50,823 nucleotides of DNA from Thermoplasmata archaeon (GTDB taxonomy: Archaea; Thermoplasmatota; Thermoplasmata; Lutacidiplasmatales; UBA184): assembly GCA_030041175.1 (NCBI GenBank), contig JASHOK010000040.1:1-50823 (forward strand). Direction: 5' to 3'. The translations under genes were made by a program, and so were the position numbers. Each line of letters opens with the position of its first letter. The first letter of the stretch is position 1. The notes beneath the pieces are model-generated. The model did no database searches. It saw nothing but the letters and a program-made list of their open reading frames with translations, and was not told the DNA's origin. Below, one piece after another: positions 1 through 50,823 of the stretch.

Positions 1-32
1 GGGGCCCTCGGCGGCGAAATGGCGGGGGTCGC

Positions 33-127
33 TATTTAACCGTTATTCGCCATCTGCAGTGCGAATTCCCGGCACGGGACCTCCGGAAGTGCGGAGGCTA
101 TTCCGACCCGGTTTTCGCCCAAAACCG
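33..127. other. Upstream non-coding region with TATA-like box and two hairpins
   Basis: No gene is seen in positions 1-192. An AT-rich box (tatttaa, about 33-39) could serve either strand. Two inverted repeats follow: ctccg/cggag at 81-85 and 92-96, and a perfect 7-bp pair at 109-115 and 121-127 with a 5-nt loop. They could be part of an upstream transcript's end, a leader, or a small RNA. I could not fold this stretch into a tRNA. Confidence 0.3.
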
Positions 128-155
128 AGTGGAAGTTCCGATTGCGCGCGGCAAC

Positions 156-164
156 GCTTATATC
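156..164 (+). promoter_or_regulatory. TATA-like box for the L18e-L13-S9-RpoN operon
   Basis: The sequence gcttatatc is the most TATA-like stretch just before the L18e start at 193. The spacing of about 33 nt would give a leader of only a few nucleotides. Confidence 0.5.
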
Positions 165-192
165 GGAGGCCCGAGTCGAGCGGCCTCCCTGC

Positions 193-558
193 ATGTCCGA
201 CCCTATTCGCAAGGAAAATCCCGAGCTCACCCGCATCATCGTCGAGCTCCGGAAGGCGGCCAAGGTCCACAAGGCACCGATCTGGCGCGCCGCCGCCGAC
301 CGCCTGACGCGCCCCCGTCACCAGGTCTTTCCCTTGAACGTTGGCCATCTGGAGCGCCTGGCCGAGGCCCAGGAGACGGTCCTCGTTCCGGGCAAGCTGC
401 TCGCCGAGGGCCGATTGACCAAGGCCCTCACGGTTGGGGCCGTCTCGTACTCCGCGGAGGCCCGGTTGAAGGTCCACGCCGCCGGTGGCTCCGCGATGAG
501 CATTTCCGAGGTCGTGCGAAGCCACCCCGACGGGAAGGGGGTACGTCTCCTTGCCTGA
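193..558 (+). CDS. rpl18e: Ribosomal protein L18e (50S)
   Basis: This 121-residue protein is the archaeal/eukaryotic large-subunit protein L18e. The N-terminus (MSDPIRKENPELTRII) and the internal stretch around VFPLNVGHLERL and VLVPGKLLAEG are typical of the family, as is the length. ATG 193 is chosen over an in-frame upstream start at 142 because family members begin close to this point and a TATA-like box lies just upstream. It is the first gene of an archaeal cluster (L18e, L13, S9, RpoN). Its stop overlaps the start of L13, which implies translational coupling. Confidence 0.93.
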   Translation: MSDPIRKENPELTRIIVELRKAAKVHKAPIWRAAADRLTRPRHQVFPLNVGHLERLAEAQETVLVPGKLLAEGRLTKALTVGAVSYSAEARLKVHAAGGSAMSISEVVRSHPDGKGVRLLA

Positions 559-1003
559 AGCGCTTCCTTCCGCGAAAGAACCGTCGCCGACGGTCATCGA
601 CGCGACCGGCCTCGTCGTCGGCCGGGCGGCCGGCCTGATCGCCCAGCGGCTTCTGGCCGGAGAGCAGATCGTTGTCATCCACGCGGAGAAGGCGATCGTG
701 AACGGTTCCCGCGCCTCGGTCCTCGAGACCTATCGAGCGAACCGAGCCCGAGGATCCGTCCGGAGTGGTCCTCACTTCCCCCGGAACCCCGACCGGATCT
801 TCCGTCGGGCCGTTCGGGGGATGGTTCCCCACCTGAAGACCCGTGGCAAGGCCGCCTTCGACCGGCTCACGGTCTACATCGGATGTCCCGAGGTCTACGC
901 CAAGGTGTCGGCCAGTAGCCTTCCGGATGCGCAGGCCAAGCCCTCGCTCCGGGCCCCGCTCACGCTGGAGGAGATTTCCCGGCTGCTCGGAGCGCGCGTA
1001 TGA
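551..1003 (+). CDS. rpl13: Ribosomal protein uL13 (50S)
   Basis: This 150-residue protein is uL13, a large-subunit protein. It shows the family's early region (VIDATGLVVGRAAGLIAQRL), the NGSR segment and the basic core around RGMVPHLKTRGK. It begins with TTG at 551, inside the last codons of L18e (8-nt overlap). No better ATG or GTG is available without losing the conserved N-terminus. Its stop overlaps the ATG of S9 as ATGA. Position and order match the archaeal L18e-L13-S9 operon. Confidence 0.93.
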   Translation: MPEALPSAKEPSPTVIDATGLVVGRAAGLIAQRLLAGEQIVVIHAEKAIVNGSRASVLETYRANRARGSVRSGPHFPRNPDRIFRRAVRGMVPHLKTRGKAAFDRLTVYIGCPEVYAKVSASSLPDAQAKPSLRAPLTLEEISRLLGARV

Positions 1004-1407
1004 AGACCCCTCAAGCGCTGATCACGACCGGCAAGCGGAAGGCCGCCATGGCGCGGGCCAGCTTCACGAAGGGGATCGGTCGCGTGCACGTCAATCGTCA
1101 GCCGCTCGAGATCTACGAGCCGGCGTTTGCCCGGGAAAAGATCTCCGAGCCGCTCCGGATGATCGGGGAGCGCTGGAAAGGCGTCGACATCGAGGTCACG
1201 CTGGCCGGCGGAGGGGTGGCCGGTCAGGCGGCTGCCGCGCGGACGGCGATCGCCCGGGGTCTCATCGTCTGGCTCAAGGACGACCAGCTTCGGGAGACGT
1301 TCAAGCACTACGATCGAAGTCTCGTCGTGAACGACCCGCGCCGAAAGCTTCCCAAGCGGCCCGGCGGGCGCGGGGCCCGGGCGCGGCGACAGAAGTCGTA
1401 CCGGTGA
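1000..1407 (+). CDS. rps9: Ribosomal protein uS9 (30S)
   Basis: This 135-residue protein is the small-subunit protein uS9. Visible hallmarks are the N-terminal TTGKRKAAMARA segment, the glycine-rich GGGVAGQA region and the basic C-terminus ending KSYR, which in this family reaches towards the P-site tRNA. ATG 1000 overlaps the L13 stop. It is co-transcribed with L18e and L13 and followed after 19 nt by RpoN. Confidence 0.95.
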   Translation: MKTPQALITTGKRKAAMARASFTKGIGRVHVNRQPLEIYEPAFAREKISEPLRMIGERWKGVDIEVTLAGGGVAGQAAAARTAIARGLIVWLKDDQLRETFKHYDRSLVVNDPRRKLPKRPGGRGARARRQKSYR

Positions 1408-1426
1408 GACGGAGGCAGACGGCTCG

Positions 1427-1624
1427 ATGACGCTGATGGTACCGGTGCGGTGCTTCACCTGCGGGAACGTCATTGGTCACACCTGGGACCAGTTCCAGGA
1501 ACGGACGGCCCGGGGGGAGGCTCCCGGCGCGGTGCTCGATGCCCTCGGACTCCAGCGCTATTGCTGCCGACGGATGATCCTGACCCACGTGGACCTGCTC
1601 GACGACGTCGGGCCCTACGGGTAG
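1427..1624 (+). CDS. rpoN: DNA-directed RNA polymerase subunit N (Rpb10)
   Basis: This 65-residue protein is RpoN, the small zinc-binding subunit of archaeal RNA polymerase that helps hold the RpoD/RpoL/B assembly platform. The zinc ligands are visible as C9-x2-C12 and the adjacent C46-C47 before RRM, exactly as in Rpb10. It is the last recognised gene of the ribosomal cluster. Its final 10 nt overlap the end of the convergent gene on the other strand, so termination must occur within that gene. Confidence 0.95.
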   Translation: MTLMVPVRCFTCGNVIGHTWDQFQERTARGEAPGAVLDALGLQRYCCRRMILTHVDLLDDVGPYG

Positions 1625-2427
1625 GGCGCGACCGGCGGCGGTGCCCGCGTGCAGGACAGCGACGTGAAGGTCAGGCCACCTTCGGACACTCCTGCGGCAT
1701 CCTTCACCGCATAGCCCGCCGCCCAGGCTCCGTCGAACGGGAACTTGTAGGCGTACGTGGCCGGCGCCGGAAACAGCAGAGAGACGAAGTCTCGATCCCC
1801 CGAGCCCGGAAACGGAACGGTGATCGGGTAGACCCCGGAGGATGCGTTCGCGCTGGGGACGTTCCAGGTCAGGCAGTTATCTACCTCAAATCCGCCGGAC
1901 AGCATCGACGTCGGTGTGTTGTCGAAGAGGACCGAGGCGTTGCCATTCGAGCTGAAGCTGGTGGCCTCGCCCACATCGTCCATCGACCCGGCGGGAAGGA
2001 GCAGCTCGGTCTCGAACCCGGACGCCGAGGTCGTGGTGTACGACGCCGACCGGTCCGCCGTGCACGGGCTTGCGAGCCCGGGTCCGGGGGCCGAGGAGTT
2101 TTCCCGGGCACTCAGGCGCCAGTCGAGGGCGCGAAAGATCCCGGCGGCAGCCCCGTTGGTGGCGTTGATCCCCCACCCCGAGCCGTTCGCCCATGCGTTG
2201 CCGCGATAGGGTGAGTTGAGCAGGATGACCGGCGTCCAGAAGACACGGCTCTCGAGGACCGCTCCGGTGGTGCAGACCTCGTGCTCCACCACACCGAACC
2301 CGACGGCCGGGACGAGGAGTGGAATGGCTACGACAATCGCGACGGCGCCGACGACCAGGGCTGCGAAGAGGACCCAGGGTCCGCGATGGCCCCTGGGCGA
2401 CGGGGAAGGTGGAGGCGTCGCATCCAT
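1615..2427 (-). CDS. Single-pass membrane-anchored exported protein, unknown function
   Basis: A 270-residue protein with a proline-rich cytoplasmic start, one strong hydrophobic segment (about residues 18-45), and a long Ser/Thr/Asn/Gly-rich ectodomain with several NxS/T sequons and isolated cysteines that could form disulfides. I recognise no family. Composition and anchoring resemble archaeal envelope proteins. It lies just downstream of the 1129-residue surface protein on the same strand (83-nt gap) and may act at the cell surface with it. Its 3' end overlaps rpoN by 10 nt, tail to tail. ATG 2427 is used; an ATG at 2423 is in another frame. Confidence 0.6.
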   Translation of the reverse strand: MDATPPPSPSPRGHRGPWVLFAALVVGAVAIVVAIPLLVPAVGFGVVEHEVCTTGAVLESRVFWTPVILLNSPYRGNAWANGSGWGINATNGAAAGIFRALDWRLSARENSSAPGPGLASPCTADRSASYTTTSASGFETELLLPAGSMDDVGEATSFSSNGNASVLFDNTPTSMLSGGFEVDNCLTWNVPSANASSGVYPITVPFPGSGDRDFVSLLFPAPATYAYKFPFDGAWAAGYAVKDAAGVSEGGLTFTSLSCTRAPPPVAPYP

Positions 2428-2510
2428 CGACGGTCGCCGGTCCGTCGGACAGCCTGCACAGTCATCATCCTGTCGTTCGCCGCGGACCCCGCGGCAAAAT
2501 GCGCGGACCG

Positions 2511-5500
2511 CTAGGTCTCGTCGTCCTCGTCTTCGTCCGCGTCCTTGGAGGATGAGCCCCGTTCCAGCCGGCCGCCGCTGCGGCTAGCGGGCGCCGAAGC
2601 GGCCCGCCGGCGGTACCGGAACAGCAGGATCAGCGCGACGATGACCACAATGGCGCCGCCGCCGATCGCGGCGTACTCGAGGTAGAGCTGGGTGGCGTTC
2701 TGCTTGATCGAGACCGAGACGTGTTGCAGGTTGGGTCCCGACACGTAGCAGTTCCCGCACGTCGCATTGGCCCACAACCAGCGGTTACCGGTGATGGACG
2801 GCGTCCACGTGACCTCGGCGCGGATCGTCTGGTTGTAGACGATCGCGATCGGCGGCAGCTGCCGGGTCGTGCCGACGACGCCCTTCGCCGAGACGTTGTA
2901 GTACGACACCGAGGCCGGCGTGCCGGCGATCGAACCACCCGGTCCGGTCGCGGTCTGGCTCGTCGAGGAGAGCAGGAGTTGCACGTTCCGGGCCGTCGAG
3001 AGCTTTCCGCCCGTATCGGTGATGTTGACCCACCAGGTATACGAGGTCCCGGTTTCGAGCGAGACCAGGCCGGACTTCTCCGTGAGGTTCGTGACGGTCA
3101 GGATCGGACGCGTCGTCGTATTGTAGGCGACGGTCAGCATGTAGGACGCATTCGCGTAGTTCCCGGCCCGGTCCGTGACGGTGAGGTTCACCGTGTACGG
3201 CTTCTGCTGCGGCGCCAGGTACTCGATGAACGAGAGGTTCGAGTTCGTGATGTGGACCGTGCTGTTCGCGGTGTTGTTGACCCACCACTGGTAGGAGACG
3301 ATCGACCCGTTGTGCGGGTCCGAGGAGTTCCGGGCGCTGAGCCGTACGTAGGCGACGCCATTCGGTCCCTCGACCGTTCCGGACGACGGGATCACGTTGT
3401 TGTTCGCGTTGTAGGCTAAGATCACGGCGATCGGTTTCTCCGTATCTCGGACCAGGATGACGAGTGTCGTCTTGTTCGAATGGCCCTGGCCATCCCAGAC
3501 GGTGAGCGTCAGGTTGTACTGCCAGCCGAGGAACGGTTGCACCACGTTGCCTCCGACCATCCCGGCCGACAGATAGTAGCCGGCGCCCTGGAAGCTGTAG
3601 CTGACCGGTGTGCTCGTGTTGGCACCCGCGGCCGCGGAGAAGTTCGCCAGGATCTTGGTGAAGTTGTGGCTGGTCAGGTTCCAGTTTGCGGTGGAGATGA
3701 CGCCATTGACCGGCGCCCCCGAGTACATCGTCGAGACGCTCCCCGTGAGGTTGAACGAGAGCGCCGTCGACCAGTTGATCAGGAGATAGCGCACGCCATT
3801 GACGGTCTTATTCTGGGCACTCGTCCAATTGCCGTTGATCACCGGGGTAGGATTCTGATTGCCGACGTAGATCGTGAAACCGATCTGATTCGTCTGGCCA
3901 CCGGACGACGTGACGTTGAGCGTGCCTTCGTACTTCCCTGTGGCCGTGTAGATGTGGGTCGTGGTCGGCTGGTGGGTGAAGTTCGTTCCGCCATCGCCGA
4001 AGGTCCATGAGAACGCCGAGCCGTTGGTGCCGGCGGGATACGTCGAGTTGACGGCCGAGAAGGTCACGTTCTCCCCGAGGCCAACCACAGCCGTGTAGTT
4101 CGTCCGCGAGGCGTTCAGGACGTTCTTCGTCGAGAAGGTGAAGGTCGGGACCGAGACGTTCAGCCGGGCCGAGATGTTCCCGTACTTCACCACCGTGAAG
4201 TTCGCCGTGTTGAAGGGCGTGGACGACGGCTTCGAGACCAGGTAGAACTTGGTCCAGGTCGCGGACGGGCCCCCCGGAATGAGCTTCGAGTTCGGCGGCG
4301 CCGCAGTGCCGGCCTTGAGCACGTACCCGCGGGGCAGGATGATCGTGTAGTTGATCGACTGGCCGTTGGTCGGGTGCCGGTAGTTGAACGCGATAGTGTA
4401 CTGGCTGCCGGTGCCGCTCTTCGGGAGCGGACCGGTCACGTTGTAGACCTGGGTCCACTTCATCGACAGACCCTGGGCGCTCGTCAGGCCGTAGCTAGCG
4501 GCGTACCCACCGGTGACGGACGGTTGGAGAGCCGGGGTGGTGTAGTTGGTGGGCTGGCCAAACCCGGTCCCGTTGATCAGCGCCTGGTCCTGCCCCGCCG
4601 GGAAGAACGGTCCCTGCGCCTGGACCCAGGGCGCCAGGTCGGCGTAGAGCGTGGAGTTCGTGATCGTCGTAGAGTGGCTGAAGTCGAGCGCGAGCTGGGC
4701 CCAGAGCTGCCCGGCGCTGGCGTTCGGCAGGTCGGGGAAGACGGAGTAGTTACCGAGCGATGCGACCGTCGTGACGTTCAGCAGGCCGAAGGTGGCGCCG
4801 TTCAACCCGTAGGAGTAGTTCAGGGTGGTGTTGTAGACGGCCGGCGGCGCGATCGGCTTGACCACCACGTTGTGCGGGTTGCCGGTCGTACCGGACGGAG
4901 AGGTCGAGCTGACCGAGAGCGGCACGAAGGCCGGCGCGTAGCCGACCGGGCTGATGATCAGGTCGAACGTCTCGGTGCCGGTGCCTGTGAAGTCCGACGG
5001 ATACGTGCCGACGGCGTACGAATAGCCGGTCGAATCGTACTGCGAATAGGCATCGTACTCGTTGGCGCCGGAGGTCGTGTCGATCAGGGTCTGGTTGAAG
5101 CCGTTGGGCTCCAAGCCCCCGAGCGAGCTGTAGATGAGACCGTACGCGAGGTAGTTATTCACCTGCAGGGCCACGTGGAACACTCCGGAGGTCGGGATCG
5201 TCTCCGGAGTGTACGAGTACTGGCTGGGGCTTCCGGGCGCATCGGCGTAGAGCAACCAGCTACCGGAGGGCGCCGGGAAGGTGGTGACGCCGGTGGCATT
5301 CGTCACGTTCTGCGACAGCGCGAAGCCCGGGTAGCTGGGAGAGATCAGTTGGACGGTGGCTCCCGAGACCGGTGTCGAGCCGATCGAGACCGTGGCGTTG
5401 ACCGTGGTGTTGTAGCCGATCAGGCGAACGTTCGGGATGGTCCGCGAGCCCGAACTGGTCAGGTTCGAGGCGCTTTCCCAGTAGTACTGGGGCGCCGAGC

Positions 5501-5900
5501 TCTCGGGAAGGATCCCGCAGACCCGGACGCCATTCACGAGGATGCTGCCGACAGGACAGCCGGACGACAGGATCTCGCCTTGCGGCTGGACGGACAGTCC
5601 CCACCATCCGGGCGCCAGCGTGCCGTTGGTGTTCGAGGCGGAGAAGGAGAACACCCCTTTCGAGGTCGTGGTCGTGGTGTAGACCGCGTGAGTCGCGCCC
5701 GAGGTCAACTGAACGACGACGCCGCTGGGGACGCCCAGGCCGTTCGGTTGCGCCACGAGGCCCGTGATCACATAGCTCGTCGAGGCCGCCGCGGCCGTCG
5801 GCAGCGTGCTGAACACGGACAGTGCCAGCAACGCCACAACGAAGGCCAACAGGGCATGCCGCAGACGAGGCGGTAGCCTGCCACCCATACCGTTCTTCAC
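2511..5900 (-). CDS. Large surface protein with carboxypeptidase-regulatory-like and PKD domains, C-terminal anchor
   Basis: A 1129-residue secreted protein. A signal peptide is visible (basic start, hydrophobic core to about residue 35, then an Ala-rich cleavage region). A carboxypeptidase-regulatory-like beta domain follows (about 40-130). The middle is rich in beta-type repeats and NxS/T sequons. A PKD domain is marked by the WTFGDGG motif near residue 635. Further Ig-like segments lead to a transmembrane helix near the end, a basic stop-transfer and an acidic tail. It probably forms part of the S-layer or an adhesin. GTG 5900 is used; ATG 5888, four codons in, is an alternative start. Confidence 0.75.
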   Translation of the reverse strand: MKNGMGGRLPPRLRHALLAFVVALLALSVFSTLPTAAAASTSYVITGLVAQPNGLGVPSGVVVQLTSGATHAVYTTTTTSKGVFSFSASNTNGTLAPGWWGLSVQPQGEILSSGCPVGSILVNGVRVCGILPESSAPQYYWESASNLTSSGSRTIPNVRLIGYNTTVNATVSIGSTPVSGATVQLISPSYPGFALSQNVTNATGVTTFPAPSGSWLLYADAPGSPSQYSYTPETIPTSGVFHVALQVNNYLAYGLIYSSLGGLEPNGFNQTLIDTTSGANEYDAYSQYDSTGYSYAVGTYPSDFTGTGTETFDLIISPVGYAPAFVPLSVSSTSPSGTTGNPHNVVVKPIAPPAVYNTTLNYSYGLNGATFGLLNVTTVASLGNYSVFPDLPNASAGQLWAQLALDFSHSTTITNSTLYADLAPWVQAQGPFFPAGQDQALINGTGFGQPTNYTTPALQPSVTGGYAASYGLTSAQGLSMKWTQVYNVTGPLPKSGTGSQYTIAFNYRHPTNGQSINYTIILPRGYVLKAGTAAPPNSKLIPGGPSATWTKFYLVSKPSSTPFNTANFTVVKYGNISARLNVSVPTFTFSTKNVLNASRTNYTAVVGLGENVTFSAVNSTYPAGTNGSAFSWTFGDGGTNFTHQPTTTHIYTATGKYEGTLNVTSSGGQTNQIGFTIYVGNQNPTPVINGNWTSAQNKTVNGVRYLLINWSTALSFNLTGSVSTMYSGAPVNGVISTANWNLTSHNFTKILANFSAAAGANTSTPVSYSFQGAGYYLSAGMVGGNVVQPFLGWQYNLTLTVWDGQGHSNKTTLVILVRDTEKPIAVILAYNANNNVIPSSGTVEGPNGVAYVRLSARNSSDPHNGSIVSYQWWVNNTANSTVHITNSNLSFIEYLAPQQKPYTVNLTVTDRAGNYANASYMLTVAYNTTTRPILTVTNLTEKSGLVSLETGTSYTWWVNITDTGGKLSTARNVQLLLSSTSQTATGPGGSIAGTPASVSYYNVSAKGVVGTTRQLPPIAIVYNQTIRAEVTWTPSITGNRWLWANATCGNCYVSGPNLQHVSVSIKQNATQLYLEYAAIGGGAIVVIVALILLFRYRRRAASAPASRSGGRLERGSSSKDADEDEDDET

Positions 5901-5909
5901 TCACCGGTT

Positions 5910-5925
5910 CGGCGGTTCTCCGCCG
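5910..5925 (-). other. Hairpin in the leader of the surface-protein gene
   Basis: A perfect 6-bp inverted repeat (cggcgg/ccgccg with a 4-nt ttct loop on the plus strand) ends 10 nt before the GTG start at 5900. It would lie in the 5' untranslated region if transcription starts from the TATA-like box near 5957. It could stabilise the message or affect initiation; no function is shown. Confidence 0.35.
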
Positions 5926-5953
5926 AGACTCGGGCGCGAACCCGGCCCCTCTA

Positions 5954-5961
5954 CTTATAGC
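5954..5961 (-). promoter_or_regulatory. TATA-like box upstream of the surface-protein gene
   Basis: On the minus strand this reads gctataag, the best TATA match in the 135-nt gap between cdc48 and the surface-protein gene. It would place the transcript start near 5930, giving a leader of about 30 nt that contains the hairpin at 5910-5925. Confidence 0.5.
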
Positions 5962-6035
5962 TTGCTCGGGGAAGAAGACCGGTTTCCGGCCTGCGACGAA
6001 TTCGCAAGGTCCGGAGCCTCCCGGACGCGTCCGGA

Positions 6036-8258
6036 CTAGCGGTAGATGGCCTGGAGCGCTTCCTCGCGCTTCCGGGCTACGCGTTCCCGGAGGAGCTGCT
6101 TCGAGAACTCCTCGTAGAACTTGATCGCCTCGGCGTCCACCGACGGTCGGACCAGCTTGAGCGCTTCGTCGAAGTGATGCATCGTGACCCGGCGGGCGGA
6201 GAGGCTCTCCCGGATCGCGACGAGCCCGGCCTCCCGGCACAACGCCGCGAGGTCGCTGCCGACGTATCCGTCGGTCCGCTGCGCGATCTCGGTGAGGTCA
6301 ACGTCCTGGAGCGGCATCTTCTGGCTGTGGACCTTCAGGATCTCCAGGCGGCCGGCGATGTTCGGCGGCTCCACGTAGAGCAGCCGGTCGAAGCGGCCGG
6401 TACGCAGGAGCGCCTCGTCGATGATGTCCGGTCGGTTCGTCGCCGCCAGCACCAGGACGCGTTCCAGCGACTCCAGTCCGTCGACGGAGGTGAGGAGCTG
6501 GTTCACGATGCGTTCCGTAACCCCACTCGAGCTCTGAAGCCCCCGGCGGGGGGCGATCGCATCGATCTCGTCGATGAAGACGATCGACGGGGAGGCCTGC
6601 CGGGCTTTCTTGAAGATGATCCGGATGGCCTTCTCGCTCTCTCCGACCCACTTGGACATAATCTCGGGCCCCTTCACGGAGATGAAGTTCGCCTGGCTCT
6701 CGGTCGCCGCCGCCTTGGCGAGCAGCGTCTTGCCGACGCCGGGGGGTCCGTAGAGGAGGATCCCGCGGACCGGTTCGATGCCCATGTGGGCGTAGACCTG
6801 CGGGTTTCGGAAGGGAAGTTCGACGGATTCCCGAAGCTCCTGCTTGACCTTGTCCAGGCCCCCGATCTCCTCCCAGTGCGTGCTCGGGATCTCGATGGTG
6901 ACGTCCCGGAGACTCGAGGGCTCGATCTGCTTGAGCGCCTCTTTGAAGTCCTTCTCGGTGACCTTCATCCGCTCCAGCAGCGGGAGCGGGATCGGCTTGT
7001 CGAAGTCGATCTCGGGCAGGTATCGGCGGAGCGCACGCATGGCGGCCTCACGGCCGAGCGCGGCCAGGTCCGCGCCGACGAAGCCATGGGTCAGCATCGC
7101 GAGCTCGCCCAGGATGCGTTCCCGCTCCTTCTCGGAGCCTTCCATCGGCATTCCGCGCGTGTGGATCTGGAGGATCTCGAGTCGACCGGCCTGGGTAGGA
7201 ACGCCGATCTCGATCTCCCGGTCGAAGCGGCCGGGGCGCCGTAGGGCGGGGTCGATGGCTTCCTCCCGGTTGGTCGCGGCGATCACGATGACGTTGCCGC
7301 GGCCCGAGAGGCCGTCCATCAGCGTCAGCAGCTGGGCAACGACTCGGCGCTCGACCTCGCCGACCACCTCGTCTCGGCGCGGCGCAATGGAATCGAGCTC
7401 GTCGATGAAGATGACCGAGGGGGCGTTCTTCTCGGCCTCCTCGAACTTCTCTCGAAGCTCCTTCTCGCTCTCCCCGTAGTACTTCGAGATGATCTCCGGT
7501 CCCTGAATGCCAATGAAGTGGGCGCCCGCCTCGTTGGCGACGGCCTTGGCGATGAGTGTCTTGCCCGTTCCCGGTGGACCGTAGAGCAGCACCCCCTTCG
7601 GCGGCGAGATGGCCAGCCGGTCGAAGAGCTCCGGATGCTTGAGCGGCAGCTCGATCATCTCACGGACCCGACCGAGCTTCTCCTTGAGGCCGCCGATGTC
7701 CTCGTAGGCGACGCGCGGGGCGGCGACCTCGGTCTCGGTAACGCTCTCGCTCTTGATCGTGATCAGACTCTGAGAACCGACCTGGACGATGCCCTTGGGC
7801 TGCGTCGAAACCACCATGAACGGCAGCGAGCCGCCCATGAGGAATACCCCGGGAATCACGAACACGTCGCCCCGGACGAACGGTCGATGGGCGAGCGCCT
7901 TCGACACGAAGGCCTCGAGGCCGGGACCGAGCTCCATCTTGGCCGCACCCGAATAGATTGGCGCGATCGTGATCGCCTCGGCGACGGGGCAGTCCACCCG
8001 CTGCACCATGACCCGGTCACCGATGCTCACTCCGGCGTTGCGCCGGACCACCGCTTCGATTCGGACGATGCCCTTGCCCTCGTCGTCCTGCTGGGCTCGG
8101 TTCACGACGGCCGCAGTGACCTTCCGGCCCCGGATCTCGATGACATCCCCCACGCCGACCTTGAGCCGCTGACGGGTGCTTACGTCGAGACGGGCCGTGC
8201 CGAGACCGATGTCCTGCTGGAAGGCCTCGGCGACGCGCAGGGTGATTGCTTCCGCCAT
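6036..8258 (-). CDS. Cdc48/p97-type AAA ATPase
   Basis: A 740-residue archaeal Cdc48 (VAT/p97) homologue that unfolds proteins using ATP. In order: the N-terminal double-psi barrel and CDC48 domain 2 (about 1-185); the D1 AAA module with Walker A GPPGTGKT (about residue 226) and Walker B FIDELDS; and D2 with GPPGVGKT (about 503) and FIDEIDA. Arginine-finger and sensor regions are present in both. The last residues are I-Y-R, which fits the HbYX motif used by proteasomal ATPases to open the 20S gate. The window also carries a proteasome beta subunit. It has no co-directional partner within 100 nt. Confidence 0.95.
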   Translation of the reverse strand: MAEAITLRVAEAFQQDIGLGTARLDVSTRQRLKVGVGDVIEIRGRKVTAAVVNRAQQDDEGKGIVRIEAVVRRNAGVSIGDRVMVQRVDCPVAEAITIAPIYSGAAKMELGPGLEAFVSKALAHRPFVRGDVFVIPGVFLMGGSLPFMVVSTQPKGIVQVGSQSLITIKSESVTETEVAAPRVAYEDIGGLKEKLGRVREMIELPLKHPELFDRLAISPPKGVLLYGPPGTGKTLIAKAVANEAGAHFIGIQGPEIISKYYGESEKELREKFEEAEKNAPSVIFIDELDSIAPRRDEVVGEVERRVVAQLLTLMDGLSGRGNVIVIAATNREEAIDPALRRPGRFDREIEIGVPTQAGRLEILQIHTRGMPMEGSEKERERILGELAMLTHGFVGADLAALGREAAMRALRRYLPEIDFDKPIPLPLLERMKVTEKDFKEALKQIEPSSLRDVTIEIPSTHWEEIGGLDKVKQELRESVELPFRNPQVYAHMGIEPVRGILLYGPPGVGKTLLAKAAATESQANFISVKGPEIMSKWVGESEKAIRIIFKKARQASPSIVFIDEIDAIAPRRGLQSSSGVTERIVNQLLTSVDGLESLERVLVLAATNRPDIIDEALLRTGRFDRLLYVEPPNIAGRLEILKVHSQKMPLQDVDLTEIAQRTDGYVGSDLAALCREAGLVAIRESLSARRVTMHHFDEALKLVRPSVDAEAIKFYEEFSKQLLRERVARKREEALQAIYR

Positions 8259-8547
8259 CGGGTCTCGTCCTGCCGGACGAGAATTTGAGCGTCAGTTGAG
8301 ATAAAAGGGTTGGGTGGAGCAAGAAACGTACGGGCTGGCGCCGCCCGGGCCGCAGGCAGCCGAAGCCACGGGATCCGGGTAATACGACAGGGATCGCCCC
8401 GCTCGGTGGCCCGGGCGTAGGCGACGGATTAGAGCTTCACCGGCGGAGAACGCCCGGCGCGGTCGGACTCGGGCGGGCCCGCTGCTGCAGAACGCAAGTC
8501 TTCAAGTATCGAGTCCAACGACACAGCCCTTTCGCAGAAGTGGTCGG
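8259..8547. other. Intergenic region between divergent cdc48 and a small zinc-protein gene
   Basis: A 289-nt non-coding stretch. For cdc48 (minus) a TATA-like cttttatc lies at about 8299-8307. A weaker one serves the plus-strand gene near 8504-8511. A GC-rich middle part contains several short inverted repeats, but I could not recognise a tRNA or other named RNA in it. Confidence 0.4.
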
Positions 8548-8739
8548 ATGGCCGCAATGTGCATTTCCTGCGGATGGACTCCCGAGGACGGCGACGGCGA
8601 TCGCGACGTGGTCGAGTACGTCGTGCCGGGACGTGCGACCACGCGGAATGTGTGCACCGAGTGCCTCGAAGCGGCCAGCGGCGCCTGGGTCTCGAAGTCG
8701 CTGCCCCAGCTCCCTGCCGGCGCGCATCACACGGCTTAG
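8548..8739 (+). CDS. Small zinc-ribbon-like protein, unknown function
   Basis: A 63-residue protein with two CxxC pairs (CISC near residue 5 and CTEC near residue 37) separated by a hydrophilic stretch, which suggests a single zinc-ribbon-like fold. I recognise no family. ATG 8548 is used; ATG 8557, three codons on, is equally possible. Its stop overlaps the stop of the convergent membrane zinc-finger gene by 4 nt. That both convergent genes encode CxxC-rich proteins is curious but may be chance. Confidence 0.5.
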   Translation: MAAMCISCGWTPEDGDGDRDVVEYVVPGRATTRNVCTECLEAASGAWVSKSLPQLPAGAHHTA

Positions 8740-9926
8740 GCCGGCAGGCCGGCGATGCCGCCGGCTGGGACTCCAATCTGCGGTTGCCACCGGGCCCGGT
8801 GGATCCCACCGTCGGCCACGGAAAGTACCTGGTGCGACTTCCGGTGGGATGCAAGGCGCGGCCGCGGCTGGGCGGGCCCCACCTCGTGCACGAGCGTATT
8901 CATGTGCCGGAGCCCCGCGCAGTGCGTGCACCAGGCCCACTCGTACGCCAGGAGCGAGTCGACGACGCAGTGGGAGCAGAGGTGGGAGTGGCAGTCCCCA
9001 CAGCGGCTCCAGAATTTCGGATCGTGAATCCACTTCCGGCAGGACGCGCAGCGCACCGACGGTGTCGCCGGATGGCGGGAGCTCGGGTGGGAGTGAACCG
9101 TATCGCTGCTGGGGCTGACAGCCCGGAGGTGCGGGGGCATGGGCTGGCAGGCTTCCTCGGCAACGGCCGTCGTCCCCGCCGATCCGGGCGCCGGTGCCGA
9201 AGGCACAGGGCCTTCGACCGGAGTAACCGAAGCGGTTTGGATCGCAACAGGCGGGGCGAGTCCTGCGGGCTCCGGAGCCGCGGGGGGCAACCGTTGAATG
9301 TCTCCGGAACGCCGAGACGCCCAGTACGCGGGTTCGTTCGCGACCAGCGTTTCGAGCGCGACCGGCTCCCCCTCTTCGTGCAGCAAGGGCGCGTCTGGCT
9401 TCGGCGCCACGTAGGCGGTTTCCGGGACCGGGGCGACCAGTCCGACCGGTAGCTCCCCGGGAGTCGTGCTCCAGCTCTGCCAGAGCACATCGGCGACCTC
9501 GGGACTAGAGGCCGCGGCCATCCACGAGGTGGACCAGTGTTCGGGGAGTTCCGAGGGCGTCTGTAGCTCCGACCCTTCGGCGTATCCGAGGCGCTCGTCC
9601 TCAGCGAGGCCGGAGGTCGGCGTCCAGTCGACAGCGCTCTTCCGACGCGGTCCAGACGCGGAGAGTGCGGGCGCACGGGGAGCCGCCCCTACAGACGTGA
9701 CAGACGGAACGACGACGGCTCCGGCCATCAGGGCCACGCCCACGATGAGCAGGCCCAACGACGCTGGTCCGCTCCCGGTCCAGGATCCGTTCCAGAGCAA
9801 GAAGAGGCTGACCGCGAGCACGCCAGCGCCGGTCGCCGCGAATCCGACGCGCAGCGTTCCGCCCCGAGACGAGGTCCCGGGTGTCGAAGCGGGGACTGGG
9901 TCGCTCCGTCGACGGTCTGCCGGCAT
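8736..9926 (-). CDS. Two-helix membrane protein with a C-terminal FYVE/PHD-like cross-brace zinc finger
   Basis: A 396-residue protein. Two transmembrane segments lie near the N-terminus (about 25-45 and 55-78). A long, low-complexity Pro/Ala/Ser/Glu linker of about 200 residues follows, then a cysteine cluster at residues 293-336. The spacing is C-x2-C-x12-C-x2-C-x4-C-x2-C-x12-C-x2-C, the eight-ligand pattern of FYVE/PHD-type cross-brace fingers; the basic RRHHCR motif that binds PI3P in true FYVE domains is absent. Start ATG 9926 is chosen because the frame upstream lies antisense to nothing conserved and overlaps the next gene in another frame. Function unknown; a membrane-tethered scaffold is a guess. 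Confidence 0.6.
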   Translation of the reverse strand: MPADRRRSDPVPASTPGTSSRGGTLRVGFAATGAGVLAVSLFLLWNGSWTGSGPASLGLLIVGVALMAGAVVVPSVTSVGAAPRAPALSASGPRRKSAVDWTPTSGLAEDERLGYAEGSELQTPSELPEHWSTSWMAAASSPEVADVLWQSWSTTPGELPVGLVAPVPETAYVAPKPDAPLLHEEGEPVALETLVANEPAYWASRRSGDIQRLPPAAPEPAGLAPPVAIQTASVTPVEGPVPSAPAPGSAGTTAVAEEACQPMPPHLRAVSPSSDTVHSHPSSRHPATPSVRCASCRKWIHDPKFWSRCGDCHSHLCSHCVVDSLLAYEWAWCTHCAGLRHMNTLVHEVGPAQPRPRLASHRKSHQVLSVADGGIHRARWQPQIGVPAGGIAGLPA

Positions 9927-10056
9927 CGATGGCGACGGAGTCGTTCGAAAGAGAGGGTGGATGAACCTATCCCCGGACGGGAACGGCGCCGGGCTGGCTA
10001 CCGCCCGAGAGCCTGCTCGCCGGCGGATTCGGTGAGCGACGAATATCTCCAGCGAC

Positions 10057-11019
10057 CTACGGGCTCGTCGGACTCGGAGATCGGTACTCGGTGACCAGCG
10101 GCGGAACGCCGTCGCGATAGGACGGGAACTGGAAGGCCACGTCCAGCTCGGCTTTGATCCGAGCGTTTCGGCCCCGAACATTGGCCGCCGCGGTTTCGGC
10201 GGCCGCACGGCCGACGACCAGGCCGGCGACCCAGAGGGGCACGTGACGGTGGGGCACCGGCGCGTGAAGTTGCTCGGCCAGGAATTGGACGAACTCCCCC
10301 TGGCGCGCCGGGGCGTCGTCGACCACGACGTACCGACGGCCCACCGGCCGTTGTTCGACGACCGCCACGATGGCCCGAGCCACATCCTCGGCCGATACCA
10401 AGGGTATCCAGTTCTGGGGGTCGCCGACCATCGCAAAGCGTCCCCGCTCGATCCGGCGGAGGTAATCCGGGAACCAGCCGACCGAGCCGTAGATGAGGCC
10501 CATATGCAGGGCGACCAGCGGGAGTCCCCACGAGTGACTGGCCGCTTCCAGAACGGGCCGTATCTGGGAGCCGATGCGTCCGAAACCGTGGGGCCGGACG
10601 TTGATCGGGCTCGTCTCGTCCACGAACCGGTCCGGACCTGGGACCAGCTCATCGAGTCCGGTTAACCACACGTAGGACCCGAGCGGGGCATGGCCATTCC
10701 GGATTGCCTCCAGCAGGTTCTGCGTGAACTGAACCCTCTGCCTCCCGAGCCGGATTGCGCGTCGGGCAGTGAGCCGGCCCGGGGTCCGCGCCTGAGACGC
10801 GTCGATCACACTCGTGCAGTCACCGAGGTGATCCTGCCATGGACCCGGAGCCGCCAGGTCTCCCAGCACGGGCTCGGCGCCCATGGAAAGCATCAACGTC
10901 GCGCTGGAGTCGTTCCGCACCAGGGCTCGAACGTGGTGGCCGCGGTCCACCAGCCGGTGGATGAGGGGCTTCCCGACCAGGCCGGTCGCGCCGGCTACGA
11001 AGATCGTCTCGGGGACCAC
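10057..11019 (-). CDS. NAD(P)-binding epimerase/NmrA-like protein (atypical extended SDR)
   Basis: A 320-residue Rossmann-fold protein. The nucleotide-binding motif GATGLVGKPL sits at residues 10-19, followed by a basic residue pattern (RALVRN) that favours NADP(H). The middle contains a variable active-site region, and the C-terminal part has the substrate-side features of NAD-dependent epimerase/dehydratase or NmrA-type proteins. The classic YxxxK pair is not evident, so it may be a regulator or a reductase of the atypical group. Start is GTG 11019. The zinc-finger membrane gene lies 130 nt downstream on the same strand. Substrate cannot be inferred. Confidence 0.75.
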   Translation of the reverse strand: MVPETIFVAGATGLVGKPLIHRLVDRGHHVRALVRNDSSATLMLSMGAEPVLGDLAAPGPWQDHLGDCTSVIDASQARTPGRLTARRAIRLGRQRVQFTQNLLEAIRNGHAPLGSYVWLTGLDELVPGPDRFVDETSPINVRPHGFGRIGSQIRPVLEAASHSWGLPLVALHMGLIYGSVGWFPDYLRRIERGRFAMVGDPQNWIPLVSAEDVARAIVAVVEQRPVGRRYVVVDDAPARQGEFVQFLAEQLHAPVPHRHVPLWVAGLVVGRAAAETAAANVRGRNARIKAELDVAFQFPSYRDGVPPLVTEYRSPSPTSP

Positions 11020-11170
11020 GGAGCCGCCTCAGGGGCCCACCGCGCACCGGCACGGAGGATCGGAGCGGACCCCGACCTTTCCGCGGTGTGACGGGGGCGT
11101 GACCATTGGTCATTGAACGAAGCCGGACGCATACACCTTTCGCGCGACCAGGGGCAGGCGCTCCCGGCGC

Positions 11171-11758
11171 CTATCCGGCGGCCGAGCCTCCCGGGAGGAC
11201 GTAGAGGTAGACGTCCGCCTCCGGGTCGTATTCCGTGGGCGTCCACTCCGGGATCCGGTGACAGCGGCTGACAATCCGGGCACCGGGCCGGAGCTCCCGC
11301 TCGAACTTCGGCTTGAGTCGCGCCATCGCTCCGGGCCAGAGAAAGGCCGACACGACGGTGGCCTCCCGGAGGTCGGTCGAGAACATGTTGTCCCGTCGGA
11401 TCTCGATGCGGTCTGCGGCGGGGCCGAGAGCTCGTCGGAGCCGGAGGACTCCGTATCGCAGCGGCTCGATCTCGATCGCCCGCACTCGAGCCGCCCGTTC
11501 CCGGGCCGCCGGAAACGTGACGGCTCCGATGCCGGCGCCGAGCTCGAACAGGAAATCGTCCTCCGTCAACCGGGACAGGCGGAACATCGCGTCCACTGAC
11601 CGTCGAGGGGCTCCCTGGTACCCTGCTCCGAAGAGAAAGGAGGACATCCAGAAGTACGCGACCGACCCGGCGAAAGCGAACAGCACGGCGCCGGCGATGA
11701 AGTAGGGGGAGGAGAGGGGGACGGCCATCGCCGGCCTATCGAGTCCCCTCCGTTTCAC
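11171..11758 (-). CDS. Membrane-anchored SAM methyltransferase, FAM173-like
   Basis: A 195-residue protein with one N-terminal transmembrane helix (about 17-40) followed by a class I methyltransferase core. The SAM motif ELGAGIGAVTFPAAR and an acidic post-motif (AIEIEPLRYGV) are visible. The region after (FLWPGAMARLKPKFERELRPG, then IPEWTP) resembles the eukaryotic FAM173 lysine methyltransferases, which are also membrane-anchored and modify the ATP synthase c subunit or the ADP/ATP carrier. By analogy it may methylate a membrane protein; the target is unknown. GTG 11758 and ATG 11728 (residue 11) are both possible starts. Confidence 0.65.
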   Translation of the reverse strand: MKRRGLDRPAMAVPLSSPYFIAGAVLFAFAGSVAYFWMSSFLFGAGYQGAPRRSVDAMFRLSRLTEDDFLFELGAGIGAVTFPAARERAARVRAIEIEPLRYGVLRLRRALGPAADRIEIRRDNMFSTDLREATVVSAFLWPGAMARLKPKFERELRPGARIVSRCHRIPEWTPTEYDPEADVYLYVLPGGSAAG

Positions 11759-11865
11759 GACTGGGCACGGAAACTACGAAGACTCCGGGGACGGTCGCTC
11801 GAACGTCGTGGCGGCGGGGCCGACCGCGGTCCGGGGCGGAAACGATGCGAGTCGGCAAATACGCT

Positions 11866-11874
11866 CATAAAACC
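11866..11874 (+). promoter_or_regulatory. TATA-like box; leaderless start
   Basis: The sequence cataaaacc is centred about 26 nt before ATG 11896. This is the distance expected between TATA box and transcription start, so the 302-residue protein's mRNA is probably leaderless. Confidence 0.55.
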
Positions 11875-11895
11875 CTCCCCGCGTAATTCGGTAGG

Positions 11896-12804
11896 ATGTC
11901 CGCACCGGACCGGGCGAGCCCACTCCTGCGGCGGGTTCTGATGGCGGCGGGCTATCATCTCGAGGATCGGCCGCTCGGACTGAGAGCCATCCGCCGGGCC
12001 GACCGACGGGCGATCTTTGTCGTAGCCTCCGCGGGCTCTCTCGAGGAGCTGGCGTCGGAGTTCCCGGAAGAGTGCGTGCGGAGGACCCTCGTCTGCGCCG
12101 AGGAGCCCGGGGAGGCGGCCCGAGCCTTCGCGGCGGAGCACGGTCTCGAGGTCCTCGTGCCGGAAACCCTGAGCTCCGCGCTGGGAGAAATGCTCCTGCT
12201 GGGGCCACCGGTAGAATCGATCGAACCGGCGGCACCGGGGCCGGTCTCGACGCCGCCGCTCGCGTTTCCGAATCAGGAACGGACGATTCGGCCCCGCCTG
12301 CTTCGGGAGGACGCGGAGCGGATCGCCGGGGTCGATGGCTTCCGGTACACGCTTCGCCTCGTGCCGTACTACGTCTTTTCCTACCGGGTCCGGACGCCCG
12401 CCCCCCATGGCGGCGCCGGGCCGGTCACCGATCATCTGGCGGCGGTCAACGCGATCTCCGGGCGGGTGGAGTTCTGGGAGAACCGGGAACCGGAGTTCGT
12501 GGCCGAGGTGGCGGAACCGCACCAGCGGCTCGAACCCTCGCTGTCGGAGGCCTCCGCCCAGCGCGCCGCCGAGGAGGAGACCCGGCACCGCCACACGGTC
12601 AGCGTCGACCACAGCGAGCAGCACGGAGGCGCCCTCATCATCGAACGCCGGAAGGTCCCGCCCGGACCGGACGACCTCCACTTCGGTCCGCCCGTGCTGG
12701 TCCACTGTCCGTACTGGTACGTGGAGAGCGCCGAGGGGCGGGTCATCCTCGACGCCGTGACCGGGACGAAGTCGACCGACCGAGACATCGACTTCGGCAC
12801 GTAG
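11896..12804 (+). CDS. Conserved-looking protein with endonuclease-fold-like N-terminus and duplicated C-terminal motif
   Basis: A 302-residue soluble protein I cannot assign. The first 105 residues (GYHLEDRP, then alternating strands and helices ending HGLEVLVPETL) look like a degenerate Mrr/restriction-endonuclease-like fold without an obvious catalytic D-ExK set. The C-terminal part holds two copies of one pattern: VPYYVFSYRV followed by VNAISGRVEF, and CPYWYVES followed by LDAVTGTK. A charged helical segment separates them. The start at ATG 11896 follows a TATA box by 26 nt. The next gene is 47 nt downstream with its own TATA-like box. Confidence 0.6.
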   Translation: MSAPDRASPLLRRVLMAAGYHLEDRPLGLRAIRRADRRAIFVVASAGSLEELASEFPEECVRRTLVCAEEPGEAARAFAAEHGLEVLVPETLSSALGEMLLLGPPVESIEPAAPGPVSTPPLAFPNQERTIRPRLLREDAERIAGVDGFRYTLRLVPYYVFSYRVRTPAPHGGAGPVTDHLAAVNAISGRVEFWENREPEFVAEVAEPHQRLEPSLSEASAQRAAEEETRHRHTVSVDHSEQHGGALIIERRKVPPGPDDLHFGPPVLVHCPYWYVESAEGRVILDAVTGTKSTDRDIDFGT

Positions 12805-12824
12805 CCGCGCCGCCCGCCCACCGT

Positions 12825-12831
12825 CAAATAA
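12825..12831 (+). promoter_or_regulatory. TATA-like box for the metallo-beta-lactamase gene
   Basis: The sequence caaataa is centred 24 nt before GTG 12852, consistent with a leaderless transcript starting at or beside the GTG. Confidence 0.5.
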
Positions 12832-12851
12832 GCCCCGTTGCTCGCGTCGCC

Positions 12852-13463
12852 GTGCATCTCCGGCAGTTCGAGATCGGGCCGTATGCCAACTTCACGTATC
12901 TCGTCGATGACGGGGAGGGCGGCCCGGCCGCCGTGGTCGACCCTTCGTTCGGTGTCGAACCCGTGCTCGCGGCGATCGACGAACGGAACCTGAAGGTCGA
13001 GTACATTCTCAACACCCACAGCCACAAGGACCACTGGGCCGGCAATGCCGACATCAAGGAACGGACCGGTGCCAAGGTCGTCGCGCATCGGCTCGCCCCG
13101 CTCGGCCAGGACCTCTCGGTCGATGACGGAGACCGCGTGCTCTCGGGCCGGGTCCGATTCGAGGTCCTGCATACCCCCGGCCACACGCCGGACAGCGTGC
13201 TCTACATCTTCGACGGCAATGCGGCGACCGGGGACACGTTGTTCGTCGGCGAATGCGGTCGGACGGACCTGCCCGGAGGCGACCCCGGCATCCTGTACGA
13301 CAGCCTGTTCACCAAGGTCATCCGGCTCGACGACGCCACGGTGATCCTCCCGGGCCACGACTATGGCATGACCCCGACCTCGACGATCGGCCGCGAGAAA
13401 GCGGACAACTACGTGCTGCAGCCCCGGACCCGGGACGAGTTCATCCGGTTCATGCGGGAGTAG
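12852..13463 (+). CDS. Metallo-beta-lactamase-fold hydrolase, ETHE1/glyoxalase II-like
   Basis: A 203-residue MBL-fold enzyme. The metal site is visible as THSHKDHW (HxHxDH), TPGHTPDS, GDTLF and a late GHDYG. The phrases GECGRTDLPGGDP and the STIGREKADN tail match the ETHE1-like persulfide dioxygenase branch more closely than classic glyoxalase II, although in this group function cannot be settled from motifs alone. The start is GTG 12852: it gives the usual family N-terminus and lies one TATA distance from a caaataa box. The Cgi121 gene follows after 11 nt, so the two are probably co-transcribed. Confidence 0.8.
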   Translation: MHLRQFEIGPYANFTYLVDDGEGGPAAVVDPSFGVEPVLAAIDERNLKVEYILNTHSHKDHWAGNADIKERTGAKVVAHRLAPLGQDLSVDDGDRVLSGRVRFEVLHTPGHTPDSVLYIFDGNAATGDTLFVGECGRTDLPGGDPGILYDSLFTKVIRLDDATVILPGHDYGMTPTSTIGREKADNYVLQPRTRDEFIRFMRE

Positions 13464-13474
13464 GCCCGGTCCGG

Positions 13475-14044
13475 ATGTCGCCGATCCCAGTCGCTGAGAA
13501 GCGAACCCTCCAGGCGGTCGGCGCCCGACGCACGCAGGGGGGTAGCCCTAGCCGCTCCGAGCTGGTCCAGAGTCTGCGCAAGCTCTCGAGCGAGGGCGGA
13601 GGCATCGTGGCCCTGTTCGATGCGCGCTCGATCGCGGGCGAGCGACACCTGCTCTCCGCTTGGGCGCACATGGGCCGTACCCGGGCCCGAGGCGGGTCCC
13701 GGCTGCGCGACCGGGGCGCGGAGCTCGCCCTCTATCTGGCCGGGGACGACCAGCTGCCCCGAGCGCTGGCCAAGGTCGGCGTGGCGGACGACACCGACGA
13801 GTTCGTCGTCGTGGTCGAACGGCCCCGCGAGCTCGGTGGAGTCCTCGCGGCCTTTCGACTCGTCCAGGATGATGCCGTGTATCCGCGTGCCCCGACCGAG
13901 CCGGTACTGGAACGCCTCGGGATCTCCGAAGCGGAGCGCCGCGCCGTACCCGAGTCGGCCTGGGAGGGTCTGGTCCTGGAGCGGGTCGCGCTGCTCGAGC
14001 TCTCGGCGGCCCACGCCTCCGCGGAACCGACCACAAAACCTTAG
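13475..14044 (+). CDS. cgi121: KEOPS complex subunit Cgi121
   Basis: A 189-residue protein recognised as Cgi121 by the segment FDARSIAGERHLLSAWAHM and the later LALYLAGDDQLPRALAKVGV, which match the family's core. In KEOPS (Kae1, Bud32, Pcc1, Cgi121) this subunit binds tRNA, including its 3' CCA end, for the N6-threonylcarbamoyl modification of A37. The N-terminal 40 residues are an extension compared with short archaeal homologues (about 150). ATG 13475 lies 11 nt after the hydrolase stop. A tRNA-Gly gene begins 41 nt downstream. Confidence 0.75.
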   Translation: MSPIPVAEKRTLQAVGARRTQGGSPSRSELVQSLRKLSSEGGGIVALFDARSIAGERHLLSAWAHMGRTRARGGSRLRDRGAELALYLAGDDQLPRALAKVGVADDTDEFVVVVERPRELGGVLAAFRLVQDDAVYPRAPTEPVLERLGISEAERRAVPESAWEGLVLERVALLELSAAHASAEPTTKP

Positions 14045-14085
14045 GGAAGGAAGCCGCTCGCCCGCGCCGGTCCGGCGGCCCGTGT

Positions 14086-14185
14086 GCAGGCGTAATCTAA
14101 TGGTAGGATATCAGCCTTCCAAGCTGAATACCCGGGTTCGATTCGAACGGGCCTCGCGCCCGTCGCGAGACTCCCGGCGCCTGCA
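14086..14185 (+). tRNA. tRNA-Gly(TCC) with an intron in the T loop
   Basis: The gene has a perfect acceptor stem (14086-14092 with 14178-14184, discriminator A 14185), D arm ATCT/GGAT with loop AATGGTA, and anticodon stem TCAGC/GCTGA around CTTCCAA, giving anticodon TCC. The T stem is CCGGG (14132-14136) with CCCGG (14173-14177), but 36 nt rather than 7 separate them. Removing a 29-nt intron (14143-14171) leaves T loop TTCGATT and a 71-nt tRNA. No CCA is encoded. Confidence 0.9.
14143..14171 (+). other. tRNA-Gly intron at position 59/60 with BHB motif
   Basis: The predicted BHB is complete. The outer helix is the T stem. The 4-bp central helix pairs exon TTCG (14137-14140) with intron CGAG (14166-14169), including one G-U pair. 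The 3-nt bulges are 14141-14143 and 14170-14172. The inner helix (14144-14146 with 14163-14165, then 14148-14152 with 14158-14162) has one bulged A. Cutting each bulge after its second base gives these ends. This agreement between fold and mature tRNA fixes the otherwise ambiguous boundary. Confidence 0.85.
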
Positions 14186-14237
14186 TGCCGAACGGGACCT
14201 CCCCGTCGGACCTCCGTCGCCTGCCGCCCGAAGCTCA

Positions 14238-14282
14238 TCATTATGAGAATCGGGCCGGCTATCGGCCCGCAGCACCCGGTGC
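14238..14282 (+). promoter_or_regulatory. Promoter-like box and leader hairpins before tRNA-Ser
   Basis: A TATA-like cattatgag (14238-14246) lies about 39 nt before the tRNA. Between them is a perfect 7-bp inverted repeat (14251-14257 with 14263-14269, 5-nt loop). A smaller gcac/gtgc repeat (14272-14275 with 14279-14282) overlaps the first two bases of the tRNA and could compete with the acceptor stem in the precursor. Confidence 0.4.
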
Positions 14283-14364
14283 TGAGGTAGCCTAGTCCGG
14301 TAAGGCGCCAGTCTTGAAAACTGGTGGCGGTTCCGCCTCGGGAGTTCAAATCTCCCCCTCAGCG
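14281..14364 (+). tRNA. tRNA-Ser(TGA)
   Basis: A class II tRNA of 84 nt. Acceptor stem GCTGAGG/CCTCAGC with discriminator G, D stem GCC/GGC, anticodon stem CCAGT/ACTGG with loop CTTGAAA (anticodon TGA), a serine-type long variable arm and T arm GGGAG-TTCAAAT-CTCCC. No intron and no encoded CCA. mutS begins 80 nt downstream on the same strand. Confidence 0.95.
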
Positions 14365-14443
14365 CTCCTCTCCGGGATCGTTCTTCGCCCCCCGACCCGC
14401 GAACAAATCGCTAAGAACCTCCGGCCCGCTCGGCCGTCTCCCC

Positions 14444-17065
14444 ATGGTCGAGAGCCCGGCGACGACGCCGATGATGGAACAGTACGAAGCGGTTCGAGCC
14501 CGATACCCGGGCCATCTCGTCCTCTTCCGGGTCGGCGACTTTTTCGAGACGTACGGAGAGGATGCCCGGCTCCTCTCCCGGGAGCTGGAGCTGGTGCTCA
14601 CGGCCCGTGCCCCCGACAGCCGGGGAGAACGGATCCCGATGGCCGGCGTCCCGCACCACGCGGTCGAGAGCTACCTCGGTCGGCTCGTGCGGAAAGGGTA
14701 CAAGGTCGCGCTCTGCGACCAGGTCGAGGACGCCCGACTGGCGAAGGGCCTCGTCCGCCGGGAGGTGACCCGTGTCGTTACGCCGGGAACCGTCCTGGAC
14801 GAGCGGATCCTTCCGGGGCCGGATCACAATTTCCTCGCCGCGGTCTACCGGTCCCAGAGAGGTCCGGGGGCCTTCGCCGCCGTCGACATCACGACGGGCG
14901 AGCTGTTCAGTGGCCCGACCCCGGCCGCGGGTCTCGAAGGCTACGCCGAGGCGCTGACGCCGTTCGATCCTCGGGAGATTCTCGTAAGGTCGGAGGACCA
15001 AACGGACGAGCTCGAGCGCTGCCTCCGGAGAGAGTATCCCCGGGCCCGCATCGAAGCGGTCGCCGCGGGCGGGACATCCCCGGACCTTCCTCCCCCCTTC
15101 CAGGCCGAGGGAGCCACCGAGGCGGAGACCGCCGCCCGGCGTGCGCTGGCAATCTACCTCCAGGCGACCCAGCCCAAGGTCGTTCCCTTCATCGAATCGG
15201 TTTCGCTGGGAGGACCGACCGCCCGCCTTCGGCTCGACTCGAAGAGTCTGCGACATCTCGAGATCTCCCAGCCGATGGACCCCGATTCTCCCGGCACGCC
15301 GACGCTCCTGGACGTGCTCGACGAGACGGTGACGGCCTCCGGCCGCCGGACCTTGGCCTTCTGGCTACGGAACCCTCTGGCGGACGTCGCGGCGATCCAA
15401 CGCCGACACGACGCGGTCGAAGCGCTGCGCACGCGCGGCGCCTGGCTTTCGGTCCTGCGAGAGGAGCTGCGACGGGTTCCCGACCTCGCCCGGATCGGCG
15501 CCCGAGTTGCCGGTCGTCGGGTCCGGCCCCCGGACCTGCTCGGTCTCGCGCAGGGTCTCCGCGCCGCGGCACGCGTACGGGACGGACTCCGTCAGGGCAC
15601 TCTGCCGCCCGGCCTCGACCCCGGCGACGAAGAGCTCCGGCAGTTGATCCCGGTGGCCGAGCGGTTGGAGGCGGCGTTCCGAGACCCCGCTCCGTCCTCG
15701 CCGGACGCCGGCGCCCTGTTTCGACCGGGAGCCGACGCGGAGGTGGACCGATGGTCCGAGGCCGAAGCCGCGGGCCTCTCCGACCTCGAATGCCTGGAGC
15801 GCCGGGAACGCGAGACCTCCGGCCTCCGCTCGGTGCACGTCGGCTACAACCAGGTGTTCGGCTACTACCTGGAGGTTCCCCGATCCCAGACTCGATTGGT
15901 TCCTCCGCACTTCGAGCGCCGTCAAACCCTCGCCGCAGTGGAGCGGTACACGTCTCCGGAGCTCCGGACGATCGAGGAGCGGATCCTCTCGGCGCGCGAC
16001 GCCCTACGGGCCCGGGAGTCCGAGGTCTGGGAACGCTGGCTCTCGGAGCTCGAATCCGTCGTTCCATTGCTCTACCGGCTGGGCCGTCGGCTCGGAGAGC
16101 TGGACGTCCTGGGCACGTTCGCCGCACTTGCGCAGGAACGGGGCTATGTCCGGCCCGTGATCGACGAGAGCCGGGTGCTCCAGATCCGGGAGGGTCGGCA
16201 TCCGATCCTGGACCATCAGCTGGGGAAGGACTTCGTTCCGAACGACACCGACCTCGAGGCGACGGAGGGCCGACTCCTCTTGCTGACCGGACCCAACATG
16301 TCCGGCAAGTCGACGTACATGCGTCAGATCGGACTGCTGGTCGTGATGGCGCAGGTCGGGTCCTACGTGCCGGCCCGCTTCGCGCGGATCGGTCGGGTCA
16401 GCGCCCTGTTCACCCGGATGGGCTTCACCGACGCGATCGGCCGTGGGAAATCCAGTTTCCTGGTCGAGATGACCGAGGTGGCAGAAATCCTCCGGGAGGC
16501 CGACGACCGAAGCCTGGTCCTCCTGGATGAGGTCGGCCGTGGCACGAGCACGTTCGACGGCCTCGCGCTAGCCTGGGCTACGCTCGAGTACCTGCACAAC
16601 CGGATCCGGTGCCGGACCGTGGTGGCGACGCACTTCCACCAGCTCACGGCCCTGGTCGAAGGGCTGCCCGCGGCCCGGAATGCCCACCTCGCCGTGGCCG
16701 AGAAGGACCGGGAGATCACGTTCCTTCGGACCGTCGTACCCGGCAGCACCGACCGGAGCCTCGGGCTGCATGTGGCGCGCGTGGCCGGCGTCCCTCCCGA
16801 GGTCCTCACGGAGTCGGAGCGCCTGCTGAAGCATCTCGAGGCCGAAGGGATCGCGCTGCCGTCCTCGCGTCGCTCCCCGAAGGCCCGGTCTTCCCGGTAC
16901 ACCCAGGCGATCCTCCTGCCGTCGCCCGAGACGCCCGACTCCGAGTTCGGGCGGGCGCTGGCTGCCCTCGATCTGGACACGATGAGTCCGCTGGATGCCC
17001 ATCGGTGGTTGGTCGAGTGGCGCCGGCGCCTCAGCGGTCGTCCGAACTCCGAGGCTCGGCATTGA
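14444..17065 (+). CDS. mutS: DNA mismatch repair protein MutS (bacterial MutS1 type)
   Basis: An 873-residue MutS1 that recognises base mismatches. The N-terminal mismatch-reading FxE motif is present as DFFETYG (about residue 35). The connector, lever and clamp regions follow, then the ATPase with GPNMSGKST (about 616), the DEVGRGTSTFDG Walker B region and a C-terminal dimerisation tail. ATG 14444 is chosen because the frame upstream would run into tRNA-Ser and adds no MutS sequence. MutL overlaps its stop. MutS1/MutL pairs are patchy in archaea and usually regarded as bacterial imports; the position next to two tRNA genes would fit an insertion there, but that is inference. Confidence 0.95.
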   Translation: MVESPATTPMMEQYEAVRARYPGHLVLFRVGDFFETYGEDARLLSRELELVLTARAPDSRGERIPMAGVPHHAVESYLGRLVRKGYKVALCDQVEDARLAKGLVRREVTRVVTPGTVLDERILPGPDHNFLAAVYRSQRGPGAFAAVDITTGELFSGPTPAAGLEGYAEALTPFDPREILVRSEDQTDELERCLRREYPRARIEAVAAGGTSPDLPPPFQAEGATEAETAARRALAIYLQATQPKVVPFIESVSLGGPTARLRLDSKSLRHLEISQPMDPDSPGTPTLLDVLDETVTASGRRTLAFWLRNPLADVAAIQRRHDAVEALRTRGAWLSVLREELRRVPDLARIGARVAGRRVRPPDLLGLAQGLRAAARVRDGLRQGTLPPGLDPGDEELRQLIPVAERLEAAFRDPAPSSPDAGALFRPGADAEVDRWSEAEAAGLSDLECLERRERETSGLRSVHVGYNQVFGYYLEVPRSQTRLVPPHFERRQTLAAVERYTSPELRTIEERILSARDALRARESEVWERWLSELESVVPLLYRLGRRLGELDVLGTFAALAQERGYVRPVIDESRVLQIREGRHPILDHQLGKDFVPNDTDLEATEGRLLLLTGPNMSGKSTYMRQIGLLVVMAQVGSYVPARFARIGRVSALFTRMGFTDAIGRGKSSFLVEMTEVAEILREADDRSLVLLDEVGRGTSTFDGLALAWATLEYLHNRIRCRTVVATHFHQLTALVEGLPAARNAHLAVAEKDREITFLRTVVPGSTDRSLGLHVARVAGVPPEVLTESERLLKHLEAEGIALPSSRRSPKARSSRYTQAILLPSPETPDSEFGRALAALDLDTMSPLDAHRWLVEWRRRLSGRPNSEARH

Positions 17066-18804
17066 GGTCGCGGTCCCGCGCACGCCCGCCGATCCGTCGC
17101 CTGCCGACGGCGACCGTCGAAAAGATCGCGGCGGGGGAGGTCGTGGAGGGTCCGGCTTCGGTGGTGAAGGAGCTGGTCGAGAACTCCATCGACGCGGGCG
17201 CGACGGAGGTCGAGGTCCTCCTCGAAGGGGGTGGCTCGGACCGCATCGTCGTGGCGGACGATGGCGACGGAATCCTGCCGGCCGAGCTCGACCTCGCGGT
17301 CCAGCGGCACGCGACGAGCAAGCTCACGGACCCGGACGATCTCGCCCAGGTCTCGAGTCTCGGCTTTCGGGGAGAGGCCCTGGCCGCCATCGCCCAGGTC
17401 TCCAAGCTTCGGCTGGTGTCGAGGCCTCCCGAGGCGTCCAGCGCGGCGGGCATCACGGTGGAAGGAGGTCGGGTCGGGGCTCGATTCGAGGCGGCGCGAG
17501 CGGTCGGCACTACGGTCGACGTTCAGGACCTGTTCTACAACACGCCCGCTCGGCGGAAATTCCTTCGGACGCCCGCCGCCGAGCAGGTCGAAGTGCTCGC
17601 GACGCTCGAGCGGATCTACCTGGCCCATCCGGACCTCGCCGTCCGGGTCCGGTCCGGAACGGCCGAGATCGGGCGATACCCGCGAGCGGCCAAGCTGGAA
17701 GAAGCGGCGACCTGGGTCTTCGGACCCGAGTTCGTGTCGGCCCAGTTCTCGGTCCGCTCGCCGGGGACATCGCCCGTCGGCTTCCACGGAGTGCTGGCCC
17801 GGCCGACCGTATCGCGGGGAACCTCCGTGGGCATCCAACTCTCGGTGAACGGGCGGGCGATCGTCTCGCGTACGCTATCCCAGGCCGTTCGGGCGGCCTA
17901 TCAGGACTATCTGCCCCGGACCCGCTTCCCGGTCGGGGCGATTCGGCTGACCCTCGACCCGAGCCGGGTCGACGTCAACGTTCATCCCACGAAGCGCGAA
18001 GTGCGGATCCAGGGCGAGCGAGACCTCGCCGACGCCCTGCGGCGGTCCGTCCGCGCCGCCCTTGTGGGCGGCACGCAGGTCGCTGACCTGCCGGCTCCCC
18101 GTCGGTCCGGCACAGCGGCCGTTCCGGAGAAGCCGCGAACGGTGGCACCACTCCCCGCGCTGCGGGGCCAGCAGCAGCGCCTCGAGGAGCCGCCGCCGGC
18201 ACCGCGGATTGCGGGCACCGGTCGGCATCCGGCCGTCACGCTGCTCGGCGCTCTCTTTCGGCTGTACTGGGTCGCCGAGTCCGATGGGGACCTGGTCTTG
18301 ATCGACCAGCATGCCGCCAGCGAACGCGTACTCTACGATGAGCTCCGGCTCACGGGCCGATTGGCCCGGCAGGAGCTCATGGATCCGGTGCGTCTGCCGT
18401 TGACCGCCCGGCAGCGGACCGCCCTGGAGGCAAATCGGGAGCTGCTCCGGTCGGCCGGCTTTGTCATCGAGCCGTTCGGCGGCGACCAGGTTCGGGTCCG
18501 GAGCGTGCCCTCGTACCGTGGACGACGGGCCGAGGCCCGGTCGCTGCCGCCCCTCCTGGACGAGCTCGCCGATGGAGGACGACCGACGGTGCCGGAGGGC
18601 CTGGCGGAGCGCGTGGCCGCCTCCGTGGCCTGCCATGCCGCCGTGCGCGCCGGAGATGAGATCACGGCCGAGGAACTCGGTCGGGTCCTGGAGGCGCTCT
18701 ACCGGACGGAGGCGCCGGCCTATGCCTGTCCCCACGGCCGTCCGGTCATCGTCCGACTGCCGCGGAGCCGCCTCGACGGCTGGTTCCTCCGGCGCGGTGC
18801 CTAG
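17062..18804 (+). CDS. mutL: DNA mismatch repair protein MutL
   Basis: A 580-residue MutL. The GHKL ATPase motifs are visible: VVKELVENSIDAGA, VADDGDGI and LGFRGEALAAI, all in the first 110 residues. The C-terminal dimerisation/nuclease domain carries the metal-site motifs DQHA (415-418), ACHAAVRAGD and CPHGRP. In the nuclease motif DQHA(X)2E(X)4E the final acidic position is Asp426, followed by Glu427, instead of the expected Glu. TTG 17062 overlaps the MutS stop as TTGA, giving a normal start just before IRRLP. The stop overlaps the convergent glycosyltransferase by 4 nt. Confidence 0.94.
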   Translation: MRSRSRARPPIRRLPTATVEKIAAGEVVEGPASVVKELVENSIDAGATEVEVLLEGGGSDRIVVADDGDGILPAELDLAVQRHATSKLTDPDDLAQVSSLGFRGEALAAIAQVSKLRLVSRPPEASSAAGITVEGGRVGARFEAARAVGTTVDVQDLFYNTPARRKFLRTPAAEQVEVLATLERIYLAHPDLAVRVRSGTAEIGRYPRAAKLEEAATWVFGPEFVSAQFSVRSPGTSPVGFHGVLARPTVSRGTSVGIQLSVNGRAIVSRTLSQAVRAAYQDYLPRTRFPVGAIRLTLDPSRVDVNVHPTKREVRIQGERDLADALRRSVRAALVGGTQVADLPAPRRSGTAAVPEKPRTVAPLPALRGQQQRLEEPPPAPRIAGTGRHPAVTLLGALFRLYWVAESDGDLVLIDQHAASERVLYDELRLTGRLARQELMDPVRLPLTARQRTALEANRELLRSAGFVIEPFGGDQVRVRSVPSYRGRRAEARSLPPLLDELADGGRPTVPEGLAERVAASVACHAAVRAGDEITAEELGRVLEALYRTEAPAYACPHGRPVIVRLPRSRLDGWFLRRGA

Positions 18805-19946
18805 GCGGACAGCCGCGCCGCGAGTCCCTGTTCGACGGCTTCGGCGTTCCGGGCGCCGCTAAACTGCTCCGCATAGGCGCGGCCCGCGTCGCCGATCCGG
18901 CGCCGGAGCCCAGGGTCGGCAAACAGCTCGGCGAACTCGGCGGCATAGTCCGCGGGATCGTCGGAGGCGACGGCCCGGAACTGTCTCTTCGGTTCCGCCC
19001 CTTCCAGCTGGACGCGGGCCGAGACCAGCGCCGGTACGCCGTAGCGCATCGCCTCCGTCACCGCATAGGCTGGGCCGGCCTCTTGACTCGGGAACAGGAA
19101 GAGGTCGGCGGCAGAGAGGGCCTGGGCCTTGGTCGCCTCGTCGCAGACCCCGAGGGGGAGGACGCCGGGGTCGGCCTTGGGGGAGCTGCCGACGACAAGG
19201 AACCGCGCCCCCGGAAAGAACACGCGAGAGCGTCGGAAGGCGTCGAGCGCGATCGACAGGCCCTGGGTCTCGGGCCGGTGCCCAATGAACGCCGCGACCG
19301 GAACGTCCTGCGGGATCCGAAGCGCCAGCCGGGCGGCGGCTCGGGGCGAGGTGAGATCCGGGTCCGGCAGTGTGGGCAGCAGCAGTCGCACTCTCCCGGT
19401 CGGCAGATGGTGGAGTTGCGCGAGGCGGTCCCGGGTCGCGGAACTGCTGGCCCACACGACGGCGGCGCGCCCCAGAGCCTCGGTCTCGAGCCGTCGCAGC
19501 GTTCGCTGGTCCATCCATCCACCCAGCCGGTCCAGGAAACCGGTGGCGCCTCCGTTAGAGCCGGGACCCAGCCGGTCGGTCGGCACCGAGCTGAGATACA
19601 ATGCCAGCGCGGGCCCGCGGCCCCGGGGTGGCGCGCGAAGGGCCACGGCCCGGTCATCGACGCCGAGAACCACGTCGGTGTCCGGTTCCAGGCAATCGGC
19701 GGCCGCTCGGGCGACCTCCACCGCCTGAGGCACGGGCCGGCGCTTGGAGGTGACCACCGGCACCGGGATCCCCGGGACACCGCGGTAGGGTGGAGGCGGT
19801 GTCGGCGTGGCGGTGGGATACAGGACGCGGACGCGGTGCTGGCGTCCCGCGAGGCCCGCCGCCAACTCCCAGATCGCGCGGTCGACCCCCGGACTGGTCG
19901 GTTCGGGCGGCGGCCCGGCGAGAATATCGATCCGCCAGGAAGACAC
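18801..19946 (-). CDS. Glycosyltransferase, GT4 (GT-B) family
   Basis: A 381-residue GT-B-fold glycosyltransferase. The N-terminal acceptor half begins with a glycine/proline-rich loop after the first strand. The C-terminal donor half shows the GT4 pattern: AAFIGHRPETQGLSIALDAF, then DLFLFPSQEAGPAYAVTEAMRYGVPALVS, where E-x7-E binds the nucleotide sugar. No transmembrane helix is evident. GTG 19946 lies 11 nt after the phosphodiesterase-type gene, so the two form one transcription unit. Together they suggest glycolipid or surface polysaccharide work; the sugar cannot be told. Confidence 0.85.
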   Translation of the reverse strand: MSSWRIDILAGPPPEPTSPGVDRAIWELAAGLAGRQHRVRVLYPTATPTPPPPYRGVPGIPVPVVTSKRRPVPQAVEVARAAADCLEPDTDVVLGVDDRAVALRAPPRGRGPALALYLSSVPTDRLGPGSNGGATGFLDRLGGWMDQRTLRRLETEALGRAAVVWASSSATRDRLAQLHHLPTGRVRLLLPTLPDPDLTSPRAAARLALRIPQDVPVAAFIGHRPETQGLSIALDAFRRSRVFFPGARFLVVGSSPKADPGVLPLGVCDEATKAQALSAADLFLFPSQEAGPAYAVTEAMRYGVPALVSARVQLEGAEPKRQFRAVASDDPADYAAEFAELFADPGLRRRIGDAGRAYAEQFSGARNAEAVEQGLAARLSA

Positions 19947-19957
19947 CCGGGATCCCC

Positions 19958-21547
19958 CTACGTGGCGGAGGTCCCGAGCCAGCTTCCAAACGAGCGTCCA
20001 GCCATGGTCGGCGCGAGCGGTGCGCCCATCCCCTCGAGCACAGTCGGGGCGACGTCGAGGAGGGAGAACGGACCGACCCTCGCTCCGTGGCTGGACCCGT
20101 TGCCGGCGCCGATCAGGATCCCGTCCATGCGGTGCACGCCCGAGCCGTAGAAGAACCCGGGGCGTCGGGAGAGGAGAGGGTCCGGATAGCTAAAGTCCAT
20201 TCGGAGGTCGGTTTCCATGCCGTTGATCCGCAGCAGGAGGCTGGGTCCGCCCGCCGGCCGCACTTCCCGGTACAGTTCCTGCGGGTCCAGGACCTCGATG
20301 CGCGCCTCCGGGTAGCGCTCGAGTCGCCGCCGGATCTCGGCGAGCACCTCCCGCTGCTGGGCCGGCGTCCGGTCCTTCCGATACGGGTTGAGATAGATCC
20401 CCTCCGGCACCGGGAAAGAGTAGGCCTCGGTGCGGGTCCAGTCGATCTTCGCGGCCATCGCCTCGAAGGTCGCATCGCCTCCGATCCAGCGGTCCACATG
20501 CGCTTCGCCCTCGCCGGCCCGGAGCCGGTCCGCTACGGCGCCCACCAGTCGACGGGCCGGGCCGAAGCGATCAGAGGCGAGCAGGAACCGGGACAGGACC
20601 CGGCGACGCCGGGGTTCGGCGTGCGGCAGCAGGCGGAGGAACCCCTCCGCCTCCAGCCAGCGGTTCGTGAAGAACTCGGCGCCGGCGGCGCCGTGGCCAT
20701 GGTCGCTGATGATGAGCGTCACGGCCGGCTCTCCCTGCGCCCGGAACGCGTGGTCGATGCGGGCGCAGGCCCGGTCCACGGAGCGCCAGAAATCCAGGAG
20801 GTCGCGCGGCATCTGGGAGGGGCCGCCGGCACATTCCGTCCAGTGCTGGTGTTCCACCCGGTCCGTCTCCCGGAAGAGCACGAACAGGAAGTCCGGTCGA
20901 TACGCGTCCTGCAGATACTCCGCAGCGGCCGCACGTTGGAGGACGCCCTGGGTGGCCAGGGAGATCCAGTCGTGCCGGCTCGATTCGTGATAGGGAGGCA
21001 GCTCGGCGACCAGCGGCTCGCCGAGGCCCTGCTCGAGTCGGGACCGAACATCCGCGGGGTAGCTGGTCGGGTTGGCGCCGAACATCCCCGGGATGAGGTA
21101 GCCGTTGATCGGGTAGGCGGTCCGCACCGGGAAGTTCAGCACGCCGACGCGGTGCCCCTGCCGCGACAGCCGGTCCCAGACGGCTTCGGCCGGCCGGTAG
21201 CCCTGGACGAGACGGCTCTTCCCGGGTCCGACGTCCGGCTCGGTGAAGCCATAGATCCCGAGGGTGCCCGGGTCCAGTCCGGTGGCGAAACTGTACCAGG
21301 CCGGGATCGTCTTCGAGGGGTAGACCGAGATGAGCGGGCCGGAGACGCCCCGCTGGATCAACGAGCGAAGAAAGGGAAGCTCCCCGGCCTGCAACAGGGG
21401 GTCCAACAGGCGGAAGGTGCCGCCGTCGAGGCCGATCACCAGGAACCGATGTTTCGAGGACGTGGTTCCACCTTTACCCTTCCATACTATAACGGATAGT
21501 CGGTCGAAAAGGCCGGGCTTCTTAAGGCCGTGTCCAAAGCGGCGCAC
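19958..21547 (-). CDS. Alkaline-phosphatase-superfamily hydrolase (type I phosphodiesterase/nucleotide pyrophosphatase-like)
   Basis: A protein of up to 529 residues. Metal-site signatures are VIGLDGGTF near the N-terminus, the nucleophile region PSKTIPAWYSFATG followed by GIYGF, and a later SDHGHG. These place it with type I phosphodiesterase/AP superfamily enzymes common beside archaeal glycosyltransferases. It has no signal peptide and so probably acts in the cytoplasm. The start is uncertain: GTG 21547 adds about 33 residues before the conserved core. A TATA-like ttatagta lies inside that extension (about 21485-21492), so a shorter protein from an internal GTG is possible. Confidence 0.75.
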   Translation of the reverse strand: MRRFGHGLKKPGLFDRLSVIVWKGKGGTTSSKHRFLVIGLDGGTFRLLDPLLQAGELPFLRSLIQRGVSGPLISVYPSKTIPAWYSFATGLDPGTLGIYGFTEPDVGPGKSRLVQGYRPAEAVWDRLSRQGHRVGVLNFPVRTAYPINGYLIPGMFGANPTSYPADVRSRLEQGLGEPLVAELPPYHESSRHDWISLATQGVLQRAAAAEYLQDAYRPDFLFVLFRETDRVEHQHWTECAGGPSQMPRDLLDFWRSVDRACARIDHAFRAQGEPAVTLIISDHGHGAAGAEFFTNRWLEAEGFLRLLPHAEPRRRRVLSRFLLASDRFGPARRLVGAVADRLRAGEGEAHVDRWIGGDATFEAMAAKIDWTRTEAYSFPVPEGIYLNPYRKDRTPAQQREVLAEIRRRLERYPEARIEVLDPQELYREVRPAGGPSLLLRINGMETDLRMDFSYPDPLLSRRPGFFYGSGVHRMDGILIGAGNGSSHGARVGPFSLLDVAPTVLEGMGAPLAPTMAGRSFGSWLGTSAT

Positions 21548-21571
21548 CGCGACTTGGACCCGGAACGACTC

Positions 21572-23476
21572 CTACACCAATCGGACCGCGTCCAGGTTGA
21601 ACGGCACCCGGCTCTCCAGGTTGAACCGCTTGTGGAGACTGGAGGCCAGGTCCAGCGTCTTCGACTCCTCGCCATGGTTCAGGATGATCCGCTGGGGCCG
21701 GGGATCGAGACTCGCGACGTAGTTCATCAGCTGGACCCGATCCGAGTGACCCGAGAAGCCCTCGATCGTCGCGACTTCGAGGCGCACCGGGGTCGTGTAC
21801 TGTCGGCCGTTATCGAAGAGCTGGGCCTCGTTGAGGCCGCGCTGCAACCGGCGACCGAAGGTGCCGTCCGCCTGGTAACCCACGAAGACGATGCCGTGCT
21901 TTTCGTCGGCGGCCCAGGCGCGGAAGTACTCCATCACCGGCCCGCCGCTCATCATCCCCGAGGTCGCGAGCACGATGCATGGCTCCTTCTCGTCGAGGAT
22001 GCCCATCCGCATCTGGGACGAGTCGACCCGGTGGAAGATGTCGGACAGGAACGGGTTGTCGCCCTGCTGGAAGATCTGCGTTCTCAACTGGCTGTTGAGA
22101 TACTCGGGGTAGGCGGTGTGGATCGCGGTGGCCTCGAAGATCATCCCGTCGAGGTAGACCGGGACCCGAGGGATCCTGCCCTCGCGCATCCGTTCCTCCA
22201 GGACGAGCATGACCTCCTGAGAGCGGCCGACGGCGAAGACCGGCACGATGAGCTTCCCGTGGCGCTCCAGCACCTTGCTCACGAAACCGGCGAACTCGTC
22301 GGAGGCCTGCTGACGGCTCGGCTGGACGTCCCGGTAGCCCCCGTAGGTCGACTCGAGCACGAGCGTCTCGAGCCGCGGAAACCGATTGACCGCCGGATTG
22401 AACAGCCAGCTCCGTTCGAACTTGACGTCGCCCGAGTAGGCCAGGTTGTGATCGCCGTCGCCGATGTGGAAGTGACAGATCGAAGAGCCGAGGATGTGTC
22501 CCGCGTTGTGCAGCGTCAGCCGCAGGTCGGGCGTGATGTCGGTGGTCTCGCCCCACCGGAGCGGGATGGTCCGGGTGACCATGTCCCGGACGTGGGACGA
22601 ATCGTAGAGCTTCTGTCGCGCCTCCTGGCTCGTGACCTTGATCGCGTCGAGGAGCATCAGGGTCATCATATCCCGGGTCGGAGCCGTGGTGTAGATCGGG
22701 CCCTGGTATCCGTACTTCAGCAACACGGGCACCAGGCCACAGTGGTCGAGGTGCGAGTGCGTGATCACCACGGCGTCGAGCGAATCCAGCGGCAGGAGCT
22801 CCGGCGCGCTCAGAAAGGGGGTGCGATCCGACCCCGGGTCGATGCCGCAGTCGATGAGGACCTTCGAGTTCTGCGTCGAGAGCAGGGAGGCGCTCCGGCC
22901 CACCTCCCGATAGCCACCCAGCGAACTGCTCCGGGCCCAGATCTTCTCGTCCAGCCGGTCCCGAGAAATCCGGGTGCCGACCTTCTTCAGAAACGACCGG
23001 CGCTGGTCGAAGTGGTTCCGAAGGTGGACGCGGACCTCCTCGACGGTCTTCGAGGGGATGGGTGGGGTTCGGACGACGGTCGGAACCCAGCCGATCTTTC
23101 GCTTCAGTTCCGTGAGTACCGCTCCCTGGCGCCCGATGGCGGCACCGGGGTTCGCGGCCTCGATGCTGACTTCGCCGGTCTCGGGCTCGAAGAACAGGCC
23201 GGTGATCTCCGCCTCGGGTGGGATCAGTTCTCGGATGGCCGTCTCGGCCTCCTTCGGCTCCATCAGGGTCGCGGGGTCGGAACGCACCAGCACCCGCCGT
23301 CGGAGCCGCTGGGCGACCTGCCGAAGCAAGTCTCCTCCCGAGAGGAACGCGTCGAGCTGCTTCGTGTAGAGCACGATGTGCGGACCTTCGAGCTCGATGT
23401 CCGTGACCTCGATGGTCTCCGGCAAGACCTCCCGGAGGACCTCTTTCGTTTGTTCTAGTAAGCTATCGACACTCAT
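21572..23476 (-). CDS. fttA: aCPSF1/FttA: KH-domain beta-CASP ribonuclease and transcription termination factor
   Basis: A 634-residue archaeal CPSF1. The N-terminal KH-type RNA-binding part spans about 1-140 (with the GXXG-like AAIGRQGA). The metallo-beta-lactamase domain has THSHLDHCG (about residue 240), and the beta-CASP domain has NAGHILGSS, YSGDV, the LATSGMMSGGP region and GFSGHSD. In archaea this enzyme cleaves nascent RNA and ends transcription genome-wide. ATG 23476 follows psmB by 68 nt; the psmB-aCPSF1 pairing is recurrent in archaea. It matters here because several gene pairs in the window overlap tail to tail. Confidence 0.95.
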   Translation of the reverse strand: MSVDSLLEQTKEVLREVLPETIEVTDIELEGPHIVLYTKQLDAFLSGGDLLRQVAQRLRRRVLVRSDPATLMEPKEAETAIRELIPPEAEITGLFFEPETGEVSIEAANPGAAIGRQGAVLTELKRKIGWVPTVVRTPPIPSKTVEEVRVHLRNHFDQRRSFLKKVGTRISRDRLDEKIWARSSSLGGYREVGRSASLLSTQNSKVLIDCGIDPGSDRTPFLSAPELLPLDSLDAVVITHSHLDHCGLVPVLLKYGYQGPIYTTAPTRDMMTLMLLDAIKVTSQEARQKLYDSSHVRDMVTRTIPLRWGETTDITPDLRLTLHNAGHILGSSICHFHIGDGDHNLAYSGDVKFERSWLFNPAVNRFPRLETLVLESTYGGYRDVQPSRQQASDEFAGFVSKVLERHGKLIVPVFAVGRSQEVMLVLEERMREGRIPRVPVYLDGMIFEATAIHTAYPEYLNSQLRTQIFQQGDNPFLSDIFHRVDSSQMRMGILDEKEPCIVLATSGMMSGGPVMEYFRAWAADEKHGIVFVGYQADGTFGRRLQRGLNEAQLFDNGRQYTTPVRLEVATIEGFSGHSDRVQLMNYVASLDPRPQRIILNHGEESKTLDLASSLHKRFNLESRVPFNLDAVRLV

Positions 23477-23544
23477 ACGGTGACGGAAACGGTTCGGCGA
23501 AACGGGTTCACCGGCCCTCGGGTCCCCGGAGGACCCGTACGGCG

Positions 23545-24216
23545 TTAGGGAAGAGCCGGTGGCAGTGGAATCTTGAGCGCCTTCAGGCGTTTATTGATTT
23601 CGTCCTCGGAAAACTCGCGGTATTCCTTCGCCGTGATCGTGTGGATCAGGTAGCCATCTCCCGAAGCCGAGTCCCGCTTCATCGCGACGGTCAGGCCCCG
23701 CAGCGCGAGGTCGACGCCGTCGGAAACGGTCATGTCGCGGGAGTATCCCTCTTCGAGAACCCCGTAGGCGAACGGGGATCCGCTGCCGACCGAGACATAC
23801 CGGTCCTCGATCGACCCCCCGGCCGGGTCCACGGAGAAGACGTGACCGCCCTTCGCGTCGACGCCGCCCATCAGGAGCCAGGCGTAGTAGGGAAACATCC
23901 GGTTTCCGCTCAGGATGTTTGCTAGCAGCGTGGAGGCCCCCTCGACGCTCAGTGCCGCGTTGCGGCGCAGGCGGTAGAGCGAGACTTCCGCTCGGAGATA
24001 CCGCGCCAGGGTCTGGGCATCGCCCACGAGGCCGGCGATGGTCATCCCGAGGTTTTCATCGATCTTGAAGACCTTCTGGGTCTGCTTGGCGGCAATCAAC
24101 GTTCCCGCCGTGGCCCGTCGCTCGGTTCCGAGAACGACGCCGTCCTTGCAAACGGCGGCGATGGTGGTGGTGCCCTTCAGGAGGTGTTCGGGGTCCGCGA
24201 TCTGTGTGTGCTGCAT
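23545..24216 (-). CDS. psmB: 20S proteasome beta subunit
   Basis: A 223-residue N-terminal nucleophile hydrolase, the catalytic subunit of the archaeal 20S proteasome. A short propeptide ends at KG just before Thr16 (TTTIAAV), which becomes the active N-terminus after self-cleavage. The catalytic D/K pattern (ERRATAG, then K) and the GSGSPFAYG segment are present. ATG 24216 is preferred over the in-frame GTG 24228 because a GGGAGG Shine-Dalgarno sequence lies just upstream of the ATG. It is followed by aCPSF1. Cdc48 with an HbYX tail, also in this window, is a candidate partner ATPase. Confidence 0.95.
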   Translation of the reverse strand: MQHTQIADPEHLLKGTTTIAAVCKDGVVLGTERRATAGTLIAAKQTQKVFKIDENLGMTIAGLVGDAQTLARYLRAEVSLYRLRRNAALSVEGASTLLANILSGNRMFPYYAWLLMGGVDAKGGHVFSVDPAGGSIEDRYVSVGSGSPFAYGVLEEGYSRDMTVSDGVDLALRGLTVAMKRDSASGDGYLIHTITAKEYREFSEDEINKRLKALKIPLPPALP

Positions 24217-24261
24217 GGAGCCTCCCACGAGTGGGAAAATCGGTCGAGGGGACGAGGGGTC

Positions 24262-24270
24262 GGTATATAA
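24262..24270. promoter_or_regulatory. Shared TATA box between divergent psmB and sdhA
   Basis: The near-palindromic ggtatataa can be read on both strands. For psmB it lies about 40-50 nt from the ATG. For sdhA it would give a leader of about 80 nt containing a 7-bp hairpin (24284-24290 with 24299-24305). A second TATA-like gataaac at about 24340 lies roughly 30 nt before sdhA and could give a near-leaderless message instead. Confidence 0.5.
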
Positions 24271-24371
24271 GCGCTCGCGGACGCGCGGTCAAGCGTTGGA
24301 CCGCGTGCAACGAAATCGAGGAAAAAGCGGCGCAGTTCTGATAAACTCCGTGTCGGTCGCGCCGTTCACGG

Positions 24372-26045
24372 ATGCTGAAACACGACATCGTCGTGGTCGG
24401 CGCGGGGCTGGCCGGGCAGCGCGCGGCGCTCGCCGCGGCTCGGGCCGGCCATGACGTGGCGCTCGTCTCGAAACTTCACCCCCTGCGCTCGCACTCCGGC
24501 GCAGCCCAGGGCGGCATCAATGCCGCGGTCGGGAAGGAAGACTCGGTCGAGACCCACATCTACGACACGGTCAAGGGATCCGACTACCTCGGCGACCAGG
24601 ACGCGATCGAGTTCTTCTGCCAGCAGGCCGGGCCGACCGTTATCGAGATGGAGCACTTCGGCACGATCTTCAGTCGGTCGGACGACGGGTCGCTGGCCCG
24701 ACGGGCATTCGGCGGAGCGGGATTCCCACGCACGATCTACGCGGCGGACCGGACCGGCCTCGCGCTGCTCCAGGGGATCTACGAGCATCTGGGTACCGAG
24801 ACGATCCGGATCTACGAGGAGTGGTTCCTGCTCTCGGTCGTCGTGCGCGACGGCCGCGTGCAGGGTATCTCCGCCTTCGACCGCCGGACGCTCAAGGTCG
24901 AGGGCATCGCGGCGAAAGCGGTCATCCTCGCTACCGGGCCGTTCGGCCGGATCTATGGCCGGACAACGAACGCCCACAGCTGCACCGGTGACGGAGTTGC
25001 CGCCGCGTATCGAGCTGGCGCCGCGCTCAAGGACATGGAGTTCGTCCAGTTCCACCCGACCGCCTTGATGGAGTCGAGCATCCTGATCACCGAGGGCGCT
25101 CGCGGCGAAGGGGGGATCCTCAAGAACGTCAATGGCGAGCGATTCATGGCCCGCTACGCTCCCCATGTGCTGGACCTCGCGTCGCGGGACGTGGTCTCTC
25201 GGGCGATCGTCACCGAAGTGAAGGAGGGACGCGGATTTCCGGGCGGTTTTGTCCACCTGGAGCTGATGCATCTCGGCAAGGAGAAGATCGAGAGTCGGCT
25301 GCAGGAGATCTGTGACTTCTCCCGGACGTACGCCGGTGTCGACCCCGTCACCGAGCCGATCCCGGTCTATCCGGCCCAGCACTACATGATGGGCGGCATC
25401 AGCACGAACATGAAGGGTGAGGCCAGCATTCCGGGTCTCTACGCCGCCGGAGAGGCGGCCTGCGTGTCGATCCACGGGGCGAACCGGCTCGGGGGAAATT
25501 CGCTCCTCGAAACCCTGGTCTTCGGGAAGCAGGCGGGCCTGGCCGCCGCGGAGTTCGTCGCCTCGGCCCCGGACACCGAGATCCGAGCCGAGGATCTCGA
25601 AAAGGAGACGGCGCACATCCAGCAGCTCTGGAATCGGACCGAGGGTGAGTCGCCGCGGGCGCTCCGGACCGAACTGCAGCAAACGATGGACCAGCTCGTC
25701 GGGATCTACCGTACTCCGGAGGAGCTCTTTCGGGCGCTCCGTCAGGTGCGCGCGCTCCAGGAACGGTACCGGAACGTCCGCGTAATCGACCGGTCCACGA
25801 CCTACAACATCGACCTCACGGACGCGCTCGAGGTCGGGAACCTCCTCACGCTAGCCGAGATCATCGTGGTCGGAGCCATTGCCCGGACCGAGAGCCGTGG
25901 CGCGCACACCCGACTCGATTTCCCGGCCCGCGACGACAAGAGCTGGATGAAGCACACTTTGGCGCACTGGACGGTCAACGGACCGGAGTTGTCCTATGCT
26001 CCGGTCGCCTATACGCGATGGGAGCCGAAGGAGCGCGTCTACTGA
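24372..26045 (+). CDS. sdhA: Succinate dehydrogenase/fumarate reductase flavoprotein subunit
   Basis: A 557-residue flavoprotein. The FAD dinucleotide fold [15 protein letters not shown] opens the protein. The covalent-FAD region [13 protein letters not shown] holds the histidine. The substrate-capping segment and the [21 protein letters not shown] motif follow, and the C-terminal GRT-like helical domain completes it. It interconverts succinate and fumarate. ATG 24372 begins right at the fold. The gene overlaps sdhB (TGATG) and is followed by a CCG-domain subunit. No membrane-anchor subunit is present in the window. Confidence 0.93.
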
Positions 26046-27025
26046 TGTTCGCCGACGAGAAGCTGATCACCGTGCCCTTCGACGTCTACCGGTACGACCC
26101 CGCCCACGGCGGCGAGCCCCGGTACCAGCACTACGAACTGCGTCTCGCGCCTCACACGCCGATCCTCACCGGGCTCCTCCGGATCCGGGACGAGATGGAT
26201 CCGACCCTGACGCTCCGCTATTCCTGCCGGAGCGCGATCTGCGGTTCCTGTGCCATGCTGGTGAACTCGAAGAGCCGGCTGGCCTGTCATACCCCCGTCG
26301 GTCCCGAGGTCAAGGAGCACGGACGGATCGTCGTGGACCCGATGCGCAACCAGCCGATCCTCCGGGATCTCGTGGTCGACCAGCAGCCGTTCTGGAGCCG
26401 GTACGAGAAGATGGAACCCCACCTGATCCTCGACCCGAAGCATCCGATGCCGGAAGGCCAGACCACGGCGATGTCGCCGGCGCAGGTCGAGCGCTTCAAG
26501 GAAACCCCCCGATGCATCTCCTGCGCCGCCTGTTTCTCGGCCTGTCCGGCCGTCGAGGCGGACCCGGCGTTTCCGGGACCGATGGCTCTGGCCAAGCTGT
26601 ACCGGTTCGTCGTCGACCCCCGAGACACCGCGCAAACGCACCGACTGCAGAAGATCCAGACCGAGGGCCTCTGGCTCTGTCTCCGGTGCCACCTCTGTAC
26701 CGAGGCGTGTCCCAAGGATGTGCGCCCGTCGGAACGGATTCGTGACCTGAAGGAGCTCGCCGTACAGGCGCAAGGCGGCACCGAGGCGGGATCCCGCCAC
26801 GCGATCGGTTTCCTCCACAACATCGAGGAGCGGGGGACGCTGAACGAGCTCAAGCTCGTTCGACAGACCTCCGGCATCGGGGGCCTGGCCGCATCGTTAC
26901 CGCAGGGCGTCCGGATCTGGCGGAAGAAACCCGAGCTGACCCAGTCTCCGCCGCCGATCGAGGGACTGGACCAGGTCAAGAAGATCTACTCGACGCTCAA
27001 GGACGACAAGTCGGAGGAGTCGTGA
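26045..27025 (+). CDS. sdhB: Succinate dehydrogenase/fumarate reductase iron-sulfur subunit
   Basis: A 326-residue iron-sulfur protein. The N-terminal ferredoxin domain binds a [2Fe-2S] cluster through C61, C66, C69 and C81. The C-terminal domain carries two cysteine sets, C157/160/163/167 and C212/215/218/222, each ending in Cys-Pro, for two further clusters. It is longer than ordinary SdhB (about 240), with a C-terminal extension of some 90 residues that resembles the linker joining the iron-sulfur and HdrB-like halves of thiol:fumarate reductase subunit B. ATG 26045 overlaps the sdhA stop; the CCG gene overlaps its stop (GTGA). Confidence 0.92.
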   Translation: MFADEKLITVPFDVYRYDPAHGGEPRYQHYELRLAPHTPILTGLLRIRDEMDPTLTLRYSCRSAICGSCAMLVNSKSRLACHTPVGPEVKEHGRIVVDPMRNQPILRDLVVDQQPFWSRYEKMEPHLILDPKHPMPEGQTTAMSPAQVERFKETPRCISCAACFSACPAVEADPAFPGPMALAKLYRFVVDPRDTAQTHRLQKIQTEGLWLCLRCHLCTEACPKDVRPSERIRDLKELAVQAQGGTEAGSRHAIGFLHNIEERGTLNELKLVRQTSGIGGLAASLPQGVRIWRKKPELTQSPPPIEGLDQVKKIYSTLKDDKSEES

Positions 27026-27906
27026 AGCTCGCGTACTATCCGGGATGCGTCGCCCAGGAGTCGGGCCGAGAGCTCGACATGGCGACGCGCTGGGTCTGCC
27101 AGGCGCTCGGCATCGAGCTGGTGTCGTTCCCGAGCTTCTCCTGTTGCGGCTCCGGATTCGTCGATGAGGCGAACGAAGTCCTCAACGTGGCGCTGAACGC
27201 CCGGAACCTGGCCATCGCCGAAAAGGCCGGGCTCGACCTCCTCACGATTTGCTCCACCTGCCAGGGCATGCTCACCCTCGCGAACCTCCGGCTCACCGAC
27301 CCGAAAATACGGGCTCGCGTCGACGCGGCGCTCACGCCGCTCGGTATCCAGTACCGGGGCACGACGCAGGTCAAGCATCTCCTTCGGGTGCTCACCGAGG
27401 ACGTCGGCATCGAAAAGATCCGGGCCAAGGTGGTCCGTCCACTGGCGGGCCTCAAGGTCGGCGCGTTCTACGGGTGCCACCTGCTCCGGCCGTCGGACGA
27501 GATGCGGTGGCAGACGGGCGAGGAACCCCACGCCTTCGAAGACCTGCTGGCGGCGGTCGGTGCGGACCCGGTGTACTACCGGGGTCGGGTGATGTGCTGC
27601 GGCTTTCCGATCCAGTTCGTGAAGCCGGAGACGGCCAGCCGCATCGCGGGCCGGCAGATCGACGATGCGAAGGCCCACGGAGCGGACGCGATGGCCACGC
27701 CCTGTCCGTTGTGTCACATTTCGCTCGATGCCTACCAGAACCAGGCGTCGAAGGCCGTCGGTCACGAATTGAACATGCCAGTCTTCCACCTGCCCCAGGT
27801 GGTCGGCCTGGCGCTCGGAGCCACGCCGGAGCAGCTGGGTCTCCCGCGCCACCTGGTTCCGACCGGCCCGGCCCTGGCGAAGATCGGGACGCGCGCACAC
27901 GCCTGA
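27022..27906 (+). CDS. CCG-domain subunit (SdhE/HdrB/TfrB-C-like)
   Basis: A 294-residue protein with two full cysteine-rich CCG domains: C9, C41-C42-G43, C77, C80 and C152, C192-C193-G194, C228, C231. In heterodisulfide reductase HdrB and in SdhE of class E succinate:quinone reductases such domains bind iron-sulfur clusters; in thiol:fumarate reductase they form the thiol site. GTG 27022 overlaps the sdhB stop. Its product is expected to complete an SdhA-SdhB complex, passing electrons to or from a quinone or a thiol/disulfide pair. There is no transmembrane helix. Confidence 0.88.
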   Translation: MKLAYYPGCVAQESGRELDMATRWVCQALGIELVSFPSFSCCGSGFVDEANEVLNVALNARNLAIAEKAGLDLLTICSTCQGMLTLANLRLTDPKIRARVDAALTPLGIQYRGTTQVKHLLRVLTEDVGIEKIRAKVVRPLAGLKVGAFYGCHLLRPSDEMRWQTGEEPHAFEDLLAAVGADPVYYRGRVMCCGFPIQFVKPETASRIAGRQIDDAKAHGADAMATPCPLCHISLDAYQNQASKAVGHELNMPVFHLPQVVGLALGATPEQLGLPRHLVPTGPALAKIGTRAHA

Positions 27907-27950
27907 GCGCCCGCCGAACGTACTTGTAGCCACACCGGCTCGGCCTCGGC

Positions 27951-28676
27951 GTGGCGCTTCCGTCGTCTCCGTCCACCCCCACCGAAGAGCCGGTCCCGGC
28001 GCATCGCCGGGGGTTCCTGGTCGGCGATCGGTTCAGCGACGACATGTCGCGGGTCATCTCGCTCAGCGACGGGGTCTTTGCCTTCGCGCTGACGCTCCTC
28101 GTACTCTCCCTCGTGGTCCCGGTCGTCCCGGGAACGACGAACGGCGTGACGAACGGCCCCCTCGGTGCGGCGCTGAACCATGACTACGGGACGTTCATCG
28201 GCTACGTCTTCGCGTTCGTGATGATCGCTGTCTGGTGGATCAACCATCACCGGCTGTTCCGGTACATCGTTCGGACGGACGACCTCCTGATCTGGATCAA
28301 CCTCGCTCTGCTGCTCGAGGTCGCGGTCATGCCGTTCGTCCTCAAGGTGTACACGACCTACGACTTCACGCAGTACGGGATCATCCTCTTCGCGGCCATG
28401 CAGGCGGTCGCGGGATTCACTATGAACATCCTGTGGCGCTACGCGGCCGGAGTGAAACTGCTGCGCCCGGACCTCGACCCGGCGATCATCCGGTTTCACA
28501 AGGTCCGCGGGCTCTTCACGCCCGCCGTCTTCCTGATCTCGATCGCGGTCTCGTTCGTCAGTCTCGGCGCCGCGGAGGGGACCTGGATCTTCGTGTTCGT
28601 CGCCCAGCGGTTCGCCGCCCGGGCCGTCTTCACGGATCGGACGACGGGCCAGCGGGAGGAGGAGACGGGCTCGTGA
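27951..28676 (+). CDS. TMEM175/DUF1211 family membrane protein, probable potassium channel
   Basis: A 241-residue integral membrane protein with about six transmembrane segments. The family signature appears as RVISLSDGVFAFALTLLVL, where the first helix lines the pore in characterised TMEM175 channels, followed by the loop WWINHHRLFRYI. The N-terminal 35 residues are hydrophilic. GTG 27951 lies about 25 nt after a TATA-like acttgtag, which suggests a leaderless transcript. Its last 47 nt overlap the convergent small zinc protein. The family suggests potassium conductance; physiology is unknown. Confidence 0.8.
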   Translation: MALPSSPSTPTEEPVPAHRRGFLVGDRFSDDMSRVISLSDGVFAFALTLLVLSLVVPVVPGTTNGVTNGPLGAALNHDYGTFIGYVFAFVMIAVWWINHHRLFRYIVRTDDLLIWINLALLLEVAVMPFVLKVYTTYDFTQYGIILFAAMQAVAGFTMNILWRYAAGVKLLRPDLDPAIIRFHKVRGLFTPAVFLISIAVSFVSLGAAEGTWIFVFVAQRFAARAVFTDRTTGQREEETGS

Positions 28677-28908
28677 GGAACCGGGCTCCCTCTCCCTTCG
28701 TCACGTAGACGTGCAGGACGTCGCAGGTCCCCTGGAAGTACTGGCGCCGGTCGGAGCTTCCCACCGCCCGCAGCCGTTCGGCCACTTCTCCGTCGGAAAG
28801 CTCGGGATCGACCCGGGGAGTGAACATGCACCCGAACACCAGAAAGCGTCGGCCCTCGACGTCGATTCGGTCGGTCTCGGGCGCGCCGCAGAACGGGCAG
28901 CTCAGCAC
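28630..28908 (-). CDS. Small zinc-binding protein, unknown function
   Basis: A 92-residue protein starting with a CPFCGAPE zinc-knuckle and a later FGCMFTP segment, then a helical part (LSDGEVAERLRAVG) and a C-terminal strand region with FQGTCDVLHVYV. The pattern of one CxxC plus further single cysteines recurs in small archaeal hypothetical proteins, but I can name no family. GTG 28908 follows the MCM-tail gene by 44 nt on the same strand. Its last 47 nt run antisense to the end of the TMEM175-like gene. Confidence 0.6.
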   Translation of the reverse strand: MLSCPFCGAPETDRIDVEGRRFLVFGCMFTPRVDPELSDGEVAERLRAVGSSDRRQYFQGTCDVLHVYVTKGEGARFLTSPSPPPAGPSSDP

Positions 28909-28952
28909 GTCGTGTCGAACCGGCGGGGCAGTATCAGTCTGACGGCTCCGGC

Positions 28953-30428
28953 TCAGACCGGCCGGTACCGCCCCACCGGATCCTGGTAGAGCGCTCCTCG
29001 GATCCGCAGGCGTTCCAGCTGCAACTCAACGTCCCAGGCCGACACGCTCACGCCGGCGGCGTGGAGTTCGCCGAGCATCTCGTCCACCGTAACTCCCGAG
29101 GTCCGGTTCTCGAGTACGCGGGCGAGAGCGCGGCGGACCCGGGAGGTCCGGCCCGTCTCGGAGCGGTCGGAGACGCGCGCGAGCGGGCCCCGGCCCCGGG
29201 CCTGCCAGCGGACCGCGCGGGCACAGCTCTCGCGCATCTGGTCGGCCACCCATCGCAGATCGCCTTCCTGGACATCGGTCGTCGCGTGCAGACGCGCCCG
29301 CGCACACGCCACCTGCGTCAGCCGGTCCCGAAACTCCCGGCTTTCGAGCCCCGAAGCGGGGTTTTGCTCTCCGCCCGGACTTGCCGCGTCCGCGACCGTA
29401 TCCCAGGCGCTCCGGAGATCCGGATCGATGGCCCGGAACCACCGGTACCAGTCGGGGGCATCCGGGGGTGTCGGTGAACGCCAGTGGAGCCCCCAGACGG
29501 CGGCCCGGAGGTCGTCGGGGATCTCCACCGGTCGGTCCGGAACCTTCCTCGCTTCGTCCGCCTCGAGAAGGAGGACGTCCGTACCGGCGTGGATGCGCGA
29601 GCGGTACTCATCGGCCAATGCGGGGCCGTAGGTGACAACGGACCGGGGGTGGCCCGAGGTCGGAGCCGGTGCCGGAGCACTCGAGACCGGACGAAACAGG
29701 ATCGAGAACGGTCGGCCGCGAGAGAACGCATGGGGCCGGAGACGGGCGCCGGACGCCAGCTCGCGGCCCGCCGCCGCCGAGAGCCGACCGGCCCGGGGCT
29801 GCGTGACCCACAGCGGCGCCAGCCGAGCCAGATTCTGGAGGAGGCTTCGGTACCGGGTCAGGGACCAGCCATCGACCTCGACATGGAGGTCGATACCGAC
29901 CGGCCGGCCGTGCCAGGGAATGGTGCCGACGATCGGGAGCAAGAGGGTTTCCACCGCCCACACCGGAAGATGGAGGAGCTCCGAGAGTTCGGATCCGACT
30001 CGGGCGATGCTTGCGAGCGGCAGCTCCGGCAGAATTTCTGGCCACGATGCGGCCGCCCAGCCGGAGGGGGCCTCGAGGAGGAGTTCCGCCGATCGCCCGT
30101 CGCCGATGGCCAGGGCCCGCTTCGTCGGTCGGGGGATCCGCACGAGCGTCCCGTCCGGCGGAGGGCGATGCCGCGCGGGAACGACGACGAGGTACCCGGG
30201 CCCCGGCCCGACGGGCAACGCCGACACCGCAAAGGTCCGGCGCCGCTCGACGCGGTCCGACCACTCCAGCGGGGGTTCGGCCGCCTCGGCAAACCCCACG
30301 ACGTCCGGCAGCGGGCGGCCGTAGGGGGTCCGGTGCAGCGCGCGTTCCCACCGGACGAATTCCGCCCGGCGAAACCGTTCCCACGGATGCTCGGGCAGCG
30401 TCGTCGGTGGCGGCCGTCGCGCGGCCAC
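28953..30428 (-). CDS. Unknown protein with MCM-like C-terminal lid and winged-helix module
   Basis: A 491-residue protein of unknown function. Residues 1-360 match nothing I know and contain no Walker A motif. Residues 364-408 (FRDRLTQVACARARL, then V-x3-D) resemble the arginine-rich helical lid that follows the AAA core of MCM helicases. Residues 428-491 read as a winged helix (VTVDEMLGELHAAGV, then LRIRGALYQD) like the MCM C-terminal domain. The gene starts with GTG 30428, 22 nt after an RHH-type gene. A DNA-binding role is plausible; helicase activity is not. Confidence 0.5.
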   Translation of the reverse strand: MAARRPPPTTLPEHPWERFRRAEFVRWERALHRTPYGRPLPDVVGFAEAAEPPLEWSDRVERRRTFAVSALPVGPGPGYLVVVPARHRPPPDGTLVRIPRPTKRALAIGDGRSAELLLEAPSGWAAASWPEILPELPLASIARVGSELSELLHLPVWAVETLLLPIVGTIPWHGRPVGIDLHVEVDGWSLTRYRSLLQNLARLAPLWVTQPRAGRLSAAAGRELASGARLRPHAFSRGRPFSILFRPVSSAPAPAPTSGHPRSVVTYGPALADEYRSRIHAGTDVLLLEADEARKVPDRPVEIPDDLRAAVWGLHWRSPTPPDAPDWYRWFRAIDPDLRSAWDTVADAASPGGEQNPASGLESREFRDRLTQVACARARLHATTDVQEGDLRWVADQMRESCARAVRWQARGRGPLARVSDRSETGRTSRVRRALARVLENRTSGVTVDEMLGELHAAGVSVSAWDVELQLERLRIRGALYQDPVGRYRPV

Positions 30429-30450
30429 GGCTCGGTCCCGCCCGAGCCGG

Positions 30451-30678
30451 TCAGTCGATGTAGCCGAGCGACCGGAGGCGATCGCGGAGCTGCCGCTCCT
30501 CCTCCTCGGAGAACGGGGGCTCGGCCGACGATTCGGCGAGTCGGGCCAGAACGAACGAGATGAATTCGTCGAGCGAGCCGAAGGACGTTTGGGCGAGCTT
30601 CTTCTCGAGCTGGCGCGCCACCTCCTCGGGAATCTTCACCGTGCGGGAGCTCTCCGCCGCCGTCGCCTGAGGAACCAT
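30451..30678 (-). CDS. Ribbon-helix-helix-like small protein
   Basis: A 75-residue protein. An N-terminal strand (TVKIPEEVARQLE) and two helices (SLDEFISFVLARLAE) fit a ribbon-helix-helix DNA-binding dimer. The C-terminal tail EEERQLRDRLRSLGYID resembles the end segment found on many archaeal and bacterial sulfatase-type proteins. A TATA-like cataacc lies about 35 nt upstream (near 30712). A CGCGC/GCGCG hairpin sits between box and start. It leads a three-gene unit with the MCM-tail protein and the small zinc protein and may control it. Confidence 0.65.
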   Translation of the reverse strand: MVPQATAAESSRTVKIPEEVARQLEKKLAQTSFGSLDEFISFVLARLAESSAEPPFSEEEERQLRDRLRSLGYID

Positions 30679-30731
30679 GTGTATCGCGCGCCGAAGCGCG
30701 GCTCAGGTTATGCCCTTTGCGAGAGCGGCGA

Positions 30732-31679
30732 CTATTCCCACTCGATGGTCGCGGGCGGCTTGTCCGTGATGTCGTAGAGCACCCGAGTCACCTGTCCGGC
30801 GAGCTCGCGCGTGATCCGCTCGGCGATGGTACGCAGCAGGGCCATCGGTACGTCCATGGCCGTCGCGGTCATGGCATCGGAGGACTCGACGATCCGGACG
30901 GACACCGCCTTTCCATGGACCCGGTTGTCCCCTTGCACGCCCACCGTCGGCACCGGCAGGAGGACGGCGAAGTACTGCCAGGGACGGGGGAGCGACCCGT
31001 CGGCAATGTGCTTCTCCACCTCCTCTTCGACCACGGCGTTCGCCGCGCGGACCGCGGCCAGACTCTCCGCGGTGACCGGTCCGTTGATCCGGACGGCCAG
31101 GCCGGGGCCCGGAAACGGCTGGCGCTCGGGAGCCGGGATCCCGAGATGGATGGACAGCGTACGGACCTCGTCCTTGTACAGGTCGCGAAGGGGCTCCACG
31201 ATGCGAAGCTTGAGGTCCTTCGGCAGGCCCCCGACGTTGTGGTGGGTTTTGATCGTGTCGCGCAGCGATCCGCCGCTCTCGATCCAGTCCGGCGCGATCG
31301 TGCCCTGAATGAGGGTGTCCGCGCCGAAGCGGCTCGCTTCCGCCTCGAAGACCCGGATGAACGTCTCCCCGACCCGTCGGCGCTTCTCTTCGGGATCCGA
31401 CACGCCGGCGAGGGCGGACAGGAACCGGTCCCCCGCGCTCGCCACGTCGACCCGGAGGTGGCTCGCCGCGAACAGGGTCTGCATCCGCTCGACCTCGTGG
31501 AGCCGAAGCAGGCCGGTGTCCACAAAGATCGCCCGGCAGCGGTCTCCCAGTGCCTCTTGACTGAGGACGGCGGCTGCGGTGCTGTCGATCCCCCCGCTGG
31601 TCGCGACGATGGCGCGCCCGGGGACCTGGGACCGGAGGTGCTCGACGGCTTCGCGGTGGAAGGCGGCCGGATCCCTCAC
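30732..31679 (-). CDS. guaA: GMP synthase, ATP-pyrophosphatase subunit (GuaA-B)
   Basis: A 315-residue protein equal to the C-terminal half of bacterial GuaA. The PP-loop ATSGGIDSTAAA is near residue 25. The dimerisation domain is complete, with FPGPGLAVRI and the C-terminal TDKPPATIEWE. It adenylates XMP and aminates it to GMP using ammonia from a separate glutaminase subunit, as usual in archaea; that subunit is not in this window. GTG 31679 overlaps the purE stop (GTGA), so purE and guaA are translationally coupled. Confidence 0.92.
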   Translation of the reverse strand: MRDPAAFHREAVEHLRSQVPGRAIVATSGGIDSTAAAVLSQEALGDRCRAIFVDTGLLRLHEVERMQTLFAASHLRVDVASAGDRFLSALAGVSDPEEKRRRVGETFIRVFEAEASRFGADTLIQGTIAPDWIESGGSLRDTIKTHHNVGGLPKDLKLRIVEPLRDLYKDEVRTLSIHLGIPAPERQPFPGPGLAVRINGPVTAESLAAVRAANAVVEEEVEKHIADGSLPRPWQYFAVLLPVPTVGVQGDNRVHGKAVSVRIVESSDAMTATAMDVPMALLRTIAERITRELAGQVTRVLYDITDKPPATIEWE

Positions 31680-32140
31680 GACTTCTCCGGGGGAGGCGAC
31701 GGGGGCGGTTCCTCCCGCCACTTGGCCCGATAGGCGTTGAGCCGTTGCACCAGTTCCGGGTATTTCAGCGCCAGGATCTCGACGGCCAGCAGCGCCGCAT
31801 TGTCGGCGGCATCGAGGCCGACGGCGGCCACCGGAACCCCCGGCGGCATCTGGACGACCGAGAGGAGGCTGTCGAGGCCGAGGCCCTTGTGGATCGGCAC
31901 CCCGATGACCGGGCGCAGCGTACGGGCGGCAACGGCACCGGGCAACGCGGCGGAGAGTCCGGCCATGGCGATGAACACGTCCGTCTCGGGGTCGTGCGCG
32001 AGGCGGTCGACCTTCTCCGGGGTCCGATGCGCCGACGCCACGTGGATCTCTACCGGGACGTGGAACTCCGAGAGCCGGTTCCGGGCCGCCTCGGCGGTCG
32101 GCATATCGGACTTGCTCCCGATCAGGATGGCGACCTTCAT
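31676..32140 (-). CDS. purE: N5-carboxyaminoimidazole ribonucleotide mutase / AIR carboxylase (PurE)
   Basis: A 154-residue PurE of the purine pathway, making CAIR. Visible signatures are IGSKSDMPTAE at the N-terminus, SAHRTPEKV, and AMAGLSAALPG-VAARTLRPVIGVP. Length is typical. Whether it uses N5-CAIR (class I) or AIR plus CO2 (class II) is not settled from sequence; purK was not seen here. ATG 32140 gives the normal N-terminus and lies 26 nt from a TATA-like ccttatg (32164-32170 on the plus strand), so the message is probably leaderless. Confidence 0.92.
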   Translation of the reverse strand: MKVAILIGSKSDMPTAEAARNRLSEFHVPVEIHVASAHRTPEKVDRLAHDPETDVFIAMAGLSAALPGAVAARTLRPVIGVPIHKGLGLDSLLSVVQMPPGVPVAAVGLDAADNAALLAVEILALKYPELVQRLNAYRAKWREEPPPSPPPEKS

Positions 32141-32163
32141 GGCGGCCGCGAGTCGTCGGCGCG

Positions 32164-32170
32164 CATAAGG
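32164..32170 (-). promoter_or_regulatory. TATA-like box for purE-guaA
   Basis: Reads ccttatg on the minus strand and is centred about 26 nt before ATG 32140. The divergent gene at 32226 has its own weaker box (ccatagctc, about 32194-32202). Confidence 0.45.
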
Positions 32171-32225
32171 ATTTGAGCCGGCCGCCGCCGAAACCTCCAT
32201 AGCTCACGAGGTCCCCGCGAACTCC

Positions 32226-32903
32226 GTGCCTCTCGAGTTCCACACGGGGGGCCGGCTCCGTCGCTGGCTGGGCGCCCGTCTCGGAGGCGACCTCGCGCTC
32301 GGCGACCGCGCCTGGCGACGGATCATGCACTGCCTGGGGGCGGCCATCCTGCTCTACTACGTGCTCCCCCACGACCTCTACGAGGGATTCACGCTCGGCG
32401 ACCTGCTGCTCGTCGCTCTGGCGCTCGTGATCATCCTGGAGGTCCTCCGATGGACCGGGAACGCCGAGCTGCCGACGATCCGGGAGTACGAGAAGGGCCG
32501 TGTCGCGAGCTACGTGTTCTTTGCCGTGGCCCTGGTCGCGGCGGTCTTGTTGCTCCCGATGCCGATCGCGGTGGTGGTCGTGCTCGGCACGGCCTTCGTC
32601 GACCCCTTGATCGGGGAGCTTCGGCTCTCCGACCGCTGGCGATCGACCTACCCGTGGCTGCCGGGGGCCGTCTACGTTATCCTGGGCGCGGGAGCGCTAA
32701 TCTTCGCCGCCCACCTACCGGCCTTCGTCGCGGTGGCGGCGGCCGGTATCGCCGGCGGGCTGGCCCTGGCCGTGGAACGTCCCCGGATCCGGAACTTCGA
32801 CGACGACATCGCGATGACGCTCGTGCCCGGCGTGGTGCTGCTGATCCTGGCGCACGTACTCCCGGCGCTCTCGGGCCTGGGTAGCTTCTCCCCGACGCTG
32901 TAG
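32226..32903 (+). CDS. Dolichol/phytol-kinase-like integral membrane protein
   Basis: A 225-residue membrane protein with about six hydrophobic segments. The features RRIMHCLGAAILLYYVLP, EVLRW, REYEKGRVASYVFF and DPLIGELR recall the polyprenol/phytol kinase and CTP-dependent dolichol kinase group, whose archaeal members act in isoprenoid lipid recycling. The match is by pattern only. GTG 32226 sits about 26 nt from a weak TATA-like box, in divergent orientation to purE. The C-terminus ends 17 nt before the stop of the convergent GvpD-like gene. Confidence 0.55.
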   Translation: MPLEFHTGGRLRRWLGARLGGDLALGDRAWRRIMHCLGAAILLYYVLPHDLYEGFTLGDLLLVALALVIILEVLRWTGNAELPTIREYEKGRVASYVFFAVALVAAVLLLPMPIAVVVVLGTAFVDPLIGELRLSDRWRSTYPWLPGAVYVILGAGALIFAAHLPAFVAVAAAGIAGGLALAVERPRIRNFDDDIAMTLVPGVVLLILAHVLPALSGLGSFSPTL

Positions 32904-32919
32904 GTCCGGGGGCGCGACG

Positions 32920-34467
32920 TTAGAGGATCGGCGTCAGCTTGGCGTGGGGAGGCCCCTTCGTGGGGTCGTACGAGATCGAGTAGATCGTCGTACGCGGCCG
33001 GATCCCGTAGATGCACGGCGCGTTGTCGATATTGATGATCCGGAAGTACGAGTCCATCATGTTCAGGATCTCGCTCGACACCAGCAGCCCCGGCTTCAGG
33101 AGCCCGATTCCGAGGTTGCCGAGCAACTTCGTGCGCTGGACTCCCTGGAAGTAGAGCCGGATCGCGACCTGGTCGCCCATCAGGCTCTCCATCGTATCGA
33201 AGGCGGTGTACTCGATGAACGGCTTTCCCTCGGGGCCCCGGACGGCCTTTTCGGCGCTGGTCATCGCCCGGGTCGCCTCGTCCCGGCCGTACCGCGCCAT
33301 CGGCACGATGTAGCTCTCCTCGCTCTCCGATGCCGTGTAGTCGGCGATCCGGACCCGGCTATCGAAGATGTGCGGAGGACAGTACCGGGTGATGGTGTCC
33401 CGGAGCTTTTCGGGCGACTCGCCGGCGGCGAGGACCGCCGTGATCCCCCGGCTCTGGGTGAGGAAGTTGAGGAAGGTCGGGACCAGCACGAGGTAGTAGT
33501 CATCGATGCCGACGTTCACGTCGACTTCGAAGGCGTTGTAACTCCCCCGGCGGAAGCCTCCGCCGAGTAAGGCGTCAAAGTCCCCGATGCCCGTAGAGTA
33601 GAACCGCTCGGGGTCCGCCTCGGGTCCCCACTGGGGGGAAGGCGCCGGTGAATGGGGCGCCGGCGTGCCCGGCCCGAGCGCCGTGAAGCGGCCCCCGGCG
33701 AGCGTGACCGCGTACCGCGGCTGGCCAATGGCAGTCGCTCGAAGCTTCTCGAGACGCATGTGCCGGACGCGACGCTCATCGAGTTCCTCGCGGACGACCG
33801 AGACGAGCCCGTCGACCAGGTACTCGATGCCACCGGCCTCGGGCTTCTCCAGGATCATGACCACGTTGGTGTTGGAGTTCTCGACGAGGTCCTTCTGGAG
33901 CGCCATCACGAACTCTTCCATCTCGAGTCCGTACTTGTGCGTCACACCCTCGAGCGAATCGATGACGAGCAGCGCCTTTTCTGGCAGCACCGCCTCGATC
34001 CGGTTGTAGCAGTTCTCGACCTCCGGCATCGGATTGCGACGCAGCAGGGCGTTCAGCTGGGCCCGGTCGACCCGGGTGGGCGGTCCCCGCTCGTCGGAGA
34101 TCGCCTGCATCACGTGACGGGCCGCGGTGATCTTTGCCCGCTGGTCCTCGGGCAGGTCCTGGGCGACGGCCTTATCCCGGGCGTGGAGCGTGTCGAGGAA
34201 GAGCTTACCGGCGTCCAGGATGCGGGTCCGGAGCTCGCTCGACCGGAGCCACGGGAATTGGCGGTACAGTGCGTCGTCGCTGACGCGGGTGGAGAGGTAG
34301 AACGACTGATTGGGCCGGCCCATCCGCTCGAGCAGCTCGAGACCGAAGGTCGTCTTGCCGGTACCGGCGCCGCCCTTCACGATCAGGGAGCGGCCGCCCT
34401 TTCCGCCCAAGAACGTGGAGACCTCGAGCGGGATGGCCCCGGCGGCAGCCCCGTTGTTTCCCTGCAT
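32920..34467 (-). CDS. GvpD-like / KaiC-like tandem RecA-fold ATPase
   Basis: A 515-residue protein with two RecA-type domains. The first has Walker A KGGAGTGKTTFG (about residues 32-43) and Walker B LLVIDSLEG, and resembles the P-loop domain of archaeal GvpD and KaiC-like proteins. The second (from about residue 290) keeps the KaiC-type opening GIGDFDALLGGGFRRGS but lacks the P-loop lysine: the next segment reads NAFEVDVNVGIDD. No gas-vesicle gene is nearby, so a signalling or regulatory role is more likely. alaS ends 106 nt upstream on the same strand. Confidence 0.7.
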   Translation of the reverse strand: MQGNNGAAAGAIPLEVSTFLGGKGGRSLIVKGGAGTGKTTFGLELLERMGRPNQSFYLSTRVSDDALYRQFPWLRSSELRTRILDAGKLFLDTLHARDKAVAQDLPEDQRAKITAARHVMQAISDERGPPTRVDRAQLNALLRRNPMPEVENCYNRIEAVLPEKALLVIDSLEGVTHKYGLEMEEFVMALQKDLVENSNTNVVMILEKPEAGGIEYLVDGLVSVVREELDERRVRHMRLEKLRATAIGQPRYAVTLAGGRFTALGPGTPAPHSPAPSPQWGPEADPERFYSTGIGDFDALLGGGFRRGSYNAFEVDVNVGIDDYYLVLVPTFLNFLTQSRGITAVLAAGESPEKLRDTITRYCPPHIFDSRVRIADYTASESEESYIVPMARYGRDEATRAMTSAEKAVRGPEGKPFIEYTAFDTMESLMGDQVAIRLYFQGVQRTKLLGNLGIGLLKPGLLVSSEILNMMDSYFRIINIDNAPCIYGIRPRTTIYSISYDPTKGPPHAKLTPIL

Positions 34468-34573
34468 CCGTGCGACCGACCTACGCCGACTTACCGGACG
34501 CCAAGACGCCCGGGCATCCGAATAATGGAGCCGAATAGAAGGTAAAGCTTTCGCCGACGCGGTGGGGATTTCG

Positions 34574-37156
34574 TTACCGGCTGGCCTCCGGAACGGCGGC
34601 TAATCTCGCGACCGCGTCGCGGCCGGCCGCGACGGCCCGGGCCAATGGCTCGCCCGGCTCGCCCTGGGCGGTCGCCGCGGAGGCGTTCCCGCCTCCCTTG
34701 CCGCCGAAGGCCGCCCGCATGGACTCGAGAACCACGTCGGCCGGCACGTGCGGACTCGACGAGCCGACGAACAGCAGCCCACGGCCCTCCGACTCCCCGG
34801 GCAGAATCACCACTCGGTCGGCCTGTCGGGTCAGCCGACGGGAGAGCTCCTGCAGCTGGCTCCGGGTCAGCGGCGAGACCCGCCCCACGGTCAGCGTTAC
34901 TCGGCCGACGGCGGAGGTCGACCGATCATCGGCCTCGAGCTCCTCCGCAAGCTTCCCGAGGTCGCGTCGTTCTTCCTGCCGCCCCGCGCGCCGGATTTCT
35001 TCCAGCTCTCCCAGCAGCCGCGCGACGGCCGCGGGAACCTTTTCCGGCGGCACTCCCAGTTGCCGGGAGGCTTCGTGCAGCGCCGAATCTCGCTCCTCGC
35101 GGACGACCACCCCCCGGTCGCCGGCGACATAGGACAGACGGACGATCCCATCCTGGATCCGGTCCGTGGCGACGATCTGGATCGACCCGACCTCGCTGGT
35201 ATGGGTGACGTGGGTCCCCCCGCACGCCTCGACGTCGAAGTTCTCGATCTCGACGATCCGGAGGTCGCGCCCCGGCACGGCCCCACCCTGGTAGAGCGTG
35301 AAGCCGAATCGCCGTTCCGCTTCGGTCCGGGGCTCGAAATAGCTCTTGACCGCCCGGTTCTCGGCGACGATCCGGTTTGCGAGTCGTTCCACCTCTCGCA
35401 GCTCCGTGGGCTGCAGGGGGCGGTAGTGCGTGATATCGATCCGGGCAATGTCCGTCCCCTTGTACGCGCCGGCCTGCCATACGTGGGGCCCGAGAACGCT
35501 CCGCAAGGCACCGTTCATGATGTGCGTCGCGGTGTGGTGAGCCATCAGCTGCCGTCGACGCTCCGCGTCGATGCGGCCATGGACCTCCTCGTTCGGCCGA
35601 AAATCGTGGACGCGCTCCAGGTGGTGGAAGACCCAGGGACCCTTCCGGGCGACCTCGGTGACCGCGATGTCGCCGAGATGGCCGGTATCGGTGATCTGCC
35701 CGCCGCCGGTCGGATAGAAGTACGTCCGGTCGAGGATCACCCAGCCGCCCTCGCTCCAGAGCACGTGGGCGCGGAACGACGACGTGTACGGATCCAGGTA
35801 GTACAGGGCCTCGGTCGCGGGCGTCGAGGCAGGCGGTTCCGGGAGCCCTGCGCCGGTCTCCGCATACTCGCGCTCGGGTTGGTCGCCCTCGTGCCGGGCG
35901 GCGACCCGGGCATAGAAGTCCTCCGGGATCGGCGGGGGGTTCCGCAGCTCCTCGACGGCGACGTCCGGCGGAAGCCCCAGGGAATCGTACCACTCGACGA
36001 GGTCGTTTCCGTCCACGGTCCGACCCTCCTTCGCAAAGCGCTCCTCCAGCCGACGGACCTGTTGCCGGCCCCGCTGGATCGACTCTTCGTAGCGCTCGAC
36101 CTCGGCCTGGAGGACCCGGTGCAGGTCGTCGCGGTGCGCCCCGATCTCCGGGAAATCGCGAGCGAGCTCGTGCCCGCTCCGGTCGATGATCTGGAGGAAG
36201 TCCGGAGCGGCCTCCACCCGGGCGAGGATGCGGAGCATCCGACGGATGAGGAGTCGGGCATAGTACCCTTCCTTCGCGTTCGAGGGCACGACCCCATCGG
36301 TGAGCAGGAAGTTGATGGCGCGCGCGTGGTCTGCGAGGATCGCGGCCTCGCGAGGCATCAGCACGTTTCGAAGTTCCGAGTAGAACTCGCCGAACACGGC
36401 CTCGTAGGCGGTCGGCGTACCCTGGGACATCCACGTGAACCGTTCGAGACCGTATCCCGTGTCGACGACCGTGAGCGGCATCGGCTTGAGCCGGTCGCCG
36501 TCGCGCGTGTATTCCATGAAGACGAGGGTGGCGACCTCGAGGCCCTGCAGCCCGACGCTCAGCGACGGGCCGAGATTGCCGCCGCCTTCCCAGGCCTCCT
36601 CCTTGTACGAGATCTTCCGGGGGTCGACCCCGAATTCACCGGTCAGGTACGTGTGGCAGAGCTCGGTCGTACGGTCCTTGAAGTACACCTCGTGCCCCGG
36701 CTTGTTGAACGCGTGATGCGCCATCATTTCGAAGAGGGAAAAGTGCCGGCCGCTGCGGCCGATCTCCTCGAGGTCGTTGAGCCGGAGCGCCGGCTGGCTG
36801 ATGGTGAGGGGGTTGGCCGGCGGAGGGATCTGGCCGGAGGTCACCCACGGCTGGAAGTCGTAGATGCTCGCCTGCACGAAGAACACGTCGTTCCGCCAGC
36901 GGGCCACGATCGGATACCTCCGGATGCGCGTGTGCCCGGCCCGCTCGAAGAAGGAGAGGAACGATTCCCGCATCTCCGACAGGCTGAGCGCCTGGTTGAA
37001 CGGGGACGCCCCGACGAACGAGTAGGGAGTGCACGGGTCCTCCTGGCACCGCTCCAGATCCCCCTGGCTCCAGAATGCCGCCCCGCACGAGGTGCACGTC
37101 CGACGATGGAACCCCTGCTGGTGGAAGAAGGCGAGGTCGTACTCGGACGGCTCCAT
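34574..37156 (-). CDS. alaS: Alanyl-tRNA synthetase (archaeal type)
   Basis: An 860-residue AlaRS. The archaeal N-terminal zinc element is visible (CTSCGAAFWS and CQEDPC). The class II catalytic core, the tRNA-recognition helices and the editing domain follow, with HHTATH (about residue 539) and CGGTH (about 643) as the metal site that clears Ser/Gly-tRNA. The C-terminal C-Ala domain with the glycine-rich FGGKGGGN completes it. ATG 37156 is chosen over an in-frame GTG nine codons upstream because it lies about 28 nt from a TATA-like cctttag. nth ends 26 nt upstream. Confidence 0.95.
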   Translation of the reverse strand: MEPSEYDLAFFHQQGFHRRTCTSCGAAFWSQGDLERCQEDPCTPYSFVGASPFNQALSLSEMRESFLSFFERAGHTRIRRYPIVARWRNDVFFVQASIYDFQPWVTSGQIPPPANPLTISQPALRLNDLEEIGRSGRHFSLFEMMAHHAFNKPGHEVYFKDRTTELCHTYLTGEFGVDPRKISYKEEAWEGGGNLGPSLSVGLQGLEVATLVFMEYTRDGDRLKPMPLTVVDTGYGLERFTWMSQGTPTAYEAVFGEFYSELRNVLMPREAAILADHARAINFLLTDGVVPSNAKEGYYARLLIRRMLRILARVEAAPDFLQIIDRSGHELARDFPEIGAHRDDLHRVLQAEVERYEESIQRGRQQVRRLEERFAKEGRTVDGNDLVEWYDSLGLPPDVAVEELRNPPPIPEDFYARVAARHEGDQPEREYAETGAGLPEPPASTPATEALYYLDPYTSSFRAHVLWSEGGWVILDRTYFYPTGGGQITDTGHLGDIAVTEVARKGPWVFHHLERVHDFRPNEEVHGRIDAERRRQLMAHHTATHIMNGALRSVLGPHVWQAGAYKGTDIARIDITHYRPLQPTELREVERLANRIVAENRAVKSYFEPRTEAERRFGFTLYQGGAVPGRDLRIVEIENFDVEACGGTHVTHTSEVGSIQIVATDRIQDGIVRLSYVAGDRGVVVREERDSALHEASRQLGVPPEKVPAAVARLLGELEEIRRAGRQEERRDLGKLAEELEADDRSTSAVGRVTLTVGRVSPLTRSQLQELSRRLTRQADRVVILPGESEGRGLLFVGSSSPHVPADVVLESMRAAFGGKGGGNASAATAQGEPGEPLARAVAAGRDAVARLAAVPEASR

Positions 37157-37182
37157 CGGTGCGTCGCCGAGTGCGGGTCGCA

Positions 37183-37947
37183 CTAAAGGGATTTGGTCGC
37201 GCGCACCGACCTCGACGGACGGAGGCGCGGCGCTCGTCGCCGGCGGCCCTTTCCCCCGGCCCAGTCCTCCCTGCGCGGGGGCCGGCGGCCGTCCCGAAGG
37301 GCCACACCCGTGGCACAGTACTCCCGGATCGGGCAACGATCGCACAGCGGCCGATTCGGTCGGCAGATGTTCTGGCCGTGCTGCACCAGGACCGGGTTGA
37401 GCGGGATCCAGTACTGCGGAGGAACGCGGGCCACCAGCTCCCGCTCCGTCTGCTCGGGCGTCCGGGTTTTCACGAGGCCGAGCCGGTTCGCGATCCGGTG
37501 CACATGCGTGTCGACGGGCACCGCCGGGAGCCCGTACCCGAAGACGAGCACACAGTTGGCTGTCTTCGGCCCCACGCCGGGCAGGCTCAGCAGCGCCTCT
37601 CGATCCGCCGGGACCTTTCCATCGAACCGGGTGAGGATCTCCCGCGCCGTGGCGCGGATATGCTTCGCCTTCGTGCGGTAGTAGCCCGTGCCATAGACGA
37701 GCCGTTCCACTTTCGCCCGGGGCGCGGCGGCCAACTCTCGGGGCCCCGGATAGACGGCGAAGAGCTGGGCGCTGGCCCGGTCCGTGTTCTCGTCCCGGGT
37801 CCGCTGAGATAGGATCGTGCCGATGAGAACCTGGAAGGGATTCTCGGCGTGGTCCCGGAGATACGGAACTCGCCAGTCCCCTCGATGGTAGAAGGCGCTC
37901 AGCCGGTCCAGGATGACGTCCCAGTCGAACGGTTTCGGTTCGGTCAT
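37183..37947 (-). CDS. nth: Endonuclease III (base-excision DNA glycosylase/AP lyase)
   Basis: A 254-residue endonuclease III. The helix-hairpin-helix LSLPGVGPKTANCVL contains the catalytic Lys and the VDTHV segment the catalytic Asp. The [4Fe-4S] ligands C-x6-C-x2-C-x5-C appear in CRPNRPLCDRCPIREYC. A basic tail of about 40 residues, rich in Arg and Pro, extends beyond the usual end. It removes oxidised pyrimidines. ATG 37947 overlaps the folC stop (ATGA), and alaS follows on the same strand, so folC-nth-alaS may be one unit with an extra alaS promoter. Confidence 0.93.
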   Translation of the reverse strand: MTEPKPFDWDVILDRLSAFYHRGDWRVPYLRDHAENPFQVLIGTILSQRTRDENTDRASAQLFAVYPGPRELAAAPRAKVERLVYGTGYYRTKAKHIRATAREILTRFDGKVPADREALLSLPGVGPKTANCVLVFGYGLPAVPVDTHVHRIANRLGLVKTRTPEQTERELVARVPPQYWIPLNPVLVQHGQNICRPNRPLCDRCPIREYCATGVALRDGRRPPRREDWAGGKGRRRRAPRLRPSRSVRATKSL

Positions 37948-39353
37948 CGGCCCCGGTGGCCCCGGGGCGTCGCGAGCGGAACTTCCTGACCGGGGCCCCG
38001 CATCGCCGGGTCGGAGAGGTCCGGCTCGTCCGTGGGCGTGCCTTCGAGCGTGTTGAGCAGCTCTCCGGCCAGGTAGTCGCTGCCGACCGCGATCGTGTAG
38101 CCGTCGGCCCGGGTCGCGGCACGCGCCAGGGCGAGGCCCTCGCTGGCGGACCGGGCGACGACGACCCGGGGGAACCGGACGCGCGCGGCCCGGCGGATAT
38201 CCTCCACGTCGGCGGTCCGGTCGGAGCGGATCGGGGTCAGCACGATGGAGCGGGAGAGCAGGGAGAGGGACTCGAACATCTCGTCGAAGCGTTTGCCCTG
38301 CAGGCAGCCGAACAGCAACCCATTCGCTTCCGGCTCGGAGAAGGGAAAGAGCTCGGTCAGGCTCTGCGCCACTGCGCGAGCGCTTTCCGGAGTGTGCGCC
38401 ACGTCGATGAACAGCGGAGGATGGGAAGCGGCGAGGTCCAGCCGGCCTCGCCACTGCACCGAGCGCAGACCCCGGCGGATTGATTCCTCGGTGAGCGGTC
38501 GACCGATCGTCGGGCCGAACAGGTCCGACGCGGCGACGGCGAGTGCGGCGTTCCGGGCCTGGAAGTTTCCGAGCAGGGGGAGTTCCACGCCGGTGAGTTC
38601 CCGGTGCGGAGTCGTGATGTCCAGCTTCTGTCCGTGCGCGGAGAGCACCCGGTTGGCGATCTTGAGTTCCCGGTCGAGTCGCCAGATCGGGACTCCTTGG
38701 ATCCCCGCCACCCGCGTGATCTCCCGGAGGGGCTCGTCCTTGCCTTCGCCGAGCACGAGCCGCATTCCGGGGTGCAGGATCCCGGCCTTCTCGTGGGCGA
38801 TGTGGGTCAACGTCGGCCCGAGCACCTCGGTGTGCTCCAGCTCGATGGTCGTGATGACGCCGACCTTGGCGTCCAGAACGTTCGTGGCGTCGAGTCGGCC
38901 CCCGAGGCCCACCTCGATGACGGCCGCGTCGACGTGCTCATGCGCGAACCATTCGAAGGCGAGCGCGGTGGTGACCTCGAAGAACGTCGGAGGCCGCGGG
39001 ATCCGGCCGGCACCGGCGAGCGACACCGCCAGTGCGCGGACGCGCTGGATGCCGTGCACGACCGCACCGGGGTCGATCGGCTTCCGATCGATCTGGATCC
39101 GCTCCCGGTAGCTCTGGAGGTGCGGCGACGTGAACAGCCCGGTCTTCAGGCCCGAGGACGTGAGGATGCCGGCCGTCAGGGCGGAGACGGAACCCTTGCC
39201 CTTGCTGCCGGCGACGTGGATCGTGGGGTACCGACGCTCGGGGTGGTCCATCGCCTCGAGCAGGCCCCGGATGACGTCGAGGCCGGGCTGCGCGCCGAAG
39301 CGCCGCAACTGGTAGAGGTGAGCGAGAGACTCCCGATACGCGTCGTCGGACAC
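37944..39353 (-). CDS. folC: Folylpolyglutamate synthase / dihydrofolate synthase
   Basis: A 469-residue Mur-ligase-family FolC. The P-loop is VAGSKGKGSVSAL (about residue 48). FTSPHLQSYRERI follows, then EVGLGGRLDATNV, IELEHTEVLG and the C-terminal domain with FIDVAHTPESA. It adds glutamate to folate-type cofactors. The sequence looks bacterial in type; many archaea lack it, so transfer is likely but unproven. GTG 39353 lies about 34 nt from a TATA-like gttatagc (39384-39391 on the plus strand). Confidence 0.9.
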   Translation of the reverse strand: MSDDAYRESLAHLYQLRRFGAQPGLDVIRGLLEAMDHPERRYPTIHVAGSKGKGSVSALTAGILTSSGLKTGLFTSPHLQSYRERIQIDRKPIDPGAVVHGIQRVRALAVSLAGAGRIPRPPTFFEVTTALAFEWFAHEHVDAAVIEVGLGGRLDATNVLDAKVGVITTIELEHTEVLGPTLTHIAHEKAGILHPGMRLVLGEGKDEPLREITRVAGIQGVPIWRLDRELKIANRVLSAHGQKLDITTPHRELTGVELPLLGNFQARNAALAVAASDLFGPTIGRPLTEESIRRGLRSVQWRGRLDLAASHPPLFIDVAHTPESARAVAQSLTELFPFSEPEANGLLFGCLQGKRFDEMFESLSLLSRSIVLTPIRSDRTADVEDIRRAARVRFPRVVVARSASEGLALARAATRADGYTIAVGSDYLAGELLNTLEGTPTDEPDLSDPAMRGPGQEVPLATPRGHRGR

Positions 39354-39383
39354 CGGTCGTCGCGCCTCTGTGAGGAGATGCGG

Positions 39384-39391
39384 GCTATAAC
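39384..39391 (-). promoter_or_regulatory. TATA-like box for folC-nth
   Basis: Reads gttatagc on the minus strand in the 72-nt gap between the mutase gene and folC. The spacing to GTG 39353 allows a leader of under 10 nt. Confidence 0.5.
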
Positions 39392-39425
39392 GCTGCCCGG
39401 CGCGCCGGCCGCTTCGGTCGGGCCC

Positions 39426-41147
39426 TCAGAACATCGAGCGTTCGCGGTAGGTGCCGAAGACGTCCTGGAAGGCGTGGACGATCTCGCCCAGGGTCGCGTC
39501 GGCGCGGAGGGCATCCAGGACGGCGGGCATCGTGTTCCGCTCCGGGTCGGTCGCCGCCCGACGCAGCTGCTCCAGGGCTGCGGCGTGCTTGCGGACGGAC
39601 CGCCGGGCCCGCAGCGACCTCAGGCGACGGGACTGCGCCCTGCGGGCCTGTTCGGAGATCTTGAGCCGGGGAACGGCCACGGGCTCGTCGACGGTGTACG
39701 CGTTGACGCCGACCACGCGGAGGTCGCCGGACTCCACCCGGCGCTGGTACCGGAACGACGCCTCCTGGATCTCCCGCTGGAAGAACCCGCGCTCGATCGC
39801 CGGCACGACGCCGCCCAGCTCGTCGATCCGGTCGAAATAGCGGTGGGCCGCGGCTTCGAGCTCGTCGGTCAGCCACTCGACGTAGTAGCTGCCGCCGAAC
39901 GGATCGACGGACTCCGCCACGCCGCTCTCGTCGGCCAGGATCTGCTGGGTCCGGAGTGCGATGCGGGCGGCATCCTCCGTCGGCAGCTGCAGCGCCTCGT
40001 CGTACGAGTTCGTGTGCAGCGACTGCGTTCCCCCCAGGACGCCCGCGAGCGCCTGGACGGTCGTCCGTACGATGTTGAGCTCCGGTTGCTGGGCCGTGCA
40101 GGAACATCCGGCCGTCTGGGTATGGAAGCGCAGCCAGAGCGACCGTTCCTTGGTCGCGCCGAACCGGTTCTTCATCACGTCAGCCCAGATCCGCCGAGCG
40201 GCCCGGAACTTCGCGATCTCCTCAAAGAAGTCGTTGTGCGAGTTGAAGAAGAAGGAGAGACGGGGCGCGAACTCATCGACGTTCAGACCGCGACGGAGAG
40301 CGGCTTCGACGTAGCACATCCCATCCGCGAGGGTGAAGGCAAGTTCCTGCGCGGCGGTGGAGCCCGCCTCCCGGATGTGGTATCCGGAGATCGATACCGG
40401 GTTCCACTTCGGCAGATGCTGCGTCGCGTACTCGAGGGTGTCGGTGACGAGTCGGACGGCCGGCGCCGGCGGATAGAGGAATTCTTTCTGCGCGATGTAC
40501 TCTTTCAGGATATCGTTCTGGGTGGTGCCCCCGAGCGATGCGGCGGGGATCCCCGACGCCTCCGCGGCGAGCGTGTACATCCCCCAGACGATGTTCGCCG
40601 GGCCGTTGATGGTCATGGACGTCGTCACCCGGTCCAGCGGAATGCCCCGGAGCAGCCGGCGCATGTCGTCCAGCGACGAGACGTTCACGCCGCACTTGCC
40701 GACCTCACCCAGTGCCTCGGGGTCGTCCGCGTCGATGCCGTAGAGGGTGGGGTCGTCGAACGCGATCGACAGGCCGGACTCTCCGTGCGCCAGGAGGTAG
40801 TGGAACCGCTGGTTCGTCGCTTCGGGGGTTCCGAAGCCGGAGAACATCCGCATCGACCAGGTCCGGCCCCGATACATCGTGGGGTGAATGCCGCGGGTGT
40901 ACGGGAACTGGCCGGGGTATCCGATCCGGGCCGGGTCCGGGGATCTCGACGACGGAAGATACAGCCGGTCCACCGGCAGACCGCCCAGGGTTTCGAAGGT
41001 GTCCCGGCGCTCGGGGTTCCGGGCGAGGAACGGCCGCAGGGTTTCCTCCGTCCACCGCGTCTCGGCCTCGCCGACGGCGCCGGAACGCGTGGGCTTCGAA
41101 CCCGGTGGGCTCTCTGCGGGCGGGTCGGCGGGACGGGTCGCCGCCAT
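39426..41147 (-). CDS. mcmA: Methylmalonyl-CoA mutase large (catalytic) subunit
   Basis: A 573-residue catalytic TIM-barrel subunit of the acyl-CoA mutase family, without the cobalamin-binding domain, which must be a separate protein as in archaeal two-part mutases. Hallmarks are the YPGQFPYTRGI N-terminal motif, GGTTQNDILKEYIAQKE, the TAQQPE segment, LGGTQSLHTNSYDEAL and DPFGGSYYVE. It interconverts methylmalonyl-CoA and succinyl-CoA, or a related pair such as isobutyryl-CoA. ATG 41147 has a strong GGAGGT sequence 5 nt upstream. The cobalamin subunit and epimerase are not in the window. Confidence 0.93.
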   Translation of the reverse strand: MAATRPADPPAESPPGSKPTRSGAVGEAETRWTEETLRPFLARNPERRDTFETLGGLPVDRLYLPSSRSPDPARIGYPGQFPYTRGIHPTMYRGRTWSMRMFSGFGTPEATNQRFHYLLAHGESGLSIAFDDPTLYGIDADDPEALGEVGKCGVNVSSLDDMRRLLRGIPLDRVTTSMTINGPANIVWGMYTLAAEASGIPAASLGGTTQNDILKEYIAQKEFLYPPAPAVRLVTDTLEYATQHLPKWNPVSISGYHIREAGSTAAQELAFTLADGMCYVEAALRRGLNVDEFAPRLSFFFNSHNDFFEEIAKFRAARRIWADVMKNRFGATKERSLWLRFHTQTAGCSCTAQQPELNIVRTTVQALAGVLGGTQSLHTNSYDEALQLPTEDAARIALRTQQILADESGVAESVDPFGGSYYVEWLTDELEAAAHRYFDRIDELGGVVPAIERGFFQREIQEASFRYQRRVESGDLRVVGVNAYTVDEPVAVPRLKISEQARRAQSRRLRSLRARRSVRKHAAALEQLRRAATDPERNTMPAVLDALRADATLGEIVHAFQDVFGTYRERSMF

Positions 41148-41171
41148 CGTACCTCCTACGGAGTCGCCGCG

Positions 41172-41924
41172 TTAAATCGATTCGGGCACGCGCAGCCCTA
41201 CCAGGTCCGAGTGGCCCCGGCGCCAGACCCGGGTCCGAAGCGACCGGGCGAACCGGGGGAAGGCGTCCCCCGTCCATTGCGTGTTGTCGGCCAGCACGAT
41301 CGATCCCGGTCGGAGCTTGGGCCGGATCGTCTCCAGCTCGAACGTCAGATGCGCAGGGGTGTGCCGGCTGTCGTGGAGGAAAATTCCCACGGAGGGCAGG
41401 CTCCGGACGACCGTCGGCAGTACCTCCTCGCTCCGGCCCAGGTGGAGGTCCCATCCCTTCCGATACAGCGGTGGGATCGCCCACCCACTGGACCTCCCGG
41501 GCGGGACGCTCACCTCCGACTCCCGAGGCCCCAGCTCGGCGCTCGCCTGAACCTGGGGAAGGTCGACGGAGTGGAGCGTCCCCCGCCGGTTGCGCCGGAG
41601 AGCGGCCAGGAAATGGACCGAAGAGACGCCGGAGGAGACTCCGGTCTCAACGATATGATCCGGACGAGTGGCCCGGGCGAGCGCGTAGAGTTCGTAGGGC
41701 GCCCGAAACTGGGCGTAGAATCGCCGTCCACCGGCCAGATGGGTCTTCCGAAGCGACCGGGCCAGCGAGACGAGGCTCGGAATCTCGGCGAGCCACGGCT
41801 CCACCTTTGCCGGCGGAACGCCCAGGAGCCCGGAGAGCCACCGCCGGTTCGGAACGGCACGCGCGTCTCCCAGCTGTCGGACCGTTTCCGCGATACGGGC
41901 CTCCAGGGACGGTCCGGCGGCCAT
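41172..41924 (-). CDS. Class I SAM-dependent methyltransferase
   Basis: A 250-residue protein. The SAM-binding region ETGVSSGVSSVHFLAAL (about residue 92) and the acidic HSVDLPQ give the class I fold. GIFLHDSRHT and LRPGSIVLADN match the group that includes macrocin-type O-methyltransferases and Methyltransf_24. The first 85 residues are helical and unlike the rest. It lies 43 nt downstream of dph6 and 24 nt upstream of the mutase gene, on the same strand as both. The substrate is unknown. Confidence 0.75.
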   Translation of the reverse strand: MAAGPSLEARIAETVRQLGDARAVPNRRWLSGLLGVPPAKVEPWLAEIPSLVSLARSLRKTHLAGGRRFYAQFRAPYELYALARATRPDHIVETGVSSGVSSVHFLAALRRNRRGTLHSVDLPQVQASAELGPRESEVSVPPGRSSGWAIPPLYRKGWDLHLGRSEEVLPTVVRSLPSVGIFLHDSRHTPAHLTFELETIRPKLRPGSIVLADNTQWTGDAFPRFARSLRTRVWRRGHSDLVGLRVPESI

Positions 41925-41967
41925 GCCCGCCGCAAGCGCCCCGCGGGATTAGGGTTGAGGGCGTCCG

Positions 41968-42654
41968 TCAGCGACCGGGATGCTTCGGCTCCAGGTGGGC
42001 CTTTCGAACCATGAGCCGGTGCACCGAGCCCCGACTCTCGCGGACCTCGTCGTCGAGCACCAGGCGTTGCGTCCAGTCCGGCAGGTCCGTTACGAGCGTT
42101 TCGAACTCTCCGCCTTCACCGGCCACGTGAACCGGCCGGACCTCGCGGGATCGACGTTCGAGCTCTTGGACCAGCGCGAGGTCGAGACGGCGGCCGAGCA
42201 GATCCGGGGTCAGTGGCTCGGCGGCGAGATGAACCAGCCGAATATCGAGACCCGCGTCGACTTCGGCGCGCACCACGCGTCCGGGGTCCTTGCCCCACAG
42301 GGGGGTGTAGAGCGGCCGACCGAGATCGAACGTTACCGCGTGCAGCCGGCCCCATTGATAGGCGGAGGCGATGGCGCCGGCCACGACCGGCCCCCGGTGG
42401 TCCGAGAGGGCACGGCGCACGGCGTCCACTTCGTCGGCCCCGGAGCTTCCCTCGGCGCGTACCGTACGCGTAGGCTTGCCCCACGCCTGACCCTGCAGCG
42501 CGACCCACGACAGATTCGGCGTGTGGAACATCATCGACTCCGGGTCGGACGGCGCGATGGTCACGAGCTCGTCGACGTACAGTCCCTGGGTGTCCGCAAG
42601 ATAGGCGGAGTAGATCGAGTCTTTTCCGCCGGAGACCAGCGCGGTTACCGTCAT
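41968..42654 (-). CDS. dph6: Diphthine-ammonia ligase (Dph6)
   Basis: A 228-residue ATP-pyrophosphatase that completes diphthamide on elongation factor 2. The PP-loop LVSGGKDSIYSAYLA opens the protein, and the signature GEGGEFETLV lies near the end, as in the MJ0570-type family. Length matches. It starts at ATG 42654, 10 nt after the purL stop, and is probably transcribed with purS and purL although it has no known link to purine synthesis. Confidence 0.92.
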   Translation of the reverse strand: MTVTALVSGGKDSIYSAYLADTQGLYVDELVTIAPSDPESMMFHTPNLSWVALQGQAWGKPTRTVRAEGSSGADEVDAVRRALSDHRGPVVAGAIASAYQWGRLHAVTFDLGRPLYTPLWGKDPGRVVRAEVDAGLDIRLVHLAAEPLTPDLLGRRLDLALVQELERRSREVRPVHVAGEGGEFETLVTDLPDWTQRLVLDDEVRESRGSVHRLMVRKAHLEPKHPGR

Positions 42655-42664
42655 GGACCCACGC

Positions 42665-44998
42665 TCAGCCGGCGAGCAGACCCTGGCGCCACCGCGGGTA
42701 CAGTTCCTGCAGATCGACCTCTGCCCGGACCTCGTCTCCCCAGCGGAACTGGCCGCCCATCGGCTCGACCGAGCCCAGACGGGCCACCGGGTGTCCCCGC
42801 AGAGCCCGTTCGAACGCCGAGACTCCGGATGGGCTCACCTCCACCACCCACCGAGAGCCTCCCTCCGCCGCTGCGGCAATGCTGGAGGCGGCGAGGCCGG
42901 TCGCCCGCAGGTCCGCCGAAAATCCCAATCCTCCTCCGAAGGCCATCTCGACGAGGGCGACCGCGAGTCCCCCGTCGGAGACGTCGTGGACGGCCCGGAC
43001 AGCCCCCGATCGACCCGCGGCCAACAGAGCCTCACCGAGCGTACGCAGGCGACGGGGGTCCGTCGGCGGGATCGGTTGGCGTCCGATCGAGTGGAGGCGT
43101 GCGAAGAGGGATCCTCCTAGCTCCGGGTGGCTCGACCCTAGCAGGTACAGTGGGTCGCCGGCCGTCTTGAGGTCCTGCGTCGTGCACCGGCGAACATCGG
43201 GGACGACCCCGGTCGCCAGCAGGACGGGCGTCGGGGGAATGGCAGCGCCGAGGCCGCCGTTGTAGAAGCTGACGTTGCCGGAGGGAACGGCCAGGTCGAG
43301 ACCTCGAGCTCCGTCGGCGAGGCCGCGCACTGTCGCGGCGAACTGGCCCAGCACCCGGGGATCCTCGGGGTTCCCGAAGTTGAGACAGTTCGTGAATGCG
43401 TCCGGCCGTGCCCCGACCGCGTACAGGTTGCGCGCGGCCTCCTCCACGACCCATCGGGCCCCCGCTCGGGGGTCCAGCGCACACGCCCACGGCTGCGCGG
43501 CTACGGCCAGGGCCAGGCCCCGCCAGCTCTCGGTTCGGGGGCGCAGAACCGCGGCGTCGCCATGGGACGGAGAGCCGACGGCGCCGTGCAGCGGCTTCAG
43601 GATCGTGTGACCGAAGACCTCGTGGTCGTACATCCGGATCACCGGCTCCCTCGACACCGAGTCCGGCGCAAGGACCATCTCTCGGACGAGGTCGCCGAGG
43701 GCTTCGTCGGGCACGCGCGCCGACGGACGCGAGGGTGGGGTTCTCGGCACTCGAGTGGGCCGATGCCGGGGCGCCGGCGCCACCCGGAAGCCGACATCCA
43801 GCTCGCCCGCCGGGCGACCCGCATGGAGGACGCGCTCGACAGGGCCGCGCGTTACGCGCCCAACATCGGACGCCGGGACGTCCCAGCGCCGGAAGATGGC
43901 GAGAACCGCCGGGAGGTCGTTGGGTCGGACGTCGAGGAGCATGCGTTCCTGCGACTCGGAAACCCAGATCTCCCAGGGGAGCAGGCCCGTCTCTCGAAGG
44001 GGGACCTGCGCCAGCTCGATCTCAGACCCGAATCCGCCGGCGTGCACGAGTTCCCCGGAGCAGGTCGCCAGGCCACCACCTCCGAGGTCCTTCAGTCCGC
44101 GTACCAGTTTCCGGTCGAACGCCTCGAGGCAGGCGTGGATCAAGGGCTCCTTCATGATCGGATTGCCCAGCTGGACCGCGCCGCGGGACTCGGTCTCGCT
44201 CCGCTCGGTGAGCTCCCGAGAGGCGAAGGAAACGCCCCCGATCCCGTCGCGACCGGTCAGGCCGCCCACCAGCACCAGCCGGTCGCCCACGGCACGCGCC
44301 CGGTTGGGGAGCAGACGGGCCCGGGGCAGGAACCCGACGCAGGCCACATTGACCAGCGGGTTGACCACATAGTCCCGGTCGAAGTAGATCCCACCGGCCA
44401 CAGTCGGGACCCCGACTCGGTTGCCGTAGTCCCGGATGCCGGCGACCACCCCATCGAAGAGATACCGGGGACTCTTGATGCCCTCCGGCACGTCGGTCCG
44501 GCCCAGCGTCAGGGGGCCGAAGAACAGGGGGTCGGCCAGTGCGATCGGCTTCGCCCCGACGGCGAGGACGTCCCGGAGGATTCCCCCGATCCCCGTGGCG
44601 GCTCCGCCGTACGGCTCGACGGCCGACGGGTGGTTGTGCGACTCAATTCGGAGAGCGTACGCGTAGCCGTCCTCGAACGCCATCACGCCCGCATCGCCCG
44701 TTCCGAGGACGCGTCGCCGCGGTCGCAGCTTCCCGAATGCGGCCTTCAGGAACGGTCGGGAACTCTTGTAGCTGCAGTGCTCGCTCCAGCTCTGGGCGAG
44801 GCCGGCGAGCTCAAGGTCGGTGGGCTCGCGCCCTACGCGACGGAAGTAGGCCTGGATCCGGGCCAGTTCTACCCCGTCGAATCCCAGGCTGAGCCGCCGG
44901 GACATCTGTGCGAGCGCGGTTCGCCGCTCCCTGCGAACCGGGATTGTGGTGACCCCCGGTGCCCACGGGGAACCGAGCCCGGGTGCGCTCGGCAGCAT
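42665..44998 (-). CDS. purL: Phosphoribosylformylglycinamidine synthase subunit PurL
   Basis: A 777-residue PurL, the ATP-binding synthetase of FGAM synthase. Recognised by LAQSWSEHCSYKSSR (about 68), ALRIESHNHPSAVEPYGGAATG, the repeated AIR-synthase-like domains and GNPIMKEPLIHACLEA. It works with PurS and the glutaminase PurQ; PurQ was not found here. ATG 44998 starts 8 nt after purS. Some 30 residues before the conserved helix form an N-terminal extension, so a later start is possible. Confidence 0.94.
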   Translation of the reverse strand: MLPSAPGLGSPWAPGVTTIPVRRERRTALAQMSRRLSLGFDGVELARIQAYFRRVGREPTDLELAGLAQSWSEHCSYKSSRPFLKAAFGKLRPRRRVLGTGDAGVMAFEDGYAYALRIESHNHPSAVEPYGGAATGIGGILRDVLAVGAKPIALADPLFFGPLTLGRTDVPEGIKSPRYLFDGVVAGIRDYGNRVGVPTVAGGIYFDRDYVVNPLVNVACVGFLPRARLLPNRARAVGDRLVLVGGLTGRDGIGGVSFASRELTERSETESRGAVQLGNPIMKEPLIHACLEAFDRKLVRGLKDLGGGGLATCSGELVHAGGFGSEIELAQVPLRETGLLPWEIWVSESQERMLLDVRPNDLPAVLAIFRRWDVPASDVGRVTRGPVERVLHAGRPAGELDVGFRVAPAPRHRPTRVPRTPPSRPSARVPDEALGDLVREMVLAPDSVSREPVIRMYDHEVFGHTILKPLHGAVGSPSHGDAAVLRPRTESWRGLALAVAAQPWACALDPRAGARWVVEEAARNLYAVGARPDAFTNCLNFGNPEDPRVLGQFAATVRGLADGARGLDLAVPSGNVSFYNGGLGAAIPPTPVLLATGVVPDVRRCTTQDLKTAGDPLYLLGSSHPELGGSLFARLHSIGRQPIPPTDPRRLRTLGEALLAAGRSGAVRAVHDVSDGGLAVALVEMAFGGGLGFSADLRATGLAASSIAAAAEGGSRWVVEVSPSGVSAFERALRGHPVARLGSVEPMGGQFRWGDEVRAEVDLQELYPRWRQGLLAG

Positions 44999-45006
44999 CG
45001 ACCTCC

Positions 45007-45273
45007 TCAGTCCAGCAGCGGGGTCACGGTCACCCGATGGATGACGGGGTTCGCGAGCAGGCGATCGACGGCCTCCCGGGCGAGGGCGTCCGCGCGGCTC
45101 CGGTCGACCCCGTGGAATTCGAGGACATAAACTCGCGCGGTGGAGACCCGCGCAACCGGGGCGATCCCGAGCAAGCCGAGCGATTTTTCGACCGTTTCGG
45201 CCTCGGGATCCATCACTCCGGCCTTGAGCTCCACCCGAACCTCGATCCGGAGCGCCTGGTCCTGCGTTCCCAT
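45007..45273 (-). CDS. purS: Phosphoribosylformylglycinamidine synthase subunit PurS
   Basis: An 88-residue PurS, the small subunit bridging PurL and PurQ. The opening strand (RIEVRVELKAGVMDPEAETV), the middle segment LGLLG and the terminal NPVIHRVTV fit the family and its length. ATG 45273 lies about 37 nt from a TATA-like cctaatatg (45306-45314 on the plus strand). It leads the purS-purL-dph6 unit. Confidence 0.9.
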   Translation of the reverse strand: MGTQDQALRIEVRVELKAGVMDPEAETVEKSLGLLGIAPVARVSTARVYVLEFHGVDRSRADALAREAVDRLLANPVIHRVTVTPLLD

Positions 45274-45305
45274 CAGAATCGCTCGGCGCTTCGAGCCGGT
45301 CCGCG

Positions 45306-45314
45306 CATATTAGG
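45306..45314 (-). promoter_or_regulatory. TATA-like box for purS-purL-dph6
   Basis: Reads cctaatatg on the minus strand. It would start the transcript near 45284, about 10 nt before ATG 45273. Confidence 0.5.
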
Positions 45315-45390
45315 TCTGATGGCCGAAACCGGCCCCTCGCCGCGCCTCCGGCACCGGGGAAGAACCGGCCCCAAAATCGTCGCCCAAAGA

Positions 45391-45400
45391 CCTAAATAGG
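45391..45400 (+). promoter_or_regulatory. TATA-like box for the small orphan gene
   Basis: The sequence cctaaatagg is a perfect palindrome and a good TATA match, about 40 nt before GTG 45435. It supports transcription of the 57-codon gene and perhaps of the RAM-domain gene behind it. Confidence 0.5.
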
Positions 45401-45434
45401 GGACATTTTTCGGACCGAGGGTCTGGGGGTTGGG

Positions 45435-45608
45435 GTGGAGGAGCTCATCTGCAGTGTCGAGTTTCTGCGGAGCCGCAGGGAACTCGTCGCGCGCGTTTCG
45501 AGCGAGGCGGGGGGAGTGCGAGAGTATCGTGCACCCGCCGCCGGTCAAGTGATCGAACAGGTGGTCGACGATCTCCAAGAGGAGTTCGAGTCGGCCCCGG
45601 TGACCTGA
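45435..45608 (+). CDS. Small acidic orphan protein (57 residues)
   Basis: An open frame starting with GTG 45435 and ending at TGA 45606-45608. The product begins MEELICSVEFLRSRREL and ends DDLQEEFESAPVT. It is predicted to be largely helical and acidic at the C-terminus, with the codon preference of its neighbours (G or C in most third positions). A TATA-like palindrome precedes it. I recognise no family. It may be a small regulator; a chance frame cannot be excluded. Confidence 0.5.
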   Translation: MEELICSVEFLRSRRELVARVSSEAGGVREYRAPAAGQVIEQVVDDLQEEFESAPVT

Positions 45609-45700
45609 CGAGGGTCGTGCCGGACACGGGATCACCCGCCACCGCCAGCGCCGGAGATGCAACTGTCGGCTCAGTAGGGAAGTAGGAGGCGAACGGATCG

Positions 45701-46045
45701 ATGGATAAACCTGGAACGAAGAGCAAGGGACCGGTCAGTGGAGCCGTCGAGAGCGCGTTCACCAAGGTCTGGGGGGACGAGCACGTCACCGCGCTCATCG
45801 CGCTCAAGGTCGAGACCGCCGAGGCGGACGGAGTCGCCGCCGAGGTCGCACGGTTCACCGAGGCCGAGGACGTGTTCCTCGTCACCGGCGATACCGACAT
45901 CATGGTCAAGGTGACGTTCCCACACTACGAGGAGCTGAAGGAGTTCGTCCTGCACCGGCTCCCGGTCGTCAAGGGAATCCGCGAGACGAAGACGCTGCTC
46001 GTCGTAACGGCCTACAAGGAAGGAGGCGAGGCCCGTCGCGCGTGA
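45701..46045 (+). CDS. Stand-alone Lrp/AsnC ligand-binding (RAM) domain protein
   Basis: A 114-residue protein formed only by an alpha/beta RAM domain: VTALIALKVE, VARFTEAEDVFLVTGDTDIMVKV and LHRLPVVKGIRETKTLLVV match the regulatory half of Lrp/AsnC proteins. There is no helix-turn-helix. About 25 N-terminal residues are an extension. Such proteins form oligomers that bind amino acids and may modulate full-length Lrp regulators. ATG 45701 has an AGGAGG upstream, at a longer spacing than usual. Confidence 0.8.
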   Translation: MDKPGTKSKGPVSGAVESAFTKVWGDEHVTALIALKVETAEADGVAAEVARFTEAEDVFLVTGDTDIMVKVTFPHYEELKEFVLHRLPVVKGIRETKTLLVVTAYKEGGEARRA

Positions 46046-46067
46046 GCGCGGGGCTCTCGAACGTGCC

Positions 46068-46379
46068 GTGACGGCTGCGGATAGCCGCGCCGTGCCGCCG
46101 ACCGCCGGCGACTCGGCGATCGGTGCCACCAAGTCCGGTCAGCTGGAGCGCATCGCGCAATCGCTCGCCGCCCTCAGCGAGGACGGGTCCGTGCCCCGGA
46201 ACATCCGTCGCGGCGCGCAGTCCGCGCGCGACGAGCTTCTCAAGAACGCGGTGGCGCTCGACGTCCGAGTCGCGAGCGCGGTCTACGTGCTGGACGACCT
46301 CGCCAACGACTCGAATCTTCCCACGCATGGCCGAACCGCCATCTGGTCGATCATCTCGAACCTGGAGAGCCTTCAGTGA
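46068..46379 (+). CDS. UPF0147 family protein
   Basis: A 103-residue archaeal UPF0147 protein of unknown function. The core is a helical bundle recognised by LSEDGSVPRNIRRGAQ, ARDELL and VYVLDDLANDSNLPTHGRTAIW. It is a little longer than most homologues because of an N-terminal extension of about 20 residues. GTG 46068 follows the RAM-domain gene by 22 nt. The tRNA-Lys gene lies 59 nt downstream. Confidence 0.88.
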   Translation: MTAADSRAVPPTAGDSAIGATKSGQLERIAQSLAALSEDGSVPRNIRRGAQSARDELLKNAVALDVRVASAVYVLDDLANDSNLPTHGRTAIWSIISNLESLQ

Positions 46380-46397
46380 GCTGCGCGCGGCGAAACG

Positions 46398-46407
46398 TGA
46401 AATATGC
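46398..46407 (+). promoter_or_regulatory. TATA-like box for tRNA-Lys
   Basis: The sequence tgaaatatgc is centred about 36 nt before the first base of the mature tRNA, leaving a short 5' leader for RNase P. Confidence 0.5.
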
Positions 46408-46460
46408 GCCTCGGGTCGTGACTGGTCGGAGCGATCGCGGGCCCGTAGCTCAGTTCGGTA

Positions 46461-46489
46461 GGTCGGCGGGTACGCCCGTCGGCCCGACA
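46461..46489 (+). other. tRNA-Lys D-loop intron (position 20a/20b) with BHB motif
   Basis: The 4-bp central helix pairs exon TCGG (46455-46458) with intron CCGA (46484-46487), all Watson-Crick. The 3-nt bulges are 46459-46461 and 46488-46490. The inner helix is 9 bp (46462-46470 with 46475-46483, two G-U pairs) closed by a 4-nt TACG loop. The outer side is weak: one A-U pair, then the D stem. The cuts restore A21 and a normal D loop. Confidence 0.85.
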
Positions 46490-46529
46490 CAGAGCATCTG
46501 GCTTTTAACCAGGCGGTCGGGGGTTCGAA

Positions 46530-46567
46530 CGAGCGCCGCCGTACCGACTGGGCGCGCACTCCGGACA
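46530..46567 (+). other. tRNA-Lys T-loop intron (position 59/60) with BHB motif
   Basis: The outer helix is the T stem. The central helix pairs exon TTCG (46524-46527) with intron CGGA (46562-46565), with one G-U pair. The 3-nt bulges are 46528-46530 and 46566-46568. The inner helix is 46531-46533 with 46559-46561, then 46534-46536 with 46554-46556 after a 2-nt bulge. The cuts restore T loop TTCGAAT. Confidence 0.85.
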
Positions 46568-46602
46568 TCCCCCCGGGCCCGTTCCGCTCCGCTGGAGTCC
46601 GC

Positions 46603-46935
46603 ATGAGTCCCTCGCGCGCCCGAGCACCCCGGAAATCCGCCAAGAGCGCAAAGGCACCGCCCCGTCGGGAATTCCAGACCCATCACCTGATCCCTCCGCA
46701 CGAGCTCTTGACCGAGGACGAGGCCCGGCAGGTGCTGGCCGACCTCGCCACGCCGGTCGAGCGGCTGCCGAAGATCCTGGCCGCCGACCCCGGGCTTCTC
46801 ACGAGTTCCGAGGTCCGCGCCGCCCGCGAGTCGGGCGAACCGCTCGCCGGTCGCATGGTCCGCATCCGTCGGCCGTCCCCCACGGCCGGCGAGGCGATCA
46901 CGTACCGCGTCGTCATCACCAACCTGGGGGACTAA
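46603..46935 (+). CDS. rpoH: DNA-directed RNA polymerase subunit H (Rpb5 C-terminal-like)
   Basis: A 110-residue RpoH. The conserved core starts near residue 26 ([16 protein letters not shown]) and ends with [10 protein letters not shown], as in archaeal RpoH, which equals the C-terminal assembly domain of eukaryotic Rpb5. About 24 residues at the N-terminus, rich in Lys, Arg, Ala and Pro, are extra compared with the usual length of about 80. ATG 46603 has a GGAG a few nucleotides upstream. rpoB starts 13 nt after the stop, the normal archaeal rpoH-rpoB order. Confidence 0.93.
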
Positions 46936-46948
46936 CGAGGTTCCATTC

Positions 46949-49900
46949 ATGCGAGAGATCGTAGACGCCTTTTTCCGGGAGCGCTCCACCGTCAACCACC
47001 ACCTGGCGAGCTTCAACGACTTCCTGCCGACCCCTGACAATCCGAACTCGCGGATGCAGCGGATCGTCGATGAGGCCCGTGTCAGCGAGGACTCGACCGA
47101 CCGGGGAGTCATCCGGCTGGATGTCCAGAAGACGAAGAGCTCCATCTACGTCCGCGTCGGACGCCGGCGCGATCCGCGGGGACAGCTCGACGTGAACTCC
47201 GAGCCGACGGTCTTCGTCGGTCAGCCGTTCGTGAAGGAACCGGTTGGCTCGAAGCCGACCCTCACACCGATGGAGGCCCGGCTCCGGAACCTGACCTATC
47301 AGGCACCCATCTACCTCCGGGTCACCGTCGTCGAGAACGGCGTGGAACGGGCGCCCGAGGATGTCCACATCGGCGACCTGCCGATCATGGTCAAGAGCCG
47401 GCCGTGCAACCTGCACCAGGGCAACATCGAACGCGACTCGGGCTTCCCGCTGTCGGCCGAAGAATACCGGGCGAAGCTCGTCGAGTACGGCGAGGACCCG
47501 GCCGACCCCGGCGGCTACTTCATCATCGGCGGGACCGAGCGCGTGATCATGAGTCTCGAGGACCTCGCGCCGAACCGGATCTTCGCCGAGTTCAACGAGC
47601 GGTACGGGACGCCCATCGAGAGCGCGAAGGTCTTCTCGCAGCGCGGCGGCTACCGGTCGCTCACCGTCGTCGAGAAGAAGAAGGACGGCGTGCTCCACGT
47701 CTCCGTTCCGAGCGCGTCGGGACAGATCCCGCTGGCCATCCTGATGAAGGCTCTCGGGATGAAGAACGACGAGGAGATCTATCAGGCCGTCCTCGGCGAA
47801 CTCCTCCCGCTGGACGAACCGTTCGTCCAGACGATGAAGCACCTGCTCAATGTCAACCTCGAGGAGTGCATCTCGAAGAAGCTCTACCCGCCGGAAGGGA
47901 TCCTGACGACCGAGGACGCCCTCCTGTACCTCGAAAAGAAGTTCGCGACCGGTCAGGCGAAGGAGTACCGGCAGCGCAAGGTCGACGGCATCCTGGACCG
48001 TTCGCTGCTCCCGCACCTCGGCGACACGAAGACGGACCGCCTCAAGAAGGCCCTCTATCTGGGTCGAATGGCCCGTACCGTCCTCGAGCTCAACCTCGGA
48101 CAGCGGGGCGAGGACGACAAGGACCACTACGCGAACAAGCGCCTCAAGCTCGCGGGCGACCTCATGGAGGATCTCTTCCGCGTCGCCTTCACGATGCTGC
48201 TGAAGGACCTCAAGTACCAGCTCGAGCGGTCCTTCGCCCGGAAGAAGGACCTCCGGATCGCCTCGGCCATCCGGCCGGACTTGCTGACCCAACGGCTCGT
48301 CCACGCGCTCGCCACGGGCAACTGGGTCGGTGGCCGCGCCGGCGTGAGCCAACTGCTCGACCGGACGAGCCACATGTCCACCATTTCTCACCTGCGCCGG
48401 GTCACGAGTCCGCTCACACGGTCCCAACCCCACTTCGAGGCCCGGGACCTGCACCCGACGCAGTGGGGCCGGCTCTGTCCGAACGAAACGCCCGAGGGAC
48501 AGAACTGCGGTCTCGTCAAGAACTATGCCCTCTGCGTGGACGTTTCCGAGGGTGCTGACGAAGAGGAGGTCGCGCTCATCCTGCGGGACCTGAACACTCG
48601 GGAGATCGGTCCCGAGGTCTTCCAGGAAGCCGCCGCTCCGCGCGGCAAGCGGGCTGCGCGGGTCTACGTCAACGGGAACCTCATCGGCCTCCACTCCAAC
48701 CCGACCGAGCTCGTGCAGGAGATCCGTGAGCGTCGGCGCTCCGGAACGCTCTCCCCGACGCTCGGCGACCGGATCTACGAGATCAACGTCCGCAGCGACC
48801 AGCGGATGAACGAGGTCATCGTCCACTGCGACTCCGGCCGTCTCCGCCGGCCGCTCATCAGCGTCAAGGACGCGACGCCCCGGGTGACCCGCTCCGACCT
48901 CGACGAGCTCGCGCGGGGAACGCTCTCCTACACCGACCTGATCCGTCAGGGCAAGGTCGAGTGGCTCGATGCGGAGGAAGAGGAGGACACGCTCGTCGGC
49001 GTCGACGCCTTCCAGCCTCCCGAGCGCTGCCCGAGCTGCCAGAAGGCCCTGTCCCGCAGCGACATTCGGTGGGTCTCGGCGGGCGAGAAGAAGGACGCCG
49101 CCGACGTCGAGTGCGGCCGCTGTCACCACGTCTTCACGACACCCTCGCTGCTGCGGAAGGAACACACGCATCTGGAGATCGACCCGAACCTGATCCTCGG
49201 GGTCTGCACCGGCCTCATTCCCTACGCGGAGCACAACTCCACCCCGCGGAACACCATGGGCTCCGGAATGGCCAAGCAGGCGCTCGGAGTCGAGTCGGTG
49301 AACTACCGCCGGCGGCCGGACACGCGCGGCCACCTGCTGCACTACCCCGAGGCACCGCTGCTGCGCACGCAGACAATGCGGTACGTGCAGTTCACCGAAC
49401 GGCCCGCCGGCCAGAACTTCGTCGTCGCGGTGCTGACTCACGAGGGCTACAACATGCAGGACGCCCTCGTCTTCTCGCAAGCCGCGATCGACCGAGGCCT
49501 CGGACGTTCCTCGTTCTTCCGAACCTACCGCGGGGAGGAGCGCAAGTATCCCGGTGGCCAGGAGGACCGCTTCGAGATCCCGCGACCCGATGTCGCCGGG
49601 GCGCGCGTCGATACGGCCTACCGGAACCTCGGCGAGGACGGTCTCATCTATCCGGAGCTCGAGGTCACCGAGAGCGATGTCCTCGTCGGCAAGACCTCGC
49701 CGCCGCGATTCCTCGAAGAGAAGACGGACCTGCTGACGCCGCAGAAGCGTCGCGAGACCTCCGTCACGGTCCGGGCCGGCGAGTCCGGCTGGGTCGACAG
49801 CGTCATCCTGACCGAGGGAGAGAACATCTCGAAGCTCGTCAAGGTCAAGGTCCGGAATCAGCGGGTCCCGGAACTGGGCGACAAGTTCGCCTCCCGGCAC

Positions 49901-50620
49901 GGCCAGAAGGGCGTCGTGGGGCTCATCGTTCCCCAGGAGAACATGCCATACACCCGCGACGGCATCACGCCCGACCTCATCGTCAACCCGCACGCCATTC
50001 CATCGCGCATGACGGTCGCCCACGTGCTCGAGATGTTGGGCGGCAAAGTCGGCTCGCTCGAGGGCCGATACATTGACGGTACGCCGTTCTCGGGAGAGCG
50101 CGAGGAAGCGCTCCGGGAGTCGCTCAAGTCCCTCGGCTTCCACCCGTCCGGCCGGGAAACGTTCTACGACGGAGTCACCGGCCGGCGTCTGGACGGCGAG
50201 GTGTTCGTCGGCGTGATCTACTACCAGAAGCTCCACCACATGGTCGCCGGGAAGATGCACATGCGTTCCCGGGGCCCCGTGCAGATCCTGACCCGGCAGC
50301 CGACCGAGGGTCGGTCCCGGCAAGGGGGTCTTCGATTCGGAGAGATGGAGCGGGACTGTCTCATCGGCCACGGCGTGGCGATGGTGATCAAGGACCGGCT
50401 GCTCGACGAGTCGGATGGCACGATCCAGTACGTCTGCGGCAACACCGAGTGCGGCCACATCGCCATCCCGGATGCCCGGACCGGATCGCTCCGGTGCCCG
50501 AGCTGCGGCAACACCTCGTCGATCTACCCGGTCGAGATGAGCTACTCGTTCAAGCTGCTCCTGGAGGAGCTGATCAGCCTCGGCGTGATCATGCGGCTCC
50601 AGTTGGAGGACATGCGCTAG
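46949..50620 (+). CDS. rpoB: DNA-directed RNA polymerase subunit B (unsplit), with an extra zinc-ribbon-like insert
   Basis: A 1223-residue second-largest RNA polymerase subunit in one piece, not divided into B'' and B'. The protrusion, lobe, fork, hybrid-binding, wall and clamp regions are in order. Signatures include [19 protein letters not shown], the catalytic-side [15 protein letters not shown] and the terminal zinc motif CGNTECG with CPSCGN. Between the lobe-to-hybrid stretch ending LDAEEEE and HTHLEIDP there is a four-cysteine insert (C694, C697, C722, C725) that I do not recall in archaeal homologues. rpoA1 follows after 11 nt. Confidence 0.96.
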
Positions 50621-50631
50621 GAGGGTCGAAG

Positions 50632-50823
50632 ATGGCGCAGGGATTGTCCAAGCGGATCAAGAGCCTCCAGTTCGCCTTCCTGTCGCCGGACGAGATCCGG
50701 CGGATGAATGCGGTCAAGGTCATCACGGCCGACACGTACGACGACGACGGCTATCCGATCGAGATGGGTCTCATGGACCTCCACCTCGGCGTCATCGAGC
50801 CGAACCTGCGGTGCCGGACCTGC
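50632..50823 (+). CDS. rpoA1: DNA-directed RNA polymerase subunit A' (partial, runs off the window)
   Basis: The first 64 codons of RpoA', the N-terminal part of the largest subunit. The start MAQGLSKRIKSLQFAFLSPDEIRRM is typical, and the window ends inside the first zinc motif (LRCRTC). ATG 50632 has GGAGGG upstream and lies 11 nt after the rpoB stop. The rest of the gene is outside the window. Confidence 0.93.
   Translation, partial: MAQGLSKRIKSLQFAFLSPDEIRRMNAVKVITADTYDDDGYPIEMGLMDLHLGVIEPNLRCRTC

Follow-up and report, generated by a model that had tools for sequence, protein, structure and literature searches.

A tRNA-Lys(UUU) gene with introns in the D and T loops, recurrent among Thermoplasmatota, in a genome that encodes an alpha'2-type splicing endonuclease

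The only tRNA-Lys(UUU) gene that we found in the genome of a Thermoplasmatota archaeon is interrupted in both the D loop and the T loop, and is confirmed as a real tRNA gene with two introns. It occupies positions 46439–46581 on the forward strand of the analysed stretch of 50,823 nucleotides (hereafter, the window). Introns of the bulge-helix-bulge (BHB) kind at unusual positions are known, and here they are conserved in a lineage that had not been expected to have them. We are highly confident in a reading in which both introns are BHB introns cut by an alpha'2-type EndA, the exons are joined by RtcB into a 74-nt tRNA, and the introns are old and vertically inherited. Each intron would fold back on the exon loop to form a short exon–intron helix between two bulges, the two-unit homodimeric EndA would cut within these bulges, and RtcB would ligate the exons into a standard tRNA-Lys(UUU). 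The introns would have been passed down vertically within Thermoplasmatota, their sequences changing fast while their helices are kept; many further tRNAs of this family have T-loop introns as well.

The gene is 143 nt long unspliced and 74 nt spliced, and is parsed as GGGCCCG-TA-GCTC-AGTTCGGT[31 nt]A-GAGC-A-TCTGG-CTTTTAA-CCAGG-CGGTC-GGGGG-TTCGAA[38 nt]T-CCCCC-CGGGCCC-G. All of its parts lie on the forward strand. Exon 1 (46439–46459) comprises the 5' strand of the acceptor stem, the D stem and the D loop up to U20, and is followed by a D-loop intron of 31 nt (46460–46490) that covariation and register analysis place at 20/21. Exon 2 (46491–46529) consists of A21, the 3' strand of the D stem, the anticodon arm, the variable loop, the 5' strand of the T stem and TTCGAA; its anticodon loop, CTTTTAA (anticodon at 46504–46506), has no intron. 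The T-loop intron (46530–46567, 38 nt) sits at position 59/60, where the T stem serves as its outer helix, and exon 3 (46568–46581) supplies T60, the 3' strands of the T stem and the acceptor stem, and the discriminator G73. When the 31 and 38 nt are cut out in silico, ARAGORN calls a normal tRNA-Lys(ttt). The coordinates, the lengths of both inserts, the perfect tRNA-Lys(TTT) restored by their removal and the absence of an anticodon-loop intron were all correctly given in an earlier note made from the sequence. Its mature length of 76 nt was not, since removal of 31 and 38 nt leaves 74 nt; a 76-nt product presupposes a D intron of 29 nt.

The exons are contiguous and in order, which sets the gene apart from split or permuted tRNA genes. 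An Rfam scan of the window gave a single match, to a tRNA-Ser elsewhere, and no group I or other catalogued self-splicing RNA. The predicted T-intron motif is a canonical BHB (GGGGG-UUCG-AA^C ... CGGA-CA^U-CCCCC), and the free MFE fold of the unspliced RNA contains the T stem, the 4-bp UUCG/CGGA helix, the 3-nt bulges AAC and CAU and an intron stem. The earlier note had assigned 3-nt bulges and a 4-bp central helix to both introns; this holds for the T intron, whereas the central helix of the D intron is perfect only if the intron is taken as 29 nt long, and its outer helix is unstacked. The D-side motif is not a textbook hBHBh', since nucleotides 14–15 separate the D stem from the central helix.

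Two registers can be drawn for the D intron: 31 nt at 20/21, or 29 nt at 20a/20b (46461–46489), the latter leaving 11 nt in the D loop of a 76-nt mature tRNA. The central helix is a perfect 4 bp in this species and 12 others solely under the 29-nt register (UCGG/CCGA in this gene, where the 31-nt register has a U16–C mismatch). Covariation across species points the other way. We compared 81 distinct D introns and 68 distinct T introns with shuffle controls, which ignore the kinship of the sequences. Exon position 17a pairs with the intron in 81/81 D introns (A–U in 63, C–G in 18) against a shuffle maximum of 63, and exon position 16 does so in 66 of the 81 (shuffle maximum 56). The first inner pair is formed in every one of the 81 (G–C 77, A–U 4; shuffle maximum 80). 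Both the pair between position 16 and the intron and the covarying G–C/A–U first inner pair suit 20/21 and argue against 29 nt. The 11-nt D loop, too, is at odds with the 9 nt seen in tRNA-Lys(TTT) genes of the phylum that lack introns and in this genome's own intronless tRNA-Lys(CTT). Because of this covariation and the D loop of the intronless homologues, a 31-nt intron at 20/21, which would give a 9-nt D loop, is the favoured assignment, and we leave the 29-nt register a small but real probability.

In the T introns, the exon strand of the central helix is invariant over the 68 sequences and hence uninformative for covariation; inner pairs 3–5 are formed in 52–54 of the 68, above every shuffle (maxima 40–46). 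Over both sets, the introns carry compensatory changes across species. The 64 exon positions compared (the D stem and positions 8–9 being left out) are all identical to those of two close relatives, and the T intron matches the same relatives in 29 of 39 aligned columns. These observations bear on the alternative of a decayed pseudogene that has taken up random insertions, AAA codons being read by some other tRNA. The gene is indeed invisible to standard tRNA finders (neither ARAGORN nor Rfam RF00005 calls a tRNA in the unspliced sequence), and the genome is incomplete. Against decay stand intact exons that are identical in relatives, next to introns that vary with compensatory changes; moreover, the gene recurs in several families and no other Lys(TTT) was found in this genome, so that we regard the pseudogene explanation as extremely improbable. 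A second intact tRNA-Lys(TTT), raised in the earlier note as a reason for doubt, was not found by a search of this genome for an intronless gene; as the genome is 89% complete, such a copy could lie in the missing portion.

The genome is a metagenome-assembled genome (MAG) of a soil archaeon. In the best segments, its RpoB is 99% identical to that of Thermoplasmata archaeon JOPF056, 97% to that of SubAcS15-31 and 90% to that of Candidatus Lutacidiplasma silvani. These identities make the host a Thermoplasmatota archaeon, as the earlier note had supposed, probably at or near the order Lutacidiplasmatales. The tRNA gene is preceded by a gene for a UPF0147 protein (46068–46379, forward strand; Pfam PF03685) and followed by those for RNA polymerase subunits H (46603–46935, forward strand; Rpb5 C-terminal family, PF01191) and B (46949–50620, forward strand; Pfam RNA_pol_Rpb2 domains). 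Homologous loci were fetched via the similarity of their RpoB orthologues; 66 sequences, counting that of the window, yielded a tRNA-Lys(TTT) parse, and 15 were left unparsed, several of them since the contig starts past the tRNA. Among the 66 genes, which lie upstream of rpoH-rpoB and include some labelled Methanomassiliicoccales, the D intron is present in all; 62 have the T intron, 17 have an intron at 37/38, and 15 have all three. The three-intron arrangement (D loop, 37/38 and T loop) is seen, among others, in loci L065, L066, L074, L093, L096 and L098.

A search pattern for the D-intron gene matched 25 of 194 genomes of the phylum and its reversed control none, which excludes a chance origin of the gene shape. 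The matches include 7/7 genomes of the family to which the window belongs and extend to several families beyond its class. A pattern for the intronless tRNA-Lys matched 116 of the 194, this genome not among them, and no genome matched both; the two patterns are strict and some of the 194 genomes match neither. In some lineages tRNA-Lys has the T intron only, in others the D intron only or the D and 37/38 introns.

Other tRNA genes of the genome were examined by in-silico splicing with ARAGORN and with a covariance model for which eight T-intron tRNAs were used, five from this genome. We located 39 tRNA genes: 21 seem to be free of introns, a T-loop intron is present in 13, and the only intron lies in the anticodon loop in 4 and in the D loop in 1. 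The T-loop introns are found in the genes for Lys(TTT), Gly(TCC), Asn(GTT), Arg(TCT), Arg(TCG), Asp(GTC), Glu(CTC), Gln(CTG), Ala(GGC), His(GTG), Ser(GCT) and Ser(CGA) and, as read by hand, Leu(TAG), and all of them share the position 59/60; anticodon-loop introns occur in the Tyr, Met, Glu(TTC) and Leu(TAA) genes. In 6 of the 13 T-loop introns, those of Arg(TCT), Glu(CTC), Ala, His, Ser(GCT) and Ser(CGA), the central helix consists of an A57–G mismatch and three pairs, and the hand-read helix of Leu(TAG) resembles this group. Compared among 12 different tRNAs of the genome, the T introns showed no clear sign of recent copying: the Ala-GGC/Ser-CGA pair reached a score of 11.0, equal to the highest of 200 shuffled sets, and the remaining pairs were unremarkable. 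All 7 model matches at the threshold in this genome are intron genes; in other genomes this was checked for sampled loci only. Each of 24 sampled genomes of the family (24/24) yielded 4 to 8 strong matches among the ten candidates scored per genome, counts that are rough since some plain tRNAs may pass the threshold.

We found one EndA locus in the genome, which encodes a protein of 355 aa with two units in one chain. It holds two PF01974 and two PF02778 stretches and has fused-type EndA structures as its best matches, so that, judged by its sequence, this EndA is of the alpha'2 type with a catalytic C-terminal unit. Between 'YGS' and 'LSLLEA' the alignment has no insert and the length is that of wild-type Archaeoglobus EndA (2gjw, 1r0v), whereas 3p1y, which probably is the CSL-bearing Archaeoglobus mutant of PMC6379350, carries an insert before the catalytic unit and the EndA of this genome is shorter there. 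The CSL/ASL specificity-loop insert of broad-specificity EndA is absent by this alignment. The earlier note had called for the endonuclease to be classified, and the answer is thus an alpha'2 EndA lacking that insert. An RtcB ligase is also encoded. In most of the phylum's genomes that were tested, a single frame of about 300–400 aa holds two EndA units; some families have a single EndA match per frame, probably because the first unit has diverged.

A standard alpha'2 EndA might not suffice for intron removal, which could require additional subunits, a helper protein or a broadened enzyme specificity. The A57–G mismatch in the central helix of about half of the T-loop introns of this genome and the relaxed D-side motif would fit such a requirement, as would the description of alpha'2 enzymes as narrow (PMC6379350, PMC12397907). 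Set against this are the single EndA locus found, the canonical T intron of tRNA-Lys and the finding that the alpha'2 enzyme of Archaeoglobus removes a relaxed 37/38 motif from full-length pre-tRNA (PMC6379350), a report in which D- and T-loop positions are unmentioned. We consider such a requirement quite unlikely and presume that EndA acts unaided; the U16–C mismatch, the unstacked outer helix on the D side and the narrow specificity described for alpha'2 enzymes (PMC6379350) nevertheless lower our confidence in the splicing of two BHB introns.

Reviews associate multiple tRNA introns, and those at non-canonical positions, with endonucleases of the (alpha-beta)2 or epsilon2 type (PMC4090602; for specificity, PMC4033280), and Euryarchaeota with alpha4 or alpha2 enzymes are described as having a single intron at the canonical position (PMC4090602); Methanopyrus and Methanothermobacter are euryarchaeal multi-intron exceptions (PMC4033280), and the EndA of Thermoplasma is listed as narrow (PMC6379350). 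One intron model of tRNAscan-SE 2.0 was trained on introns of Crenarchaeota and Euryarchaeota (PMC8450103), which implies that non-canonical euryarchaeal introns were already known. tRNAscan-SE has been run on Lutacidiplasmatales genomes with introns unmentioned (PMC9287336). Our literature search, which had partial coverage, found no report that describes tRNA introns in the D or T loop for Thermoplasmatota, although GtRNAdb and similar databases may include them. The host, called unexpected in the earlier note, is so with respect to the published generalisations and not in view of the recurrence of these introns across Thermoplasmatota and in about 12 other tRNAs of this genome.

The closest parallel is with the Thermoproteales, where, as far as Sugahara 2008 is cited in PMC8450103 and PMC4033280, several BHB introns per gene at non-canonical positions likewise affect many tRNAs per genome. 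The EndA of the Thermoproteales is a broad-specificity (alpha-beta)2 enzyme, in contrast to the alpha'2 enzyme without specificity-loop insert described here, and a further difference is that the T-loop introns found in this genome share the single position 59/60; this genome has neither the crenarchaeal host nor the (alpha-beta)2 EndA of a Thermoproteales-type system. With canonical 37/38 archaeal introns, the tRNA-Lys introns would share the BHB motif and the EndA/RtcB pathway; they differ in position, since they interrupt the D and T loops and not the anticodon loop. A eukaryotic tRNA with introns in the D, anticodon and T arms resembles the three-intron tRNA-Lys of some Thermoplasmatota, with no relationship implied.

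We tentatively propose, at slightly less than even chances, that Thermoplasmatota break the accepted link between endonuclease type and intron diversity: an alpha'2 EndA without specificity loop would serve a genome with T-loop introns at 59/60 in about one-third of its tRNAs and D-loop introns in some, either because this class of enzyme is broader than thought or because a new mechanism of specificity has evolved. A phylum-wide exception with an alpha'2 enzyme would make the idea of enzyme–intron co-evolution directly testable. Ideas on why such introns persist include a shield of tRNA genes from integrases and a processing checkpoint ahead of T-loop modification.

A genome survey of Methanomassiliicoccus luminyensis listed no tRNA-Lys and put this down to missing sequence (PMC4153887). 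Methanomassiliicoccus-labelled MAGs (loci L075, L085 and L087) carry the intron-rich tRNA-Lys gene, and ARAGORN misreads such genes even with the T intron removed; for these reasons the tRNA-Lys of M. luminyensis may simply have been overlooked.

Some further observations concern individual genes. About a dozen other T-loop-intron tRNAs are missed or mis-ended by standard tRNA searches; such tRNAs lie on contigs C45, C54, C65, C73, C7, C59, C86, C33 and C64 (loci L113–L124 and L029). A tRNA-Arg(GCG) gene on contig C30 (L031:1465–1576), which ARAGORN mis-calls as tRNA-Ser(gga), appears by eye to have a D-loop intron, and tRNA-Leu(TAG) (C59:9130–9274; L124) combines its T-loop intron with extra D-arm sequence in a parse that is uncertain. 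In the window, tRNA-Gly(TCC) (14086–14185, forward strand), recognized by ARAGORN after in-silico splicing, has a 29-nt T-loop intron at 59/60 (14143–14171); its covariance-model score is 82.9 bits, the gene itself being among the model's eight. A tRNA-Ser(TGA) gene that has no intron (14281–14365) follows ∼95 bases downstream, and directly after that gene come adjacent genes of the MutS and MutL families (14324–17065 and 16609–18804, forward strand).
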